From NCBI RefSeq assembly GCF_023256255.1, contig NZ_JAGDXD010000028.1, forward strand, positions 1 to 64,000: a stretch of DNA of 64,000 nt, in the 5' to 3' direction. A model generated the notes under the pieces. That model was not told the origin of the DNA. It did not search any database and saw nothing but the letters and a program-made list of their open reading frames with translations. The stretch is from Caldivirga sp. GTDB taxonomy: Archaea; Thermoproteota; Thermoprotei; Thermoproteales; Thermocladiaceae. How positions within the stretch are numbered: the first letter of the stretch is position 1; every line of letters begins with the position of its first letter. Position numbers and translations under genes: made by a program. Shown here in pieces: positions 1-64,000 of the stretch.

Positions 1-829
1 ACTCGGCCCAACAATAATGATGCTACCCTTCTTCGCAATATACATATACCCATGGCTTCAGGCAGCGCCCGCAATAGCATCAGAGATAAAGACTAAGCGC
101 GCCATTAACTGGAATTTACCAACGTCCGCAGTCTTATCAATGATCATGGTGACCCTCGGCTTCGCAGCAATGTACTACTCAATGGGGTTTAAATTCTCCA
201 CAATGGCTATGACTAACGGTTACATTAACTTCTGGTCTGCTGCCATGGTAGCTTCAGGTAACGCTGCATTAGCATGGATAATAGGAGTGGGGTCAGTACT
301 ATGGTATCTAGCGGTGTTGGCTTATGGGGCAATAGTGATAGTGCGCTACTTGTTTGCATTATCATTTGATAGGCTACTGCCGGAATTCTTCTCATACGTA
401 AGTCCACGTCTCAGGAGCCCAGTTTACGCGCATTTATTTGACTTAGCCATAACGGCTATATTAATAGCCGCAGCTGAGGCATTGTATAATACTTTTTCAA
501 GCCTATACGGTGCAGTAGTTGAGGCTCTAATATACTTTGCCCTGGTTGGTGCAGCAGCGGCAATAGCAGCCATCCTTAACAGGATTAAACTGAGTAAGGG
601 TGTTAGGGTAACCTTGGCTGTGGCAAGCATACTGATGGTTGGGGTCATGGGTTACATATCTTACCAATTCCTAGAATACCCATCAATATGGGGTGGTAAC
701 TGGCTGGCTTACGGCGTTGAAATAGCTGCCGTATTAGTGGGTGTTGCTATTTACTTCGTAGCTAAGCACATTAACTCAAGAAAGGGGTTAGACATTTCGT
801 TAATATTCATGGAGATACCGCCTGAGTAA
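1..829 (+). CDS. APC-family amino-acid permease, C-terminal part (runs off left edge)
   Basis: The reading frame is open from the first bases of the window, so the gene begins outside it; the first visible ATG at 17 is internal. About 275 residues remain, with roughly six hydrophobic membrane segments separated by short loops. It closely resembles the C-terminal half of the complete permease at 10346-11860: both carry an RYL-FxxxDRxLP loop, an SPxxAHLFDLA motif and end in EIPPE. Role inferred: uptake of an amino acid or related amine at the cytoplasmic membrane. Substrate cannot be read from the sequence. Convergent with gdhA. Confidence 0.85.
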   Translation, partial: LGPTIMMLPFFAIYIYPWLQAAPAIASEIKTKRAINWNLPTSAVLSMIMVTLGFAAMYYSMGFKFSTMAMTNGYINFWSAAMVASGNAALAWIIGVGSVLWYLAVLAYGAIVIVRYLFALSFDRLLPEFFSYVSPRLRSPVYAHLFDLAITAILIAAAEALYNTFSSLYGAVVEALIYFALVGAAAAIAAILNRIKLSKGVRVTLAVASILMVGVMGYISYQFLEYPSIWGGNWLAYGVEIAAVLVGVAIYFVAKHINSRKGLDISLIFMEIPPE

Positions 830-870
830 TGAGGAATTATTTTATTCTTAAATTCAAATCAAAAGCTCTT

Positions 871-2154
871 TTAAATCCATCCCCTAAGCTTCATTGCCTT
901 CTCTATCCTACTTATTGCAGTGACTATTGCAGCATCCCTCATGGTTATTCCCTCTCTCTTTATCTTACCGTATTCATCAAAGACTCTCTTGAAGTTATTA
1001 GTAAGAATACCTTCAAGTTTACTCCTCGTCTCCTCCTCGCTCCAGGTAACCCATTGAAGGTTCTCAACCCACTCAAGGTAACTCATTATTACACCACCTG
1101 CATTAGCTAGAATATCAGGTACTATCACTACCCCCCTCTTCGTTAAGTATTCTTCAGCCTCAGGGGTTGTTGGACCATTAGCGCCCTCCACTATTAACTT
1201 AGCCTTAACCCTAGATACGTTGTCAGCCCTAATCGTATCCTCTATTGCACATGGCATCAGTACGTCCGCATTCACGTATAATGCATCCTCTGGTGATAGT
1301 TTTTGACCATTGGGGTAATTAACTACTTTACCAGTCTTACTTACGATTTCCATGGCTTTTTCAACATCTATACCATTAGGATCATAGACAGTCCCCGATA
1401 TGTCTGCTATTGCAATAACCTTAGCCCCCATTTTGCTCACCCAGTAGGCTACCCACTTGCCGACATTGCCAAAGCCGTGAACAGCCACCTTAACTCCATT
1501 TAAATCTCCGTTAAACAGATTCTTCCACGCTTCCCTAGCCATAATGGCTACACCAAAGCCAGTGGCGTATTCCCTAACAGGATTACCCCATAATTCAGCT
1601 GGTTTAGCCGTGAAGACTCCAGGTACATTCTTTCCAACTATCTTACTGTACTCATCAACCATCCAAGCCATTATCTGCGGGTTTGTGCCAACGTCCGGTG
1701 CAGGGATGTCAATGTCAGGACCTATGAAGCTGTATAATGCTCTAACATACCCCCTGGACAGCTCCTCCAGTTCATTAGTTTTAAGTGCCTTTGGATCAAC
1801 CCTAACGGCGCCCTTACTACCACCGTATGGTATCCCGGCTAAACTATTCTTAAGGGTCATTAAGGTTGCTAATGCCATGTCATCCTCTAAGGTAACCTCT
1901 GGGTGGAACCTAATGCCTCCCTTAAATGGACCAAGGGCATTATTGTGTTGAACCCTATAACCTTCAAAGATTTCAACTGATCCATTAACCTTAACTGGTA
2001 TTGATACTGCAATAACCCTCATTGGCCTGGATAAGTAATCGTAAATAATCTTGTCGAAACCCCCTATCTCAATTGCTCTCTTAAGGATCCTTAATGTATC
2101 CTGCAAGAATATTGACTGCATCGGCATTCCAAATATGGAACTCACATAGTTCAC
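871..2154 (-). CDS. gdhA: Glutamate dehydrogenase (Glu/Leu/Phe/Val dehydrogenase family)
   Basis: Interconverts glutamate and 2-oxoglutarate plus ammonia in the cytoplasm, linking nitrogen assimilation to the TCA cycle. The 427-aa length is normal for archaeal hexameric GDH. Visible signatures: the substrate-binding segment [11 protein letters not shown] (Lys78), Lys102, the catalytic lysine in YGGSKGA (Lys114), and the Rossmann motif HGFGNVG at 226-232. Whether NAD or NADP is used is not clear from the motif. The start at 2154 is supported by a TATA box 26 nt upstream, implying a leaderless mRNA. It is a single gene, divergent from the PDCD5/ribosomal block. Confidence 0.96.
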
Positions 2155-2175
2155 CAGAGGGTATTATTGATATGG

Positions 2176-2185
2176 CTTTATAAAG
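2176..2185 (-). promoter_or_regulatory. TATA box of gdhA
   Basis: CTTTATAAAG, a symmetric TATA element centred about 26 nt upstream of the gdhA start codon. The spacing puts transcription start at or next to the ATG. Confidence 0.7.
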
Positions 2186-2427
2186 TTTTCTAATTACTTT
2201 ATTTAACACACTATATTGATATATAATATATATTTTGTGTTTAAGTATGTAAACATACACATCCTTAGAGTGAATTACTATAGCCATAATTATTATTTAT
2301 GCTTTTTAGTTAGTAAAATTGGGAAGTACTTTACTATTGAAAAATCCTTAGATTCAGAACACTGGTCATGGAACCTTAACTTAATGGTGCAGTAGGTTTT
2401 TAAAGCCAATGCGCAACTTAGTGATGT

Positions 2428-2778
2428 ATGAGTTACTACGACGATGAGGAAAATATTCAGGGTGAGGATGAGCTTGAGGAGGCTAGAAGGAGGAAGCTTG
2501 AGGAGCTTCAGCGTAAGGCAGAGGAAGAGGAAAGGAAGAGAGCTGAGGAGGCTCAGAAGAGGGCTATTATAAGGGTTATTTTAACTCCTGAGGCTAGGAG
2601 TAGGCTTGATAACCTTAGGCTTGTTAAACCTGAGCTCGTTGAGTCCATTGAGAATCAGTTAATTGCCCTAGCCCAGTCAGGTAGGATTAAGGTTCCTATA
2701 ACTGACGAAGAACTTAAAAAGATACTGGAAACGGTCTACAGCCAAACCAGGAGGGAGTACAGGATAAGGTTTAGGTGA
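2428..2778 (+). CDS. PDCD5-family DNA-binding protein
   Basis: Small (116 aa) archaeal homologue of eukaryotic PDCD5/TFAR19. The N-terminal half is a highly charged helix rich in Glu, Arg and Lys (roughly 8-48), followed by the conserved helical core ([21 protein letters not shown] and onwards) and a basic tail. Archaeal members bind DNA in vitro and sit with ribosomal genes; their exact role is not settled. A TATA-like element (TTTTTAAAG, near 2401) lies about 27 nt upstream of the ATG. It is the first gene of an operon with L39e and L31e. Confidence 0.92.
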
Positions 2779-2783
2779 ATGAT

Positions 2784-2942
2784 ATGGCAACCCATAAGCC
2801 ACTTGGCTTCAAGCTCAGGCTGGCGTCCGCAGGGAAGTCAAATAGGAATCCGCCAGCCTGGGTTATGGTTAAAACAGACAGAAAGGTTACGTACAACACT
2901 AAGCGTAGGAATTGGAGGAGGGTTAAGCTTAAGTTAGGGTGA
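2784..2942 (+). CDS. rpl39e: Ribosomal protein L39e
   Basis: A 52-residue, very basic protein of the large ribosomal subunit exit tunnel; normal length for the family. The sequence opens [13 protein letters not shown] and carries the family pattern [24 protein letters not shown]. It starts six bases after the PDCD5 stop; an AGGTGA ribosome binding site overlaps that stop codon, and its own stop lies four bases before the L31e start, so the three genes are translationally coupled. Identification rests on recognising the family. Confidence 0.93.
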
Positions 2943-2946
2943 TTGA

Positions 2947-3207
2947 ATGTCAACTAACGAGGTTATACTCACAATAAACCTAAAGGATGTGAAGGATGCA
3001 TCAAGAAGAATAAGGGCACCCTACGCGGCTAGGTTCATTAAGAGAGTGGTGGCTAGGCATGTTAAGGTTGATGAGGATAAGGTTAAGTTAAATGAAAGCC
3101 TAAACAACATACTTTGGAGTAGGGGTATTCAAAAGCCTCCATTGAAAATTAAGGTTAAGGTAACTAAGCGTGAGGATGGTTCAGTAGTGGTTGAGTATCA
3201 AGGTTAA
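2947..3207 (+). CDS. rpl31e: Ribosomal protein L31e
   Basis: 86-aa large-subunit ribosomal protein that surrounds the exit tunnel. Family hallmarks: N-terminal strand (EVILTINLKDVK), the RRIRAPYAARFIKRVVARH segment and KLNESLNNILWSRGI. A GGTGAT ribosome binding site overlaps the L39e stop. L39e-L31e is a conserved archaeal pair, often followed by eIF6; here eIF6 is nearby at 3679-4359 but on the opposite strand. Confidence 0.95.
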   Translation: MSTNEVILTINLKDVKDASRRIRAPYAARFIKRVVARHVKVDEDKVKLNESLNNILWSRGIQKPPLKIKVKVTKREDGSVVVEYQG

Positions 3208-3321
3208 TCTCCATTTAAATAATGTTGATTTTAAGCTAATAATGATGCAAATTAATCATGAACCACCATTAGTGTGGCCACGTAGAGCTGTTAAGTAATC
3301 TTTATAAACCCATGGGGCTAC

Positions 3322-3531
3322 ATGGATGATATGCCCAACTTCAGGAGTGTGCTAATACCAGCACCTAGGTCAAGGTTCATTAGAGTTAGGTGCAACCAAT
3401 GCGGTAATGAGCAGATAATATTCGATCACGCCACAGTGGAGGTTAGGTGCCTAGTCTGCGGTAACCTACTTGCTAGGCCAACGGGGGGAAGGGCTGAAAT
3501 ACTTGGTACTGTTGTTAGGGTACTTGATTAA
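3322..3531 (+). CDS. rps27e: Ribosomal protein S27e
   Basis: 69-aa zinc-ribbon protein of the small ribosomal subunit. The four zinc ligands are visible as CNQCGN and CLVCGN (a CxxC...CxxC pair about 19 residues apart), and the C terminus reads GTVVRVLD as in the family. TTTATAAA at about 3301-3308 lies about 20 nt upstream of the ATG at 3322; a second in-frame ATG three codons later is 26-29 nt away and may be the real leaderless start. Confidence 0.94.
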   Translation: MDDMPNFRSVLIPAPRSRFIRVRCNQCGNEQIIFDHATVEVRCLVCGNLLARPTGGRAEILGTVVRVLD

Positions 3532-3609
3532 ATGGGTTTTACACACTCATTATAACTACTTTAATTCCGCGCGTATAGTTAAGGTTTAAATCGAGGCGTT
3601 AGGTAGTGT

Positions 3610-3668
3610 TGATTGATGATGAGATGACGGTAGTCAGAGGAAGTGAAGATTAATGGGCGTCCTGAATA
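3610..3668 (+). ncRNA. C/D-box sRNA (2'-O-methylation guide)
   Basis: The order and spacing match archaeal C/D-box sRNAs: box C ATGATGA at 3616-3622, a 12-nt guide (3623-3634), D'-like CAGA at 3635-3638, C'-like GTGAAGA at 3643-3649, a second 12-nt guide (3650-3661) and box D CTGA at 3662-3665. A TATA-like GTTTAAAT near 3584-3592 lies about 25 bp upstream of the expected 5' end. It sits between S27e and the 3' end of convergent eIF6. Targets were not determined; complements of the two guides would have to be matched to rRNA or tRNA. D' and C' are imperfect, as is common. Confidence 0.72.
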
Positions 3669-3678
3669 AATGTAGTAA

Positions 3679-4359
3679 TCAACCCAAAACCTCCGTTATC
3701 CTCATCATTTCAAAACCTGTGGTTGAGTCACCAACTACCGCACCCTTATTATTGGCAATCATGCCGCTCCTAATTAGGCTAATACCCCTATTTATTGTAC
3801 CTACGCCTACCCTTAAACCGAAGAAGTCCCTTAGGAAGCCAACATCCTCTTCATCAACCTCAGGGGAGATTAACACGCCTCTATCATTCACCACCGCTAG
3901 GGAGCCGATTATGTATAATCCCCTAATATCCCTAATCTCAAGTTCAACACCTAAGTTATCTCTGATCAAGTTCACGTACTCCCGTTCAATTATTGGCGAC
4001 ACTAGCCCCCTCTTGTTATTAATCAGGATTAAGTTAGCTATAGCGGTATACTTAGATGGTAAAACAGCAATGTTTAAGTCCCCTAATGACCTCTTCAACT
4101 GGTCAAGCTCCTCATCCCTAATTATTGAGGGTACTAATACGCCATTATTGTTCATGACCGTGAAGACCCCTAGGAGTGGGGATCTGCCTATTGTCAACTT
4201 AATTACCTTAACCTTGAGGGTATCCTCAACATGCTTATCAATCTTCTCAGGGGAATCCATGGGTATTAATGCGTACTCGTCGTTAGTTGCCATGTAGACG
4301 CCTATACTAGCTGTACCATAAATCCTAATGGGCATTATGTCAAACTTACTGACTGACAC
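3679..4359 (-). CDS. eif6: Translation initiation factor eIF6 (ribosome anti-association factor)
   Basis: 226-aa protein that binds the large ribosomal subunit and blocks premature subunit joining. Five quasi-repeats of about 45 residues are visible through recurring phrases such as NNNGVLVP, NNKRGLVSP and NDRGVLISP, the pentein fold of the family. A TATAAA element at 4381-4389 is about 26 nt upstream of the ATG at 4359, favouring that start; the more usual family start would be Met9 (MPIRIYG). Downstream of SBDS on the same strand, its functional partner in eukaryotes and archaea. Confidence 0.95.
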   Translation of the reverse strand: MSVSKFDIMPIRIYGTASIGVYMATNDEYALIPMDSPEKIDKHVEDTLKVKVIKLTIGRSPLLGVFTVMNNNGVLVPSIIRDEELDQLKRSLGDLNIAVLPSKYTAIANLILINNKRGLVSPIIEREYVNLIRDNLGVELEIRDIRGLYIIGSLAVVNDRGVLISPEVDEEDVGFLRDFFGLRVGVGTINRGISLIRSGMIANNKGAVVGDSTTGFEMMRITEVLG

Positions 4360-4401
4360 TGAGACCGTTTAATTAAGCCGTTTTATAAACCATATTCAAA
4401 G

Positions 4402-5103
4402 TTAAGTTGATACACCCAGTAGTTTAACTTCACTTTCCCCATGGGTTATCTCATTAACCTTTCCGATAACCGTATCCTGTAGTCCCGCCGGTACCTCCAA
4501 TTGGAGAATTAAGTTGCCTGAATCATCATACTGCTCCTTAAGTATCCTCCCCATTCTGGCTAAGGCTGACTTAACCCTCTGCCCATGCTCAGGACCAACG
4601 GTTACCTCCATGGTGGCTACAGCGACCTTTATGGGTATGACTCTTTGAAGGGCCTTCAACACATCATTAATCTGCTCATCAACACCCTTAAATGGATCAA
4701 TGGTTACATCTACATTATTTAAGGCTAACTCAACCCTCTGGGGTGGTAAGGGGGCCTTAGTCCTAGCGTCAATGCAATTCCTACTAATCCAGTCTATTAT
4801 CTGCTTCTTCTTATCCTCAATAAGCCTCCTCCTCTGTTCTGAAGTTAACGGTATTTCAGCATTCCTTAGTATTATCTCAGCAGCCTTCCTATGATCAGTT
4901 GTACCAAAGACTCTCTTAAGGGCTATTTCAGATGCCCTTAATCCCCTCTTTGAATCTCTAAATACGGTGTCAGTTATGAGGACTTTATCTAAACTAATTG
5001 GTTTACCTAGCTTAAATTCAAGGGCGTGGTCAGGGTCAACGATTATCTCGAAATGCTCACCCTTAGCATCATACTTAACTGTAACCACTCTCCTACTTGA
5101 CAT
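4402..5103 (-). CDS. sdo1: SBDS-family ribosome maturation factor
   Basis: 233-aa homologue of the Shwachman-Bodian-Diamond protein, which with EF-2 releases eIF6 from new large subunits. The N-terminal FYSH domain (VTVKYDAKGEHFEIIVDPD), the middle helical domain with TSEQRRRLIEDKKKQIIDWIS, and the C-terminal ferredoxin-like domain (IPIKVAVATMEVTVGPEHG) follow each other as in the family. The start is supported by a TATA element about 27 nt upstream. Directly upstream of eIF6 (42-nt gap), although eIF6 also has a TATA box of its own. Confidence 0.95.
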   Translation of the reverse strand: MSSRRVVTVKYDAKGEHFEIIVDPDHALEFKLGKPISLDKVLITDTVFRDSKRGLRASEIALKRVFGTTDHRKAAEIILRNAEIPLTSEQRRRLIEDKKKQIIDWISRNCIDARTKAPLPPQRVELALNNVDVTIDPFKGVDEQINDVLKALQRVIPIKVAVATMEVTVGPEHGQRVKSALARMGRILKEQYDDSGNLILQLEVPAGLQDTVIGKVNEITHGESEVKLLGVST

Positions 5104-5106
5104 GAG

Positions 5107-5134
5107 AACTAACTCACACAGTTAGTTAAAAACA
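5107..5134 (-). promoter_or_regulatory. SBDS promoter with dyad between TATA and start
   Basis: A TATA element (rc of 5125-5134) is followed by a perfect 7-bp inverted repeat, AACTAAC at 5107-5113 and GTTAGTT at 5121-5127, with a 7-nt spacer. The dyad overlaps the TATA edge and the initiation region, a classic repressor position in archaea. No regulator is identified. Confidence 0.45.
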
Positions 5135-6376
5135 TTACTTAATTTTAGCCATCCTGGCTACGCCGCCTAAATGATCCCATATTCTAAGCAGTTCATTAGC
5201 CTTGGCGACACGTTCACTACCCATTATACCAGTCTTGATTATAGGGGCCTTAAAGCCAACTGCTATGTGCGCTAGTAATCCGCTTTCAGTGTCACCAGAC
5301 CTATGTGAAACCACTATCCTGTATCCATTATTTAATGCGAGCCTAACGGTCTCATGAGCCCTTGTCACTGTACCTATCTGGTCAACTTTAATTAAAACGG
5401 CATTAGCAGCCTTCTCACGAATACCTATTGCTAATCTATCTGGGTTTGTTGTGAATAAATCATCACCAACAATTAACCTATCCTTAAATAAGGCCGTTAA
5501 TTCAGCGAAGGATTGGAAATCCTCCTCATGGAATGGATCCTCAACGTACATTAGGTTGTACTTCTCAATTATGCCCCTTATTCTCTCAAAATGCTCCTTT
5601 GGCGTTAGTTCCCTCCCCTCATTAGTGTATACGTAGGCTTTACCATTCCACATGCTTGATGATGCGGCATCAATACCTAAACCAATCTCAACACCTAATC
5701 TCCTTGAAACCTCCTTAACCGCTGAACTAAGCACCTCAAGGGCCTTATCAGTGGATATTTTAGCCGTCCACGCACCCTCATCATTCCTACCACCAGCAAA
5801 TGTTGGGTCCTCTTTAGCAAGTATCTTCCCAACCTCCCTATGAACCTCCATGTTAGTGTACACGGCAGTGTATATGTCCGGCGCACCATAGGGTAGGATT
5901 AAAAACTCTTGATAATCAGGCCCAAGACCCCTACTGTGTTTACCACCACCGATAGTGTTGCCTAATGGGTATGGTATTACGTTAGCCAGTGAACCACCAA
6001 TAACTTGATATGGCCATAACCCCTTTGAATCAGCCACCGCCACTACATTAGCCATTGAGGTTGCTACAGCAACAGCCCCCCCTATTTTAGAGAAGTCCCA
6101 GGTTCCATCAACCTCCTCAAGTTTCTTATCAACCGCAACCTGGTTAACCGCATCCATACCTATTAGGCTTGGTTCAACCCACCTCTTGAATACGTCTATC
6201 GCTGCATCAACGCCATCATCCGGGAAGTACTTAACCTCATGCTTACCCCTTGATGCGCCTGCTGGTGCAATAGCCCTACCCCACCCATCCTCAAGATGCA
6301 CCTCAACCTCAACCGTTAAATCACCCCTACCTGTGAAAACCTTTCTAATACCCAGTTTACTTATCCTAGTCCCCAT
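5135..6376 (-). CDS. eno: Enolase (2-phosphoglycerate dehydratase)
   Basis: Interconverts 2-phosphoglycerate and phosphoenolpyruvate in glycolysis/gluconeogenesis. 413 aa, normal length. Motifs: GASRGKHE loop near residue 40, metal ligands in VEDPFHEED and GDDLFTTN, the catalytic lysine in IKVDQIGT, and SHRSGDTES. The frame extends to an ATG at 6418, but the ATG at 6376 is preceded by AGGTGGTGA at ideal distance and starts with the family-typical MGTRISKLGIRKV, so I chose it. 55 nt downstream of the pyrophosphatase gene on the same strand. Confidence 0.95.
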   Translation of the reverse strand: MGTRISKLGIRKVFTGRGDLTVEVEVHLEDGWGRAIAPAGASRGKHEVKYFPDDGVDAAIDVFKRWVEPSLIGMDAVNQVAVDKKLEEVDGTWDFSKIGGAVAVATSMANVVAVADSKGLWPYQVIGGSLANVIPYPLGNTIGGGKHSRGLGPDYQEFLILPYGAPDIYTAVYTNMEVHREVGKILAKEDPTFAGGRNDEGAWTAKISTDKALEVLSSAVKEVSRRLGVEIGLGIDAASSSMWNGKAYVYTNEGRELTPKEHFERIRGIIEKYNLMYVEDPFHEEDFQSFAELTALFKDRLIVGDDLFTTNPDRLAIGIREKAANAVLIKVDQIGTVTRAHETVRLALNNGYRIVVSHRSGDTESGLLAHIAVGFKAPIIKTGIMGSERVAKANELLRIWDHLGGVARMAKIK

Positions 6377-6431
6377 GGGTTCACCACCTGGTTCAGGATT
6401 AAAATGTATTTCTAACAAATATTAACGGTCA

Positions 6432-8618
6432 TTAAGCTAGGTGGATAAGCAGTAGTATTAGGTAGCCTAGGTGGGCTACTGGGTTTACGGCGCTCACTAT
6501 TGCCACCGCCGGTGCAAACACTATTGATACTGTGTTAACTACTTTTATTAATGGGTTTAGGGATGGGCCTGCAGTATCCTTAAATGGGTCACCCACTACG
6601 TCACCAATGACAGCGTTCTTATGGGCTACACTACCCTTACCTCCAAGTTCAGGGTCAAGCATTGCTTCAATAAGTTTCTTAGCGTTATCCCATGCGCCAC
6701 CAGCATTAGCCATTAGTAAAGCCCTAGGGAACCCAACTATTATGGTACCTAGTATTAAGCCGGCTAAGGCAACCCAACCTAGGGTTAAGCCAACCACTAT
6801 GGGCATTGCTACAGCCAGTAATGCTGGAGCCATGAATTCCCTTAAGGCATGCCTAGTAGCAATGTCTATTGCCTTATCGTAGTCAGGCTTATCTAAACCC
6901 TCAAGAATCCTCTTCGTCCTGAATTGCCTCCTAATCTCCTCAACAAGCTCCGAGGCAGCTTTACCCACGGCTATGAGCAATCTTGATGAGAATACGTAAA
7001 CCAAGACAGCGCCCATTAATATACCCACTAGTAGCAGTGGGTTAATCACGTTTAGGTAGTTTAATGCAGCTGTTAAAACACCATTATCACTTGGGGTACT
7101 GTAGCTAATTGCCTCGTAAATGAAGCCTATGAATAAGACCAGTGAGGCCAAGCCAGCGCTGGCTATTGCATAACCCTTTGTTGTAGCCTTATAAGTGTTC
7201 CCTATTGCATCAAGGGCATCAGTCACCATCCTCGTTTCACCGCCAAGTCCAGCCATTTCCACTAACCCGTTAGCATTATCACTAACTGGCCCATACGAAT
7301 CCAGCGAAATAACTATGCCAGCTAAGCTCAGTAATCCAACAGACGCTAAGGCAGTACCCATTATGCCCCCCTCAATAGGCATTGAGGCTGGTATGTAGAT
7401 GTAGCCGAGGTAAAACGATACCCCAAGTGCCACTGCAACTATCAGTATAACTGGTGTGGCGCTCAGTAGGCCATATGAGTAACCTGCAACTATTACGTTT
7501 GATGCTGATAATGATGCTTGCCTAGCAATATCCTTAACGGGCTCGTAAGTGTAGTGGGTGAAGTACTGGGTTATGTATAGTACCGCTACTGCAGTTATGA
7601 AGCCCATTATTACGCTAACTGAAAGGGCCATGGCCTCCGGTGGCTTAACTATTAACATTGAATACGCTATAATGAGTATTGAACTAATGAGTACAGTCAC
7701 TATTAGGGAGTTACCCAGCTTCCTCATTGATGCTAAGGCAATGTCCCTCCCATTAACCCTACCCCTCACTGCCTGTATGCCTATTAGCGTTGAGAGGAGT
7801 ACGAGTGATGTTATTGACAACATCAGTGACGCGAACACCTTAGGTATATTAAACACTGAAATAAGTATAAGTGACCCAGTGAGCACAACTATGAAACTCT
7901 CGTAAACGTCACTAGCCATGCCTGCGACGTCACCCACATTATCACCAACGTTATCAGCTATGACTCCTGGGTTCCTTGGGTCGTCTTCAGGTATGTTTGA
8001 CTCAACCTTACCAACCATGTCTGCACCCCAGTCAGCAGCCTTAGTGTAAATACCCCCTGCAACCCTAATGAAGAGTGACATTAGGCTTGCACCAAGGGCT
8101 ACAGGAGCTATTGCAATGGCCCAATCCCTAGTTAAGGTGGAGTAGGCTATGTAAAGTGATGAAACCGTTAATACTGCTATGCTAGCTAGTATAATACCCA
8201 TGACGCTCCCAGCCCTGAAGGAAACCTTAAGGGCCTCGTTAATACCCCTTTTAGCCGCGGCGGCAGTTCTTGAGGCGCTCCTAGTCGTAACGTACATTCC
8301 AATATAACCCGCTAATCCACTACCCAAGGCTCCGAGGGCGAATGACATCATTGAAAAAGCGGTTAATGATAATGAGTGAAAGAGTAGGTAATATGTTGCA
8401 CCTATCGTCAGCATTAGGATAAGCCCTGTTGGGAAAATGACCTTGTACTCTCTCTTAAGGAATGCCCCTGCACCCTTGGCTATTAGGTCACTTATCTCCT
8501 TCAGTTTCTCATCTCCAGGATCCCTTGAGAGAACCCAGTAAGTGTTATATAATGCATAGGCTAATCCAATTAATGGTATTACTAAGGGTAGGTTTAGGGG
8601 ATTTAATGAAACTACCAT
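6432..8618 (-). CDS. hppA: Membrane H+-translocating pyrophosphatase, K+-independent type
   Basis: 728-aa polytopic membrane protein that couples pyrophosphate hydrolysis to proton pumping. Substrate and metal motifs are present: KAADWGADMVGKVE (193-206; the family usually has DVGAD), DNVGDNVGD (222-230), the DVYES motif after it, and the C-terminal acidic motif DVVGDPFKDTAGPSLNPLIK. The sequence GNTYKATTKG at 473-482 has Lys at the position that separates K+-independent (Lys) from K+-dependent (Ala) enzymes. CTTATAAG about 25 nt upstream supports a leaderless start. Probably drives PPi-based energy conservation; followed by enolase. Confidence 0.95.
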   Translation of the reverse strand: MVVSLNPLNLPLVIPLIGLAYALYNTYWVLSRDPGDEKLKEISDLIAKGAGAFLKREYKVIFPTGLILMLTIGATYYLLFHSLSLTAFSMMSFALGALGSGLAGYIGMYVTTRSASRTAAAAKRGINEALKVSFRAGSVMGIILASIAVLTVSSLYIAYSTLTRDWAIAIAPVALGASLMSLFIRVAGGIYTKAADWGADMVGKVESNIPEDDPRNPGVIADNVGDNVGDVAGMASDVYESFIVVLTGSLILISVFNIPKVFASLMLSITSLVLLSTLIGIQAVRGRVNGRDIALASMRKLGNSLIVTVLISSILIIAYSMLIVKPPEAMALSVSVIMGFITAVAVLYITQYFTHYTYEPVKDIARQASLSASNVIVAGYSYGLLSATPVILIVAVALGVSFYLGYIYIPASMPIEGGIMGTALASVGLLSLAGIVISLDSYGPVSDNANGLVEMAGLGGETRMVTDALDAIGNTYKATTKGYAIASAGLASLVLFIGFIYEAISYSTPSDNGVLTAALNYLNVINPLLLVGILMGAVLVYVFSSRLLIAVGKAASELVEEIRRQFRTKRILEGLDKPDYDKAIDIATRHALREFMAPALLAVAMPIVVGLTLGWVALAGLILGTIIVGFPRALLMANAGGAWDNAKKLIEAMLDPELGGKGSVAHKNAVIGDVVGDPFKDTAGPSLNPLIKVVNTVSIVFAPAVAIVSAVNPVAHLGYLILLLIHLA

Positions 8619-8773
8619 GACTATGGATTAGTAAATAGGTCTTATAAGGATTATTTATAACAATATACTGAGTGCACTATATTCATAATTATAAAAGTGA
8701 TATCATATTTCCCAATAACACTCATTAGACCACTGCTTAAAGCTTTTAAACAAATCAATTAGATATCTAACTA

Positions 8774-9145
8774 ATGTTACTGGAGGAGAGGCAGAAGAAG
8801 TCAGGTAAGGAGACGGGCAGAATACTTCTAATAGACTGGTTCACACCCGCAATATTAACTGAAGAGGAAACCTCACTAGTAAAGTTCACTGAGGTTCCCA
8901 TTAAATCCTTCATCAATGAGTTCAATGATTACGTCGCTCAAGGCCTTAAAATATTCAACATGCTTAATAATAAGGAATCAGAAATAGCATTAAGAGTAGC
9001 GGGAGCTAAGGTGCCAAGTGATAGAGTTGAGATGTCGGTAGAGGACATAAGGTATATAGTGCCTGGTTCATTAATCTTCTACATCTATGTTGATGCTAAG
9101 GCCATGGAGCCATTAAGGATTTATAAAATTGAATTAAAGGGCTGA
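8774..9145 (+). CDS. Conserved-looking hypothetical protein, 123 aa
   Basis: I do not recognise a family. The protein is soluble, with a lysine-rich N terminus, an acidic middle and a hydrophobic strand-like stretch (GSLIFYIYVDA) near the C terminus. It looks real: codon use matches neighbours, and GCTTTTAAAC near 8738-8748 lies about 29 nt upstream of the ATG. It is transcribed toward the aminotransferase/permease operon, 49 nt away, and could be its first gene. No function is proposed. Confidence 0.7.
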   Translation: MLLEERQKKSGKETGRILLIDWFTPAILTEEETSLVKFTEVPIKSFINEFNDYVAQGLKIFNMLNNKESEIALRVAGAKVPSDRVEMSVEDIRYIVPGSLIFYIYVDAKAMEPLRIYKIELKG

Positions 9146-9194
9146 GTGTTTAACGTTAAACAACACTTAACTTAGCTCTGCTGCACCCATTTTA

Positions 9195-10349
9195 ATGCTA
9201 GTAACAGACACCCTAATAGTAACACCTGGACCAACTGAAATACCCCACAGAATACTCCTAGCTATAGCTAAACGCACCACTAATCCTGACCTTGATCCAG
9301 GATTCTTCAAGCTTTATGATGAGGCTAGGTTAATGCTAGCTAACATGCTTGGTACTGAGAAGAGGAACATTGTCATATGGGTTGGTGAAGCCATGAGCGG
9401 CCTAGAGGCTGCGGTGGCTAATTTAATAAGGGGTAATGATAAGGTAGCTGTCTTAAGTAACGGTTTCTTCGGCGACGCATTCTCAGACCTGGTCTCATCA
9501 TACGGTGGCATTCCATTACTCCACAGAGTTAACTACAGTACTGTTCTTGACCCAGATAAGGTTGCTTCATTCCTTAGAAATGAGGCTAAGGAGGCTAAGG
9601 TAGTTACAATGGTTCACTGTGAAACCCCAAGTGGTACATTGAATAATTTAAAGGAATTAGCCAAGGTGATTAAATCTGAGGGTAAACTTCTAATTGTTGA
9701 TGCAGTGTCGTCAATGGGTGGCGTTAACATAGACGTTAAGTGGGGTATTGACATACTCATTGGGGGTAGTCAAAAGGTACTTAACCTACCCTCAGGCTTA
9801 ACAATACTGGCAATTAGTGATGATGCTTGGGGTGAAATAGAGAAAGTCAACTACAAGGGTTTCTACCTAAACATTAGGTATTGGAAAGATGCAGTGGAGA
9901 GAATGGAATTCCCCTATACCCACAGTGAACCGTTAGTAAATGGTCTAGTAGAGTCATTGAAAATGATTAATGAGGAGGGGTTAAGCAACGTATATAGTAG
10001 GCATAGGTCAATAGCGCACGGTGTAGTTAAGGCTATTGAATCCATGGGCCTTAAGCTAGTGCCAGACTCAGAGGATTACTCAAGTCCAACGGTGACGGCG
10101 TTCTATGCACCTAACGGCTTAAGTGACGTTAAGGTTAGGGAAGCTGCATTAAAGTATGGTGCATTCATTGCTGGTTCCTGGGGGCCATTAAGGGGGAAGG
10201 TGCTTAGAATTGGGCACATGGGCTACACAGCCTCCTTAAGCATAATGACCAGTACCTTAACGGCGCTTGCCAAGGCCCTTAATGATTCAGGGTACAGGGT
10301 TAAAATTGGGGATGTTATTGAAGCCTTCCTAAGCGGTGTCGGTGCATGA
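9195..10349 (+). CDS. Class V aminotransferase (alanine/serine-glyoxylate type)
   Basis: PLP enzyme of 384 aa. It opens with the family phrase TPGPTEIPHRI and has HCETPSG (141-147), the PLP aspartate in DAVSSMGG (169-) and the Schiff-base lysine in GGSQKVLNLPSGL (Lys194). The N-terminal pattern and lysine motif are those of alanine-glyoxylate, serine-glyoxylate or serine-pyruvate aminotransferases; the substrate pair cannot be decided here. Its stop overlaps the start of an amino-acid permease by 4 nt (ATGA), so uptake and transamination of one amino acid are probably coupled. Confidence 0.9.
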   Translation: MLVTDTLIVTPGPTEIPHRILLAIAKRTTNPDLDPGFFKLYDEARLMLANMLGTEKRNIVIWVGEAMSGLEAAVANLIRGNDKVAVLSNGFFGDAFSDLVSSYGGIPLLHRVNYSTVLDPDKVASFLRNEAKEAKVVTMVHCETPSGTLNNLKELAKVIKSEGKLLIVDAVSSMGGVNIDVKWGIDILIGGSQKVLNLPSGLTILAISDDAWGEIEKVNYKGFYLNIRYWKDAVERMEFPYTHSEPLVNGLVESLKMINEEGLSNVYSRHRSIAHGVVKAIESMGLKLVPDSEDYSSPTVTAFYAPNGLSDVKVREAALKYGAFIAGSWGPLRGKVLRIGHMGYTASLSIMTSTLTALAKALNDSGYRVKIGDVIEAFLSGVGA

Positions 10350-11860
10350 GCCTCTTCACAAGGGAAAGCACAGGCTTGGTAAGGGAGGTTGGGCCGCTTA
10401 AGGCATTATTAGTAAGCATGGGTTATAATGGCTTCCTAATAGTACCATTCGTGTACTTAACTGGAATATACCTATACGGTGGGGGTAATGCAGCCTATGT
10501 AGCATTAATTGCCTCATGGCTAATGTTCATACCTGGGGTAATTATGTGGTACTTAATAACCCGCCAATACCCAAGGACTGGCGGCGACTACGTTTACTTC
10601 TCCAGGCTTAACCCACCAGTGGGTTTCGCAGCTTGGTTTAATTTCGCTATTGGCGAGATGCTTTACGATGCAGTATTAGTGTACTTCTCAATAAGCCAAT
10701 TAGGCATGGTCCTTCAAGCATTAGGTAATCCACTTGCAAGCATCATAGTGAGTCCAAGGTATGAATTTGCCATAGCCGTGGCATTAGTGGTAGTGTTGAT
10801 AATGGTGAATGTTGCGTCAGCCAGGGCTGGCTTAACAATATTCATGGTTATATCGGCCGTAGCCCTATTAACCTTCATAGCCTCAGCAGTGTACATTGCC
10901 TTACTTCCAGAAAGCCTAATTAAAGGTTCCCTAGGGTCAGCTTACGTTGAGGCTTTAGTAAACGCCAATAAGGCTTCACCAGTGGGTGGGGTGTATGGTG
11001 TACTTGGTATGGCTTCGTTCACAACGGCTGTTTGGGCATACGTTAACTTCCCAGCCACAATAGGTGGTGAGATTAGGAGGGATAGGGTGACGGCATTACT
11101 TGGTGTTGTTGGAATGTTCGTAATGGGTGGCTTATTCTTCACGTTATTCGTTGTCTCGTTTCTAAGGAGCCTTGGGGTCAACTTCTACATTGGTGCAAGC
11201 TACATGAATGCATACGGGATAGATGATGGCTTCATTCTTGTTAACCCAGGCGCCGACTTAGCATTAATACACACGCCCATAGCAGTGGCATTAGCATACT
11301 CATCAGTACTCTGGTATATTGCCCCAGTCACAGGGGTCATTATTCAGGTATCAAGGTACCTGTTAGCCTTCTCAATGGATAGGGTTTTACCAGGAGTATT
11401 CTCCTACGTTAACCCAAGGACCCACTCACCTATTGTAGCCCACTTATTTGACTTGGCAGTAACGGTAGCCTTAATGTATATTCTAATCCTAACACCCTTC
11501 AGTTCAGCGCTCCTTTACGCCTTAGATCTTGACGCCTTAATTCTACTGGTCTTCACATTCATAGTCTCAGTGCTCCTGGCCTTAATCATATACATTAAGG
11601 GTGCCACTAAACTTAAGGTAAGTAAAGCTCTCATAATTCCCCTAACGGCAATCTACCTAGCTTTCCTACTAATATTCGCATACTACTGGTTAACGCAACC
11701 CCAGTACTACCTTTACGTGACAGGAAATCCAATGCAACTGCTGGCTGAGTCATCAGTAATATTCGTGATTGGTTTGGTAATATTCACTATAGCTAAGTAC
11801 ATTAGGGATAAGGAGGGAATACCACTAAGCCTAGTTTACGAGGAAATCCCACCAGAGTAA
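10346..11860 (+). CDS. APC-family amino-acid permease
   Basis: 504-aa transporter with about 12-14 membrane segments. The N-terminal part shows the APC signature around YPRTGGDYVYFSRLNP and the middle has a glycine/alanine-rich TM region; the C-terminal loop RYLLAFSMDRVLP and ending EIPPE match the truncated permease at 1-829, so the two are paralogues. Start ATG overlaps the aminotransferase stop by 4 nt, indicating translational coupling. Likely imports the aminotransferase substrate; the identity is unknown. Confidence 0.92.
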   Translation: MSLFTRESTGLVREVGPLKALLVSMGYNGFLIVPFVYLTGIYLYGGGNAAYVALIASWLMFIPGVIMWYLITRQYPRTGGDYVYFSRLNPPVGFAAWFNFAIGEMLYDAVLVYFSISQLGMVLQALGNPLASIIVSPRYEFAIAVALVVVLIMVNVASARAGLTIFMVISAVALLTFIASAVYIALLPESLIKGSLGSAYVEALVNANKASPVGGVYGVLGMASFTTAVWAYVNFPATIGGEIRRDRVTALLGVVGMFVMGGLFFTLFVVSFLRSLGVNFYIGASYMNAYGIDDGFILVNPGADLALIHTPIAVALAYSSVLWYIAPVTGVIIQVSRYLLAFSMDRVLPGVFSYVNPRTHSPIVAHLFDLAVTVALMYILILTPFSSALLYALDLDALILLVFTFIVSVLLALIIYIKGATKLKVSKALIIPLTAIYLAFLLIFAYYWLTQPQYYLYVTGNPMQLLAESSVIFVIGLVIFTIAKYIRDKEGIPLSLVYEEIPPE

Positions 11861-12180
11861 GAGTTCAGCCTTCATTGTGGTTGTTAGTTACTTGACTTCT
11901 TTACTTCTTCTTTCCTCCTCGTGTAGTCTATGGGGTTAATTCTCTTTGGGGGTATGGGGGTTTTCATTGGGTGCTTCCCTTTACCTCACAACTGCTCACA
12001 GTAGCACTCTCTAATCAAGCATTAACCACAAGGTACATAAGCCTTACACATACAGCATCAACCCACTTAACAACACTAAGAGAAATTAAAAACGACGAAT
12101 AATAATGCAAAAGCGCTACAGACCTACCTTAAATGTAGAATCCTTAAACCTTTAATACATTAAATATAGGAAATTAACCA
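11861..12180. other. Intergenic region with possible transposase remnant
   Basis: No complete gene is visible. Downstream of the permease the plus strand is pyrimidine-rich (11892-11930), suitable as a terminator. On the minus strand 11884-11967 encodes a 27-residue tail MKTPIPPKRINPIDYTRRK..., and a one-base shift extends it upstream (SSCEGKGKHP). This basic, proline-containing tail is reminiscent of TnpB/OrfB C-termini, but I could not confirm it. The rest is AT-rich without structure. Confidence 0.25.
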
Positions 12181-12471
12181 TCACTCATTAACCCCACTCA
12201 ATGACATTATTAATGAAACAGATTCTAGGAACCTCCTACCTCTATCACTCAGTTTATTAAATCTACAAACCCTCTTAACATCCCTACTGCAGTAATCATC
12301 ATACCTTTCAATAAGGCCAAGATCATAAGCAGCTTGAATAATCCACTCACCATACCCCCACTCATGGATTAAATCCAGGACCTCCCTAGTATACGGTGAC
12401 CTACCCTTAACCCGCTCAAAATCATCAATAGCCATTAGTAGCCTGATGATTGCTAAGGGGCCCACAGGCAT
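12181..12471 (-). CDS. Small winged-helix protein, probably autoregulated
   Basis: 96-residue protein with helix (PLAIIRLLMAIDDFE), a second helix pair (YTREVLDLI...WIIQAAYDLGLI) and a C-terminal NKLSDRGRRFLES typical of winged helices; two cysteines (YCSRDVKRVC) lie in the wing region. The frame is open to an ATG at 12546, but a TATA box and perfect dyad lie inside that extension, so I place the start at the ATG 12471. If the longer form is real it adds a CxxC-type N-terminus. Function inferred: DNA-binding repressor controlling its own promoter. Family not recognised. Confidence 0.6.
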   Translation of the reverse strand: MPVGPLAIIRLLMAIDDFERVKGRSPYTREVLDLIHEWGYGEWIIQAAYDLGLIERYDDYCSRDVKRVCRFNKLSDRGRRFLESVSLIMSLSGVNE

Positions 12472-12480
12472 TAGAGGTCT

Positions 12481-12515
12481 GCGTGTCTGAAAATTAGACA
12501 CGCAATTTAAAAACC
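12481..12515 (-). promoter_or_regulatory. TATA box and dyad operator of the winged-helix gene
   Basis: Perfect 8-bp inverted repeat GCGTGTCT (12481-12488) / AGACACGC (12496-12503) with a 7-nt spacer, abutting a TTTTTAAATT TATA element at about 12504-12514 on the minus strand. The dyad covers the expected transcription start, 10-30 nt before the ATG at 12471. This arrangement is typical of a repressor operator. Confidence 0.55.
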
Positions 12516-12595
12516 TTTCGCATTGGAAGCAAGCATCAATAACCATTGCATCTTAATGCATATTTCCTAGGCTATGTAGTTCACTGGGTTCCTTT

Positions 12596-13331
12596 ATGGG
12601 GGCTAATTTAATGAGGTTATTATTAAACCTTGCTAAGGTGTTTAGTCCTTATTTACAATATTTATGTGAATTTTCAATATTTAATGAGGATAGGTTTAAA
12701 GTTCCGGCGTGGAACCTTTTTGACCCAAGGCCTAAAAGCTCCAGGAATGAACTATATGATAGGAGGCAGGAACTTGATTTTTTAGATAAAATGATGAATA
12801 GACCGCTTACATTAGTTCTTGGTATTAGGCGCATTGGTAAAACTTCCTTAATAAAGGCTTTTCTTGAGCCGTATAATGGTTTTTATGTTGATCTTCGTGG
12901 GGTTAACACTCAATTAGACTTATATGAGAGGTTAGCTCAAGGTCTTTCTGAGGGTTTAAGTAAACTTAAGGGTTACTTAATGAGTATAAGAGGTGTAAGT
13001 ATCATGGGTTTTAGTGTTAGTCTTAAGTGGCGTGGGCAGAATTCCATTAACCTACTAGGCCTACTGGAGGAGCTTGGCGGTTTATTATCGTGCTTGATGA
13101 GGTTCAGGAGGTAGGAGGTCAGCTAGGAGAGGTAAATTGGTTTTAAGGGCTATAGCTAATGGTGCTAAATCATGGAGTGGTGTTAGGCGTTTCGTAGAGG
13201 AGGAGACTGGTGAAACTATACCTAAGTCATCATTAACGCGGGTAGTTAATAGACTGGAGGAATTAAGTATTATTAAGGATTATCAATTCCTTGATCCAAT
13301 ACACCGTGAGGCAGCTAAGGTACTACGTTAA
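12596..13331 (+). pseudogene. Broken archaeal AAA ATPase (PF01637-type)
   Basis: The pieces of one ATPase lie in different frames. First the frame from 12596 gives LFDPRPKSSRNELYDRRQE and Walker A GIRRIGKTSL; near 13080 the frame shifts, and the Walker B sequence FIIVLDEVQE continues in another frame; it then joins directly (about 13110) to the C-terminal winged helix (RRSARRGKLVLRAIANGAKSW) in a third frame. The long segment normally found between Walker B and the winged helix is missing. A short direct repeat (GGAGGT) at the junction is compatible with slippage. Not functional as an ATPase. Confidence 0.8.
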
Positions 13332-13426
13332 TTCACTATAATTAATGAAGGGTGAAGTAGGTTAAGTAGGCAAATATTCATTAATGTAAGCTAAGCGCAT
13401 TAATTTAATATCCCCCATCATTTACA

Positions 13427-13714
13427 GTGGGAGAAACGATTTGTTTAAACAGTTATAAAGGGGTTTTAGAGAAACTAGGTATGGGTGTGGCTGGGCCTGA
13501 GGAGAGGGTACTGCTTGCATTATTCATGCAGTCCGCGGTTAGTGAAAATAAGGCCATAAGCGTGAGTATGTTAGCTAAGATAATTAATAGTGAGGTAAGT
13601 CTAGTGAATAGCATCTTGAAATCACTGATTGATCAGGGTTATGTGTCTCTGAAGGATAATAATGTTTTCTTAACCAGTAAGGGATTAATGAGGGTTTTAA
13701 GCAGGTTCTCATGA
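13427..13714 (+). CDS. Small winged-helix-like hypothetical protein
   Basis: 95-aa protein starting at GTG 13427; TAATTTAATA about 22 nt upstream suits a leaderless start. After a short N-terminus it shows three predicted helices and a wing: PEERVLLALFMQSAV, ISVSMLAKIINSEVSLVNSILKSLIDQGYVSL, then LTSKGLMRVLSRF. This is the shape of a MarR/ArsR-like DNA-binding domain, without a recognisable effector domain. It lies between a dead ATPase gene and an acetate-type transporter gene in convergent orientation. Target unknown. Confidence 0.6.
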   Translation: MGETICLNSYKGVLEKLGMGVAGPEERVLLALFMQSAVSENKAISVSMLAKIINSEVSLVNSILKSLIDQGYVSLKDNNVFLTSKGLMRVLSRFS

Positions 13715-13723
13715 ATTAGGCGT

Positions 13724-14368
13724 TTACTTACCCTTTCTTTTAGCAAATGGATAGACTGGTATGGGTCCTTTCAATCCTGCTAATTCCCACCTATCATTTA
13801 TTACTGTTGCTGCCCCAACCCACATTGTGAATAACGAATCTATGAAGCCAATGTAGCCTGCAGGCTTAAGAGCACCAGGTATTTTACCCATTACAGTAGT
13901 CATTGATGATGATAGGGATGTGAGTGGTATTGCGTAGAGTATGAAGGTTACTAGTAGGAGTAGTAGAGTTAAGTTTAATGCCAGGTTCATCTTAAAGCTA
14001 CCTACCCAGTAGAAGAATGTCATTATTGCAAACGCCACTGCAAGTAATCCAACTAGGTGAGCAACCTCCAATGAGGAGAACCAACCGGCTACAATACCCA
14101 TATGGGCAACTGCGAATGTTAAAAAGAACGCTGAGTACGTGCCAAACGCCGTAGCACCAAAGGTATTACCATTATTATACTCCCAATTAGCGGCAACGAG
14201 TAGAAAGACCCCTCCAAATACTAACGCTGGGGCAATCATAACTATGCTTTCACTCCATGGGTAGAAGCCCATGGCGTATATTGATAGTATGAACAGGCTG
14301 AACCCGTAGGAGAATATTCCAAGTGCTGTTGGATCAGCCTTCTTAATCGTAACCATAGTGGAAGCCAT
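13724..14368 (-). CDS. GPR1/FUN34/YaaH-family acetate/succinate transporter
   Basis: 214 aa with six hydrophobic membrane helices. The family motif is recognisable as DPTALGIFSYGFSLF (NPAPLGL-type) near the N terminus, and the second signature as GNTFGATAFGTYSAFF. Members carry small carboxylates such as acetate across the membrane. Two TATA elements are present: one 27 nt upstream of the ATG at 14368, another 23 nt upstream of Met5 (14356), so either start is possible. Monocistronic by appearance. Confidence 0.88.
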   Translation of the reverse strand: MASTMVTIKKADPTALGIFSYGFSLFILSIYAMGFYPWSESIVMIAPALVFGGVFLLVAANWEYNNGNTFGATAFGTYSAFFLTFAVAHMGIVAGWFSSLEVAHLVGLLAVAFAIMTFFYWVGSFKMNLALNLTLLLLLVTFILYAIPLTSLSSSMTTVMGKIPGALKPAGYIGFIDSLFTMWVGAATVINDRWELAGLKGPIPVYPFAKRKGK

Positions 14369-14531
14369 ACCACTTTTATAAATTTAAATGCTTATAAGAT
14401 TTATTTCAAAACAATAGTGAAATGAATGAAAGTCTAGTTAAGTTAATTATTTAGTAAACCTTATTATCATTAAGCATATAGATTATGAGACTTTAATCTA
14501 ATTCAATAAAACCTATGAATAGGGAAGATTC

Positions 14532-15698
14532 CTATGGGTGTTCAAGCATTAACTCAACGTAACCAGTGCCTATTGGCACATACTTACCTGATATAATGTT
14601 CTCCACAACCCCCTTAAACTTCTCACTTTCACCCATGTAGGCTGCTTCAATCAGGTTCTTCACAGTTACCTCAAAGGCTGCCCTAGCTAATGGGCTAACC
14701 TTCTGGCCTGCCACACCATGCCTTCCAATTTGCCTAACCTTACCATCCCAAGTCATTACGTCCGCAACCATCATTAGGTGCCTAGTATCAACATCTAGGC
14801 CTTGGTCATCTAACACAGCCTTTAGTTCCCTCATTATCATGGTTCTAGCGGCCTCAATACCGAGAACTTCAGCCACCTCATGTATATCGTGTGATATTGT
14901 CCTTGCTGAGTCAACCTCATCCAGTAGTAGTACTGCCTCCAGGTTTGTTCCCTCAGTGTATATTACGTACTCATTGTTATCGGTTTTCATGACTAAGGCC
15001 TTCTTAATCCCCCTTATGCCAGCTACCTTAGTTTGAAGAATCTTATCCCTCATCTTCTTTAATGCCGACACCTCCTGGGCATTAACAGTTATGCTAATCG
15101 TATTACCCTCAACTGTTATTTCCCCTGCCTTACCTTTAATTCTATCTAACGCCTTCTTAACATCATTGACCGTTAATCCCCTGTACCTTAACGCATCCTC
15201 ATCTAGGGTTACTATTATTGTTGAGTTGAAGTAATCCACATCAACGCTCTTAGCCAAATTCTCAATAGTTATTACCTGTATCCTCTTAGCAACATCATGA
15301 GCCTTCTCCTCATCATGAGCGTACTCTGGTTTAAGGTAAATAGTCATCCTAGGTACCTGGGGTTTCCTCCTAGCATCAATTATCTCAATTAACCTAGGTA
15401 AGCCTAGAGCCATTGAGAATTCCCTTAACCCAGCGTAGTGGAATGTTCTCAGTATCATTTGGGTTGATGGTTCACCAACACTTTGAGCCGTAACTATGCC
15501 TATTGCCTCACCTGGGTCAACAATCGACTTATAGTACTCAGCGACGATAGCCTTCATAACCCTCTCAAGTTGCCTATCAGATAACTTAACATTATTCAAC
15601 CTATTAAGCAGTTCATTAACCAGCCTACTGGGTAACACTTCCTTAAGGGTTTCAATCCTTGACTTAACCTCCTCCTGGCTCAAATACTGCTCAGCCAC
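14532..15698 (-). CDS. rpoA2: DNA-directed RNA polymerase subunit A''
   Basis: 388-aa C-terminal half of the split largest RNAP subunit, a usual crenarchaeal arrangement. Contains the bridge/trigger-loop region IVTAQSVGEPSTQMILRTFHYAG and the C-terminal clamp/jaw elements GRHGVAGQKVSPLARAAFEVTVKNL. GTG start with a GGTGATG ribosome binding site, overlapping the end of rpoA1 by 8 nt, so the two halves are co-translated and assemble into one catalytic subunit. Confidence 0.97.
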   Translation of the reverse strand: MAEQYLSQEEVKSRIETLKEVLPSRLVNELLNRLNNVKLSDRQLERVMKAIVAEYYKSIVDPGEAIGIVTAQSVGEPSTQMILRTFHYAGLREFSMALGLPRLIEIIDARRKPQVPRMTIYLKPEYAHDEEKAHDVAKRIQVITIENLAKSVDVDYFNSTIIVTLDEDALRYRGLTVNDVKKALDRIKGKAGEITVEGNTISITVNAQEVSALKKMRDKILQTKVAGIRGIKKALVMKTDNNEYVIYTEGTNLEAVLLLDEVDSARTISHDIHEVAEVLGIEAARTMIMRELKAVLDDQGLDVDTRHLMMVADVMTWDGKVRQIGRHGVAGQKVSPLARAAFEVTVKNLIEAAYMGESEKFKGVVENIISGKYVPIGTGYVELMLEHP

Positions 15699-18360
15699 TT
15701 GTCATCACCCTCCTTATTATCTCATCTATGTTTAACCTACCATGGTCACTCTTAGAAACATCAATACCATCTTCACCATACCTGAATTGAATTATTGCAT
15801 CCTGTGAATCCCTAACAGTACCATCATAGGCCACGTAGATGTCCTGCATTGCGTTAATCAGCCTCCTCTGCGCATACCCACTCTGGGAAGTCCTCACTGC
15901 AGTTTCAACTAACCCATCCCTACCACCACCTGCGTGGAAGAAGTACTCTATTGGAGATAACCCATCCCTGAAGTTACTCTTAACGAAACCCCTGGCCTCA
16001 GGACCCTTATCACCAGGTAGGAAGTGCGGTAGGGTCCTGTCAGTAAAACCACGCCTATACCTCTCACCCCTTATTGTCTGTTGACCTAGGGCAGCGGTCA
16101 TTTGTGCGGCATTTAGTAGACTCCCCCTAGCGCCTGTTTTAGCCATTATGTAAACTTCAGATTCCTTATTCATGTAATCATCAACTATCTTGGATGCCTC
16201 CTCCCTAATCTTCGATAATGTCTCAGCAAGTTTATCCTCAAGGGTCTCCTCAATTGTCTTACCGGGCTCAGCCTCAAGCGCACCCTTGTAGTATCTATTG
16301 AGTAATTCATAGGCCTCCTTAATGTAAGTGTTCTTAACCTCATCAAGCTTCCTCATCGCCTCCTCAGGTAGGTTAAGGGAATCGAGGGCCATTGTGAAGC
16401 CCCTTATGTCAATGAACCTTATTATTAACCTAAACATTGAGTCAATCCACCTCCTACCGAATTCATTACCATACCTCTTAACCAATACGTGAAGTAGTGA
16501 ATCAACCTGCTCAGCGCCAATGGACTTCTTATCCAGTACACCAGTGGCTAGGTAACCATTAACTACCACGATGTATTCATCAGTATCGCACCTATATGGA
16601 TCACTGCACGTTGACTTGAATGATGTTGCTTGAGTGAAGTTGAAGTCCTTAGGCAGTAGGGTTGATATTAATTGCTTACCTGTCCAAAGCTCCACAGGGT
16701 GCATTATGGCTGGTTCCTCAAGTTGCACATTTTCCCTAACCGCACCAAGTATGAATAATGCCTTCTCCCTAGTTAATACATTACCCTTCCTTGAGAGTAA
16801 ATAACCTCCAGTTATGTAATCTTGCCTAGCCCCTATTATTGGGCCACCGTACCTTGGGGTTACTATGAAGTTCTGAACAAGCATTATTGTCCTAGCCTCA
16901 GCCCTAGCCTCAGGGGTTTGGGGGACGTGGAGATTCATCTCATCCCCATCGAAGTCAGCGTTGTATGGTGGGCATACTGCTAAGTGAAGCCTGAAGGTTC
17001 TACCAGGCAGTACCTTAACTATGTGGCACATTATCGACATCTTATGGAGGCTTGGCTGCCTATTGAAGAGGACGTAGTCACCATCCATTAGATGCCTCTC
17101 AATCATCCAACCAGGTTGAATTTGCTGAGCTAGCTCACTTCTATCTCTCCTAACCTTAAGCTCAATCTTCTTACCATCAGGTGTAATAACCCTATTAGCC
17201 CCAGGCCAAGTCTCAGGTCCATTAACTACGAGCATTCTCATTAAATCAATGTTCCACTCAGTGACCGGTTCTACAACGGTAAGCTCCTTAGCTATATCAA
17301 TGGGTACACCAACCTCATTAATGCTTAAATTAGGGTCAGGGCTAATTACAGTCCTAGCCGAGAACTCAACCCTCTTACCTGATAAACTACCCCTAAACCT
17401 ACCCTCCTTCCCCTTAAGCCTCTGGGCAATACCCTTAAGTGGTCTCTTGCTCCTATGCCTAGCCTGAATACCACCTGGTAACTCATTATCAATGTATGTC
17501 GCAACGTTAGCTTGAAGTGAGTCCCAAAGATCAAGTATTGAGGTTGTGGGTGAACCAGACTCTATGGCATTCCTAAGCTTCTCATTATACCTAAGTATTG
17601 TTGTTAACGCGTGTGTTAAATCATCTGCACTGGTTTGGCCACTAGGTAACTGTATTGACGGCCTAACCTGAGGTGGTGGTACAGGTAGTACTGTTAAGAC
17701 AGCCCACTCAGGCCTAGCCGTTGAGGGATTCCAGCCAAGTAACTCAAGGTCCTCATCAGGCACCTTCTCAAGCCACTCCCTTATGTTAACTGGATCAAGC
17801 CTAGTTAACCTACCATCCTCAGACTCGGTGTAGAACTTGAATGGTTTATCAAGCCTAATCTTAGGCTGAGGGGCACCACAGTGTGGGCATGTTGACCTAG
17901 CAGCCGCCCTCTTCTTAACCCTAAGAATTAACCTATCTGAGAGAGCCCTCCAATGCTTCTTAAGTTTCCTAATCCTTTCCGAGTACTTCTTATACTCCTC
18001 ATCAGTTAACTTTAATCTTCCGCAATTAGGGCACGTTGCCCTCAGTATGTCGTAAATAGGCTTGACGAACTCAGGATGAACAACGGGCCTAACTAGCTCA
18101 ATTCTACCAAAGTGTCCAGGGCACCTCCTCCAGTCATTACCACAGGTTTCACACCTAGCCTCAGGTTCATCAACACCAAGCCTCCTATCCATTAACCCGC
18201 CTTTAACTGGGTTACCGGCTTCATCATATGTCTCTGAGGTTGTTACTTCCATTACAGACATTTTTCGTATTAAATCAGGTGAAAGGACATTGAAGCTTAT
18301 TTCCTTAATTACCTTAAGCGGAATATTATCCTCACCGCCTGCTTGATTAGAATAAGACAT
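15691..18360 (-). CDS. rpoA1: DNA-directed RNA polymerase subunit A'
   Basis: Catalytic subunit carrying the active-site motif NADFDGDEMNLH, N-terminal zinc site (CETCGNDWRRCPGHFG), a second zinc pair (CPNCG ... CPHCG) and the GQQTIRGERYRRGF region. The frame is open to 18456, but the TATA box at 18387-18397 is inside that extension and the ATG at 18360 (MSYSNQAGG) follows about 30 nt downstream with a GGTGATC site, so I place the start there: 889 aa, normal for the family. rpoB and rpoH, often upstream in archaea, are not present here. Confidence 0.96.
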   Translation of the reverse strand: MSYSNQAGGEDNIPLKVIKEISFNVLSPDLIRKMSVMEVTTSETYDEAGNPVKGGLMDRRLGVDEPEARCETCGNDWRRCPGHFGRIELVRPVVHPEFVKPIYDILRATCPNCGRLKLTDEEYKKYSERIRKLKKHWRALSDRLILRVKKRAAARSTCPHCGAPQPKIRLDKPFKFYTESEDGRLTRLDPVNIREWLEKVPDEDLELLGWNPSTARPEWAVLTVLPVPPPQVRPSIQLPSGQTSADDLTHALTTILRYNEKLRNAIESGSPTTSILDLWDSLQANVATYIDNELPGGIQARHRSKRPLKGIAQRLKGKEGRFRGSLSGKRVEFSARTVISPDPNLSINEVGVPIDIAKELTVVEPVTEWNIDLMRMLVVNGPETWPGANRVITPDGKKIELKVRRDRSELAQQIQPGWMIERHLMDGDYVLFNRQPSLHKMSIMCHIVKVLPGRTFRLHLAVCPPYNADFDGDEMNLHVPQTPEARAEARTIMLVQNFIVTPRYGGPIIGARQDYITGGYLLSRKGNVLTREKALFILGAVRENVQLEEPAIMHPVELWTGKQLISTLLPKDFNFTQATSFKSTCSDPYRCDTDEYIVVVNGYLATGVLDKKSIGAEQVDSLLHVLVKRYGNEFGRRWIDSMFRLIIRFIDIRGFTMALDSLNLPEEAMRKLDEVKNTYIKEAYELLNRYYKGALEAEPGKTIEETLEDKLAETLSKIREEASKIVDDYMNKESEVYIMAKTGARGSLLNAAQMTAALGQQTIRGERYRRGFTDRTLPHFLPGDKGPEARGFVKSNFRDGLSPIEYFFHAGGGRDGLVETAVRTSQSGYAQRRLINAMQDIYVAYDGTVRDSQDAIIQFRYGEDGIDVSKSDHGRLNIDEIIRRVMTSG

Positions 18361-18386
18361 TCTAAGATCACCATAGTACCCGTCGG

Positions 18387-18397
18387 GTTTATAAAAC
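18387..18397 (-). promoter_or_regulatory. TATA box of rpoA1
   Basis: GTTTTATAAAC on the minus strand, about 30 nt before the ATG at 18360. It argues against the longer rpoA1 frame starting at 18456. Confidence 0.65.
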
Positions 18398-18427
18398 TTT
18401 TTCTCCCAATTAAGGGTACTCCAGGTT

Positions 18428-18550
18428 TCATGCCTTAATGCTTGCCTTAACCTCAATCATGTTTCTCTTAATCCCCTTCTCGATGGGTAATGGTTTCATG
18501 GCCACAGCCATCAGTATAACCTCCCTAGTAGCCTTTATTGTACGGAGCAT
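18428..18550 (-). CDS. Possible 40-aa basic small protein
   Basis: Short frame with ATG at 18550 and stop at 18428, rich in Lys, Arg and Ile (MLRTIKATREVIL...). A TATA-like AATATAAACG near 18575-18585 lies about 30 nt upstream and codon use resembles neighbours (AAG, GTT, AGG). It sits between folP and rpoA1 on the same strand. No family is recognised and a frame this short can arise by chance. Confidence 0.25.
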   Translation of the reverse strand: MLRTIKATREVILMAVAMKPLPIEKGIKRNMIEVKASIKA

Positions 18551-18618
18551 TTTAAGCTGCTTGATAGCCCTATATCGTTTATATTCCTGAATAATGTTAA
18601 TGGACATACGTCCACTGA

Positions 18619-19530
18619 TTAACTAGCCTCCTTATAAGCTTTTCTCACGTTGTTAACACAACCTAAATAATCCCCACCGCACTCCTTCACCATGTTAATG
18701 ATCTTAATAACATGAAGGGTCTCCACGGCATCATGAGTTCTAATGATATCTACACCCACGTAGGCTAAGTATGCATGCAGCCCCAGTGTACCCCAAATGG
18801 AGTCCTCAATATCAACACCCAGTAGCCTCCTAATGAACCCCTTTCTAGACACACCAACGCAAATGGGCCGATTAAGTTCCATCCTTATCCTGGCTACATT
18901 TGCAACAAGGTAAATATCCCTATAGGGCCAGTCATCGTAACGCGTATTGGTTACTTGCCTATTAGGCTCCAGGTTTTGATCCCTATCAAGGGGTGGGAAA
19001 CCTATGCATGGGTCAATTATAATGTCATCAACACCCATTGATTCAGCCATATTAATACTCCACTTAGCCTCATTAATAACCGCATCAACGGGATTTAAAC
19101 TACTCTGTGTCCTTTCCCGTGCGCAAAGTATCATAGTTAACCCATGCTCCTTAGCCACCATTGCTAACTCATTACTGTACCTTAGGCCAGTCACATCGTT
19201 CAATATGTCTATGCCCAATTTAGCCACCTCAGAAGCAACACGGGGCCTAAAGGTATCCACTGATAGGATTGCCCTATCGCCCAATTCCCGTCTTAGCAGG
19301 TTCACAGCCCACTTAAGCCTACTTAACTCAACATCCTCAGGAACCCAAGTCCTCTTAAACGGTGCAGTGGACATTCCCCCAATGTCAAAGATCCTTACAC
19401 CAGCCTTGAACGCCCCCGCAGCGAACTTTAGTAATTCCTCCTCGGTTGATTTAACGCTGGTTAAGTAGAATGATTCAGGGCTTACATTAATGACAGCCAT
19501 AACCTCAGGGGTGTTTAACTTAAGTTTCAT
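18619..19530 (-). CDS. folP: Dihydropteroate synthase-family protein
   Basis: 303-aa TIM-barrel pterin-binding protein. Recognisable blocks: VINVSPESFYL (family ILNVTPDSF), DIGGMSTAP, SVDTFRPRVA, LNDVTG, IIDPCIGFPP and SRKGFIRRLLG, ending with IRTHDAVET. These match DHPS, which joins a pterin diphosphate to an aminobenzoate moiety in folate or methanopterin-type cofactor synthesis. Some archaeal homologues may make modified pterins, so the exact product is uncertain. Stands alone, no other folate genes nearby. Confidence 0.88.
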   Translation of the reverse strand: MKLKLNTPEVMAVINVSPESFYLTSVKSTEEELLKFAAGAFKAGVRIFDIGGMSTAPFKRTWVPEDVELSRLKWAVNLLRRELGDRAILSVDTFRPRVASEVAKLGIDILNDVTGLRYSNELAMVAKEHGLTMILCARERTQSSLNPVDAVINEAKWSINMAESMGVDDIIIDPCIGFPPLDRDQNLEPNRQVTNTRYDDWPYRDIYLVANVARIRMELNRPICVGVSRKGFIRRLLGVDIEDSIWGTLGLHAYLAYVGVDIIRTHDAVETLHVIKIINMVKECGGDYLGCVNNVRKAYKEAS

Positions 19531-19646
19531 TAAATATGATTTTTCAATGGGTCGATTTAAAAATTACCCTTAACATTTAACCAAGCAGTGTTCAGAATTT
19601 GCGAATATATGCATAATATTTAAATTAAATAGCCATTGATGCGGCT

Positions 19647-20141
19647 ATGGTTGATGTAGGGGAGAAGGCGCCTGACTTCGAGCTCTTGGACACAGACCTA
19701 AAGGTAAGAAGGCTAGGCGATTTTCTAGGTAAGGGGAGGCCTGTAGTTATATTAACCTTCCCAGCAGCGTTCAGCCCAGTATGCACTAAGGAGTTGTGCA
19801 CAATAAGAGATAACATGAGTCTATTGAATAAGGCTAATGCTGAGGTGATAGCCATAAGCGTCGATCAGCCATGGGCATTAAAGGCCTTTAAGGAGGCCAA
19901 TAAGTTAAACTTCACACTACTGAGCGACTTCAATAGGCAATTCATTGAAAAGTATGGTCTAGTACTTGAGGACTTGCTTGGATTAAAGAAGCTAGCTAAG
20001 AGGGCAGCCTTCATACTTGATGAGCAAGGTATTATAAAATACAAGTGGGTTAGTGATGATCCAAGAAATGAGCCACCCTATAAGGAGATATTGAATATAG
20101 TCACTGCCATGAGTGTTGGTAAAAGTGGCGGATGTGGATGA
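19647..20141 (+). CDS. Peroxiredoxin (AhpC/TSA, Bcp-like)
   Basis: 164-aa thiol peroxidase reducing hydrogen peroxide and organic peroxides in the cytoplasm. The active-site segment FPAAFSPVCTKELC contains the peroxidatic cysteine Cys46 (with Ser in place of the usual Thr three residues before) and Cys51 as a possible resolving residue; another cysteine stands next to the C terminus (GGCG), which is unusual and may serve resolution or metal contact. ATATTTAAATT about 27 nt upstream fits a leaderless start. Confidence 0.93.
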   Translation: MVDVGEKAPDFELLDTDLKVRRLGDFLGKGRPVVILTFPAAFSPVCTKELCTIRDNMSLLNKANAEVIAISVDQPWALKAFKEANKLNFTLLSDFNRQFIEKYGLVLEDLLGLKKLAKRAAFILDEQGIIKYKWVSDDPRNEPPYKEILNIVTAMSVGKSGGCG

Positions 20142-20459
20142 CGTCCCAGTATTTTATCAATAGAGTTGACTAGTGATCTACTGGTTAAACGCAGTCATTA
20201 TCTCATATTGGGTTAGGTAATCCATTGCAAGCAGTAATCATATTGGAGTAAGTAAATTCACTTTCCTAAAGTAACCTTAAATGTAATCTACGTTTAGGCG
20301 AACTAGTAACCCTATACTCTATTGAATAATAAGGCATTGTTCGCATGCATAATATGTGACTATTTTTAACTGATATAGAAGAGTTAGGAGCTACACCATG
20401 AGTAGGCGCCTATATTTGACAGTAATGCATATAAGTACCTTATACATGGTAAACTTGTA
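20142..20459. other. Intergenic region, no gene seen
   Basis: AT-rich, stops in all frames, no tRNA, sRNA boxes or strong hairpin. The right end carries GCATATAAG (about 20427-20435), a TATA-like element about 28 nt upstream of the next gene. Confidence 0.5.
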
Positions 20460-21164
20460 ATGGATAGTGTTATTGTTGAGGAGTTCAGTGGTGGTGTGGA
20501 GAAATCAAAGGTTTACTCAATGGTTAATGGAAAGCTCATTGAATTATCCTTTAATAGAATGGTTAGTACTGGCTTAATTGAGTTTAAGATAGCAACGATA
20601 ACTCCAGTTAATGAGGAGGAGTTTTCAATAATAGCCCCAGCGGTTGGTTCACTTGGCTTTTACGCTGATTACGTTAAGGATTCGAAAATGGCTGTACTCA
20701 TACCATCAGTCACGCTTAAGGGCATTAAGAGCATCAATGATTTAAAGGTTCTGCTAAATGCGTTAAGTGAACTTATAGAGGAGATGTCATATATGACTAA
20801 TACTCCTATTTCAAATATAGAGATTGCGTTAATGCTGAGTGACAAGGGTTGGTTAGTAAGCAGTAATAATAATGAGGCTTATAAGGTAATTAGGATTAAT
20901 GATATTGCCTCAACAATATCAATAAACTTGAGTGGTGGATTAACTGTTGGTTCGGCTAACGTAAGCATTAGTGTGATTGGGAAAATAAGGAATAGTGACT
21001 GTGTGGTTAAGGGTATCTCTGAACTTGGCTTAAACAATATAGAGAACTACGGTTACGTGATACTGGCTAGTGGATCAATAAGAACTCTTGGCTTATTAAC
21101 AATACTAACTGATAAGCTTGAAAACGCCGTGACTAGGGTGATTAATGAGTGCAGCCGCCTTTAG
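20460..21164 (+). CDS. Hypothetical protein paired with a membrane-anchored regulator
   Basis: 234 aa, no family recognised. It is soluble in appearance, rich in Ser, Asn, Ile and Val, with alternating strand-like segments (for example ISINLSGGLTVGSANVSISVIGKI) suggesting a mostly beta protein, plus one helix around LKVLLNALSELIEEM. TATA element about 28 nt upstream. The next gene, a membrane-anchored winged-helix protein, overlaps its end by 16 nt, so the two are surely co-expressed and possibly act together as sensor and regulator (inference). Confidence 0.65.
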   Translation: MDSVIVEEFSGGVEKSKVYSMVNGKLIELSFNRMVSTGLIEFKIATITPVNEEEFSIIAPAVGSLGFYADYVKDSKMAVLIPSVTLKGIKSINDLKVLLNALSELIEEMSYMTNTPISNIEIALMLSDKGWLVSSNNNEAYKVIRINDIASTISINLSGGLTVGSANVSISVIGKIRNSDCVVKGISELGLNNIENYGYVILASGSIRTLGLLTILTDKLENAVTRVINECSRL

Positions 21165-21565
21165 GTAACGTGGTTATAGTAATCGTAATGATGGAGGCGT
21201 TTCTAATAATGGTGTTGGGCTACATGATGTATGATGTTAAGGCTAGGTTAACTAAAGGAATGATGAAGATAATTAACGAGGGTATTAAGATTGATTCCTC
21301 ATCTACCAATGATAGTAGACCGAGGCTGAACACTGATGAGGTTAAGGTACTTAAGTACCTTATGAGTAGAGGCAAGCCTGTTATTCAATCAGTTATAGGT
21401 AAGGAACTTAATATACCTAAGTCAACCCTCTTTAGGATAATTAAGAGACTGAGTGAACTAGGGTTAATTAATGTTGAGAAGAAGGGTAAGTATAATTATG
21501 TTTATATTCAGAGGACTCAAGACGTCTTAAGTATACTTAAGTCAATTAATGAGGACTCCTCCTAG
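21149..21565 (+). CDS. Membrane-anchored winged-helix transcription regulator
   Basis: 138 aa. One hydrophobic helix at the N terminus (VVIVIVMMEAFLIMVLGYMMY, about 8-28) is followed by a linker and a C-terminal winged helix: LNTDEVKVLKYLMSRGKPVIQSVIGKELNIPKSTLFRIIKRLSELGLINVEKKGKYNYVYI in two runs of helix and wing. The start is GTG 21149, overlapping the upstream gene by 16 nt; ATG at 21188 is an alternative that would keep most of the helix. Membrane-tethered regulators of this kind are common in crenarchaea. Confidence 0.75.
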   Translation: MQPPLGNVVIVIVMMEAFLIMVLGYMMYDVKARLTKGMMKIINEGIKIDSSSTNDSRPRLNTDEVKVLKYLMSRGKPVIQSVIGKELNIPKSTLFRIIKRLSELGLINVEKKGKYNYVYIQRTQDVLSILKSINEDSS

Positions 21566-21627
21566 GTTCCCTAGGCGTTACCCCTGGTTGTTAATCTCCA
21601 GTATGAATACTGTGAAGGATCATTAAA

Positions 21628-22521
21628 TTAGTAAAGACTCCTACCCCTAGCGTAACCAAGCATATCTCTAATATACCTATACAGTAGTGGATCCATCTCC
21701 CCCTTCTCACTCACCCTGAGTAGTGCCATTATAAACCACTTCCTAACCTCATCACTGACCTTAGATAATTTATCAGCAACGTAAAGCGGCATTGGGTAAT
21801 TTTCCCTACTCATCATTAGCGATACGGTCTTCAATACATCTGGGTTCTTGAGTACATTCTCACCGGCCTCAACGTAAATTGGGGGACTACCACCATTAAC
21901 CTGCATGTAGAATCCCACTACCCCACTACGTATATTAACTGGTGTTGTGATTAGAATGGAATCCATACCCTTCTCTCTGAACCTTTCAAATAGGGTGAAG
22001 AATAATGCTACCTCATTTATGGGCTTCTCAATACCCATTAACCTACCGGTAATGCGGTTAATACGCACCTCCTTCGTGAAGGATAACACGTAATGCCCAG
22101 TGCTTAATGCGGTATTAATTAATTCATTTAACTTACTTGATTCCCCATCATTAGCCACTAATGGTCCATCCATTAGGACTAATTCATGGTCCTTCAGTAA
22201 CTCAATTGCCGAATTAAACTCCTCAAGTTTAGCGTTCTCCTCAAGGGACTCAACGTTATCAACCACCCTTACAATGAATCTGCTTCTTGAATCGCTTGGA
22301 AGCACTACGATTGCGACATTTATTAAACCAATAATTACCCCAAGGTACTTTATGGGTATGAAGCCTGAATCCACTGCTGCAGTACTGTAATCGCTTGGAT
22401 TACCATTAATCTCAATTATGATTCCATCAGTATCCATATTCTCAAGCTCCACCCCTATCTGAGCTAATTCAACTTCACTTAACTTATATACACCGCTTAT
22501 TAAGGATTCAAGGGTATACAA
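21628..22521 (-). CDS. NurA-domain nuclease
   Basis: 297-aa protein with NurA-family features: AAVDSGF with Asp51, an acidic helix with Glu101/Glu107, LVLMDGPL with Asp118, and the C-terminal phrase YPMPLYVADKLSKVS typical of NurA. NurA proteins are 5'-3' exonucleases/endonucleases acting on DNA ends, normally with the HerA translocase. Start is TTG 22521: a full GGAGGTGA site stands 7 nt before it and it overlaps the upstream gene by 14 nt. Last gene of a three-gene operon whose ATPase is not HerA. Catalytic residues appear intact. Confidence 0.78.
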   Translation of the reverse strand: MYTLESLISGVYKLSEVELAQIGVELENMDTDGIIIEINGNPSDYSTAAVDSGFIPIKYLGVIIGLINVAIVVLPSDSRSRFIVRVVDNVESLEENAKLEEFNSAIELLKDHELVLMDGPLVANDGESSKLNELINTALSTGHYVLSFTKEVRINRITGRLMGIEKPINEVALFFTLFERFREKGMDSILITTPVNIRSGVVGFYMQVNGGSPPIYVEAGENVLKNPDVLKTVSLMMSRENYPMPLYVADKLSKVSDEVRKWFIMALLRVSEKGEMDPLLYRYIRDMLGYARGRSLY

Positions 22522-23095
22522 TCTTAGTCACCTCCTCTATTAGGTTCCTTAACCTCTCCTTATCTATTAATATTCCTGAATTAACCACCCCCAGGGTTTC
22601 AAGAATCATTAAAGTCTCTTCATCTAAGCCCGAGGCATCACCAATCTTAAGCATCCTAACTAGGCCCATTAGCGTCTTAGATAAGCCCATTGTACTCCTC
22701 TCCGTAAGTATTTTTCTACTAATCCTGCTAACTGCTCCGTCACTAAGCGTACTTTTCCATAGTGCAGTAATATCCCTCACTAGTATCTCAGCCATGGGTC
22801 CCATGTACACTTTAGGTATGTAACCTGTTATGACTATGCCATTGTCAGTTACCTTAATGCAGTCCGTATTGCAGCATTTAATGGACTTAAGTGTTACATT
22901 ACCGTAAACCACAGCCCCACCCCAATTACAGTCAATAGTCCTAATGATTATGGGTGCCTTAATGTCTTGGCATTGCTTAAAGCATATTACTACATCAGCG
23001 TGACCATTGTAGCTATCTAAGCACCTAATGAGTCTACATAGCCTACTCCCTGAGTCACCATCCACAGCTACTATTATTGGGGCTTCATGAGACAT
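22508..23095 (-). CDS. Cysteine-rich protein of the ATPase/NurA operon
   Basis: 195 aa from ATG 23095; the frame is open to 23134 but the internal ATG overlaps the ATPase stop by 11 nt and is preceded by GGTGG, so I prefer it. No family recognised. The N-terminal third starts IIVAVDGDSGSRLCRLIRC and holds eight cysteines in about 60 residues (CxxxC, CCxxxC), suggesting metal binding or disulphides; the C-terminal half is helical. VAVDGD recalls the aspartate motif of NurA-like or RNase H-like folds, but this is only a resemblance. Tightly coupled to both neighbours. Confidence 0.65.
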   Translation of the reverse strand: MSHEAPIIVAVDGDSGSRLCRLIRCLDSYNGHADVVICFKQCQDIKAPIIIRTIDCNWGGAVVYGNVTLKSIKCCNTDCIKVTDNGIVITGYIPKVYMGPMAEILVRDITALWKSTLSDGAVSRISRKILTERSTMGLSKTLMGLVRMLKIGDASGLDEETLMILETLGVVNSGILIDKERLRNLIEEVTKIVYP

Positions 23096-26000
23096 AGCGC
23101 TTCTCCACCAGTCTAGCCCGCCATAATGCTTCAAGATAATTGATAACCTCCCTTGATTCCATGCCTAACTCCCTAGCCATAATCACTTCATCAAGGCCAA
23201 CATTAGGTCCAATTGAGGCAATGTACCTTAGTAGGTTTAATGGTACATTAAGTTTACTGGATAATTCACTAAGCTTACTAGTTACAATATTATTGACAGC
23301 GACTAATTCATCGATTCCCGCCTTAAGTTCACTCAAGTTAACTGAATCCAGGTTCGGTTTCTTAAAGTCCTGGTTAAGCAACCCCTTATGCCTAAGCCAA
23401 TTAACTGAGTTATACACCTCAATAGCCTTAGTCTTAACCTTACTAATAACATCAACCAGCCTCCCCCTAGCCTCCTTAACCCTACTCTCGTATTCACTTA
23501 GGACTATCTCTAAGTCATCTAAGGCATCCTTACTCAGCAGTTCAATAATTGAATCAACTATATTATCCTCCGGGGGTGCTTCCTCATTACTGCCAATTAA
23601 TTGAAAGGCCTTAGTCAATATTAGCGATATGATTGCGTGCTCATGAGCGTAATGCAGTATTGAGGCTGAAAGCTCCAGTTCCCTCCTAAGCCTATTAACC
23701 TCCTTGGAGACGTTATCGCTTAGAGATTTTAAAGCCTCATAGGCCTTATCAATGCTTAAACCATTTAAGTTACTTACCGCCCTCATTACTGTTTCCTGAA
23801 GTTCCTTAACCTTTCCCCTCACAACGTCCTTGATAGCGTTGTCAACGTTAACCTCAGGGTTACTTAATGAATTCACAAGGGAATTTAAGCTACTTATAGT
23901 GCTCTTCATCTCACTTATTAACTTACCCTCGCTTTCCTTAACCTCGCTTACCTTGTCTTGAAGGGCCATTAGGCTTAGGTTAACCTTAGCCAGTCTCTTT
24001 AATTCATCCTCAGTAGGGTTCCTTATTACAGTCGCAAGTAGCCTACATTCCTCCTCGAGTTCCTTAACCTCTCCTTGAAGTGCACTGAAGCCTGTTTGAA
24101 GAGTTAAGTTAATGTTGTCAATGCTTATTGAGACATTCCCATTGAATAACTTAGCCAACTCCCTCACCCTAGAGCATACATCATTAACAGCATCATTGAA
24201 CCCTCCATTAATGGTTACGATGTATTTCCCATTATGTTCAAAAAGTAGTCCCCTTAACTTCATTAGATCAATTAGATCATGTTCCCTGAAGTCTCTCCAT
24301 AATTGAACAGGGAAAAGCCCCCTTATCACGTACTCCAGTTCCTTCTCATCAATTGGCTTACTAAGGTTACTCAGGTAATTCACTAGGATTGTCTCAACCC
24401 TAGATATGCATGGCTTATCCCCACACTTGAAGACTGTAGGCGTTGACTGGTCAACAGTACCTTCAACCCAACTCTTAACCACGCTCCTAATTGCATCCCT
24501 CTTACCCTCCCTCCTTCTAGGTAAGCCTAATGTGTATTGGAGTAGTTGATTCCTCAGTGAATCTCTAAAGGCACTAACCTTCTCAATGAACCTCGTGGCG
24601 CTTTGAACCTGGCTGGCGTATTCACTAGGTATCTTACTGAACTTAGATAAGACGTAGAGACCTATTAATACCCCTCTTAATTCCTCTATGTTATCTGAAC
24701 CATAATTAATTAGTAGGATTCTTTGGGATGAATCGTAAACCCCACACCACTTCATGTTTAAGTTACCTTGAAGCTGACTTGTTAATAATTGATCATTAAC
24801 AACGAGCCCTATTAAACCATCAACATGCTTAACCTGCCCATTAATCCTAACCCCACAGTTAGCCGCTATGCCTAATGCTCCATCAGGGCTTGTAAGCACT
24901 ACATAGGCTAACCTGGCGTCTAATGCATTATCAGCAATGACTACTCTTAAACCGTCTTGGGTTTTAATAGGCTCACCCTTAGTTATCATGCTTATTATCC
25001 TACCGGCTACGTCAATTGGCTTAGCGGCAGCTACCTGCTTTATGAAGCTGCTTAATTCATCAAGGCTGCTTGCCTCCGGGTTAGCTAAGCCAAGTAGCTT
25101 ATCGTGGATACTCTTCTTCAGTATGTAAGCATCATGACTGATGAAACCCTCAGTACTGGCTTCCGCTGGAAGCACAACTATTAACTTAATACCCTTATCC
25201 ATGGGTATTGTATAGTATGAGCCATACTCTATGGATAGATTCCTTAAATCATCAGCAACTATGGGTGGTTTACCGTAGCTCATCCTCACGTTATTAATGG
25301 CGCGTAATTCACTGGCATTCTCTGGATTAACCTCGACAACCTTAACTCTCTCAACAAGTCCTGTTAATTCAACGCTTGGATTAGCCTTAACAGGTATGCC
25401 GGATAAGGCTATGTGCATTAAGTCATCACCGTAAGTCTTCAATTCATTGAGAAGGTTAAGGTTAATGTACTTACCTAATTCGGATGTTAGGAAACGTAGC
25501 ATTAAATCCACGCTTAACTGCCCATTATTCTCAATGATCACTTCAAACAACTTGGAGGTTAACTTAATTAGATTCCTAGGTGAGGCTTGACCATTCTCCA
25601 TCCTCCTGGCTATGAGGTAAATTAAGGATAATGACTCTCTATTGAATGGGTGTAGGGGGTTAAGTCTACCCTCCTTAATTGCCTTAAGTCTCTCAGGGTT
25701 TGAGTAGGATAGGAGCCTATTCTCAATAATTGCTTCATAAAGCCAGTAGGGTATCCTATCATCAATGACAACCTCCTTGAAAACCCTACCTCTAGCAATG
25801 TCAAACACGTCGGGTACGTTATTCTTCAATATACTGTAGTATAGCTGAGGGGTGAAGGCTGCTATTATCATTACCCTGCCTAGGTTGCTTGGCTTCAAGT
25901 TAAGCAGTGAGGCGTAGCTCCTAGGTTCTAAAATAGCCCTAATTAACCCAGTAACCTGCATTATTGAATTCTTAACATCACTACTCACCCCACCTGATAT

Positions 26001-26378
26001 TGAGACTGCCCTGGTCAATTCATCAGCCTCATCAAACATCAGAATCATCGGCCTACTGGAGTCCCTATTCATGAACCTGTTGATTAAGTAATCCTTAATG
26101 TTCATGCTTAAGCTGAGGGCAGCCCTAATCACATCAACATTAAGTCCCCTAAGCCTCTCCTCAACATCATCAAGTAGATCCGACTTACCGAAACCATATG
26201 GGCCCACTACCACTAGCAGTATGTTATCATTACCCCTTAGGAAGACTTCAATAGCCCTCATAACTTCACTAACCTCCCTCTCAAGCCCCATGGTAACGTA
26301 ACGCCTAGCCACAGGTGGAAGTCCACTTGGGTTAAGCGGCCTATCCACGAAGCCTAATGCCTCATAAGGATTCCCCAT
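23085..26378 (-). CDS. Large P-loop ATPase with coiled coil and C-terminal winged helix
   Basis: 1097 aa. The N-terminus (NPYEALGFVDRPLNP) is followed by an AAA-type P-loop domain: Walker A GPYGFGKS (59-66) and Walker B MILMFDEADE (111-120). The middle has no recognised domain. Residues about 760-1000 are heptad-like and rich in Leu, Lys, Glu and Ser, predicted coiled coil. The last 70 residues look like a winged helix (LNVPLNLLRYIASIG...EVINYLEALWRARLVEKRYVS). Architecture recalls ORC/STAND-like or BREX BrxC-like ATPases and SMC-like scaffolds, none of which I can assign. First gene of the operon with the Cys-rich and NurA proteins. Likely DNA-associated motor or switch. Confidence 0.8.
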   Translation of the reverse strand: MGNPYEALGFVDRPLNPSGLPPVARRYVTMGLEREVSEVMRAIEVFLRGNDNILLVVVGPYGFGKSDLLDDVEERLRGLNVDVIRAALSLSMNIKDYLINRFMNRDSSRPMILMFDEADELTRAVSISGGVSSDVKNSIMQVTGLIRAILEPRSYASLLNLKPSNLGRVMIIAAFTPQLYYSILKNNVPDVFDIARGRVFKEVVIDDRIPYWLYEAIIENRLLSYSNPERLKAIKEGRLNPLHPFNRESLSLIYLIARRMENGQASPRNLIKLTSKLFEVIIENNGQLSVDLMLRFLTSELGKYINLNLLNELKTYGDDLMHIALSGIPVKANPSVELTGLVERVKVVEVNPENASELRAINNVRMSYGKPPIVADDLRNLSIEYGSYYTIPMDKGIKLIVVLPAEASTEGFISHDAYILKKSIHDKLLGLANPEASSLDELSSFIKQVAAAKPIDVAGRIISMITKGEPIKTQDGLRVVIADNALDARLAYVVLTSPDGALGIAANCGVRINGQVKHVDGLIGLVVNDQLLTSQLQGNLNMKWCGVYDSSQRILLINYGSDNIEELRGVLIGLYVLSKFSKIPSEYASQVQSATRFIEKVSAFRDSLRNQLLQYTLGLPRRREGKRDAIRSVVKSWVEGTVDQSTPTVFKCGDKPCISRVETILVNYLSNLSKPIDEKELEYVIRGLFPVQLWRDFREHDLIDLMKLRGLLFEHNGKYIVTINGGFNDAVNDVCSRVRELAKLFNGNVSISIDNINLTLQTGFSALQGEVKELEEECRLLATVIRNPTEDELKRLAKVNLSLMALQDKVSEVKESEGKLISEMKSTISSLNSLVNSLSNPEVNVDNAIKDVVRGKVKELQETVMRAVSNLNGLSIDKAYEALKSLSDNVSKEVNRLRRELELSASILHYAHEHAIISLILTKAFQLIGSNEEAPPEDNIVDSIIELLSKDALDDLEIVLSEYESRVKEARGRLVDVISKVKTKAIEVYNSVNWLRHKGLLNQDFKKPNLDSVNLSELKAGIDELVAVNNIVTSKLSELSSKLNVPLNLLRYIASIGPNVGLDEVIMARELGMESREVINYLEALWRARLVEKRYVS

Positions 26379-26444
26379 CTTAAGGTAGAGTTAAGGCTCC
26401 CCTAAATTAAGGGAACAGTTAAATTATTGCGTGCTTAAGGCTCC

Positions 26445-27558
26445 TCAACCATTAATCTTCAAGTAATTCGCCAGTAATGGATCAACGATCCTGTACCTAC
26501 CCCACCCAGGCTTCTCAACAAGCCCCTTAGCAATTAATTCAGTTAAAACCCTATTAGGTTTCCTAACACTTGACTTATTTAACCTAGTGCCCACGGCTAA
26601 CGCCTTAAGGAGCCTAAGTTGATTAGGGTTAAGGTTACTTAACTCGGATTCTATAACGAATTTTACTGATGGGCCACTTAGTATGAACCACTTATCGCAT
26701 CCTCCCTCAACCATTCTTAAGCCAGCTAGGTTAAGCCAAGCTGGGAAACCACCCGTCAACTCATAAGCCTTCTCTAAGGTATCCACTGTACAATCTACTC
26801 CACTCTCCATAAGCCCCTCCCTTAGAAATGATATACTGGTGTCCTTGTTAAAGGGCTTCAGTTCAATAACCCTAAAGAAGGCGAAGAAGGGTTGATCATT
26901 CCTACTCAGTAGTTCCCTCATAATATCCACCTCAGACCCAGCAATCACGTACTCAACCATACTGTGGGATTGTCAGATCCTCCTCATGACCCTTAATACG
27001 TCAGGATATGGTTGCTTAAGGAACCTAACTTGCTGGAATTCATCAAGCGCTATCACCGTGTTCCTACCTAACTTCTTAGCAATTCTCTGAGGTATTTGAA
27101 GAAACTCATCCAATGTCTTAATCATGTTAACCTTATAATCAACCACATCAGTGTAAAGCTTAACATAGAAGTCTAATCCATCAAACCTAAGCCCAGTCTC
27201 CCTAACGGCGTCGAGTAATGTATGCAACATATCCCTAATGTTAATTAGGCTTACTTTCAACCTAAGCCTAATTGATTTCCTAACGGCCTCCGTAAGAATA
27301 CTACTAACGTAAAGGTCGAGAAACTGCCTAATACCCCTAACCCCCTCTAGAGACACCTTAACCTTAACAGTTACTGTATTTTTCATCATCAATTAGTCTA
27401 AAGGCAACATTAATCAATGATGACTTCCCCATTCTCCTATAGCCTATAACTGCAATTGGTTACCTAACCTTAAAGGAATTAATAAGTGCTTTAAGCTCTT
27501 CCTTCCTATCATAGAACTCCAATGGATCAAGGATCTCTCTACCAAAGATGAATTTCAT
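26445..27558 (-). pseudogene. Broken archaeal AAA ATPase, second copy
   Basis: From ATG 27558 the frame reads MKFIFGREILDPLEFYDRKEELK, then meets an in-frame TAA just before the Walker A region (PIAVIGYRRMGKSSL). Near 27390 the frame shifts; the next block (KVSLEGVRGIRQFL ... NTVIALDEFQQVRF) holds Walker B and ends at 26973; a further shift near 26965 leads to VEYVIAGSEV and the winged-helix C-terminus ending at 26445. At least three lesions, so an inactive member of the PF01637 archaeal ATPase family. Between TATA (TATTTAA) and ATG is a 10-bp palindrome CCGGTACCGG. Confidence 0.85.
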
Positions 27559-27660
27559 ACCGGTACCGGGTTAAATACCTTACTACATTCCTCATAATTC
27601 CATATAATTAAATGAGAATCAACTATGCTGGGTTTAAGGGTAGTGGTACCGTATGGTAAG

Positions 27661-27669
27661 TTTTATAAA
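27661..27669 (+). promoter_or_regulatory. TATA box of the ClC channel gene
   Basis: TTTTATAAA centred about 29 nt upstream of the ATG at 27694. It lies inside the longer open frame that begins at 27625, so it decides the start in favour of 27694. Confidence 0.65.
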
Positions 27670-27693
27670 AAGTCTAGTTCCTTCAAGGTATTA

Positions 27694-29445
27694 ATGAATA
27701 ACATTAGTGAGTTACCGTATTATATCAAGTGGTTCATTCTAGGGATTATAGTTGGTGTGGTTGCTGGGTTATCGGCATTAACCTTCTACTTCACTTTGAA
27801 GTTCATGGAGTACTTATTCATGGTTAAGTTAATCGCCTTTAAACCACCCCTGCCTCTTGGGGAGGGTGGTTCATTAAACTATGTACTTAATGTAAGGAGA
27901 CCATGGTTAATACCAGTGTCCACTGCCTTAGGTGGTTTACTTTCAGGCTTAATAGTGTATACCTGGGCCCCTGAGGCTGAGGGTCATGGAACCGATGCTG
28001 CAATTAACGCTTTCCATAGGCTTCAAGGCAGGATTAGGAGGAGGATACCACCCATTAAACTCATAGCATCAGCCATAACAATCGGGTCCGGCGGTAGTGC
28101 AGGTAGGGAGGGGCCCACGGCCCAGTTAAGTGCTGGTATTGGGTCACTTATAGCCGACCTATTGGGTTTATCCACTGAGGATAGGAGGATTGCCGTTGCT
28201 GTTGGTATTGGTGCCGGTATTGGTTCAATATTTAAGGCGCCCATGGGTGGTGCAATATTGGCGGCTGAGGTGCTTTATAAGAGGGATATGGAGACTAAGG
28301 TCATATTCCCAGCCCTAGTGGCGTCGGCTGTGGGTTACTCAATATTTAGCTCTGTTGTTGGCTTCACCCCAATATTCGGATACTACACCGGTGTCTTTAA
28401 TCCATTAAGGCTACCATTGTATGCAGTGCTCGGTATAGTGGATGGATTAATAGCGATACTTTATGTGAAGACCTTCTACTTCATGCATGACTCATTCAAG
28501 AGGTGGAGGATTAGCAACTACGTGAAACCTGTGATTGGTGGTCTTGCCACCGGCTTAATAGGCTTACTAATGCCTGAAATACTAGGCACTGGTTATGGTT
28601 GGGTTGACTTAGCTGAGTTCAATAATGTTAATGCCTTCACATCATTGATACTAATGCCACCGCTTATGATTCTAATACTGTTACCATTCCTTAAGATAAT
28701 TGCAACATCATTCACAATAGGTTCAGGCGGTAGTGGCGGTGTTTTCGCGCCCGGCATAGTTATAGGGGCATTCACAGGTTTTGACACATGGCTCCTCTTC
28801 CATTACTTAACACCAGGATTAACCCCTAATCCTGCACCATTCGTAATAGTTAGTATGCTTGCACTCTTTGGGGCTGCCGCTAAAGCCCCCTTGGCGGTAA
28901 TGTTCATGGTTATTGAAATGACTGGTAGTTATCAACTACTGCCTGCCGCTATGATGGCCGTGGCAATAGCCTACATAGTATCCGGTGACTACACGATTTA
29001 TAGGGCTCAAGTCCCAACTAGAAGGGACTCACCTGTCCATGCAGATGAGTACAGTGAACCACTACTAATGGAGATTAAGATTAGTGAATGCAGATTAGTT
29101 AGGGAACCTATTGCCCGAGCCGATGAGAACGCATCCATGGTGCTCAACAGGATGCTTAGGTATAGGTATACTGCATTGCCTGTTATTGATAATGAGGATA
29201 GGTTCATTGGTGTAATTAGCTTATACGATGTAGGTGGGGGTAAAGGTAGGGTTAGTGATTACGTAAAGCCAATACGCTACGTAACGCCTGACTCAACACT
29301 ATACGATGCAATGAGCATAATGAGTGAGGCAAGCATAACGTGGGCACCAGTTGTTAATAATGGCAAACTCCTAGGGATACTAACCATGGAGAACGTAAAT
29401 AGGGCTTACACTGAAAGATTGAGAAAAATTAAGGGGTTAAACTAA
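27694..29445 (+). CDS. ClC-family chloride channel/transporter with CBS pair
   Basis: 583 aa from ATG 27694 (an in-frame ATG at 27625 would add 23 residues but contains the TATA box). The membrane part shows the ClC signatures GSGGSAGREGPTAQ (anion-binding loop and gating Glu in REGP) and GSGGSGGVFAPGIVIGA; the C-terminal 130 residues form two CBS domains (RYRYTALPVIDNEDRFIGVISLYDV and ITWAPVVNNGKLLGILTMENV), which usually bind adenine nucleotides and regulate gating. Role: Cl- conductance or Cl-/H+ exchange. Monocistronic. Confidence 0.93.
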   Translation: MNNISELPYYIKWFILGIIVGVVAGLSALTFYFTLKFMEYLFMVKLIAFKPPLPLGEGGSLNYVLNVRRPWLIPVSTALGGLLSGLIVYTWAPEAEGHGTDAAINAFHRLQGRIRRRIPPIKLIASAITIGSGGSAGREGPTAQLSAGIGSLIADLLGLSTEDRRIAVAVGIGAGIGSIFKAPMGGAILAAEVLYKRDMETKVIFPALVASAVGYSIFSSVVGFTPIFGYYTGVFNPLRLPLYAVLGIVDGLIAILYVKTFYFMHDSFKRWRISNYVKPVIGGLATGLIGLLMPEILGTGYGWVDLAEFNNVNAFTSLILMPPLMILILLPFLKIIATSFTIGSGGSGGVFAPGIVIGAFTGFDTWLLFHYLTPGLTPNPAPFVIVSMLALFGAAAKAPLAVMFMVIEMTGSYQLLPAAMMAVAIAYIVSGDYTIYRAQVPTRRDSPVHADEYSEPLLMEIKISECRLVREPIARADENASMVLNRMLRYRYTALPVIDNEDRFIGVISLYDVGGGKGRVSDYVKPIRYVTPDSTLYDAMSIMSEASITWAPVVNNGKLLGILTMENVNRAYTERLRKIKGLN

Positions 29446-29472
29446 GCCAAGCCCCTGCAGGGAGTTAGGTCC

Positions 29473-29507
29473 ATGCGGTGGAACTAAACTCCAGCTTAAC
29501 ACCGCAT
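29473..29507. repeat. Perfect hairpin downstream of the ClC gene
   Basis: ATGCGGTG at 29473-29480 and CACCGCAT at 29500-29507 form an 8-bp inverted repeat around a 19-nt loop. Just before it is CCCTGCAGGG, a 10-bp palindrome. It could be a terminator hairpin or an IS200/IS605-type end; it marks the left edge of the foreign-looking stretch. Confidence 0.4.
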
Positions 29508-29585
29508 TAGTGCTTGCATCTTTGACACCATTCACAGTCTTATACTTGTGGAATACTTTTATACCTGGCTTGTTCAGGAAGCATC

Positions 29586-30733
29586 ATGAGGAATCGCGAA
29601 GAGGTCCTTAGGATATCATTCTCAGCGTTTTTGCTGATCTTGGGTATCAAACAGCCGTGGTTATGTTTCCACTAATATTCGTTGTATTCCTAGGAGCACC
29701 AATGTGGCTTTACGGCATTGCGGAGGCCGTTAACTACGGTCTGGGAAGCTTCATAGGCTTCCTAGGCGGGTTCCTTGGCGATGCCTATGGCAGGAAGAGG
29801 ATTGCTGTTATTGGCAACGCCATGATAACAGTGGTGGCATTACTCGGCTTCTCCAGATATTGGTGGGAGGCTTGGTTGATATTCCTGGCTGGTTGGTGGG
29901 CGAGGAACCTCAGGACACCGCCAAGGAGAGCCATGCTCAGCGAGGTAACGGATCCCAACGAAAGGAACGAAGCCTTTGGGATACTTCATGCACTCGACAT
30001 AACGGGTGCCGTGTTAGCCATAACGTACACGGCAGTACTACTTTACCTTAAATTCCCCATTGATTACCTACTCGCAATCACGGCAATACCCCTGGTGATA
30101 TCAACATTAATACTGACGATGGTCAACGTAGGCAAGGCAAGGACACGTTCAAGACTCAGCATCGCGGGTTTAAGGGCGACTCACGGATTCGCGTGGTTAA
30201 TCGTACTATCTACACTCTTTTTCGGATTCTCGCAATACAGCTTCGGTTTTCCAGTAATAACAACCGCTGAGTTCACGCATGAGGATTATCTGGCGGTGAT
30301 TACATATGGCATATTCCTAGTGGCCTCAGCGTTGTTCGGCTACGTCTTTGGTAAGTTAAGACTTAATGAGTATGGGGGCTTGGCATTCCTCGGGTACCTA
30401 CTCGCCTCCATAGCATCCTTAGGCTTCGCATTAATGGCGCCCCTGGGCGCATTGGGCCTTTATCCAACGGCCTTTGTATTGGGCGTCGCCGTGGCCGCAA
30501 CCGAGGTCTTCGAGCCAACCATAATGTCAAAGTTAATGCCGGAGGAGTCCGTGGGCTTGGGAATGGGTTTGCTAACCTTCGGTAGGAGTATGGGTGTATT
30601 CCTCGGAAACGCAGTAATGGGCCTACTATACCAAATACACTACACCTACGCCTACTACTTCGCCTCGGCCTCATCCCTCATAGCCTTCATAATAGTCCTA
30701 TCAATAATCATGAGCAGGCCCTATCCCCAGTGA
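29586..30733 (+). pseudogene. MFS transporter, frameshifted near the N terminus
   Basis: The true start is the ATG at 29586 (MRNREEVLRISFSAF), supported by CTTTTATACC 26 nt upstream. After TTTTT at 29629-29633 the frame must shift by one base to continue ADLGYQTAVVMFPLIF and then reads on for 358 residues to 30733. The body is a typical MFS permease: about 11-12 membrane helices and the loop motif GDAYGRKRIAVIG. Third codon positions are more GC-rich than in neighbouring genes, suggesting import from another archaeon. Substrate unknown. A sequencing error in the T-run would restore the gene. Confidence 0.75.
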
Positions 30734-30828
30734 TTCATTACTTCCTACACAGATACTTAATTAAATAGGTAAGCGTATTTCTCATGAAGTTTACTGGCTA
30801 TTTTCAGTAGCCCCCAAGATCCCAGAAA

Positions 30829-30856
30829 CCCCCGCCCTAAAGGGCAGGGAAGGGGG
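30829..30856. repeat. IS200/IS605-like terminal hairpin
   Basis: CCCCCGCCCTAAAGGGCAGGGAAGGGGG-like dyad: GCCCT/AGGGC pairs perfectly around AA, extended by flanking C and G runs with one interruption. GC-rich CCCTAAAGGG hairpins of this form often sit at the ends of archaeal IS605/TnpB elements. No transposase remains next to it, so at most a solo end. Confidence 0.4.
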
Positions 30857-30958
30857 TCAGTTCTCATAATATATTATGCTTCACGAATTTTCACGGGGAT
30901 GGCGATCAGCTAATTTCCAGTCATTAAGGCTTAAAAGCGGAAAAGGGATTGATAATGT

Positions 30959-31330
30959 ATAGGCTTCGTTAGGATTAAAGCCAGGGTATGGAGCCTAGAT
31001 AGGCCCAGTGACGTGAGAGAGATTGAGTTACCTGTGGCTACGGGCTCAGTATATGCTGTGCTACCAAGCGGATTACTTAGGAAGTTGGGTGTTAACCCCA
31101 TTGGGGTTAGGAGGTTTAGGCTGCTGATGGTAGGGTTATTGAGAGGACGTTGGTGTTGCTGGTATTGAGGTTCAGGGGTAAGGACGCATACGATAGTCGT
31201 TTTCGGTAATGAGGGAATATACCTCCTAGGCTCAACAACCCTTAAGAAGCTCAGCCTAGAGATTAACCCAGTAAACAAAACCCTAAAACCCACCAAGCTA
31301 CTACCCATGTGGCTTGACGCAAAGCCGTGA
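30959..31330 (+). pseudogene. Dead retroviral-like (clan AA) aspartic protease
   Basis: Reads GFVRIKARVWSLDRPSDVREIELPV in frame, then ATGSVYAVLPSGLLRKLGV, which matches the DTGxxYxVLP active-site region of small archaeal aspartic proteases but with Ala for the catalytic Asp. After RRFRL three one-base shifts (31120-31200) are needed to follow ADGRVIERT and VAGIEVQG; the original frame then resumes with TIVVFGNEGIYLLGSTTLKKLSLEINPV and stops at 31330. The start codon is ATA. Clearly inactive. Codon use is like the flanking foreign genes. Confidence 0.7.
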
Positions 31331-31334
31331 CCGA

Positions 31335-32351
31335 TTATTTAACGTCCTGAAGAGCCCTCCTAACGGCCTCCCTATGCAATGGCGTCTGCCAAGCAACGTA
31401 GTTACCGATACCCAATTCAGGATCCCTCTCAGCCGGTGGTTGGTCGATCCAGAGGAATTCCTTCCTCTCGGGTACGTCGTTTATCACCAGGTTTAGTTCG
31501 GTGAGTTTGCCCAGGAGACCCATCCTCTCCCTAGTGAATAACGCGTCTGGGTCATCGATGGCTTCCCAAAGCCAAGCCCTCTCGCTACTTGAGAGGGTTG
31601 CCGCAAAGGCCCTTAACTCCTTCCTATTGATTACATCGCTGATAACCTCATCAGTGTTCCAACCAGTCTCATATAATTGGCTTAGCAGCTTTGGGTTTCC
31701 TCCCGTTAGTCTCCAAACCTCATCGAAGTTTGGTTTGTTGCCGGGTATTTGTTCGTAGAGTTGCTTGAGCCCTTCCCTGGTCATGTTCCACATTACCCGT
31801 AGATTCGCCCACCTATGGTGCCCAATTTCATGCCTCGAAACACCCTCACTAGTGGCTGCTATAGTGACGATATTTTCATAATGCTCGGGCGGGTACTCAA
31901 TGAGGTTTAGTAGAGCTTTCACATATATTGCTGATTCCTTCACCCCAAGTATTTGAAATGCGTCATCAACAATAATAGCCACCTTGCCTCTGGTTTCCTT
32001 AATCAATTCCTTAGCCATGTCGAAGGCTAGCCAGGTGAGCCTGGTTAATGCGTTTTGGCTTAAGGCATCCTTAACAAGCCTCATTAACTCATCCCTCAAC
32101 TCCCTGATACCAAACTCGGCAAGAACCTCCTTATTAATCGGGTTAACGTAAATAACCTCGAAGCCTAACTCCTTGAGGAGTTCTACGGACTGTAGGAGCC
32201 AAGCCGTCTTGCCGCAGCCCTCAGGACCATAAACCACGTGTACTACGTTCATCCCATGCTCGGCCCAATACTCTACACGTTTAAGGGCAAGGTCCCTATC
32301 AACGAAGCCCACCTCAACACCACGGGCAAAACTCAACCTAACCCTCTTCAC
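31335..32351 (-). CDS. Archaeal AAA ATPase (PF01637-type), intact copy
   Basis: 338 aa, complete: Walker A GPEGCGKTAW, Walker B KVAIIVDDAFQIL (the usual DE is DD here), a sensor-like IAATSEGVS, then a GGNPKLLSQLYE motif typical of the family, and a C-terminal winged-helix-like part (LLGKLTELNLVINDVPE). Members are predicted NTPases, STAND-related, often near mobile DNA; no defined function. GC-rich third positions differ from the core genes around. Its stop is five bases from the dead protease. The two broken ATPases in this window (12596-13331, 26445-27558) belong to the same broad family. Confidence 0.85.
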   Translation of the reverse strand: MKRVRLSFARGVEVGFVDRDLALKRVEYWAEHGMNVVHVVYGPEGCGKTAWLLQSVELLKELGFEVIYVNPINKEVLAEFGIRELRDELMRLVKDALSQNALTRLTWLAFDMAKELIKETRGKVAIIVDDAFQILGVKESAIYVKALLNLIEYPPEHYENIVTIAATSEGVSRHEIGHHRWANLRVMWNMTREGLKQLYEQIPGNKPNFDEVWRLTGGNPKLLSQLYETGWNTDEVISDVINRKELRAFAATLSSSERAWLWEAIDDPDALFTRERMGLLGKLTELNLVINDVPERKEFLWIDQPPAERDPELGIGNYVAWQTPLHREAVRRALQDVK

Positions 32352-32384
32352 GGTTTTACACCCTACTGAGTACTTTAAATAACC

Positions 32385-32504
32385 TTAAGTGATCCAGACC
32401 CTGGCCCTCTTGAGGATGTCTACGAAGTCCTCAAGGTCGAGGCCCGCCAGCCTCTGGGCTAGCCTTAAGTCACCGATCTCTATGAATAGGATTATGGTAA
32501 TCAC
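32385..32504 (-). pseudogene. Remnant of a UPF0175-like antitoxin
   Basis: A 39-residue frame opening at GTG 32504 (VITIILFIEIGDL) continues RLAQRLAGLDLEDFVDILKRARV, which has the spacing of the C-terminal helix-turn-helix of UPF0175/VapB-like proteins (LAG..LEDF). The N-terminal half is absent and stop codons precede the GTG, so this is most likely a fragment. No toxin gene is adjacent. Confidence 0.35.
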
Positions 32505-32648
32505 TAGTACCGTACTTATTTAGTAAAGTATTTAATGTTAAGTATTTAAACCTAGATTGAGTATTGAGAAACCCTAATGTCCAGTAAATGATTGAGTAAT
32601 CGCTAAGTATCTCAGTATCATTAATGAATGCCGATTAAATTCCATTAA

Positions 32649-34625
32649 GTGGTGTGTTTAATAAGGGGAATAGTTCCTAAGCCTGTGCCAGTTAAGAAGG
32701 CCCTTAATGCACTTGACTTAGTAGCCATAGCGGCTGAGCTTAACGCCGCACTAAGTGGTGGGAGGGTGATTAGGGTTTATAGGCTTGGTGACTCGCATTA
32801 CTTTAAGATTAGGGTATCTGATGTAGCCTATCTTATCGCTAACCCAAGGAGAATTAGCCAAACCTGGAGGATACCTCAAGACTTATCCCCCAGCCCCCTT
32901 AGGAAGTTCATTGAGGACTGTGTAATAAATAGGTTTGAGGCTAACTTAGATAGGGTAATGAGTATTGATTTAAACTGTGGTAGACTCATCATTGAGTTAA
33001 TACCACCCTTCAACATGGTGTTCACTGTTAATGGTAATGTTAAGTGGCTTCTACATGAGTATAGAAGTAAGGATAGGGAGATTAAGGTTGGGTCAACCTA
33101 CAGTGAACCCCCGAGGAGGTTCCTGGATCCAAGGTTCTTCGATAATCTACTTAAGCTCATTGAGGATACAGGCTTAAGTGATGAAGCCTTAGCTAAGGGT
33201 CTTGGGTTAGGTATTGATTGGGCCAGGGAAGTTTGCGTAAGGTCTGGGTGCAGTGACCCAGTCCTAGCATGGGGGAGCATTAGGAGTATTCTTGAGGCCC
33301 TTCACCTAGGTAGGCTTAAGCCGGTCATATACACTTCACCATCATACGTATCCCCCATACCCCTCCATTCGATTAAGGGTGAGTTCAGGGAGGTTGAGAG
33401 CTTCAATAGGGCTGTTGACGATTACTTCACCTCAATTGAGGTTGAGAGGGTTGCTGAGGAGAGGGTTAAGGGTATTGAGGATGAGATTGCTAGGCTTGAG
33501 TCATCCATTAAGGAACTTGAGGATACGGTAGGCAAGTACCTAAGGGAGGCTGAGAACCTTAGGAGGAGGGGTGAGTTAATCATGAGTAGGCTCTACGAGT
33601 TCAGTGAATTGCATGAGGCACTACTGCGCGCCTACATGACTAATAAGGATTCATTCAGAGCTAAGGTTAGGGGCATTGAGTATAGTGGCATTAAGGTGAT
33701 TGACTATGATCCATTAAGGAAGACTGTGAAGGTTACGGTTAATAATAATGAGGTTGAGTTAACATTAGGGGAGAGCCCTGGGGAAACAGCCGCCAAGTAC
33801 TTTGAGGAGGCTAAGAGACTGGAGAAGAAGGCTAAGGTGGCTGAGGCTAAGTTAACTGAATTAAGAAGCAAGGTGGATGAATTAAGGAGTAGGATTAATG
33901 AGACCACTGAGGAGACTAGGGCAACTGTTAGGTTCGTGGCTAGTAGGGAGTGGTTTGAGAAGTTTAGGTGGTTCATAACCAGTGGTGGTTCACCAGTCCT
34001 AGCTGGTAAGGATGCTGGGCAGAATGAGGCGCTTGTGAAGAGGTACATGAATCCATGGGACCTCTTCCTGCATGCTGATGTTCAAGGCGGCCCAGTAACA
34101 GTAATTAAGGTGACTAAGGGTCAGGAGGTTAATCAACAGGACTTAATTGAAGCAGCCCAGTACGCTGCGGCTTACTCTAAGGCATGGAAGCTTGGGGCTA
34201 ATTCAATAGACGTATACTATGTTAAGGGTGAGCAAGTTAGTAAGAGGGCACCTAGTGGTGAGTACTTAACTAAGGGTGGGTTCATGATCTATGGGCAAAG
34301 GGGGTGGGTTAGGGGTGTGGAGTTGATTATTAGCGTGGGTTTAAGGATTGACGGTGATGTGGTTAGACTTGTTTCAGCACCGCCAACAGCTGCCGCTTCA
34401 TTGACCAATTACTATGTCACACTTAAGCCGGGCAATGGTGATAGGAGCGAGGTTGCCGGTAGGATTAAGGAGTTGTTCACTAAGAGGTATCCTGAGGCTA
34501 GGCAAATACCTGTGGAGCACATTATTGAACATGTGCCCGGCCCCTCATTAATAGCTGAGTCTAATGCAGGTAACCCAATTGATTGGAATACTGTTAAGGG
34601 GGTCTTCAGTAAGGTTGCTGGTTAA
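32649..34625 (+). CDS. rqcH: RqcH/NEMF (Rqc2) homologue, NFACT-domain protein
   Basis: 658 aa, usual length for archaeal NEMF. The NFACT-N domain begins VKKALNALDLVAIAAELNAAL; a charged coiled coil spans about residues 260-430; the NFACT-R domain follows with KFRWFITSGGSPVLAGKDAGQNEALVKRYM and DLFLHADVQGGPVTVIK. Family role: binds large subunits stalled with peptidyl-tRNA and recruits alanyl-tRNA for tailing in ribosome quality control. Start GTG 32649; a GTG at 32687 is a possible alternative nearer the family start. Its end overlaps the convergent rhmD by 4 nt. Confidence 0.92.
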   Translation: MVCLIRGIVPKPVPVKKALNALDLVAIAAELNAALSGGRVIRVYRLGDSHYFKIRVSDVAYLIANPRRISQTWRIPQDLSPSPLRKFIEDCVINRFEANLDRVMSIDLNCGRLIIELIPPFNMVFTVNGNVKWLLHEYRSKDREIKVGSTYSEPPRRFLDPRFFDNLLKLIEDTGLSDEALAKGLGLGIDWAREVCVRSGCSDPVLAWGSIRSILEALHLGRLKPVIYTSPSYVSPIPLHSIKGEFREVESFNRAVDDYFTSIEVERVAEERVKGIEDEIARLESSIKELEDTVGKYLREAENLRRRGELIMSRLYEFSELHEALLRAYMTNKDSFRAKVRGIEYSGIKVIDYDPLRKTVKVTVNNNEVELTLGESPGETAAKYFEEAKRLEKKAKVAEAKLTELRSKVDELRSRINETTEETRATVRFVASREWFEKFRWFITSGGSPVLAGKDAGQNEALVKRYMNPWDLFLHADVQGGPVTVIKVTKGQEVNQQDLIEAAQYAAAYSKAWKLGANSIDVYYVKGEQVSKRAPSGEYLTKGGFMIYGQRGWVRGVELIISVGLRIDGDVVRLVSAPPTAAASLTNYYVTLKPGNGDRSEVAGRIKELFTKRYPEARQIPVEHIIEHVPGPSLIAESNAGNPIDWNTVKGVFSKVAG

Positions 34626-35818
34626 GTTGGTTTAAAGGGCCTAACCAGTAATTCCCTATTCAACTCGACGCCGAAGCCTGGTCTCCTACTGAGCTTAACC
34701 TTACCATTCTGGGGAATAGGCTCCTCCCTTAGGAGTGGGTGGAATTGAGGAACTACCTTGGTGGCGTCTGGGGATGTGACTATGTACTCTGCGAATGGAC
34801 TATTAACCCTAGTCACTATGAAGTGGTAACCGTATACGCTTGATCCATGTGGGATAACCCATGCACCATAGGCCTCGGCTAATGCGGCAATCTTAATCAT
34901 TGGAGTCACACCACCAACCCACGTTATGTCTGGTTGAATAACGTTAACCTTACCAAGCTCAAGAAGTAGCCTAAACCCATGCAAAGTGGATTCATGTTCA
35001 CCACTAGCCACTAGGGTTGGTGGGGCAAAATCGGCTAATGCCCCAAAGGACCAGTAATCATCAGGAATGAAGGGTTCCTCAATCCAGAATAAGCCATAGG
35101 GCTTTAGTTCACTTACGAGCCTTTGAGCGTAGGGTAAGTCTAGGCTCATCCAGCAGTCGTACATTAGCAGGAAGTCATCACCAACCTTCTCCCTAGCCTC
35201 CTTGAAAACCCTCACGTTCTCCTTCAACCCCTCAATACCGTCGGCTGGTCCATGAATTAAGGGTAGTTTACCACCTATGAAACCAAGGCTCTTAGCCACG
35301 TCGGGTCTAGGGCCGGTGGCGTAGAAGGTCAACTCGTCCCTAACAGGCCCACCAAGTAGGTCATATACCGGTAAGCCCCTAACCTTTCCCATTAGGTCCC
35401 ATAGAGCTAGATCCACGGCTGAAATAGCGTTCATAACTATCCCCCTCCTTCCATAGTATATTGTAGCCTTGAACATTTGATCCCAAGTCTTCTCAACCTC
35501 ACCAACACGCTTACCAACCACGAACCGGGATAGGTGATTCTCAATTATCCAAGCAGCTGGGTAACCACCAGTGCTTATGCCGAATCCAACCTCGCCGTCA
35601 CTTGACTCAACCTCAACAACCACTGAACCCAGTACATTAATTCCCCAGGAAGCCCTACTAGCCCTGTACTCAGGGTATATTGAAATGGGGGTTGCTATGT
35701 ACCCCAGTATCCAGTGTTCACTGGACTGGTCATGGTAATCAGCGCCACCACCCTTAACCACGTATGCCCTAACCTCCTTAATCCTCTTAGGTTCAATTGA
35801 GGCCTCAACATTACTCAT
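34622..35818 (-). CDS. rhmD: L-rhamnonate dehydratase (enolase superfamily)
   Basis: About 398 aa. Resembles RhmD throughout: HWILGYIATPISIYPEY near the N terminus, GRRGIVMNAISAVDLALWDLMGK, metal ligands in YDCWMSL, IEEPFIPDDY and GEHEST, the catalytic His in IPHGSSVYGYHF, and the C-terminal PGFGVELNRE. Converts L-rhamnonate to 2-keto-3-deoxy-L-rhamnonate in the non-phosphorylative pathway. Start ATG 35818 comes right after the dehydrogenase stop, with GGTGA before it; a GTG at 35827 is the alternative. Operon with the dehydrogenase and divergent from the rhamnosidase. Confidence 0.9.
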   Translation of the reverse strand: MSNVEASIEPKRIKEVRAYVVKGGGADYHDQSSEHWILGYIATPISIYPEYRASRASWGINVLGSVVVEVESSDGEVGFGISTGGYPAAWIIENHLSRFVVGKRVGEVEKTWDQMFKATIYYGRRGIVMNAISAVDLALWDLMGKVRGLPVYDLLGGPVRDELTFYATGPRPDVAKSLGFIGGKLPLIHGPADGIEGLKENVRVFKEAREKVGDDFLLMYDCWMSLDLPYAQRLVSELKPYGLFWIEEPFIPDDYWSFGALADFAPPTLVASGEHESTLHGFRLLLELGKVNVIQPDITWVGGVTPMIKIAALAEAYGAWVIPHGSSVYGYHFIVTRVNSPFAEYIVTSPDATKVVPQFHPLLREEPIPQNGKVKLSRRPGFGVELNRELLVRPFKPT

Positions 35819-35819
35819 G

Positions 35820-36833
35820 CTACTCACCGGGAGTTAACATTACCTTAACATACCTTGTCTCGGCTCCAGCCAACTCAGTGAAGGTTTCCTGACCCCTCTC
35901 AAGAGGCCTAACATCAACCCACCCCTCCCTTGGGTCAAGTAACCCAGACTCAATAATATTCACGGCCCTGCGGAAATCCTCATCAGTGTAGGAGAAGGAT
36001 CCCTTAATCTCTATTTCACTCCTAACAATTAAGTTACCCGGTATTGAGACTTCATTATCGTGTAAACCAACGAACACTACCCTACCACCCCTACGTACAG
36101 TATTAATGGCCAGTCTCCTAGTATCAGTTGACCCAACAGCATCAATAACGGCATCAACCCCCTCAGGGTAAAGTTCCTTAATGGCCTTTAATGCCTCCTC
36201 ACCAGTAGCGTTTAGGGTTCTTGAAGCACCCCACCTCCTAGCCCACTCAAGCCTATGGGCGTTAATGTCAACTGCAGTAATATCCTTAATGCCGCCTGCG
36301 TTAAGAAGCTTAATAGCTAGTGAACCCACTGGGCCAGCACCAATAACCAGCACTGAATCCCCTAGGCTAACCCCCGATAGCCTAACGGCCCTTAGAGAGG
36401 TGGCTAAGGGCTCAGCTAAGGCACCTTTAACTGGGTCACTTACAGGGTATAGGTTATCTGCTGGTACTGCAACGTATTCAGCGTATGCTCCTGGGTAATC
36501 AATGCCTATTATCTTCCTCATTAGGCATAGGTTCTTTAGCCCACTTCTACAATACCTGCAGTGGCCGCATCCAATTATTGGGTTAACGGTGAAGAGTTTG
36601 CCAACGTACTCCCTAGGCACCCCTGGCCCAGCCTCCTCAACAATGCCTGTGAATTCATGACCCATTATTAACGGTGGCCTACGAAGCTCGTTCTTACCTA
36701 GGAATCCACCAATGTCTGAGCCACATACCCCAGTGTACTTAACCCTCATGATGACCCAGCCCGGTTGGGGAATTGGCTTAGGAACATCCTTAATCTCCAT
36801 CTTACCTACAGCAGTCCAAACAAGAGCCTTCAT
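35820..36833 (-). CDS. Zinc-dependent alcohol/sugar dehydrogenase (probable L-rhamnose dehydrogenase)
   Basis: 337-aa medium-chain dehydrogenase. Catalytic zinc ligands: GVCGSD, GHEFTG, with the structural zinc loop CGHCRYCRSGLKNLC; Rossmann motif VLVIGAGPVGSLAI. General family: NAD(P)-dependent oxidation of alcohols or sugars. The neighbours (rhamnonate dehydratase in the same operon, alpha-rhamnosidase divergent) suggest it oxidises L-rhamnose to the lactone, or acts later on a pathway intermediate; this assignment is inference. TATA (GTTTAAAT) 28 nt upstream of the ATG and a dyad just beyond it. Confidence 0.88.
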   Translation of the reverse strand: MKALVWTAVGKMEIKDVPKPIPQPGWVIMRVKYTGVCGSDIGGFLGKNELRRPPLIMGHEFTGIVEEAGPGVPREYVGKLFTVNPIIGCGHCRYCRSGLKNLCLMRKIIGIDYPGAYAEYVAVPADNLYPVSDPVKGALAEPLATSLRAVRLSGVSLGDSVLVIGAGPVGSLAIKLLNAGGIKDITAVDINAHRLEWARRWGASRTLNATGEEALKAIKELYPEGVDAVIDAVGSTDTRRLAINTVRRGGRVVFVGLHDNEVSIPGNLIVRSEIEIKGSFSYTDEDFRRAVNIIESGLLDPREGWVDVRPLERGQETFTELAGAETRYVKVMLTPGE

Positions 36834-36856
36834 GATTCCACCACCTACTCCTGGGA

Positions 36857-36883
36857 TTTAAACATACTAGTGAACCTGTTCAC
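36857..36883. promoter_or_regulatory. Rhamnose-cluster promoter and dyad operator
   Basis: GTTTAAAT (minus strand, 36857-36865) is the TATA box of the dehydrogenase. Next to its BRE side lies GTGAAC-CT-GTTCAC at 36870-36883, a perfect 6-bp inverted repeat with 2-nt spacer. It lies between the divergent rhamnosidase and dehydrogenase genes and could be the site of a shared regulator, activator or repressor. Rhamnosidase has its own TATA-like GTTAAATAC near 36943-36951. Confidence 0.5.
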
Positions 36884-36971
36884 AACCAATACGCTGCAGT
36901 TAGGAAGAGTAAGCTGGGTGCTCTAACCTGTTAAGCGGATTAGTTAAATACTGGTTTGCTGATTTAATAGT

Positions 36972-39656
36972 ATGGTTCATGGCTTAAGAATCGCAGATGC
37001 TAGGGTTGAATTCACGGTTAACCCCCTTGGTATTGATGAGCGTAATCCCAGGTTCTCCTGGATCCTTGAGCATGAGGAGAGGGGTCAGTATCAATCGGCC
37101 TATAGGGTAATAGTGAGCAGTAGCATTGAGAATGCGGCTAAGGGTATTGGGGATGTGTGGGATAGTGGTAAGGTTAATTCAAGGGATCAGGTTGTAAAGT
37201 ATAATGGGCCATCCTTAAGCAGTTTCACGAGGTACTACTGGAGGGTTAAGGCATGGGACTCAAATGGTGTTGAGGGGGATTGGAGTGATGTTCAGTGGTT
37301 TGAAACTGCAGTACTTAAGCCTGAGGAGTGGGTTGGTAAATGGATTGGTGGAGGTCAATTACTGAGGAGGAGCTTCAGGGTTGAGGGTAATGTGGTTGAG
37401 GCTAGGGTTTACGTAACTGGCCTAGGGTACTATGAGCTTAGGATAAACGGTGAGAGAGTTGGGGATAGGGCCCTTGACCCACCTTGGAGTGAGTACGATA
37501 AGACCGTTTACTACAGCGTATATGATGTAACGAACCTGGTTAAGAGTGGGGAAAACACCATTGGCCTAATACTCGGTAGGGGGAGGTATGGGCCTGTTTC
37601 ACCTAATCGTGCGCAAATCCCAGGCCTTAAATACTATGATGAACCTAAGGCAAGCGCCATGATTAGGATAAGGCTGAGTGATGGATCAATTGTGGTTATT
37701 GCAACTGATGAGTCATGGAAATGCTTAGGCAAGGGACCTATACTTTACGATGATATATACAATGGGTTCAGGTATGATGCTAGACTGGAGCCTTACGGTT
37801 GGGATAAGGTAGGCTTCGATGACTCTAATTGGGTACAATGCAGTGTAGTTAAGCCACCGGGTGGTAGGCTTAGGTCCACGGCTACAATACCTGGAACTAA
37901 GGTTAAAGGCACCTTAAAGCCCAGGGAATACTACAATCCAAGGCCAGGGGTTCACGTGTTTGACTTCGGCCAAAACATAACCGGCTGGGTTAGGTTAAGG
38001 GTTAGGGGAAGTAGTGGTGTAGAGGTTAAGGTTAGGCATAGTGAGGTTATTAACCCAGATGGTTCACTCAACGTTGAAAACATACGTGGTGCTGAGGCTA
38101 CTGACACATATATATTAAGCGGTAGGGGCGTTGAGGTTCTTGAACCTAAATTCACCTTCCATGGCTTCAGGTACGCTGAGGTAACTGGTTACCCAGGTGT
38201 GCCTTCTATTGATGATGTTGAGGCTGTTATTGTTCAAACCGATTTTGAGCCAACTGGGTCAATAGCTACGTCGAGTAAAATAATAAATGATATTCATAGG
38301 ATCACTTGGTGGAGCCTAAGGGCTAACCTACTTAATGGTATTCAAACAGACTGCCCACAGAGGGATGAACGCATGGGTTGGCTTGGGGATGCTTGGTTAT
38401 CCTCAGACTCAGCAGTACTTAACTTCAACATGGTTAAGTACTACGAGAAGTTCATTAGGGATATTATAGATTCGCAAAGGGACGACGGCTCAATACCTGA
38501 TACTGTACCACCATACTGGAACACTTACCCAGCGGATCCAGCTTGGGGAACAGCCCTCATTTACATTCCCTGGCTACTTTACGTGCATTATGGTGATGTT
38601 GAAATCCTTGAGGAAGCCTATGAGGCCATGAAGAAGTGGTGGAATTTCCTGAACTCGAGGGTTAAGGACAATATACTTTACTTCAGTAAGTATGGTGAAT
38701 GGGTACCACCTGGTAGGGTTTTCTCAGTGGAGTATTGCCCACCTGAAATATTATCAACGTGGATACTCTATAGGGATACGGTGACCTTGGCTCAAGTAGC
38801 CAAGGTACTTGGCCATGGTGAGGACTCCAGCTTCTTCACTAAGAGGGCTGAGGAAATTAGGGATGCCTTCAATAAGTTATTCCTAACGGAGCACGGCTAC
38901 TACTCAAAGTACACGGCTCCTGATGGCACAGTTAGGATGCTTGGTGGTTCACAGACATGCAACGCACTACCCCTGTACCTAGACATGGTTCCTGGTAATA
39001 GGGCTAGTGACTTAGCTAAGGCCTTGGCTCATAACATTGAGGCGGACTGGGACAGGCACCTGGTGGTGGGCATATTTGGGGCTAAGTATGTGCCTGAGGT
39101 GCTGGTTAAGTATGGTTACGTTGACTTAGCCTATAGGGCTGTGACCCAGGAATCATATCCAAGTTGGGGCTACATGATTAAGGAGGGTGCAACCACACTT
39201 TGGGAGAGGTGGGAGAAGCTAACTGGCGCCGGCATGAATTCTCATAATCACCACATGTTTGGAAGCATTGATGCTTGGTTTTACAGGAATCTAGCGGGGT
39301 TAGTTGCACTGGAGCCAGGCTTTTCAAGAATATTAATTAAGCCAAACATACCCAGTGGGTTAAGGCACTGTTCAGCATCATTATACACGGTTAGGGGACT
39401 CGCCTCAGTTGAGTGGAGTAAGGCTGATAATGAACTAGTTGTTACAGTTACCGTGCCTGTTAATTCAACAGCTGAGGTTCACTTACCTAAATTTGGTGAA
39501 TCAACAGTGGTGAAGGAGGGTGATAAGGTACTTTGGAGTGAAGGTAAGGTAACTGAGACTAGCGCCGGTGTATTATCGGTTAAGGACACTGGCGACCACG
39601 TAGTCATTGAGGTTGGTTCAGGAAGATACGTACTCACTGTTAAAACTATTAACTAA
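36972..39656 (+). CDS. Alpha-L-rhamnosidase (GH78)
   Basis: 894 aa, normal for GH78. N-terminal beta domain (NPLGIDERNPRFSWIL, SAYRVIVSSS), then an RVYVTGLGYYELRINGERVGD carbohydrate-binding-like domain, the (alpha/alpha)6 catalytic domain with TDCPQRDERMGWLGDAW (acidic active-site residues) and GATTLWERWE, and a C-terminal beta domain. Releases L-rhamnose from plant or microbial glycans. No signal peptide is visible, so it probably acts on imported oligosaccharides or is exported by another route. Divergent from the rhamnose catabolic pair. Confidence 0.93.
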   Translation: MVHGLRIADARVEFTVNPLGIDERNPRFSWILEHEERGQYQSAYRVIVSSSIENAAKGIGDVWDSGKVNSRDQVVKYNGPSLSSFTRYYWRVKAWDSNGVEGDWSDVQWFETAVLKPEEWVGKWIGGGQLLRRSFRVEGNVVEARVYVTGLGYYELRINGERVGDRALDPPWSEYDKTVYYSVYDVTNLVKSGENTIGLILGRGRYGPVSPNRAQIPGLKYYDEPKASAMIRIRLSDGSIVVIATDESWKCLGKGPILYDDIYNGFRYDARLEPYGWDKVGFDDSNWVQCSVVKPPGGRLRSTATIPGTKVKGTLKPREYYNPRPGVHVFDFGQNITGWVRLRVRGSSGVEVKVRHSEVINPDGSLNVENIRGAEATDTYILSGRGVEVLEPKFTFHGFRYAEVTGYPGVPSIDDVEAVIVQTDFEPTGSIATSSKIINDIHRITWWSLRANLLNGIQTDCPQRDERMGWLGDAWLSSDSAVLNFNMVKYYEKFIRDIIDSQRDDGSIPDTVPPYWNTYPADPAWGTALIYIPWLLYVHYGDVEILEEAYEAMKKWWNFLNSRVKDNILYFSKYGEWVPPGRVFSVEYCPPEILSTWILYRDTVTLAQVAKVLGHGEDSSFFTKRAEEIRDAFNKLFLTEHGYYSKYTAPDGTVRMLGGSQTCNALPLYLDMVPGNRASDLAKALAHNIEADWDRHLVVGIFGAKYVPEVLVKYGYVDLAYRAVTQESYPSWGYMIKEGATTLWERWEKLTGAGMNSHNHHMFGSIDAWFYRNLAGLVALEPGFSRILIKPNIPSGLRHCSASLYTVRGLASVEWSKADNELVVTVTVPVNSTAEVHLPKFGESTVVKEGDKVLWSEGKVTETSAGVLSVKDTGDHVVIEVGSGRYVLTVKTIN

Positions 39657-40161
39657 TGTAACCAGCCTTATAGATACTCTCATAATGAATTCCCTCCATT
39701 TTTATATAAGTTTTATATAAGGTCCCCTGTGGTCCTAGTTATCGCATTAATTTTACGGAGTAACACTATCTATACCCTATAATGAAGGATTATGCTCTGG
39801 GATTTAAATAACAATGTCCATGTTCCCTAACCATGACCAAATAGCATAAATCCATGTTCAATGTTAATTCCCCTAATTCACATTTTTACCTAATACGATA
39901 TCTTACATTCTTAATCATGCCCATCATTTCACTTCCTCTTAGGGCATCGCGATTCATCCAAGTTACCATGATGGCGTTCACTTTAAGTGTTCAAACATGG
40001 GTAGAGTTTGTAATATTGGGTAACGTAGTAACCGGCTTATAGAGAAGGAGACAAACCTAGCCTTTTCAAGGTTGGGGAGGAGATAGTAAGGTCCCGGTGG
40101 CCTTATTTTAAATGAACATTAAAGTAAGGTTAAAAACAGTCTCAACAATCATGGTAAGTCA
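39657..40161. other. Intergenic region, about 500 bp, no gene supported
   Basis: Begins with an AT-rich stretch including TTTTATATAAG (39697-39720), a TATA-like sequence without a gene behind it. Short frames on both strands around 39850-40045 are mirror images of each other and have no recognisable product. Near the right end GTTAAAAAC (about 40126-40136) may serve the DUF2175 gene. No tRNA or C/D boxes seen. Confidence 0.4.
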
Positions 40162-40515
40162 ATGTCAATTAAGCAGGCTCAGGGGAGGACTTGGAAATGC
40201 TACTTCTGTGGTTCCGAAATAGTGGAGGGTCAGAGGTTTACCTTCACCAGTAGGGGGCCTATTCACTGGGGCTGCTTCAGGGTTGAGGTGGCTAATGCTT
40301 TCAACAATAGGATACCTGAGGATATTGAAGTACTACTTGAGTTGGTGGATTACCTCAACGAGGGTATTGTTAAGATTAAGGAGGGTGAATATAGGGTTAA
40401 TGGTGATCTTCAGCAGTCATTAATCAACAGGAGGAAGATGCTTGAGGCTGAGGCGGCCAAGCTAATGAAGGAGTTAAGCACTCTGGCGCAGAGCAAGTAC
40501 AATGTAGCGATTTAG
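40162..40515 (+). CDS. DUF2175-type zinc-binding protein
   Basis: 117 aa. The N-terminal half has a zinc site CYFCGSEIVEGQRFTFTSRGPIHWGC (CxxC ... HxxC), read in two overlapping motifs CYFCGS and HWGCF, which is the DUF2175 pattern found in crenarchaea; the C-terminal half is a helical, coiled-coil-prone segment (INRRKMLEAEAAKLMKELS). Function is not known. It is convergent with the GH57 gene, about 25 nt apart. Confidence 0.8.
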   Translation: MSIKQAQGRTWKCYFCGSEIVEGQRFTFTSRGPIHWGCFRVEVANAFNNRIPEDIEVLLELVDYLNEGIVKIKEGEYRVNGDLQQSLINRRKMLEAEAAKLMKELSTLAQSKYNVAI

Positions 40516-40540
40516 GAATCTTCATAGCTTGAAAAACCCT

Positions 40541-41887
40541 TTATCCAGTGGTGTTACAGGTTTGGGTTAGCTTAGGGTAATTAATTGTAATAAGCCTTGC
40601 TGTGTACTGGGCATTAGGGCATTGAGCCTTAGTGAAGGATTCGCCCTTAACCCAAGTGGCTAACTCACTGGGTAGTTTAATCCGGGCTAGGAGCCTAGTA
40701 ATTGAGGTATTACCGTACGTCCTAGCTAAGTAACTGAGTACCCTATGTACTGCGGATTGATGCAGGGTGAATGCCCTATAGGGGCTGTAGTATGGGTTAA
40801 AGTAATTGTGAACATCCTGCGGTGCACCATGCTTAGTTGACATGTAGTAGAAGTGGTCACTAACCATAAGTAGCCTAACGTAGTTCCTTAAGTACTCGTC
40901 ACCAAGTTCCTTAACTAAGCCGTGAAGCATAGCAACTTGGTTAAAGGATGTCCACTGCATTTCATTACCAATCCAAGCTGACGTATCCTTCTCAACGTCG
41001 GCCCATGATATTACTTCATTAACGTTAAGTTCATAGGATGATGGAACATGCTCCTTAACCTCACTTGCGGTTATGAACCTTATGTTGGATTCGTAAGCAT
41101 GCCTAAACATCCACCTTAGAAACTCGAATATACCTGATTCTTCAGGCATGTGCTCACCGAACGTCTCCATATCTAACCCAATCATAACTAAATCACCCCA
41201 AGTTGCCCTTAACCAGGCAACGTACTTATCCGCAGTTAAGGGATACTGATCCCATGACTTATTAGTGAACCTGAAGCCAACATCATCAGAAAGCCTATAA
41301 TGCCTAAGAAGGAGTAGTAGGCCACTTGGGCTCTTGTAAAGGTATGTTGGTTGCCTAAACCCGAGAACCCTCTCCACACCCTCAGTTAAAGCAACCTTAA
41401 ACCCCATCTCCGAAAATACCCTACCAACATCATCACTGTACATGAATTCCGTATTCTGCACTGTGACGGGCCTTCTTCCAGTCAACTCCTCAATTAACTT
41501 AACATGCATCATTACCTGCTCCTTGAATTCACCCTCATCAATGAGGTAAGCTAAAGAGTGGTAATAGGTCTCTGCAACTGGTTCAACAGCATCATCCTTA
41601 ATTAGGTTAATTAACTTATCAAGGACTTGGGGAGCCCACCTCCTCAATTGCTCAATTAATACTCCAGTTATACTAACTACGAACTTAAATCCATACTCCC
41701 TATTAGCTTCCTTAATGGCGTCAAGAACCTTACTGTACGACCTTGCTGCAATCCTACCTAGAATAACCCTATCTAGTTCATCATCAAATAGGAGATCTAA
41801 AGGTTCCATTGAGGATTGGTAATGAAGAAGCCTATTAAGTCTCCTAGGTTGGTGCATCTCCATGAAGAATACAACGTTTCTAACCAT
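40541..41887 (-). CDS. Glycoside hydrolase family 57 (alpha-amylase-like)
   Basis: 448 aa. GH57 conserved regions are visible in order: FFMEMHQPRRL (region I, His), AETYYHSLA (II), the nucleophile region VQNTEFMYSD (III, Glu), GLDMETFGEH (IV, catalytic Asp) and a region V-like helix with HKxGAPQDVH. Acts on alpha-glucans such as starch or glycogen, cytoplasmic since no signal peptide is seen. Exact specificity (amylase, branching, 4-alpha-glucanotransferase) cannot be set; the size is that of the shorter alpha-amylase-type members. Confidence 0.87.
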   Translation of the reverse strand: MVRNVVFFMEMHQPRRLNRLLHYQSSMEPLDLLFDDELDRVILGRIAARSYSKVLDAIKEANREYGFKFVVSITGVLIEQLRRWAPQVLDKLINLIKDDAVEPVAETYYHSLAYLIDEGEFKEQVMMHVKLIEELTGRRPVTVQNTEFMYSDDVGRVFSEMGFKVALTEGVERVLGFRQPTYLYKSPSGLLLLLRHYRLSDDVGFRFTNKSWDQYPLTADKYVAWLRATWGDLVMIGLDMETFGEHMPEESGIFEFLRWMFRHAYESNIRFITASEVKEHVPSSYELNVNEVISWADVEKDTSAWIGNEMQWTSFNQVAMLHGLVKELGDEYLRNYVRLLMVSDHFYYMSTKHGAPQDVHNYFNPYYSPYRAFTLHQSAVHRVLSYLARTYGNTSITRLLARIKLPSELATWVKGESFTKAQCPNAQYTARLITINYPKLTQTCNTTG

Positions 41888-42012
41888 GTTAAGTACCCTT
41901 CACTGGTGGTTTAGTGTTTTATGCATATGCAGCTATGTAGGGTTCCCTCATAGGTATTAATGCATTGGTTTATCTTTCAAATTAACTTAGGAATGCTTAA
42001 GGGTGATTAAGG

Positions 42013-42417
42013 CTAGGTTGACTTAGGTTTGCTCTCAATGTTAACTGGAATTATAGTAACTATACCTGGCTTAACAGAGTCGAGTAAATCTATGTTAGAG
42101 ACTACAATGCCTAATGGGTTAATCCTAGTCCCTATCTGGGTATCCTCAGTAGCTAATATCAATTGCTTAGTATTAGGCCTATAGCACAACTCCCCCCTCC
42201 TAGCCTTAACCTCGAATGTTTCCGGTAATGAACCTAAATCAAGAGGTATCATTATTAATGACCCTATCCTAGTGAACGGGGTTGAGACAGGTAGCACGTT
42301 CAGTAATCTAGTTGCGGTTATGGGGGACTTCACCATATCCAACCTCACCATTACTTCACCATTCTGGAACTTAAGCACTATGGCTTTTGACTGCACGTTC
42401 ACTAACTGCAAGTCCAC
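42013..42417 (-). CDS. Cyclophilin-like fold protein (PF04126-type)
   Basis: 134 aa. The order of short strands, with ATRLLNVLPVSTPFTRIGSLIMIPL, then a GELCYRPNTKQLILATEDT block (family: GdiaYWPpgk.l.iFfG.T) and a C-terminal LGIVVSNIDLLDSVKPG, matches the archaeal/bacterial cyclophilin-like domain formerly DUF369. No prolyl isomerase activity is established for the family. GTG start at 42417, with GGTATTTAAGG about 26 nt upstream, supports a leaderless transcript. Confidence 0.7.
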   Translation of the reverse strand: MDLQLVNVQSKAIVLKFQNGEVMVRLDMVKSPITATRLLNVLPVSTPFTRIGSLIMIPLDLGSLPETFEVKARRGELCYRPNTKQLILATEDTQIGTRINPLGIVVSNIDLLDSVKPGIVTIIPVNIESKPKST

Positions 42418-42587
42418 TATTTAAAAATGCTTAGCCCCTTAAATACCACAATTCAAGCATTAATGGGGAAATGCGCTTAATCGGTGGCTCACATGCACTA
42501 CCTTAAGCGTATGCAGGGTGAGGAATCGAAATGAGTGTGTTTATTCGGGAACTGAGCTTGAAAGGTTACTGGGCTTAGCTTAATGCG

Positions 42588-42646
42588 TACTCATTCCGTC
42601 CGTCTTTCATCATTCCTCAGGACCAACGCGCTTAATCATCAGTATT
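42588..42646 (-). ncRNA. C/D-box sRNA (2'-O-methylation guide)
   Basis: Minus-strand order: box C CTGATGA (42642-42636), 15-nt guide, box D' CTGA, 3-nt spacer, perfect C' ATGATGA (about 42614-42608), 12-nt guide, and a D-like ATGA (42594-42591). The last box deviates from CTGA, the weak point. TTTAAAAT on the same strand (42664-42674) is about 25 nt upstream of box C, as expected for its own promoter. Guide targets not determined. Confidence 0.6.
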
Positions 42647-42661
42647 ACGGGGTTTACTGGA

Positions 42662-42691
42662 CTATTTTAAACTTGAGCATAAGTTTAAAAA
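42662..42691. promoter_or_regulatory. Back-to-back TATA boxes of two divergent RNA genes
   Basis: ATTTTAAAC (42664-42672) is at the right distance for the minus-strand C/D-box sRNA, and AGTTTAAAA (42682-42690) for the plus-strand GC-rich element starting near 42712. The centres are about 18-20 bp apart, so both promoters probably compete for or share bound factors. Confidence 0.5.
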
Positions 42692-42711
42692 CATGAGTAG
42701 GCATAGTGAAT

Positions 42712-42776
42712 GGGGACTCCTCCTGGAGACCTGAGGCTCAGGCCTGTGAAGGGTTAAGGGGCCCCTTTGCTCCCCT
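42712..42776 (+). ncRNA. Candidate structured RNA, GC-rich 64-nt element
   Basis: Starts 25 nt after a TATA box and is closed by GGGGA (42712-42716) pairing TCCCC (42771-42775). Inside: hairpin CTCC-TCCT-GGAG (42717-42728), hairpin CCTGA-GGC-TCAGG (42730-42742), and the self-complementary AAGGGGCCCCTT (42756-42767). It stands out in an AT-rich intergenic region. It does not match C/D or typical H/ACA patterns I know; it could be an independent ncRNA or part of the dnaG leader. Confidence 0.4.
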
Positions 42777-42875
42777 CATGTATCCTTATTGTGCTGCCCA
42801 TTGTGTTTAATATTCTGTTATTACTAGAAACGTTAATAAGGTAGCTACCCATGTGGTTGCTATTGGGTGGTGTTA

Positions 42876-44231
42876 ATGGGTGCATTAACAATATCAGCCA
42901 AGTACCTAATAGAACTTGGCTTCGAGGTACAGGGCACCGTGGATAAACCAGACATAATAGGTGCGTTATTCAGTCAAACAGAGGGCCTACTGGGCTCAGA
43001 CCTGGACTTAAGAGAACTTCAAAACACAAGTAGGATTGGTAGGATTGAGGTTGAGGTTGAACATAGGGGTGATAAGACTGTAGGTAAGGTTTATGTTCCA
43101 TCAAACCTAGACCACTATGAGACCGCCCTGGTAGCGGCAATGCTTGAGACGGTTGATAGGGTTGGTCCATATAATGCGAAGTTTCAAGTTAACTCCATTA
43201 AGGACCTGAGGAGTGAGAAGCGTAAGCTAATAATAGATAGAGCTAAGGATTTAATTAAGCTTGTTGAGAGAGAAACCATACCGGACACCAAGGAGCTTAT
43301 GGATAAGTTCCTCAGTGAGGTTAAGCAGGGCGAGGTTGTGGCATATGGCTCAGAAGGCTTACCCGCCGGGCCTGATGTAGACTCCTCCGACACGGTTATA
43401 ATTGTTGAGGGTAGGGCTGATGTAATTAACTTGATTAAGCACGGTTACAGGAATGTAATAGCAATAGAGGGGGCAAGCGGCGGTATACCCAAGACTGTGA
43501 TTGAGTTAAGCCGCAGGAAGACTACAATAGCCTTCACTGACGGTGACAGGGGTGGTGAAATGGTCTTAAGGGAGCTACTTAAGGTGGCTGACATAGATTA
43601 CGTTGCTAGGGCTCCACCAGGTAAGGAGGTTGAGCAGTTGACAGCCAAGGAGATAGCTAAGGCCCTTAGGAATAAGATACCGGTTGAGGAGTACATTAAT
43701 CAGTTGAGTAAGAAAGATAGGCAGATAATTGAGGAAGGCAAGAAACAGGCTGAGCAGGCTCAGGTCCAATTACCAGCAGCACCACAGCCTCAGCCTGAGT
43801 CCACTCAGTCAGTTCAGCAACAGCCTCCTACTCAGGCTCAAGTTACCCAGCAGGCTCAGGTCATTGAAGTTCCTGCCCAAACCCAGAGTCAAGTACAGGT
43901 GACTCCTATTCAACAGTCCACTCAGCAGGCCCCCCAGTTGCCGCCTAATGTGGTTGATGAGGTTAGTAAACTATCAGGTACACTGGAGGCTATAATATAT
44001 GATAGGAATTGGTCAGTGCTAAAGAGGGTTCCAGTTAGGGATCTACTTGATACCCTTCAGCAAATCAATGATGCGTACGCTATTGTGTTCGATGGTGTGG
44101 GTACCCAGAGGCTTGTTGATGCGGCAGTGGGTAGGGGTATTAAGGTTCTTGTAATGACTAGGATAGGTAATATTGCCAAGGTGCCGTCGGATATGGTTAT
44201 CTTAACGTTCAACGATATTATTAACAAGTAA
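42876..44231 (+). CDS. dnaG: Archaeal DnaG-like protein (Toprim; exosome-associated)
   Basis: 451 aa. Start ATG 42876 is preceded by GGTGGTG; a GTG at 42867 is the longer alternative. N-terminal domain (ALTISAKYLIELGFEVQG), Toprim domain with VIIVEGRADV and FTDGDRGGE, then a Gln/Pro-rich linker of about 70 residues (roughly 290-360), and a C-terminal domain (VPVRDLLDTLQQINDAY). In archaea DnaG is mainly a subunit of the RNA exosome, recruiting poly(A) substrates, though primase activity is reported. Convergent with rrp42, only 23 nt apart, which fits that link. Confidence 0.94.
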   Translation: MGALTISAKYLIELGFEVQGTVDKPDIIGALFSQTEGLLGSDLDLRELQNTSRIGRIEVEVEHRGDKTVGKVYVPSNLDHYETALVAAMLETVDRVGPYNAKFQVNSIKDLRSEKRKLIIDRAKDLIKLVERETIPDTKELMDKFLSEVKQGEVVAYGSEGLPAGPDVDSSDTVIIVEGRADVINLIKHGYRNVIAIEGASGGIPKTVIELSRRKTTIAFTDGDRGGEMVLRELLKVADIDYVARAPPGKEVEQLTAKEIAKALRNKIPVEEYINQLSKKDRQIIEEGKKQAEQAQVQLPAAPQPQPESTQSVQQQPPTQAQVTQQAQVIEVPAQTQSQVQVTPIQQSTQQAPQLPPNVVDEVSKLSGTLEAIIYDRNWSVLKRVPVRDLLDTLQQINDAYAIVFDGVGTQRLVDAAVGRGIKVLVMTRIGNIAKVPSDMVILTFNDIINK

Positions 44232-44254
44232 GTTGATTTTAATAATTAAACAGT

Positions 44255-45094
44255 TTAAAACATTAGTGAACCAACCGGTGTTTTAACCATCTCAAGTACC
44301 TTAACCTTAAGGTCCTTCACAATGTTTAACGTATTATTCATCATTGAGTCAATCTCCTCAGGCGTGAAGTAACCCTCACCCTTCTGTAGCGCCACAATGT
44401 TTTCACCATCTGAAGCAACCGTAAACCTACCATCACTCATAACCTCCTCCTCCAGGGTTGGGTCAACTATAAGGTACTTGTCAATCTTATAATAGGTTAC
44501 GGTTAAAGGCATGTTCTGGGGGTTAATGTTTAACGGTATCTTACTTGTCTTATCCAGTTTAACATTATCACCATCAATAATAGCCCTTGGTACCTGCGCA
44601 TTTGCAATAGCTGAGACGGCCGCCAGCATTGAGGAGTCTATTAGGTTACCGTCGTGGTTAAGCACATATATGTCAACCCACATTGAGTACACTGACTTAC
44701 CCGGTATTATAACTAAGTCCTTTAACGGTATGTAGTTACTGTGCCTAAGTGCCCTATCAATGATCCTGGCAATCTCAATCGCGTTCTCGTCAGGTGGGCC
44801 AGGTTCAAAGGTTGGCGCCGCTAATGGTGGAGTCTCCAAGTTCACTATTAGGTTACCTTCATTTGGTGTATCCTCAAATGGTTTACCCAGCTCAAACTTA
44901 ATCCCGGCAATTACCTTGGTGTTACCTAGGTTAACTAGGGCGCTACCGTCAGCGGTCTTAACAACCCCCACCCTTATCGTCAAGTCCCTCATGCTGATTA
45001 ATTGCCTATCATCAGGTCTCTTACCTTCACTTATTAATCTCCTTAAGGTATCCCTCCTGAGGGATGGTATTATTTCGAATGGGTAGCTACTCAT
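44255..45094 (-). CDS. rrp42: Exosome subunit Rrp42
   Basis: 279-aa RNase PH-like subunit, catalytically inactive but needed to form the hexameric ring with Rrp41. Family features: RPDDRQLISMRDLTIRVGVVKTADGSALVNLGNTKVIAGIK split over the N-terminal half, LETPPLAAPTFEPGPPDENAIEIAR, and VDIYVLNHDGNLIDSSMLAAVSAIANA. Overlaps the rrp41 stop by 4 nt (ATGA). The Rrp4 and Csl4 cap genes are not in the window. Confidence 0.95.
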   Translation of the reverse strand: MSSYPFEIIPSLRRDTLRRLISEGKRPDDRQLISMRDLTIRVGVVKTADGSALVNLGNTKVIAGIKFELGKPFEDTPNEGNLIVNLETPPLAAPTFEPGPPDENAIEIARIIDRALRHSNYIPLKDLVIIPGKSVYSMWVDIYVLNHDGNLIDSSMLAAVSAIANAQVPRAIIDGDNVKLDKTSKIPLNINPQNMPLTVTYYKIDKYLIVDPTLEEEVMSDGRFTVASDGENIVALQKGEGYFTPEEIDSMMNNTLNIVKDLKVKVLEMVKTPVGSLMF

Positions 45095-45819
45095 TGTTGA
45101 ACCACCGCCATGTACCTTCCCTTTAAAGCCTCCCTCATGTTCCTATAAATGTTTTCAGCAGCCTTAAAGGCTAACTCAAGCCCCCTCTTAACCTCGCTGG
45201 GTTTCCAAACACCATCAAGCTGCATTAAGAGTACCCAATTCTTCCTATACGCAATCGCTATGGGTAAGTCACCATCACCGTAATTATCCTCAAGCTTGTT
45301 TAAATCCACGATAACGGTATCATTGACTTTACCCACGGATACCCCAACAACCAGGTCTTTCATTGGTATGCCCGCATCAGCCAAGGCAAGGGAAGCCGCG
45401 GTTATTGAGGTGACTCTGGTGCTTCCATCAGCCTGAAGCACCTCAAGGAAGACATCAATAGTGGACTTAGGGTACTGCTCCAGGAATACAACAGTCTCAA
45501 GCGCCTCCTTAACAACCTTACTTATCTCAATCTCCCTCCTAGTTGGAGCTGGGTTCTTCCTGTCATCTGTACTGAAGGGAGCCATGTGGTACCTAACCCT
45601 AACAACAGCCTTATCCGGTACCGTTATGTATCGTGGTATGGGTTCCCTAGGCCCATAAACAGCTGCTAAAACAATAGTATTACCGTAACCTACTAGGGCA
45701 CTACCATTAGCATTAGGCAATACGCCAACCTGCATTGTAACTGGTCTATGCTCCTCAGGTAATCTACCATCAACCCTCTTACCATCAGTTAACAAAGGTA
45801 TGGGCGACTGCTTTGCCAT
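45091..45819 (-). CDS. rrp41: Exosome catalytic subunit Rrp41
   Basis: 242-aa phosphorolytic 3'-5' exoribonuclease subunit. Motifs: KRVDGRLPEEHRPV, GNTIVLAAVYGPRE, the RNA-binding RVRYHMAPFSTDDRK, TRREIEISKVVKEALE, VLQADGSTRVTSITAASLALADAG and the catalytic acidic pair in NYGDGDLPIAIA. Forms the ring with Rrp42 and can also add 3' tails. First gene of the rrp41-rrp42 operon; in many archaea SBDS and Rrp4 precede it, here SBDS is 40 kb away. Confidence 0.96.
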   Translation of the reverse strand: MAKQSPIPLLTDGKRVDGRLPEEHRPVTMQVGVLPNANGSALVGYGNTIVLAAVYGPREPIPRYITVPDKAVVRVRYHMAPFSTDDRKNPAPTRREIEISKVVKEALETVVFLEQYPKSTIDVFLEVLQADGSTRVTSITAASLALADAGIPMKDLVVGVSVGKVNDTVIVDLNKLEDNYGDGDLPIAIAYRKNWVLLMQLDGVWKPSEVKRGLELAFKAAENIYRNMREALKGRYMAVVQQ

Positions 45820-46125
45820 CTTGAAACCACTCTTTGACCAGCATTTAAACGTTTTTAAGGATTAATTAAACGATACTATTGACCTAATAGGGAAGTAATT
45901 CCCTTAAGGTTAGCTAATTTTTAACTATTTATGCTTAGTTTCCTTACCTTTAATGTTTTAATGCCTTGTGGTTTACTGCTCATTTCTAATAGTGTTTAAT
46001 CCTTCACTAACTGCAGGTAGTTTTAAGCATCAGCACATGCATCTAAGCACTGTGGTGTGATTTAATTTCATTAACGTAAAGCTTAAAATTAAACCTAAGC
46101 CCTCAATGCGGGGATTATTATTGGT
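45820..46125. other. Divergent intergenic region between rrp41 and valS
   Basis: AT-rich, no open frame of interest and no sRNA boxes. GCATTTAAACG (about 45842-45850) is a plausible TATA element for rrp41 on the minus strand; several TTTAA-type runs precede valS, the best at about 46084-46095 (AAAATTAAAC), roughly 30-40 nt before its start. Confidence 0.4.
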
Positions 46126-48534
46126 ATGGAGCCTAAACTTAAGGAGAAGTCATGGGATGTGAAGAGGGAGCTTGATTTACTTGAGATTTGGGCTAAAGAG
46201 GGTACTAATGGTAAGGGGAATTATGGTGAGAAGGTAATAGTAATAGATACTCCACCACCTTACATGAGTGGTAGGCCTCACATAGGGCAGTTCGCGACCT
46301 ATGCTCAAATGGATATGATAGCGAGGTTCCATAGGATGAGAGGATACTTAGTTGTGTTCCCATGGTACGCTGATAGGAATGGATTACCAGTGGAGGTTGA
46401 GGTTGAGAAGAGGCTCAATAAGAGAATGCAGGATATACCGAGGGCTGACTTCTTGAAGTTATGTAAGGAGCAGCTGGATGAGTATGAGAGGGAGTGGGTT
46501 AAGGTGCTTAGGAGGTGGGGTATATCGGCTGAGTACATACCGAATGGGACGGATAGCGTTGAGTATAGGACAATGACCCAGTCGACCTTCATAGAGATGT
46601 GGAATAGGGGGTTGATTTACGAGACTGAGAGACCAACAATATGGTGCCCCAGGTGTGGTACAGCCTTAGCCGAACCCGAGGTGGAGTACCGTGAGGAAGA
46701 CACCCACTTAAATTACATTAAGTTTAAGGTTAAGGAGACTGGCGAGGACTTAATCATAGCCACCACCAGACCTGAACTACTGGCAGCTACAGTGGCGGTT
46801 GCTTATAATCCAGGTGACAATAGGTACGTTAGGTTAAAGGGAATGCACGCGGTTATTCCATTATTCAACTGGGAGGTTCCAATAATACCTCATCAATCCG
46901 TTAAGGTTGAGTTTGGTACCGGCGTGGAGATGATAAGTACCTTCGGTGACACTAGGGACTTAGCCATAGTTAATGAGCTTAAGTTACCAACCAGGATAGT
47001 TATTACCCCAGATGGTAAGATAAAGGGAACCGGGAGGTATGATGGGTTAAGCATAAGGGAGGCGAGGGAAAGGATTGTGAAGGATCTTGAGGCAGCCGGC
47101 CTATTAGTTAAGAGGGAGCCCCTTAGGCACACTGTCCCAGTCTGTTGGCGTTGTAAGACACCCATTGAAATAATAGTTACTAGGGAGTACTTTGTTAAGC
47201 AGCTTGAGTTTAAGGGTGAGCTCCTTAAGATTATTGATGAAATGACGTTTATACCACCTGAGTACAAGAGGACGCTTATTGATTGGGTTAATTCACTTGA
47301 ATTTGATTGGCCCATAAGCAGGAGGAGGTATTATGGAACTGAGATACCAATATGGTACTGTGTTGACTCAAACGGTAATGCTAAGCCAATACTACCCAAC
47401 CCAGGCAGGTACTATAGGCCATGGGTCGATGAACCACCTGAGGAGGTTAAGGAGAAGTGCAGAAATGGTAAACTAATAGGTGATGATAGGATTCTTGACA
47501 CTTGGTTTGATTCATCAATTTCATGGATGTATGCCTCAGGGTACACTAGGGATAAGTCATTATTCAAGGTTGCCCACCCAAACAAGATAATTAGGCCTCA
47601 GGGCTATGAAATAATTAGGAGTTGGCTATACTACTCAGTGTTAAGGTCACTACTACTCTTCGGTAAGCCACCGTTTAAGTACGTTAGGATTAACGGCATG
47701 GGGCTTGATGAGAAAGGTGAGGCAATGCATAAGTCTAAGGGTAACGTAATAGACTCCCTAGCCCCAGCTGAAAGATATGGTGCAGACGCCGTTAGGTTCT
47801 GGGCTGCAATTGCAGGTAGGCTTGGTTACGATTATAGGTACAGTGAGCACATTGTTAAGACGGGTAGGGACTTCGTTACTAAGCTATGGAACATAGCAAG
47901 GTTCATTTCCCAATTCCCAGAGGTTAACAGTAACTACGAGTTAACACTACTAGATAAGTTAATACTAAATGAGCTTAATAGGGTTATTAAGGTTTACATA
48001 AATGGATTAAGCAACCTGGACACTTACGAACCAGCTACGGTAGTGTATGAATTTCTATGGCATGTTTTCGCTGACCACTATATTGAGGCCGTTAAGTCGA
48101 GGGCATACAACCGTGATGGTTCCTTCACCGAGGCCGAGCAGAGGGGGGCTTGGTTTACGCTTCATAGGGTGCTGGATTACTCAATCAGGATGCTTGCCCC
48201 AATAATGCCATTCGTCACCGATGCAATCTGGAGGGGGATTCACGGTAAGAGTATTCATAAGGAGACTATAAGTGACCCTGAGCCTTACGATGAATCATTA
48301 GGCAAGGTGCTTAGATTATTCATGAATGTTAACAGTGCAATATGGGGGTACAAGAATAAGATGAGGGTAAGCTTAGCGGAGAGAATTAACGCCATTGTCT
48401 ATGTTCAACCTGACCTTGAACCATTAAGGAAGGAACTTGAGGCAATGCATAAGGTAAGCTTCAGCTTCACTAATCCTCCACCTGAGGCTATGAGTATTGG
48501 TGATGGCGTTTACATACTCATGGTTAAAAACTAA
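46126..48534 (+). CDS. valS: Valyl-tRNA synthetase
   Basis: 802-aa class Ia synthetase. Catalytic N-terminus with HIGQ (52-55) where HIGH is usual, zinc pairs (WCPRCG, CWRCK), editing domain with ATTRPELLA and VEFGTGVEMISTFGDTRD, ISRRRYYGTEIPIWYC, the ValRS-like RPQGYEIIRSWLYYSVLRS, and MHKSKGN (about 532-538) in place of KMSKS. C-terminal helical domain contains FADHYIEAVKSRAY. The RPQG/IIRSW pattern indicates ValRS rather than IleRS or LeuRS. Both signature motifs deviate from the canonical forms. Confidence 0.9.
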   Translation: MEPKLKEKSWDVKRELDLLEIWAKEGTNGKGNYGEKVIVIDTPPPYMSGRPHIGQFATYAQMDMIARFHRMRGYLVVFPWYADRNGLPVEVEVEKRLNKRMQDIPRADFLKLCKEQLDEYEREWVKVLRRWGISAEYIPNGTDSVEYRTMTQSTFIEMWNRGLIYETERPTIWCPRCGTALAEPEVEYREEDTHLNYIKFKVKETGEDLIIATTRPELLAATVAVAYNPGDNRYVRLKGMHAVIPLFNWEVPIIPHQSVKVEFGTGVEMISTFGDTRDLAIVNELKLPTRIVITPDGKIKGTGRYDGLSIREARERIVKDLEAAGLLVKREPLRHTVPVCWRCKTPIEIIVTREYFVKQLEFKGELLKIIDEMTFIPPEYKRTLIDWVNSLEFDWPISRRRYYGTEIPIWYCVDSNGNAKPILPNPGRYYRPWVDEPPEEVKEKCRNGKLIGDDRILDTWFDSSISWMYASGYTRDKSLFKVAHPNKIIRPQGYEIIRSWLYYSVLRSLLLFGKPPFKYVRINGMGLDEKGEAMHKSKGNVIDSLAPAERYGADAVRFWAAIAGRLGYDYRYSEHIVKTGRDFVTKLWNIARFISQFPEVNSNYELTLLDKLILNELNRVIKVYINGLSNLDTYEPATVVYEFLWHVFADHYIEAVKSRAYNRDGSFTEAEQRGAWFTLHRVLDYSIRMLAPIMPFVTDAIWRGIHGKSIHKETISDPEPYDESLGKVLRLFMNVNSAIWGYKNKMRVSLAERINAIVYVQPDLEPLRKELEAMHKVSFSFTNPPPEAMSIGDGVYILMVKN

Positions 48535-48779
48535 GCCACAGCCTCTACTGCATATTTTGCTAAGTTGCTTCTTCATACTGAGTCTACTGCCTTAACCTAC
48601 ACCTTCCTAAAGCCCTTTAGGGAGTTTCCCATTCAGCTTAAGGGGTCTTGTTCAAGGAATGGGGTCATGAGGTCAGTAAGAGTTTAGGAGGTAGTTAAGG
48701 TAAATAGGCCTGCATGCCCAGCATGGTTTAAGGCTGTGAAGCGGGTTAACTATATTAAATGCATTAGTAATGGCTTATT

Positions 48780-49694
48780 ATGCTGGATGAAGATGCCTTA
48801 AGGAAGTATAGGCAGGCTGGTGACATTATTCATAGGGTACTTAAGCATGCTATAGATAAGGTTCATCCAGGCATGGGTATCTTAGAACTGTGTAATATGA
48901 TTGAGGGTGAGATTAGGGAGAATGGTGCTTTACCGGCTTTTCCAGCTAACATAGATATCAATAATGTTGCGGCTCATTACACCGCTAAGATAGGTGATGA
49001 AGCTGTAATACCGCCTAACTCCGTGGTTAAGATTGACATAGGGGCACACATCGATGGGTACATTATTGACTCAGCTGTTACTGTTTACTTCAATAACGCA
49101 TACTCAATGCTAACTAAGGCCGCTTGGACAGCACTTAAGAATGCCCTTGATACTGCTAGGGCTGGTGTTGAGTTAAGTAGGATTGGGGCCATTGTAGACA
49201 AGACAATCAGCAGCTTTGGGTTTAGGCCTATTAGGAATTTAACAGGTCACTTAATAAGTAGGTATAGGTTACATGCGGGTAAGTCAGTGCCTAATTACGA
49301 TGATGGTAACCGGGTCAAGATGCTTAATGGTGAAGTCTACGCCATAGAACCCTTCGCAACCAATGGGAGGGGTATGGTTACTGATGCTCCGGAGGTAACC
49401 ATATACATGTTGCTGAGGACTAACGTTAAGAAGCTTACTGCCGAGGCTAATTTAGCCTTAGATTACATTTCAAGGAATTTCAAACAGCTCCCCTTCACCC
49501 CAAGATGGCTAGTTGGGGAGTTTAAGGATAAGACAATGAGCATTATTGATGAGCTTACTAGGAGGGGTGCCCTATATGGTTATAATGTGCTAATGGAGAG
49601 TGGTAATGGTTTTGTAGCCCAATTCGAAGATACAGTAATAGTAACCGAGGATGGTGTAGAACCCTTAGCGAGGGTCCTTGAATTAACCAGTTGA
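48780..49694 (+). CDS. map: Methionine aminopeptidase, type II
   Basis: 304 aa, normal for archaeal MetAP2. Metal-binding and catalytic residues: His66 in AAHYTA, Asp86 in KIDIGAHIDG, Asp97 in DSAVTV, the His in NLTGHLIS, Glu in YAIEPFAT and Glu near the C terminus (VAQFEDTVIVTEDG). Removes N-terminal methionine from new proteins. CTATATTAAAT about 27 nt upstream fits a leaderless start. Convergent with L37e, 7 nt apart. Confidence 0.95.
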   Translation: MLDEDALRKYRQAGDIIHRVLKHAIDKVHPGMGILELCNMIEGEIRENGALPAFPANIDINNVAAHYTAKIGDEAVIPPNSVVKIDIGAHIDGYIIDSAVTVYFNNAYSMLTKAAWTALKNALDTARAGVELSRIGAIVDKTISSFGFRPIRNLTGHLISRYRLHAGKSVPNYDDGNRVKMLNGEVYAIEPFATNGRGMVTDAPEVTIYMLLRTNVKKLTAEANLALDYISRNFKQLPFTPRWLVGEFKDKTMSIIDELTRRGALYGYNVLMESGNGFVAQFEDTVIVTEDGVEPLARVLELTS

Positions 49695-49701
49695 ACCACA
49701 G

Positions 49702-49887
49702 TTACCTATTACCCACTGGTCTTCCAAGAACCCTAGCTAACCCACGTTTAATTCTCCTTGACCTACCGTAGCCGCAGGCGGCGCAGTAACCTTTAACAAT
49801 ATTGTAGGAGTGCCTACCACACCTAGGACACCTAATGTGCGTCTTGCCCCTGCTCATCTTACCGAATGATGGAGTACCCTTAGTCAT
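49702..49887 (-). CDS. rpl37e: Ribosomal protein L37e
   Basis: 61-aa zinc-finger protein of the large subunit. Zinc ligands CPRCG and CAACGYG, with the family phrases [31 protein letters not shown] and a basic C-terminus. Promoter TATA 26 nt upstream (49909-49916) is shared with a C/D-box sRNA on the other strand. Confidence 0.96.
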
Positions 49888-49904
49888 TACCCTGTCTTCG
49901 GGTA

Positions 49905-49918
49905 AGTGTTTTTAAAGG
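49905..49918. promoter_or_regulatory. Bidirectional TATA element of rpl37e and a C/D sRNA
   Basis: The near-symmetric GTGTTTTTAAAGG has its centre at about 49913, 26 bp from the L37e ATG at 49887 and about 25 bp from the expected 5' end of the sRNA at 49936. No other TATA box is visible between the two, so one element seems to serve both directions. Confidence 0.55.
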
Positions 49919-49935
49919 TTTACGTTGCGATCTAG

Positions 49936-49993
49936 AGTGATTGATGAAACCTGGCATGGCTGATGATTGATGTGGTTAGAGTTAACTGAACTA
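49936..49993 (+). ncRNA. C/D-box sRNA (2'-O-methylation guide)
   Basis: All boxes fit: C TTGATGA at 49941-49947, 12-nt guide (49948-49959), D' CTGA at 49960-49963, 3-nt spacer, C' TTGATGT at 49967-49973, 12-nt guide (49974-49985) and D CTGA at 49986-49989. The expected 5' end is 25 bp from a TATA box. Its 3' end touches the stop codon of the convergent membrane-protein gene at 49991. Targets not determined. Confidence 0.8.
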
Positions 49994-51580
49994 AACATAA
50001 CCATTCTCAGTAAGCTTATTAATGAACCAGCGCCAAATAATCCTCGAGAAGCCGCTATACATGATGAATAGGTAGTATAAGGCTGATACGCTTAATTCAA
50101 TTAAACCAATAATTAAGGAAAAACTAGAAACCTCATTAATGGGCACCAAACCGGTTGCCACCATTATGTTCTCCACAGCCAGCGGCAGTAGGAATAACCC
50201 AGCTAAGCCGTACATTAGGCCAAGTAGTATTAAAACCTTAACATTACTCCTGTGAAGGTTATCCTCAATTAATCCCCTTGACTGAGGTAACTTAGCCTCA
50301 GCCATTATTATCCATGACGTGGGGACAGTTAATGTCGGCATTGAGACTATGGAGAATACTTCAAGCAGCACCAAAGGTGATCCTGTAACTAGGAGTAGTA
50401 TGATTAAGTAAACGATGATTGGCGCTAAGGATGCGTAGGTTACTATTAACCTTGAAAGCATCCTAAGCCTAATGTAGTTTAACCCATCCATAGCCATGAA
50501 GTTAATCCAAGGCCTCTCCTGAGAAAGTGTACCACCAAGTATTGAAGTGTGTATGTAGGCTATGAAGAAACCCAGCAGGTAAACTAGGAACTCTAGCCTC
50601 TGCACTATGTGGGTGTATAGGGTTAATGTAATGCTTGTTAAGGCTATGAATGCTACTATTGATGCAGAGAACGCTATCTTGAAGCCTTGCCTAACTGAAG
50701 TATTAAGTATGATTCTGAAGATTGAGGAATTAAGGGGGAATGAACTATTAAGCCTACTTACCCTATCCTTAGGTAGTAGTAAACCATAAGCATCAATGTA
50801 CATTAACTTAATCGCATCCAGGGTTGGTATTAACGTGAGTGCAATTACCAGCATTAATATAGGGGTTAGGATGGGGTTACTCATGTTGAGTAGTGGATTT
50901 AGGCTTGGGTTAATTAGTGATGAAGCAAGTAAGTATGTTGAAACAGCAGTAGGTATGGCTACATCAATGTAGTGATTATTATCCCTCGGAATCACTAAGT
51001 TAACTAAACCCAACAAGGCTGATAATAATATTACATTAATCACGTATACTATGATATATGCAGTTAGCATTAATGTGTTGTGAATACTCATTAGGTTCAA
51101 TAATAATGAAAGCAATGAACCAAACATAGTAATGAGCACGTAAGGTATGATGTAATCGATTGTAAGTTTAATGGCAATTAAGGCATTTATGTTAAAGGGA
51201 CTAGATAATATGAAGTCAATCTCAGTCCTAGTTAATAACGCTGAGAATGGTTGCGAACCAGGATCATGAATTACAATCCTACTAATTAATCTCCTTGATA
51301 AAGCATTAACAGTAAGCATTACGGCAAGAAACAGAGATACGTAAACCGGGTATGATTCCGCTGCAGCCTGAAGCATTCGAATTGATTCACCGTGGATAAT
51401 AAATATGAGGGGTAGTATGAGTAGCATTAGCATTAAGGCAGCTGAAGTGTACATCACTATCATACTCCACTTACTGTACCTCTCCCTAGCATATAGGCTA
51501 AGTAACCTAATGAATACCCGAATTCTCGTAGTTAAGGTAGCATGCTGAATCGTAAAAAGCGTTTCCGTCAATTGAATCAA
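49991..51580 (-). CDS. Polytopic membrane protein, possible ABC-2-like permease
   Basis: 529 aa with about 12 hydrophobic segments. The phrase TEIDFILSSPFNINALIAIKL resembles the D-xx-LL-S/A-P motif of ABC-2-type permeases of archaea, and the layout of two six-helix halves fits, but no ATP-binding gene is adjacent, so the assignment is tentative. Start is TTG 51580; no in-frame ATG is near. It is convergent with the C/D sRNA and rpl37e side and divergent from the DUF4443 regulator. Confidence 0.6.
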   Translation of the reverse strand: MIQLTETLFTIQHATLTTRIRVFIRLLSLYARERYSKWSMIVMYTSAALMLMLLILPLIFIIHGESIRMLQAAAESYPVYVSLFLAVMLTVNALSRRLISRIVIHDPGSQPFSALLTRTEIDFILSSPFNINALIAIKLTIDYIIPYVLITMFGSLLSLLLNLMSIHNTLMLTAYIIVYVINVILLSALLGLVNLVIPRDNNHYIDVAIPTAVSTYLLASSLINPSLNPLLNMSNPILTPILMLVIALTLIPTLDAIKLMYIDAYGLLLPKDRVSRLNSSFPLNSSIFRIILNTSVRQGFKIAFSASIVAFIALTSITLTLYTHIVQRLEFLVYLLGFFIAYIHTSILGGTLSQERPWINFMAMDGLNYIRLRMLSRLIVTYASLAPIIVYLIILLLVTGSPLVLLEVFSIVSMPTLTVPTSWIIMAEAKLPQSRGLIEDNLHRSNVKVLILLGLMYGLAGLFLLPLAVENIMVATGLVPINEVSSFSLIIGLIELSVSALYYLFIMYSGFSRIIWRWFINKLTENGYV

Positions 51581-51743
51581 TAAATATTGAAAATCAGCAT
51601 GAAGCGGAACTTTAGTCTCAGCTGGGTGAATTTAATCAATGTTTGCCGAAGTATCTCCTAGGATAATAAACCCTATACTTAGTTTAAACTAATTATAAGT
51701 CTATTGCGAAAAAGTCTTTAAACCAGTAAAGGATTAATCAAGT

Positions 51744-52328
51744 ATGGGTGCAGAAGATTTAATGATAATAATGCTTACATTGAGGTTAAGGGGTAGAACT
51801 GGCAGATACCACTTAGTTAACCTACTTGGAATAGGGGAAGGCGTAGTTAAGGATAGGTTAAGGGAACTTAAGAAACTAGGTTTAATACAAGTCTCAAGAT
51901 CTGGTTCAGTGCTAACTAATGATGGGGTTAGGAAATTGAATGAACTGCTCAGTAATTATGGTATAGCTAATGTACAGGAAATTGATCTGACACCGGTATT
52001 CAACAAGAAGTATAACTACTGTGTCATGGGTGGGTTACTGAAGTGGCCGGGTGAAATTAACATTGTTGAGTTGAGAGATGTTGGCGTAAGGAATGGCGGC
52101 GACGCAGTATTAATAATGCATGTAGATTGTATGAGCGTTAACATACCTTTAACTGGCTTAACAGTGGAGAACTTCAGCCCTGAATTAGCATCAAGAATTA
52201 AGGCAACATACCCCTGTGGTACATACGTAATTGCGGTATGTGCAGGAACATTATATAATTCCTTAAGGGGATTAATTGAAATTGCGAAGGCTGCTTCAAT
52301 AGCCCAGGTAAGTCATGGTTTAAATTAA
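51744..52328 (+). CDS. Winged-helix regulator (DUF4443-like)
   Basis: 194 aa. N-terminal winged helix: MIIMLTLRLRGRTGRYHLVNLLGIGEGVVKDRLRELKKLGLIQVSRSGSVLT in family-like order, then a C-terminal domain with conserved Cys and Asp (CVMGGLLKWP, DAVLIMHVDC, YPCGTYVIAVC) that could bind a ligand. This two-domain layout is that of archaeal DUF4443 proteins. TATA (CTTTAAACC) 27 nt upstream. It is followed by the MMPL transporter on the same strand, a likely target. Confidence 0.65.
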   Translation: MGAEDLMIIMLTLRLRGRTGRYHLVNLLGIGEGVVKDRLRELKKLGLIQVSRSGSVLTNDGVRKLNELLSNYGIANVQEIDLTPVFNKKYNYCVMGGLLKWPGEINIVELRDVGVRNGGDAVLIMHVDCMSVNIPLTGLTVENFSPELASRIKATYPCGTYVIAVCAGTLYNSLRGLIEIAKAASIAQVSHGLN

Positions 52329-52366
52329 ATGTTCACATGTGATTTAATCCTTCCCCATTTCATTGT

Positions 52367-55168
52367 GTGGAAAACTATTTATTAGCAATGTGTTATGGGT
52401 TCTGGTGTTTCAGTAACCGTAGGGTTGTGTTAAGCATTGTAATCATTGTGGCTTGGATCACACTTATATTAGCTCTGATTCCATACGCACCATCAGCGTT
52501 TAAGATACTAGTGTACAGCGATAGTAAGGTGCTTCCACAGTGGACTGAGGCTAAGGCCGCCTCCAATATAGTTAGCGAGTATTTAGGTAATCAAACAGGC
52601 TTAGTTGTGATACCGGTCTACGTGGGTGATGTTAATAATTCGCATTACGTGCTCAGTAACATTGATGGTGAATTAAGGTCACTTAACTTAACTTACTACG
52701 ACTTAAATAGTGTTTATGATGAGATTATTAGCCGCTACTACGCTATTACCAATGATACAGTTAAGAAGTACTTAAGCAACTATACTGATGTTGTGTGGGA
52801 GATCTACGTTAATGAATCATCACTATGCAGTGAATTATACAATATCAGTAATGAGTACTACTCCACGCTCAGTAACTACACGTTAACGGTAAGTGAATTC
52901 GGGAACTTCTTCACGTCATTTATGAGGGTTTTCTTCATGAAATTATCAACAGTAGGATACTCATACCCAGTGTGGTATGTTATAAATGAAACTGGGCAAG
53001 TCCTACTTAGCAATGGTAATTACTCAAGCTGGCTTAAGCCATACTTGGTTTACTTCATTAAGTACCTGAACTATTCAATAGGTGATTTACCTATTTACAG
53101 TTTAAACATAGGTATAGTTAAGAAGGCTCTCTCTGCATCTTACTATTCAACATTATCTAGGATAAACGGCACCTACGTGCCAATACTAAGGAACTTAACT
53201 AAAAGTAACCCATTAGCCCCACTCATGATTGCCCTTGGCCCCAACCCCCCAAGAACCCTTACCGCTAGGCTAGTGGCCTCTCAGTTCATTAACTCAACAC
53301 CCCCATTACTTAAACCATACTTAATTCAACTGGCATGCGCTAATGAATCCCAGGTTAACGTCACTATTAGTGAACTTAACTCCTCATTAAGCTTCGTGGT
53401 TTTGTCAGCGTACAGGAAGCCATCATACTCCTACGCCAACAACATAACTAATGGTTCACTATACTCAGGTGGATATGCACTGGTTATAGTTGACTCCACT
53501 AATGATACGGAAGTTAACAATCTGTTCATTAACTATGATTATGCTTACCCATTTTCAACAAGTATAGTTCTAAGCCAGTTATCAGAGATAATAGAGAAGG
53601 ACGTACCTATGATTGATGAGGTTAGTGGAGTCTCAGTACTATTAATGCTACTCTTCGTGTTAGGTACATTAGTAGCACCTATAATCATATTGATGATGCT
53701 TATCCTATCCTATGGTGCAGTTCTTGGCGTTGTTTACTTCCTCGGTAAAATGGGGTTAACTGTGTATTACTTAACAGTATACATGATATCACCCATAGTG
53801 TTCGGCATTGGTGTTGATTATAGTTTACTGGTTATCGGGAGATACTTAGAGGAGAGGAGGAGGGGTTTTGATACATTGCATGCATTAGGTGCTATAAGGC
53901 GTTTCACAATACCAACCATACTCACCTCAGGTAGTGTTGTAGCCGCAGGCCTAGGCTCATTCATAGTCTCTAATTACCAGTACATTCAAGTGATTGGATT
54001 ATCATACATTATCACTGTTGCCTTCGTTATACTTGCAACAACAGTTGTTCTACCATCATTAATACTTCTAATGAATGATAGGATCCTATGGCCAATGGGC
54101 CTTAAGTCATCTACAAGGGAATTAAGTACTAGAGTGATTATTAAATTAACCAGGTCCTCCCTAAGAAGGCCTTGGTTAATCATAGCAATTGCCCTAGTGC
54201 CCACCATACTCTCAATACTCTTCATCATTAAGAACCCCATTACCTCAGACCCCCTCCTACTAATGCCTAGCACTAAGTCAGTTTACGCATTCAGCATCCT
54301 GAGGCATTACTTCCCCAATTACGTTGAGTCGACGCAGTACGTGATCCTTGAACCCAATAATGCCAATGCCCTGCAATCACTGGTAAGTAGCATTAATTCC
54401 CTCAACTTCACCAGGAGCGTCAGCGTGGCTTATAATTCATCTACAATAGCAATACTTAAAGTAACCACAAGTTATAATGCCCTCTCAGATAAGTTAATAC
54501 CAGTTTACGTGAAGCTCAGTAACTTAGCGAACCAGGTCGCTGACGAGTATGGCATTAAGGTAATTATTGGTGGGGATGCAGCCAACAAGTACTACTTCGT
54601 TAGGGTTTTTGAGGATCAATTTTACAGTAAAATAGCGATACTGATAATTGCTTTGAACATTTTAATACTATCCCTAGCTTTAAGGAGCATAGTAGTCCCC
54701 TTAAGGTTACTGGCCACCGTGATGATTAGTATTTCCTGGTCGCTGGCTATAAGCCAATTAATATTCTATAAGCTGCTTGGAGTTGAGACATACTGGCTAC
54801 TGCCAATAATACTCTTCGCTCTACTGACGAGCGTCGGTACTGATTACGATATATTCATAGTAACGAGGGTTAGGGAGGAGGTTACTAAAGGTAAGAGTGA
54901 CCCTGAGGCAATATTGACCGCCATCGAGAACACTGGCCCAATAGTGACTGGAGCCGCCTTAGTGTTGGCGATAGCCTTCATGAGCCTCATGGTTTCCCAA
55001 CTATACATACTTAGGGAAATAGGCTTCACCGTTGGTTTAAGCGTCCTAATAGACGCCTTCCTAATAAGGCCAGCTGTAATGCCTGCTATAATGGTTTTAG
55101 CAGGTAAGTATAATTGGTGGCCATCAAGGATAAAGATAAATCAAGGCAGTGTAATCCCAGCTCAATAG
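52367..55168 (+). CDS. MMPL/RND-superfamily membrane transporter
   Basis: 933 aa. Two halves, each with a large extracytoplasmic loop after the first helix and a cluster of five to six helices: helix 1 near residue 20, loop to about 420 rich in N-glycosylation sites (NxS/T), helices to 560; then helix near 610, loop to about 760, final helices. Intracellular RND motifs GIGVDYSLLVIGRYLEE and GTDYDIFIVTRVREE carry the proton-relay aspartates. Usually export lipids or hydrophobic molecules. GTG start 52367 has a TATA (GATTTAAT) about 24 nt upstream. Confidence 0.87.
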   Translation: MENYLLAMCYGFWCFSNRRVVLSIVIIVAWITLILALIPYAPSAFKILVYSDSKVLPQWTEAKAASNIVSEYLGNQTGLVVIPVYVGDVNNSHYVLSNIDGELRSLNLTYYDLNSVYDEIISRYYAITNDTVKKYLSNYTDVVWEIYVNESSLCSELYNISNEYYSTLSNYTLTVSEFGNFFTSFMRVFFMKLSTVGYSYPVWYVINETGQVLLSNGNYSSWLKPYLVYFIKYLNYSIGDLPIYSLNIGIVKKALSASYYSTLSRINGTYVPILRNLTKSNPLAPLMIALGPNPPRTLTARLVASQFINSTPPLLKPYLIQLACANESQVNVTISELNSSLSFVVLSAYRKPSYSYANNITNGSLYSGGYALVIVDSTNDTEVNNLFINYDYAYPFSTSIVLSQLSEIIEKDVPMIDEVSGVSVLLMLLFVLGTLVAPIIILMMLILSYGAVLGVVYFLGKMGLTVYYLTVYMISPIVFGIGVDYSLLVIGRYLEERRRGFDTLHALGAIRRFTIPTILTSGSVVAAGLGSFIVSNYQYIQVIGLSYIITVAFVILATTVVLPSLILLMNDRILWPMGLKSSTRELSTRVIIKLTRSSLRRPWLIIAIALVPTILSILFIIKNPITSDPLLLMPSTKSVYAFSILRHYFPNYVESTQYVILEPNNANALQSLVSSINSLNFTRSVSVAYNSSTIAILKVTTSYNALSDKLIPVYVKLSNLANQVADEYGIKVIIGGDAANKYYFVRVFEDQFYSKIAILIIALNILILSLALRSIVVPLRLLATVMISISWSLAISQLIFYKLLGVETYWLLPIILFALLTSVGTDYDIFIVTRVREEVTKGKSDPEAILTAIENTGPIVTGAALVLAIAFMSLMVSQLYILREIGFTVGLSVLIDAFLIRPAVMPAIMVLAGKYNWWPSRIKINQGSVIPAQ

Positions 55169-55216
55169 TTTACCTTAATCCACGTTAATTCATGGGTCGC
55201 GTTAAGTTAATAACAA

Positions 55217-56470
55217 GTGTGCTCCAGTAAGCCACTGGTTAAAGGTATGATTATTTGGGTTGGTATTGATGACACTGACACGTATGATAAGGGTTGCACA
55301 ACCTACGTAATGTACAATATGCTTAAGGAATTCCTCAGAACCAGGGGTGAGTGGAGGATTATTGATTACCCTAGGTTAATTAGGCTTAACCCAAACATAC
55401 CGTTTAAGACAAGGGGGAATGCTGCAGTTTCAGTGGGCCTTAATGTAGATGAACCAGGGGAGGCATTGGAGCTAGCTGAATGGGCTGTGGACTCGTATTC
55501 ACATAGGGTTGGTAAGACGAGTCCAGGTATAGTGATTTCAACCAATAATAGTGAACACTGGATATACTGGAAGGCCTTAACGGACGTCATCCCCATGGAT
55601 GTGGCAGTTAGGTGGATGAACAGGTTGGGTGTAATCCACAGGGGTGGCAGGGGAGTTATTGGAGCCTTAGCCTCAGTAATGGCTGACTTAAGGCTAGACT
55701 CCACCCTGGAGCTGCTTGCCTACAGTGAATCAACCCCTAAGCCGAGAATTCCCCTTAGTCTCGTTAAGAGGTTGAATGATTCAACAAGTCCATTAACCTT
55801 CGAGAACATGAGTGATGGGCACATTCTAATACAACCCCACGGTAATGATCCAGTGGTTTTCGGTATCAGGGGTGATTCACCCTATCACATCATTCACTTC
55901 GCCTCATTCCTAATTGATGAAATTGACATTGAGCCAAAGTGGTTAATTTACTTGACAAATCAGGCTACTGGCCATAATCTTAACAGTATTGTAAATAAAC
56001 CGTACACGACTGGTTACATTGAGGGTTCCGTGAGCGGCATGAGGCAAGTGGGGGGTGGTAATATTGAGCTTAACGTTGGTTCAACCCAAGTGTTCACCTA
56101 TAGGCATTATGGGTTTAAGAGTGTTGACAAGGCAACTTACCTAATAGCCTACGGTGGGGTTAAACCTGGGATCAGCGGCCTAGACTTATACATGGAGGGT
56201 GGGGTTGCTTTAATGATTAAAGGTGTTGCTAGGAACCCAAAATGCCCTAGGTGCGGTGGTAGCCTTGAATCCACTGGTAGGGTTGGGTTACTTAAGTGCC
56301 CTAAATGTGGGCTAATCACTGGGTTACCTAGGCAAGTAAGCTACAGTAGTGAGGTTATTCTAGAGGAGCCGAGGAGCGTTGAGGTCAGGCACCTTCACAA
56401 GCCCATTACTAGAGTAGGCTTGGAGGGCTTAGTTAAGGTATTTAATAGACCGTCCTTATGGATAATTTAA
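55217..56470 (+). CDS. tiaS: tRNA(Ile2) 2-agmatinylcytidine synthetase TiaS
   Basis: 417 aa. Modifies C34 of tRNA-Ile(CAU) with agmatine so that it reads AUA. Features: N-terminal IWVGIDDTDTYDKGCTTYV (ATP-binding, DDTD motif), GRGVIGALASVMA, an OB-like domain (TTGYIEGSVSGM), and a C-terminal zinc ribbon CPRCGGSLES ... CPKCG. GTG start at 55217; the ATG at 55247 (MIIWVGIDDTD) matches the usual family start and is an alternative. Confidence 0.94.
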   Translation: MCSSKPLVKGMIIWVGIDDTDTYDKGCTTYVMYNMLKEFLRTRGEWRIIDYPRLIRLNPNIPFKTRGNAAVSVGLNVDEPGEALELAEWAVDSYSHRVGKTSPGIVISTNNSEHWIYWKALTDVIPMDVAVRWMNRLGVIHRGGRGVIGALASVMADLRLDSTLELLAYSESTPKPRIPLSLVKRLNDSTSPLTFENMSDGHILIQPHGNDPVVFGIRGDSPYHIIHFASFLIDEIDIEPKWLIYLTNQATGHNLNSIVNKPYTTGYIEGSVSGMRQVGGGNIELNVGSTQVFTYRHYGFKSVDKATYLIAYGGVKPGISGLDLYMEGGVALMIKGVARNPKCPRCGGSLESTGRVGLLKCPKCGLITGLPRQVSYSSEVILEEPRSVEVRHLHKPITRVGLEGLVKVFNRPSLWII

Positions 56471-56494
56471 AAACCTGCTCATTGAGAGTTAACT

Positions 56495-57274
56495 GTGGCG
56501 GAAAGAACAAGGGTAATAACGTTTGATGTATATCAGACAGTGCTTGAGTATGGGGATGCGTTAATTAAGGAGATTGGGGAAGCCATAAGTAGGTATTATA
56601 GGGAGATAGGTTATACTGTTGATTCAAGTGTAGTTACTGACTACTATAAGTTAATGGAGAGGGAGGTTAGGGTTAATAGGGTTATGAACCTACTATACAC
56701 ACCACCCATGGAGAATACTAGGAGGTTAGTTAAGAGGATTGGGCAAAGGTACGGCATACCCTTCTCAAACAGGTTGGTTAATGATCTTCAAAGCATCATA
56801 GCCGACACTGTGATCAACTCACAGAACATTAAAGTCATAGAGGGTGTTGAGGAAGTGTTCAGTATACTTAAGGAGGAGGATTGGTTAGTAGGCATTGTGT
56901 CGAACGTCATATTCTGGCCAGGTAGGGTATCTAGGGCACTCTTAACCAGGTTTGGCCTATGGAGATTCATAGACTACGCAGTCTTCTCCGATGAGGTGGG
57001 TTACCCAAAGCCGCATCCAATAATATTTGAAACCCTCATAAACTCACTGGTTGGGGATAGGGTACCGGATGTGGCTGCGCACGTTGGTGATAATATTCAG
57101 GAGGACTTCGTTGGGGCATTAATGTACGGCATAGTAGGGGTACTTTATGATCCAGGCGGCTTATACACCCCAGTTAATTCAAGCCCATATGAGGCAATTA
57201 AGTGTAAGGCGTATGTAATAAGAAGAACCAAGGATGTCCTAACACTTGTAGATACCCTAGCCAAGTGTAGTTAA
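56495..57274 (+). CDS. HAD-superfamily hydrolase
   Basis: 259 aa. HAD motif I ITFDVYQTVLEYG (DxYxT form with Asp10), a helical cap, motif II GIVSNV (Ser), Lys in the YPKPHPIIFE segment (motif III) and motif IV VGDNIQEDFVGA. Phosphatase or haloacid-type hydrolase of unknown substrate. GTG start, 24 nt after tiaS on the same strand, so probably co-transcribed with it. Confidence 0.85.
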   Translation: MAERTRVITFDVYQTVLEYGDALIKEIGEAISRYYREIGYTVDSSVVTDYYKLMEREVRVNRVMNLLYTPPMENTRRLVKRIGQRYGIPFSNRLVNDLQSIIADTVINSQNIKVIEGVEEVFSILKEEDWLVGIVSNVIFWPGRVSRALLTRFGLWRFIDYAVFSDEVGYPKPHPIIFETLINSLVGDRVPDVAAHVGDNIQEDFVGALMYGIVGVLYDPGGLYTPVNSSPYEAIKCKAYVIRRTKDVLTLVDTLAKCS

Positions 57275-57429
57275 GCATAAGGTGTGGCCAATATACTCAT
57301 GCCCCATTATGCATAACCATAATTGGGTTAAGTCATTTCACGGTGCATTAAGGTGGTGTGGGAACTATGCTTAGTTTAAGTGGTTCAAGTACCATAAAGC
57401 ATTTTAAGGCTTGCCTCTAGGGCTTAATC

Positions 57430-57744
57430 ATGCCTAAGGTTTTTGATGTTGGGAGGGTGTGCGTTAAGCTGGCTGGTAAGGAGGCTGGGAGAATGTGCGT
57501 TGTCGTCGACATAGTGGATGAGAGGTTCGTTATTGTTACAGGCCCCAGGAATCTGACCGGCGTTAAGAGGAGGAGAACAAACATTAAGCACCTTGAGCCA
57601 ACTGAGTATAAGATTGAGATAAGTAAGGGTGCCTCAGATGAGGAGGTGGCTAAGGCCATTGAGGCAGCTGGGTTAGTTGACGTTATGAAGAAGGGTGTTC
57701 AACCTAAACTCTTCATGGTGCCCACGGTTAAGGTAACTAAGTGA
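57430..57744 (+). CDS. rpl14e: Ribosomal protein L14e
   Basis: 104-aa large-subunit protein with a KOW-like N-terminal fold: [26 protein letters not shown] and [37 protein letters not shown] about 27 nt upstream suits a leaderless start. Forms an operon with cbf5, a common archaeal pair. Confidence 0.95.
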
Positions 57745-57809
57745 ATTATTGTTTAAACCCTAAAACCGGTAAGTAAATAAAATTCTCAAAAGCAAGGAGG
57801 CAGTGGTTT

Positions 57810-58820
57810 ATGTCTAGTGTAGTTAACTGCGGTGGTGAAAGGGTAATTAAGGTTAAGGTGAATGAGGATACTGATCCAAGGTATGGTGTTAACCCATATG
57901 AAAGGAGGATTGAGGAGTACATTAATTATGGTTTCATAATCCTTGATAAACCTAGGGGGCCTACAAGTAGTGAGGTTGTTGCGTGGGTTAAGAAAATGCT
58001 TAACATTAGTAGGGCTGGGCACTCTGGCACACTTGACCCAGGGGTATCGGGTGTGCTTCCAATAGCCTTAGGTGACTCAACTAAGGTACTGCAGGGCATA
58101 GGTAATGTTGATAAGGAGTACGTGGGAGTCATGCTGCTGCACTCAATGGTGGATCAGGAGAGGGTTAAGGCTGTCTTCAGGGAATTCACGGGTAAAATAT
58201 ACCAACGCCCACCCCTAAAGAGTGCGGTTAAGAGGAGGATTAGGGTTAAGACAATCTATAGCCTAGACATAATGGAGTTCGACGGTAGGTACGTTCTCTT
58301 CAAGGCTGATGTTGAGTCAGGAACCTACATTAGGAAGCTATGTTACGACATTGGTGAGGTTTTAGGCGTTGGCGCAAGCATGAGGGAGTTAAGGAGGACT
58401 AGGGTTGGCTGCTTCAGGGAGGAGAATGCGGTTAACCTTGACACGTTAAGGGAAGCTTACTGGCTTTGGAGGGATTACGGTGATGAGTCACTGCTTAGGA
58501 GGGTAATTAGGCCCGTTGAGGAAATGGTCGCTCACTTACCTAGGATTTACATTAGGGACTCGGCAGTGGACGCTGTAGCCCATGGTGCATCATTAGCTGC
58601 ACCAGGGGTTGCTAAGGTTGAGGAGGGTATTAAGAGTGGGCAGTTAGTAGCCTTAATGACGCTTAAGGGGGAATTAGTGGCGCTGGCTGAATCCACCGCA
58701 TCAACGGATAGTATACTCAGCATGAGTAAGGGAATCGTAGCTAAGCCAACTAGAGTTATTATGCCAAGGGGGGTTTACCCATCAACCTGGAGGAGGACTA
58801 GTAAGCAGGCCAGTAACTAA
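57810..58820 (+). CDS. cbf5: tRNA/rRNA pseudouridine synthase Cbf5 (dyskerin)
   Basis: 336 aa. Catalytic subunit of H/ACA RNPs; also makes psi55 in tRNA. TruB-type core: GFIILDKPRGPTSSEVVAWV, the catalytic aspartate in HSGTLDPGVSGVLP (Asp76), RPPLKSAVKRRIRVK and ESGTYIRKLCYDIG, followed by a C-terminal PUA domain (PRIYIRDSAVDAVAHGA onwards). AAGGAGG ribosome binding site at 57796-57802. Downstream of rpl14e (65 nt). Confidence 0.96.
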   Translation: MSSVVNCGGERVIKVKVNEDTDPRYGVNPYERRIEEYINYGFIILDKPRGPTSSEVVAWVKKMLNISRAGHSGTLDPGVSGVLPIALGDSTKVLQGIGNVDKEYVGVMLLHSMVDQERVKAVFREFTGKIYQRPPLKSAVKRRIRVKTIYSLDIMEFDGRYVLFKADVESGTYIRKLCYDIGEVLGVGASMRELRRTRVGCFREENAVNLDTLREAYWLWRDYGDESLLRRVIRPVEEMVAHLPRIYIRDSAVDAVAHGASLAAPGVAKVEEGIKSGQLVALMTLKGELVALAESTASTDSILSMSKGIVAKPTRVIMPRGVYPSTWRRTSKQASN

Positions 58821-58825
58821 ACTCA

Positions 58826-60022
58826 CTAGGAGCCATACCTCCTCCACGTACCCTTAATCACCCACACGGGTTCCTCCTCATGGAAGGGCTCCATACCTGT
58901 AAACTTCAACTCATCAAGCAACCTCTCATTAACAGTTACCCCAAGACCCGGCCCACTGGGTACTGTGTGGTAACCATTATTGAGTTTAAAGGCATTACCA
59001 ACTATGTCGCGCTTCCACTGGGGCCAAAACTCGTAGAAACTCTCCTGAATCAATACGTTGAAGGTGCCTGCATCGAATTGAAGAGTGGCGGCGTGTTGAA
59101 TAGGGCCGAAGGCATTGTGAGGAGCTAACTCTATACCATAGGCCTCGGTTAATGCCCTAATCCTACTCATTCCAGTGAAGCCTAGGGCATTAGTTATGTC
59201 TGGTTGAAGAACATCCACTAACCCCCTCTCAATTAACTGAAGGGCCTCCTCAATACTTATAATCCTCTCGCCCGTAGCTATCCTAACCCTCGTAGCGTTC
59301 TTAACTTTACCAAGCCCCTCCATGTTTAGGTCAGGGTGAATCGGCTCCTCTATGAACAATGGTTCAAAGGGCTCCATTGCCCTAACCATCTGAACCGCTG
59401 TATTAACGTTAAACCTACCGTGAACCTCAATAAGTATATCCACGTTCTTACCCACAGCCTCCCTAACAGCCCTAACCCTCTCAACAGCCTCCTCTAAACC
59501 GGCCTTATCCATTGAGTCAAAGTATGGGCCAAATGGATCAAACTTCATGGCTCTAAAGCCCATTGAAACAACCTCCTTAGCCCTCTTAGCAAAATCCTCA
59601 GGGGTGACGCAATCCGAGTACCAGCCATTAGCGTAAACCTTCACCTTATCATTAATCAACCCACCAATTAACTGGTACACTGGTGCCCCATAGTATCTGC
59701 CCAATATGTCGTAAAGGGCAATGTCAATTGAACTATAGGCTGTAGCGGACTCAAAGGACCTACTAATGTAGAAGTCATGCTTATACCACTCCCTGAAAAT
59801 ATACTCAATCCTAAAGGGATCCTTACCGACAACAAGCCTCCTAACTTCCTCAATAGCCTTAACAACCTGGTTAACCCTAAGAGTCGGTACAGCCTCACCA
59901 TAACCCACCTGTCCATCTGAAGTAACAACCTTCACTATTATTGAAACAGAAGCCCACGGACTAGCCTTGGCGGTAGCCAAGTCACTAACCGGGTAAACCT
60001 CCACATCCTTAATAACAGCCAT
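58826..60022 (-). CDS. gnaD: D-gluconate/D-galactonate dehydratase (GnaD type)
   Basis: 398 aa enolase-superfamily enzyme. It resembles the Sulfolobus gluconate dehydratase along its whole length: GYGEAVPTLRV, HDFYISRSFESATAYSSIDIA, ANGWYSDCVTPEDFAKRAK, MKFDPFGPYFD, DILIEVHGRF (metal), FIEEPIHPD, TGERI, and C-terminal EEPVWVIKGTWRRYG. Makes 2-keto-3-deoxygluconate in the non-phosphorylated or semi-phosphorylated Entner-Doudoroff pathway. Start ATG 60022 lies 28 nt from a TATA box (CTTAAAAG); GTG 60040 would fall between them and is less likely. Confidence 0.93.
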   Translation of the reverse strand: MAVIKDVEVYPVSDLATAKASPWASVSIIVKVVTSDGQVGYGEAVPTLRVNQVVKAIEEVRRLVVGKDPFRIEYIFREWYKHDFYISRSFESATAYSSIDIALYDILGRYYGAPVYQLIGGLINDKVKVYANGWYSDCVTPEDFAKRAKEVVSMGFRAMKFDPFGPYFDSMDKAGLEEAVERVRAVREAVGKNVDILIEVHGRFNVNTAVQMVRAMEPFEPLFIEEPIHPDLNMEGLGKVKNATRVRIATGERIISIEEALQLIERGLVDVLQPDITNALGFTGMSRIRALTEAYGIELAPHNAFGPIQHAATLQFDAGTFNVLIQESFYEFWPQWKRDIVGNAFKLNNGYHTVPSGPGLGVTVNERLLDELKFTGMEPFHEEEPVWVIKGTWRRYGS

Positions 60023-60358
60023 ACTGCTAAGATGCTGCACCCCTTTTAAGCTTTAAAACCTGTAGAATACGCTTATTGAATAGTCAAAATTGAAAGGTAC
60101 TGTATTCATTATTCTAGAGCCAGCCCCATTACTATGTGTTTAACTCTTGCAGCTTACGTAGCACACGTTATAGTAACCTAAGGGTACTGTACATTACCCT
60201 ACCTCAAGTGGGTTAAGCGCGTACCCTTAGTTGGCTTATAAGAAGTCTAGGATTATGCATGAGGGTGTTGAAGATACTATAGGGAGATGAATGAAATTAG
60301 AGTAACAATCATGCTTTAGAGCAGAATGTTTTAAACAATACGCATACGTGCGTGTTCG
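60023..60358. other. Divergent intergenic region
   Basis: Holds the gnaD TATA box (60044-60054) and GTTTTAAAC (60329-60337), which is 26 nt upstream of the next gene. Between them about 270 bp of AT-rich sequence with no frame, RNA boxes or repeats that I can support. Confidence 0.5.
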
Positions 60359-60904
60359 ATGATAAAATTTCAATTAGCCATGGTGACCAGTTTAACGGCC
60401 GGCTTAATCATACTGGTGGTTCTAATTTTAGTGCCAGCGATTCCACTTAAATCATTATTCCAAATGCCACTAGTCCTCATACTATGGTTCTTATGGATAC
60501 TTGGAGTAGTAACATATAGGCTGCTCAGTAACTCCAATCTACGTTCCTCAGCTTACATACGTAAATACACGCCCTACTCATTGGCCTTAACCCTACTATT
60601 CATAGTAATGGGCATTATTCACCAGTGGTTAGCCATGGAGGTATTCCTCATGGCTGGGTACTCCTTCGAATTGGTGGCAGGTCTCCTACTGTATGATGAT
60701 TTCAAGTTAATTATAGGAAGGGGGAATGCGTTAGTGTTCTTAGTGGGCATAAGCCTCTTCATACTTTCCCTACCCTTAACCATATTTAAAGTGCCTTGGC
60801 CGGCAATGGCAGGGGTCTTATTGAAAACAGTTAGCATAGCTAGGGTAATTACTAAGGCTGGGTCAAATACCCCTATTGAGGAAAGGCCCCCTAAGGCAAC
60901 ATAG
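60359..60904 (+). CDS. Hypothetical membrane protein, about 5-6 helices
   Basis: 181 aa, very hydrophobic. Helices at about 7-28, 36-56, 72-92, 96-112, 121-142 and a last amphipathic stretch; short positively charged loops (RKYTP, SIARVITKAG). No recognised family. TATA element 26 nt upstream makes expression plausible. Lies between gnaD and a GNAT gene. Confidence 0.65.
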   Translation: MIKFQLAMVTSLTAGLIILVVLILVPAIPLKSLFQMPLVLILWFLWILGVVTYRLLSNSNLRSSAYIRKYTPYSLALTLLFIVMGIIHQWLAMEVFLMAGYSFELVAGLLLYDDFKLIIGRGNALVFLVGISLFILSLPLTIFKVPWPAMAGVLLKTVSIARVITKAGSNTPIEERPPKAT

Positions 60905-61025
60905 TTTACACACATTAGGTACTAGTTTCCCAGACCCTAGGCATTAACCTGCTATTAAATACCTGCACCACCTAATTTTCCAGAGCCATTAACAATGTTT
61001 ATAAATCCATAGGGGGCTTATCTTC

Positions 61026-61724
61026 ATGGATTTTACGATTAGGAAGGCTGCATTAAGCGATATTGACCAGGTGGTTGATTTCACCAGTAGTACATTCCCC
61101 TGGGGTGATTATGTCCCAAGGGCGATTTATGAATGGGTTAAGGCCGGGACTGCCTACGTTGCTGTTAGGGATAATGAGGTGTTGGGTGTGTTGAATATGG
61201 TTAACATGGGTAATGACACTGTTTGGCTTGAGGGGCTTAGGATTAAGCCTAATTATAGGAGGATGGGTATAGGCAGGGCCTTAACAATGTACGCTATTAG
61301 TGAGGCTAAGGCCACGGGGGCTAGGTACGTCATGTTGATGATAGCTGAGTGGAACAATCCAAGCCGCAACTTGGCTGAGTCCATGGGCTTTAGGGGAGTC
61401 TTAACACTACATGCTGGTGTTGCTGAACCATCAAGCGTCAGGGTTGTTAAGGGTAATGAGGCCCTCAACTACATTAATGATGCGTTAAGGTTAACGGGAG
61501 GCTACTTCTGTACACTGGCCAACCACTGGTCCTGCACTAGGGCTAATGCAGAATACGTCTCATCAATGGTTAATGAGGTTTACGTAGGCTGGGGCATTGG
61601 ACTTAGCCAATTCTCAGTAGGGCCACCAACAACGCCCATAGAGTCTGAGGTACTGGCTACGGAACCTGGAGCGTTTAGAAACTATTACGGTAAGTATACG
61701 GTTTATGAATTAACCCTAGGTTAA
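61026..61724 (+). CDS. GNAT-family N-acetyltransferase
   Basis: 232 aa. The N-terminal GNAT fold (FTIRKAALSDIDQVVDF) has motif A with acetyl-CoA loop RRMGIGRALTMYAISEAK and motif B EWNNPSRNLAESMGF. The C-terminal 90 residues are an extra domain of unknown role with several cysteines (YFCTLANHWSC). Substrate unknown. GTTTATAAATCC about 25 nt upstream gives a leaderless start. Confidence 0.85.
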   Translation: MDFTIRKAALSDIDQVVDFTSSTFPWGDYVPRAIYEWVKAGTAYVAVRDNEVLGVLNMVNMGNDTVWLEGLRIKPNYRRMGIGRALTMYAISEAKATGARYVMLMIAEWNNPSRNLAESMGFRGVLTLHAGVAEPSSVRVVKGNEALNYINDALRLTGGYFCTLANHWSCTRANAEYVSSMVNEVYVGWGIGLSQFSVGPPTTPIESEVLATEPGAFRNYYGKYTVYELTLG

Positions 61725-61971
61725 GTTCAGTAGTAATCCAAAGGCCTAACTCAGCCCAATCTCATACTACCTAACTGCAATGGTCGGCATACTCATAGAT
61801 CTTCCATCATTATTTAAGATCCATAGGAATGCTAGACTAGGCTATATCGAGAGGAAGCTAGAACACCTAATACCCAATTGACCCAAGTAACCTAACTCTC
61901 ATTTACCCAGCAAGCATTCTTCGCGTTAACATTCACTTTCAGATCCTCCTTATATATCGAACCACGTAAAA

Positions 61972-62027
61972 TACCCATAGCTTAGTTCCTTCAGTTCTTC
62001 TACTGAAGTTGAGAGGGAATATGGGTA
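61972..62027 (+). ncRNA. Candidate hairpin RNA or IS-type hairpin
   Basis: Nested inverted repeats: TACCCATA/TATGGGTA (61972-61979, 62020-62027), TTCC/GGAA (61986-61989, 62016-62019) and TTCAGT/ACTGAA (61990-61995, 62002-62007) around a 6-nt loop, with two bulges. A TATA box about 25 bp upstream of the stem suggests it may be transcribed. Alternatively a DNA hairpin at the end of a lost insertion element. Confidence 0.3.
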
Positions 62028-62043
62028 ATACGCCTCATCCAAG

Positions 62044-62191
62044 GGCCTAATTCATGGTAATACCTTGCGTAAACTCATGATAAAGAGGGGCTATTCAAGT
62101 GCATAGACTAGGCAAGGTGCTTAATGCAGATCCGGCGGAACTCCTAAACCTCCTTTCTGCCTTAACCAATACGAGAACCCTGACCCTCTAA
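62044..62191 (+). pseudogene. Remnant of a small helix-turn-helix regulator
   Basis: Frame one gives GNTLRKLMIKRGYS, then a +1 shift near 62105 gives HRLGKVLNADPAELLNLLSAL, stopping at 62191. Together they resemble the XRE-type order (LRxLRxKRGxS..xLAxxLxVDPxxLLxLL). No start codon context is seen and a frameshift separates the parts, so it would be a decayed gene. Resemblance only; could be chance. Confidence 0.3.
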
Positions 62192-62308
62192 GATAAGAAG
62201 ATCAGGCTCTTACCTATGTTTTAATTTAAATTCTAGTAGTTAACCTATTTAAGAGAATGAGAAACAAACCTGTTTTTATTTTAAAAGTTAAGTATTAGCA
62301 TTTTGAGT

Positions 62309-64000
62309 TTAGGAATTACCCATACTTGGGGTCATGTAAATCGGTAGCGTCTTAGGTGCCTCAAGTACCCATGGTACTGGCTTTATGAAAGTTGTCATCA
62401 TTGTCCCATTACTGAAATAGGTCCAGTGGTCTGCGAAGGCGTATTTACCACCAACATATATTGTACCATTAAACATTCCTCCAAGCCAAGTCCAACTAGT
62501 CCAGTTTACACCCGGTGCAGTGTAGACGTATGTTAATATGCCCTGTGGTTTACCACTGGCATTAACGAAGGTTATTGTTGGCGTTATTTGTCCATTAACC
62601 TCGAAGGCGAAGGTATATATGGGCACATAATCACTTTGATAAGGCGGTGGGATGTCATAGTCCGCCAGAATTACTAAACTGAAGTTATAGGTACTTAGCA
62701 TCTTTCCGTTGGCTAACTCAGCATAGGTGCCTGGCTTAACTACGACCCTTATATTACCCACTTGCAATGTGTAACTCTGCCCAGATACTGCATTAACGGT
62801 AACTGTTTCACCAGCCACAACCACAAAGGCTGGTGTATTGCCATAATATGGTGCCCCAAAGCCAACCTCAGACATTGTATCGCCCTCTAGCGGAACCAGG
62901 GTGAAGTCCATGGTTTCGTTATTTATCTGCCAAGAGGCGGTAGTTGCGTTGTAGATTAAGTATGCCGTGATGTTAACATGCATATCGTAGAGTGCTGGAT
63001 AACCGGATTGACCAGGTGCAACCCAGCCTAGGAATACTGTTTCATTAGCCGTAACGGTGGCTGAGGCTCCACTTGGGTTAAGTGTTATTGATACCATTGG
63101 TGGAATAGCAGTCCCATTCGGAAGCAGATTCTGTGAATAGGTTGCAGCGAATATGAAGTAACTATCCCAATTGTTGAAGAAATTCTCAATATTGCTTAAA
63201 CCCTTGTAAACGCCAGTCTTTAAGCCAGGTGGTAATTGACCGTTAACACTTAATGTAGCTGAAGATGCAAAGTACTGGGCTATTGCATTTGGTGGGAATT
63301 CCGCGGCCATACTGTTGATCTGCCATAGGAAGGCCTCAAGCGCCTCATTAGCCTCCAATGCATGTTGAGATGGATAACCAGCTATTACTGCTGATGGTGG
63401 TAACTCGTTACCAATCCACGTTAATTGCGTTATGAGTGGTGTCTCATTAATTATCTTCACAGTAGCTACCGCAGACGCGTTGAAGACATGGAGATATATT
63501 GGGTCATTAGCTGGCGCAACAAAGTACTGAACCACTGCTGAGACCTGGAATGTATCACCATTAATCTTCTTCACCGTTGGTAACGCTGTAGTATAGAAAT
63601 AGACTGTCTCATACGTGCTGAAGAAGTTTGCTAACCACGTTGAGTTAAAAGTACTGTAGCTATATACACCTGGATAGGGAACACCCATTACTTGTGCAGT
63701 GAAGTTTAGTGATAGGAGTGGTAACACATCAGACGGTGATTCAATAGCTATACCATCTAGGAAGTCTAGGAATACACCTAAGGCGCTATTAGTCTTGTAT
63801 ACTAACATAACGTGGTTATCACTTGACATTGACTGTACAGTCGCCGTAATGGTACTGGTGACTGTACTAGTGGTTGTTGATGTTACGGTGGATGTTGTAG
63901 TAACGGTGGTCGGCATCGTTGTGGTTGTCGTCACAGTTATTGGTGTTGTTGTAGTTACAGTTGTGGGAACCGTAACCGTTACTTTAGTTGGTGTTTTAAC
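62309..64000 (-). CDS. Secreted/surface protein with Thr-rich stalk, N-terminus beyond window
   Basis: The frame stays open to the right edge, so the start lies outside. The visible part begins with about 55 residues of Thr/Val-rich repeats (TVTTTT, TSTVTST), a typical archaeal surface stalk, followed by about 500 residues with many NxS/T sites. Two stretches look like tandem SnoaL/NTF2-like modules: YKTNSALGVFLDFLDGIAI with the following FTAQVMG, and ALEAFLWQINSMAAEF with FASSATLSVNG and GVYKGLSNIENFF. Then beta-rich domains. Probably lipid- or membrane-anchored outside the cell; function unknown. Confidence 0.75.
   Translation of the reverse strand, partial: VKTPTKVTVTVPTTVTTTTPITVTTTTTMPTTVTTTSTVTSTTTSTVTSTITATVQSMSSDNHVMLVYKTNSALGVFLDFLDGIAIESPSDVLPLLSLNFTAQVMGVPYPGVYSYSTFNSTWLANFFSTYETVYFYTTALPTVKKINGDTFQVSAVVQYFVAPANDPIYLHVFNASAVATVKIINETPLITQLTWIGNELPPSAVIAGYPSQHALEANEALEAFLWQINSMAAEFPPNAIAQYFASSATLSVNGQLPPGLKTGVYKGLSNIENFFNNWDSYFIFAATYSQNLLPNGTAIPPMVSITLNPSGASATVTANETVFLGWVAPGQSGYPALYDMHVNITAYLIYNATTASWQINNETMDFTLVPLEGDTMSEVGFGAPYYGNTPAFVVVAGETVTVNAVSGQSYTLQVGNIRVVVKPGTYAELANGKMLSTYNFSLVILADYDIPPPYQSDYVPIYTFAFEVNGQITPTITFVNASGKPQGILTYVYTAPGVNWTSWTWLGGMFNGTIYVGGKYAFADHWTYFSNGTMMTTFIKPVPWVLEAPKTLPIYMTPSMGNS

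Follow-up and report, generated by a model that had tools for sequence, protein, structure and literature searches.

A NurA-family nuclease operon of Thermoproteales with an Orc1/Cdc6-type AAA+ ATPase as the candidate partner in place of HerA

The NurA enzymes characterised so far act as the nuclease partners of HerA. In the NurA-HerA complex, a NurA dimer is stably bound to a hexameric ATPase (PMC4641729), and residues D58, E116 and D133 are critical in the Sulfolobus nuclease (PMC4351679; see also PMC4641729). A table of Pyrobaculum genes published in 2012 (Bernick et al., PMC3396285) gives, for each species, three NurA paralogues that all have a HerA, and the nurA-csm6-herA cluster and other nurA-herA pairs described there hold paralogues, in the same genomes, of the nuclease reported here. 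All three being HerA-paired, this nuclease was apparently not included in that table. A search of the open full-text literature, with subscription papers outside its scope, found no description of the operon that encodes it.

This operon lies on the minus strand, at 26378-21628, of a Caldivirga sp. contig (NZ_JAGDXD010000028.1, assembly GCF_023256255.1). Positions follow the forward-strand numbering of the window, that is, the whole 64,000-nt stretch analysed (1 to 64,000 of the contig). It consists of three overlapping genes, encoding an ATPase, a small protein and a NurA-family nuclease designated NurA_d. The features, with the evidence for each, are as follows.

23085..26378, minus strand: AAA+ ATPase, 1097 aa (ORF, Pfam, orthologue alignment, AlphaFold2 model, Foldseek)
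22508..23095, minus strand: small protein, 195 aa, ATG at 23095 (ORF, orthologue alignment, model)
21628..22521, minus strand: NurA-family nuclease NurA_d, 297 aa, TTG start at 22521 (Pfam, orthologues, tree)
22528..22535, minus strand: Shine-Dalgarno GGAGGTGA of the nuclease gene, 6 nt 5' of the TTG and within the small gene (sequence)
26398..26414, minus strand: imperfect palindrome TCCCTTAATTTAGGGGA, putative operator, just upstream of the ATPase start
26419..26424, minus strand: TATA-like A/T-rich box (AATTTAA region), putative promoter, about 45 nt before the ATG

The ORFs confirmed the three genes of the original prediction and their overlaps (11 nt between the ATPase and small genes, 14 nt between the small and nurA_d genes), and the full Shine-Dalgarno that it had placed at the TTG start was found. 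This Shine-Dalgarno was full in two Caldivirga and partial in two others. The 11-nt overlap was kept in Caldivirga, Thermocladium, Pyrobaculum and Thermoproteus, not in Vulcanisaeta, and was the only translational feature of the operon to show wide conservation. It was likewise confirmed that none of HerA, Mre11 and Rad50 is encoded near the operon; the Rad50 of this Caldivirga genome is encoded elsewhere (G000:C43).

The operon resembles the HerA-NurA resection complex (with Mre11-Rad50) in that it encodes a NurA-fold nuclease with the D58/E116/D133 triad and an operonic partner ATPase, and in being a core gene set of hyperthermophilic archaea. Unlike HerA-NurA, its partner ATPase would be an Orc1/Cdc6-type AAA+ protein with a coiled coil and winged helices, not an enzyme of the HerA/FtsK type; it also has an extra small gene and no link to Mre11-Rad50. 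On balance, we lean slightly towards the view that the operon encodes an order-specific core DNA-processing machine, in which NurA_d works with this dedicated AAA+ ATPase instead of HerA.

The nuclease matched PF09376 (NurA) over residues 46-255 (E=2e-12; 47.5 bits versus a cut-off of 21), and the NurA_d profile matched the solved Sulfolobus NurA 2ygk (E 1e-6). D51, E101 and D118 were invariant in all 26 orthologues and aligned with D58, E116 and D133 of Sulfolobus NurA, so that, judged from these residues, NurA_d should be active, in agreement with the predicted NurA-type nuclease with intact acidic residues. K150 was also invariant; not placed by the alignment, it probably corresponds, by motif only, to Sulfolobus K202.

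The same Caldivirga genome contains four NurA genes, and each of the other three adjoins a HerA-family gene (DUF87/HerA_C). Four NurA subfamilies occur in Thermoproteales, of which a, b and c lie mostly beside HerA and NurA_d never does; a, b and c recurred in five further genomes, with HerA mostly adjacent. The neighbours of the nurA_d gene were the small protein and the AAA+ ATPase genes in all loci examined. In a sister order, HerA lay next to each of the eight NurA genes examined. In the phylogenetic tree, NurA_d formed its own clade apart from the three HerA-paired clades (support 97/95), a monophyly that was neither recovered nor contradicted when two very divergent rows were included. 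NurA_a, NurA_b and NurA_c fit the three paired groups of Bernick et al. (PMC3396285), whereas NurA_d is a fourth clade without a HerA partner gene. The NurA linked to Rad50 in Thermoproteaceae is NurA_c; NurA_b matches the CRISPR-linked nurA-csm6-herA cluster (PMC3396285).

As for the ATPase, the P-loop, long coiled coil and C-terminal winged helix noted earlier were upheld by the family, profile and structural evidence. The N-terminal AAA+ module contains Walker A (G59-S66), Walker B (D116-E120), a sensor-1-like T176, R198 and a sensor-2-like R268, the roles of the last three (sensor 1, arginine finger and sensor 2, respectively) being assigned by position. G62, G64, K65, D116, E117, T176, R198 and R268 were invariant in 25 orthologues; by this sequence evidence the protein would be oligomeric and ATP hydrolysing, as expected for an AAA+ ATPase with such residues. 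Beyond this module lie a middle domain with a winged-helix-like part (∼660-720), the coiled coil (∼763-1043) and the C-terminal winged helix (∼1045-1097). The AlphaFold2 model (pLDDT 85; pTM 0.56) was matched by Foldseek to Orc1/Cdc6 and ORC chains with a probability of 1.00 (E 3e-5 to 1e-3), the best single-chain solved match being Orc1/Cdc6 (E 3e-5; TM-score by target, 0.45 to 0.48), in a comparison that covers mainly the AAA+ module. Dynein ranked above Orc1/Cdc6, but through multi-AAA+/coiled-coil chains with low TM-scores. As modelled, the ATPase is thus an Orc1/Cdc6-type AAA+ protein carrying a coiled coil and winged helices. It has the AAA+ module with lid and the winged helices in common with initiator-type AAA+ proteins, among them the archaeal Orc1/Cdc6 initiators; unlike Orc1/Cdc6, it is a 1097-aa protein with a coiled coil and no Orc1/Cdc6 sequence match, is specific to the order and is encoded in an operon with a nuclease.

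HerA, BREX and Rad50 identities of the ATPase were tested and rejected. No DUF87/HerA_C or HAS-barrel Pfam match was found in it, and hhalign of its profile against 11 HerA proteins gave a probability of 11%, in accordance with the original prediction that it is not HerA. The Pfam matches (AAA, ATPase_2, AAA_16 and BrxC/D) were all below threshold. BrxC, the match bearing on BREX, reached 18.3 bits versus a cut-off of 22.2 (E 0.001) over only ∼65 residues of the P-loop region, and BrxC/BrxD matches at E≤0.01 were obtained with 7 of the 25 orthologues. No PglZ or other BREX partner was found: the PglZ search yielded only matches of 55 to 80 residues in frames of roughly 370 to 410 aa, in 13 of 29 genomes, and no match in ten genomes of genus g6, all of them carriers of the ATPase. 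The protein is therefore neither a HerA nor a BREX component with standard partners, either of which would have spoken against a new module.

The long coiled coil, the winged helices and the core distribution in a single order would also suit an ATPase acting mainly in chromosome organisation or segregation, its AAA+ head bearing Rad50/SMC-like arms and the nuclease serving as an accessory for processing. We consider this very improbable: the ATPase showed no family match to Rad50/SMC (ABC-type head, zinc hook), its fold being that of the AAA+ Orc1/Cdc6 proteins, and in Pyrobaculum and Thermoproteus the proteins are ∼950 aa long with a shorter coiled coil, which indicates that arm length is not tightly constrained.

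The distribution of the operon was uniform within the order. A single-sequence search found the ATPase in 41 of 45 Thermoproteales genomes, practically always in single copy, and it was present in all 25 genomes at least 90% complete (Caldivirga, Vulcanisaeta, Thermocladium, Pyrobaculum, Thermoproteus and uncultured lineages); the four genomes without a match were all 54 to 88% complete. With a profile of the 25 orthologues, no full-length ATPase was found outside Thermoproteales among 299 genomes of the phylum, where the matches were P-loop, coiled-coil or winged-helix scraps only, which may or may not reflect distant homology. The small protein was likewise restricted to the order. A peptide-pattern scan of one genome per species (84,980 species) returned 25 loci, of which all those named to genus belonged to Caldivirga, Thermocladium, Vulcanisaeta, Pyrobaculum or Thermoproteus. 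The neighbourhood survey called for by the original prediction showed that the three genes do co-occur elsewhere, in the order ATPase-small-NurA, in 34 of 37 ATPase loci from several families; of the remaining three, one is rearranged (G033), one unresolved (G008) and one at a contig end (G007). Frameshifts in the ATPase gene occurred in several draft genomes and in no complete genome of the same genus.

Between Caldivirga species, dN/dS was 0.08 to 0.15 for the ATPase, approximately as low as for a neighbouring metabolic gene, 0.15 to 0.38 for the small protein and 0.17 to 0.29 for NurA. Since orthologues stand in the same order across Thermoproteales with dN/dS of 0.08 to 0.38, the arrangement is more than chance, and the operon belongs to the core gene set of Thermoproteales, where it is under purifying selection and vertically inherited. 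Its flanks varied by genus, and the tested neighbours with a family match were mostly metabolic, with no functional hint or defence-island gene among them. That the operon is universally retained, in one copy and with neighbours that differ by genus, is consistent with a housekeeping role in DNA processing. The values of 0.15 to 0.38 argue against it, NurA_d and the small protein evolving fast for a housekeeping machine.

These data bear on the proposal that the operon is an accessory locus or defence module, neither part of which was supported. No relatives of the ATPase were found in a viral contig collection, and PADLOC defence families gave no match over the protein body, only coiled-coil, P-loop or winged-helix scraps; with the universal, single-copy, vertical distribution, this led us to reject an accessory or defence locus of that kind. 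A fixed innate immunity, in which the ATPase would sense foreign or aberrant DNA and license NurA_d to degrade it, has in its favour an ATPase-plus-nuclease layout reminiscent of defence systems, the CRISPR linkage of the sister NurA_b in the same order (PMC3396285) and the sub-cut-off BrxC/BrxD similarity described above. Set against the same distribution, the lack of defence-island genes among the tested neighbours and the absence of viral relatives, it seems to us a distinctly unlikely explanation. Most likely, the pathway would be chromosomal (processing of DNA ends, forks or recombination intermediates) and not antiviral.

The ATPase is not HerA, the genes co-occur and, among the four subfamilies, only NurA_d never adjoins HerA; taken together, a separate machine is the best reading. 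In such a machine, by analogy with characterised NurA, NurA_d would be a dimer. The ATPase would oligomerise via its AAA+ module, its winged helices and coiled-coil arm would reach DNA, the presumed substrate, and ATP would be used to load or position NurA_d there. The small protein, co-translated with the other two, would be an obligate subunit or adaptor. We thus retain the earlier proposal that the ATPase replaces HerA in a separate nuclease machine, with the qualification that the complex of the three proteins, and the ATPase as its loader or motor driving the nuclease, are postulated by analogy.

The main rival to this machine is that NurA_d is partnered in trans by an orphan HerA, as an ordinary NurA-HerA system, the ATPase and small protein being co-expressed for a linked, different step (loading, regulation or segregation). 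Of 29 genomes of the order, 27 carry a HerA with no NurA beside it, and none of 23 others of the class does (E≤1e-60). This matches the distribution of the operon, so that such a HerA could serve NurA_d in trans; Bernick et al. also list an unmatched herA group (PMC3396285). In this Caldivirga genome, the orphan HerA lies at G000:C55:28496-30067 (L216:4997-6571) and belongs to its own HerA clade; in six genomes examined, it was adjoined by no NurA and by no generally shared gene. Against action in trans, the orphan HerA was syntenic with NurA_d in no genome examined, and elsewhere in the order paired NurA and HerA genes are for the most part neighbours. The HerA-contact residues I295 and F300 of Sulfolobus NurA are not kept in NurA_d, yet the Rad50-linked NurA_c lacks them too, and their loss is therefore not diagnostic of HerA independence. 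We regard action in trans as rather unlikely, if the most serious of the alternatives. For the broader claim, that NurA_d, the AAA+ ATPase and a small subunit form a fourth, HerA-independent NurA machine, universal in the order, probably essential, arisen with the order and hitherto undescribed, we see the case as evenly poised. Such a machine would add one more order-specific component to core DNA metabolism (see PMC8998557) and would offer an order-wide marker for an unassigned DNA-processing step, with a defined set of three proteins that can be expressed and assayed together.

The small protein comprises an N-terminal beta part and a conserved C-terminal helical part, with invariant E132, R133 and Y194 and a motif ERRxxKxSxTL. 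Its structure model (pLDDT 89) found no fold match in the PDB (best E 0.55), and no known family matched it. The eight cysteines reported for it were present in Caldivirga, but they are not a family feature, the number falling to five in Thermocladium, two in Vulcanisaeta and zero in Pyrobaculum and Thermoproteus; because they vanish in most orthologues, a Cys-rich zinc protein was rejected. In Thermoproteus sp. CP80, a 371-aa frame that seemed to fuse the small and NurA genes proved to be an ORF-calling artefact, the small gene being intact in another frame.

Upstream of the ATPase gene, a block of ∼30 nt (window 26398-26430) was nearly invariant in five Caldivirga genomes. Within it, the TATA-like box was conserved in all five, and the palindrome TCCCTTAATTTAGGGGA was identical in four, with one exact copy per genome, at the operon only. 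A regulon was rejected: no further exact site occurred in the four genomes, and sites with two mismatches were at about the control level. A dedicated regulator or autoregulation of the putative promoter is possible. In Vulcanisaeta and Pyrobaculum, the corresponding region is occupied by other A/T-rich sequences.

The flanking dead ATPase genes of the original prediction turned out to be fragments of a single degraded ATPase_2 gene at ∼26445-27558 (fragments 26445-26960 and 26973-27392, start near 27558), whose intact counterpart (368 aa) occupies this position in the close relative G002 (L040:8824-9930). The whole window (1-64000) contained no tRNA gene, nor any Rfam match that reached the gathering threshold.

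Two of the HerA-paired loci of this Caldivirga genome were also inspected. At L061:6333-9845 (G000:C39), NurA_b and HerA_b are accompanied by an adjacent 258-aa gene, and this is probably the known CRISPR-linked nurA-csm6-herA cluster. At L060:803-4952 (G000:C59), genes for a VWA-domain protein, HerA and NurA_a are consecutive, and the corresponding place in G002 (L129) holds a gene of equal length. In the window, a 234-aa protein and a 138-aa MarR/TrmB-like HTH protein are encoded at 20460-21565, convergent with the operon; this pair, not seen there in other genera, stood beside the operon in all five Caldivirga genomes examined.
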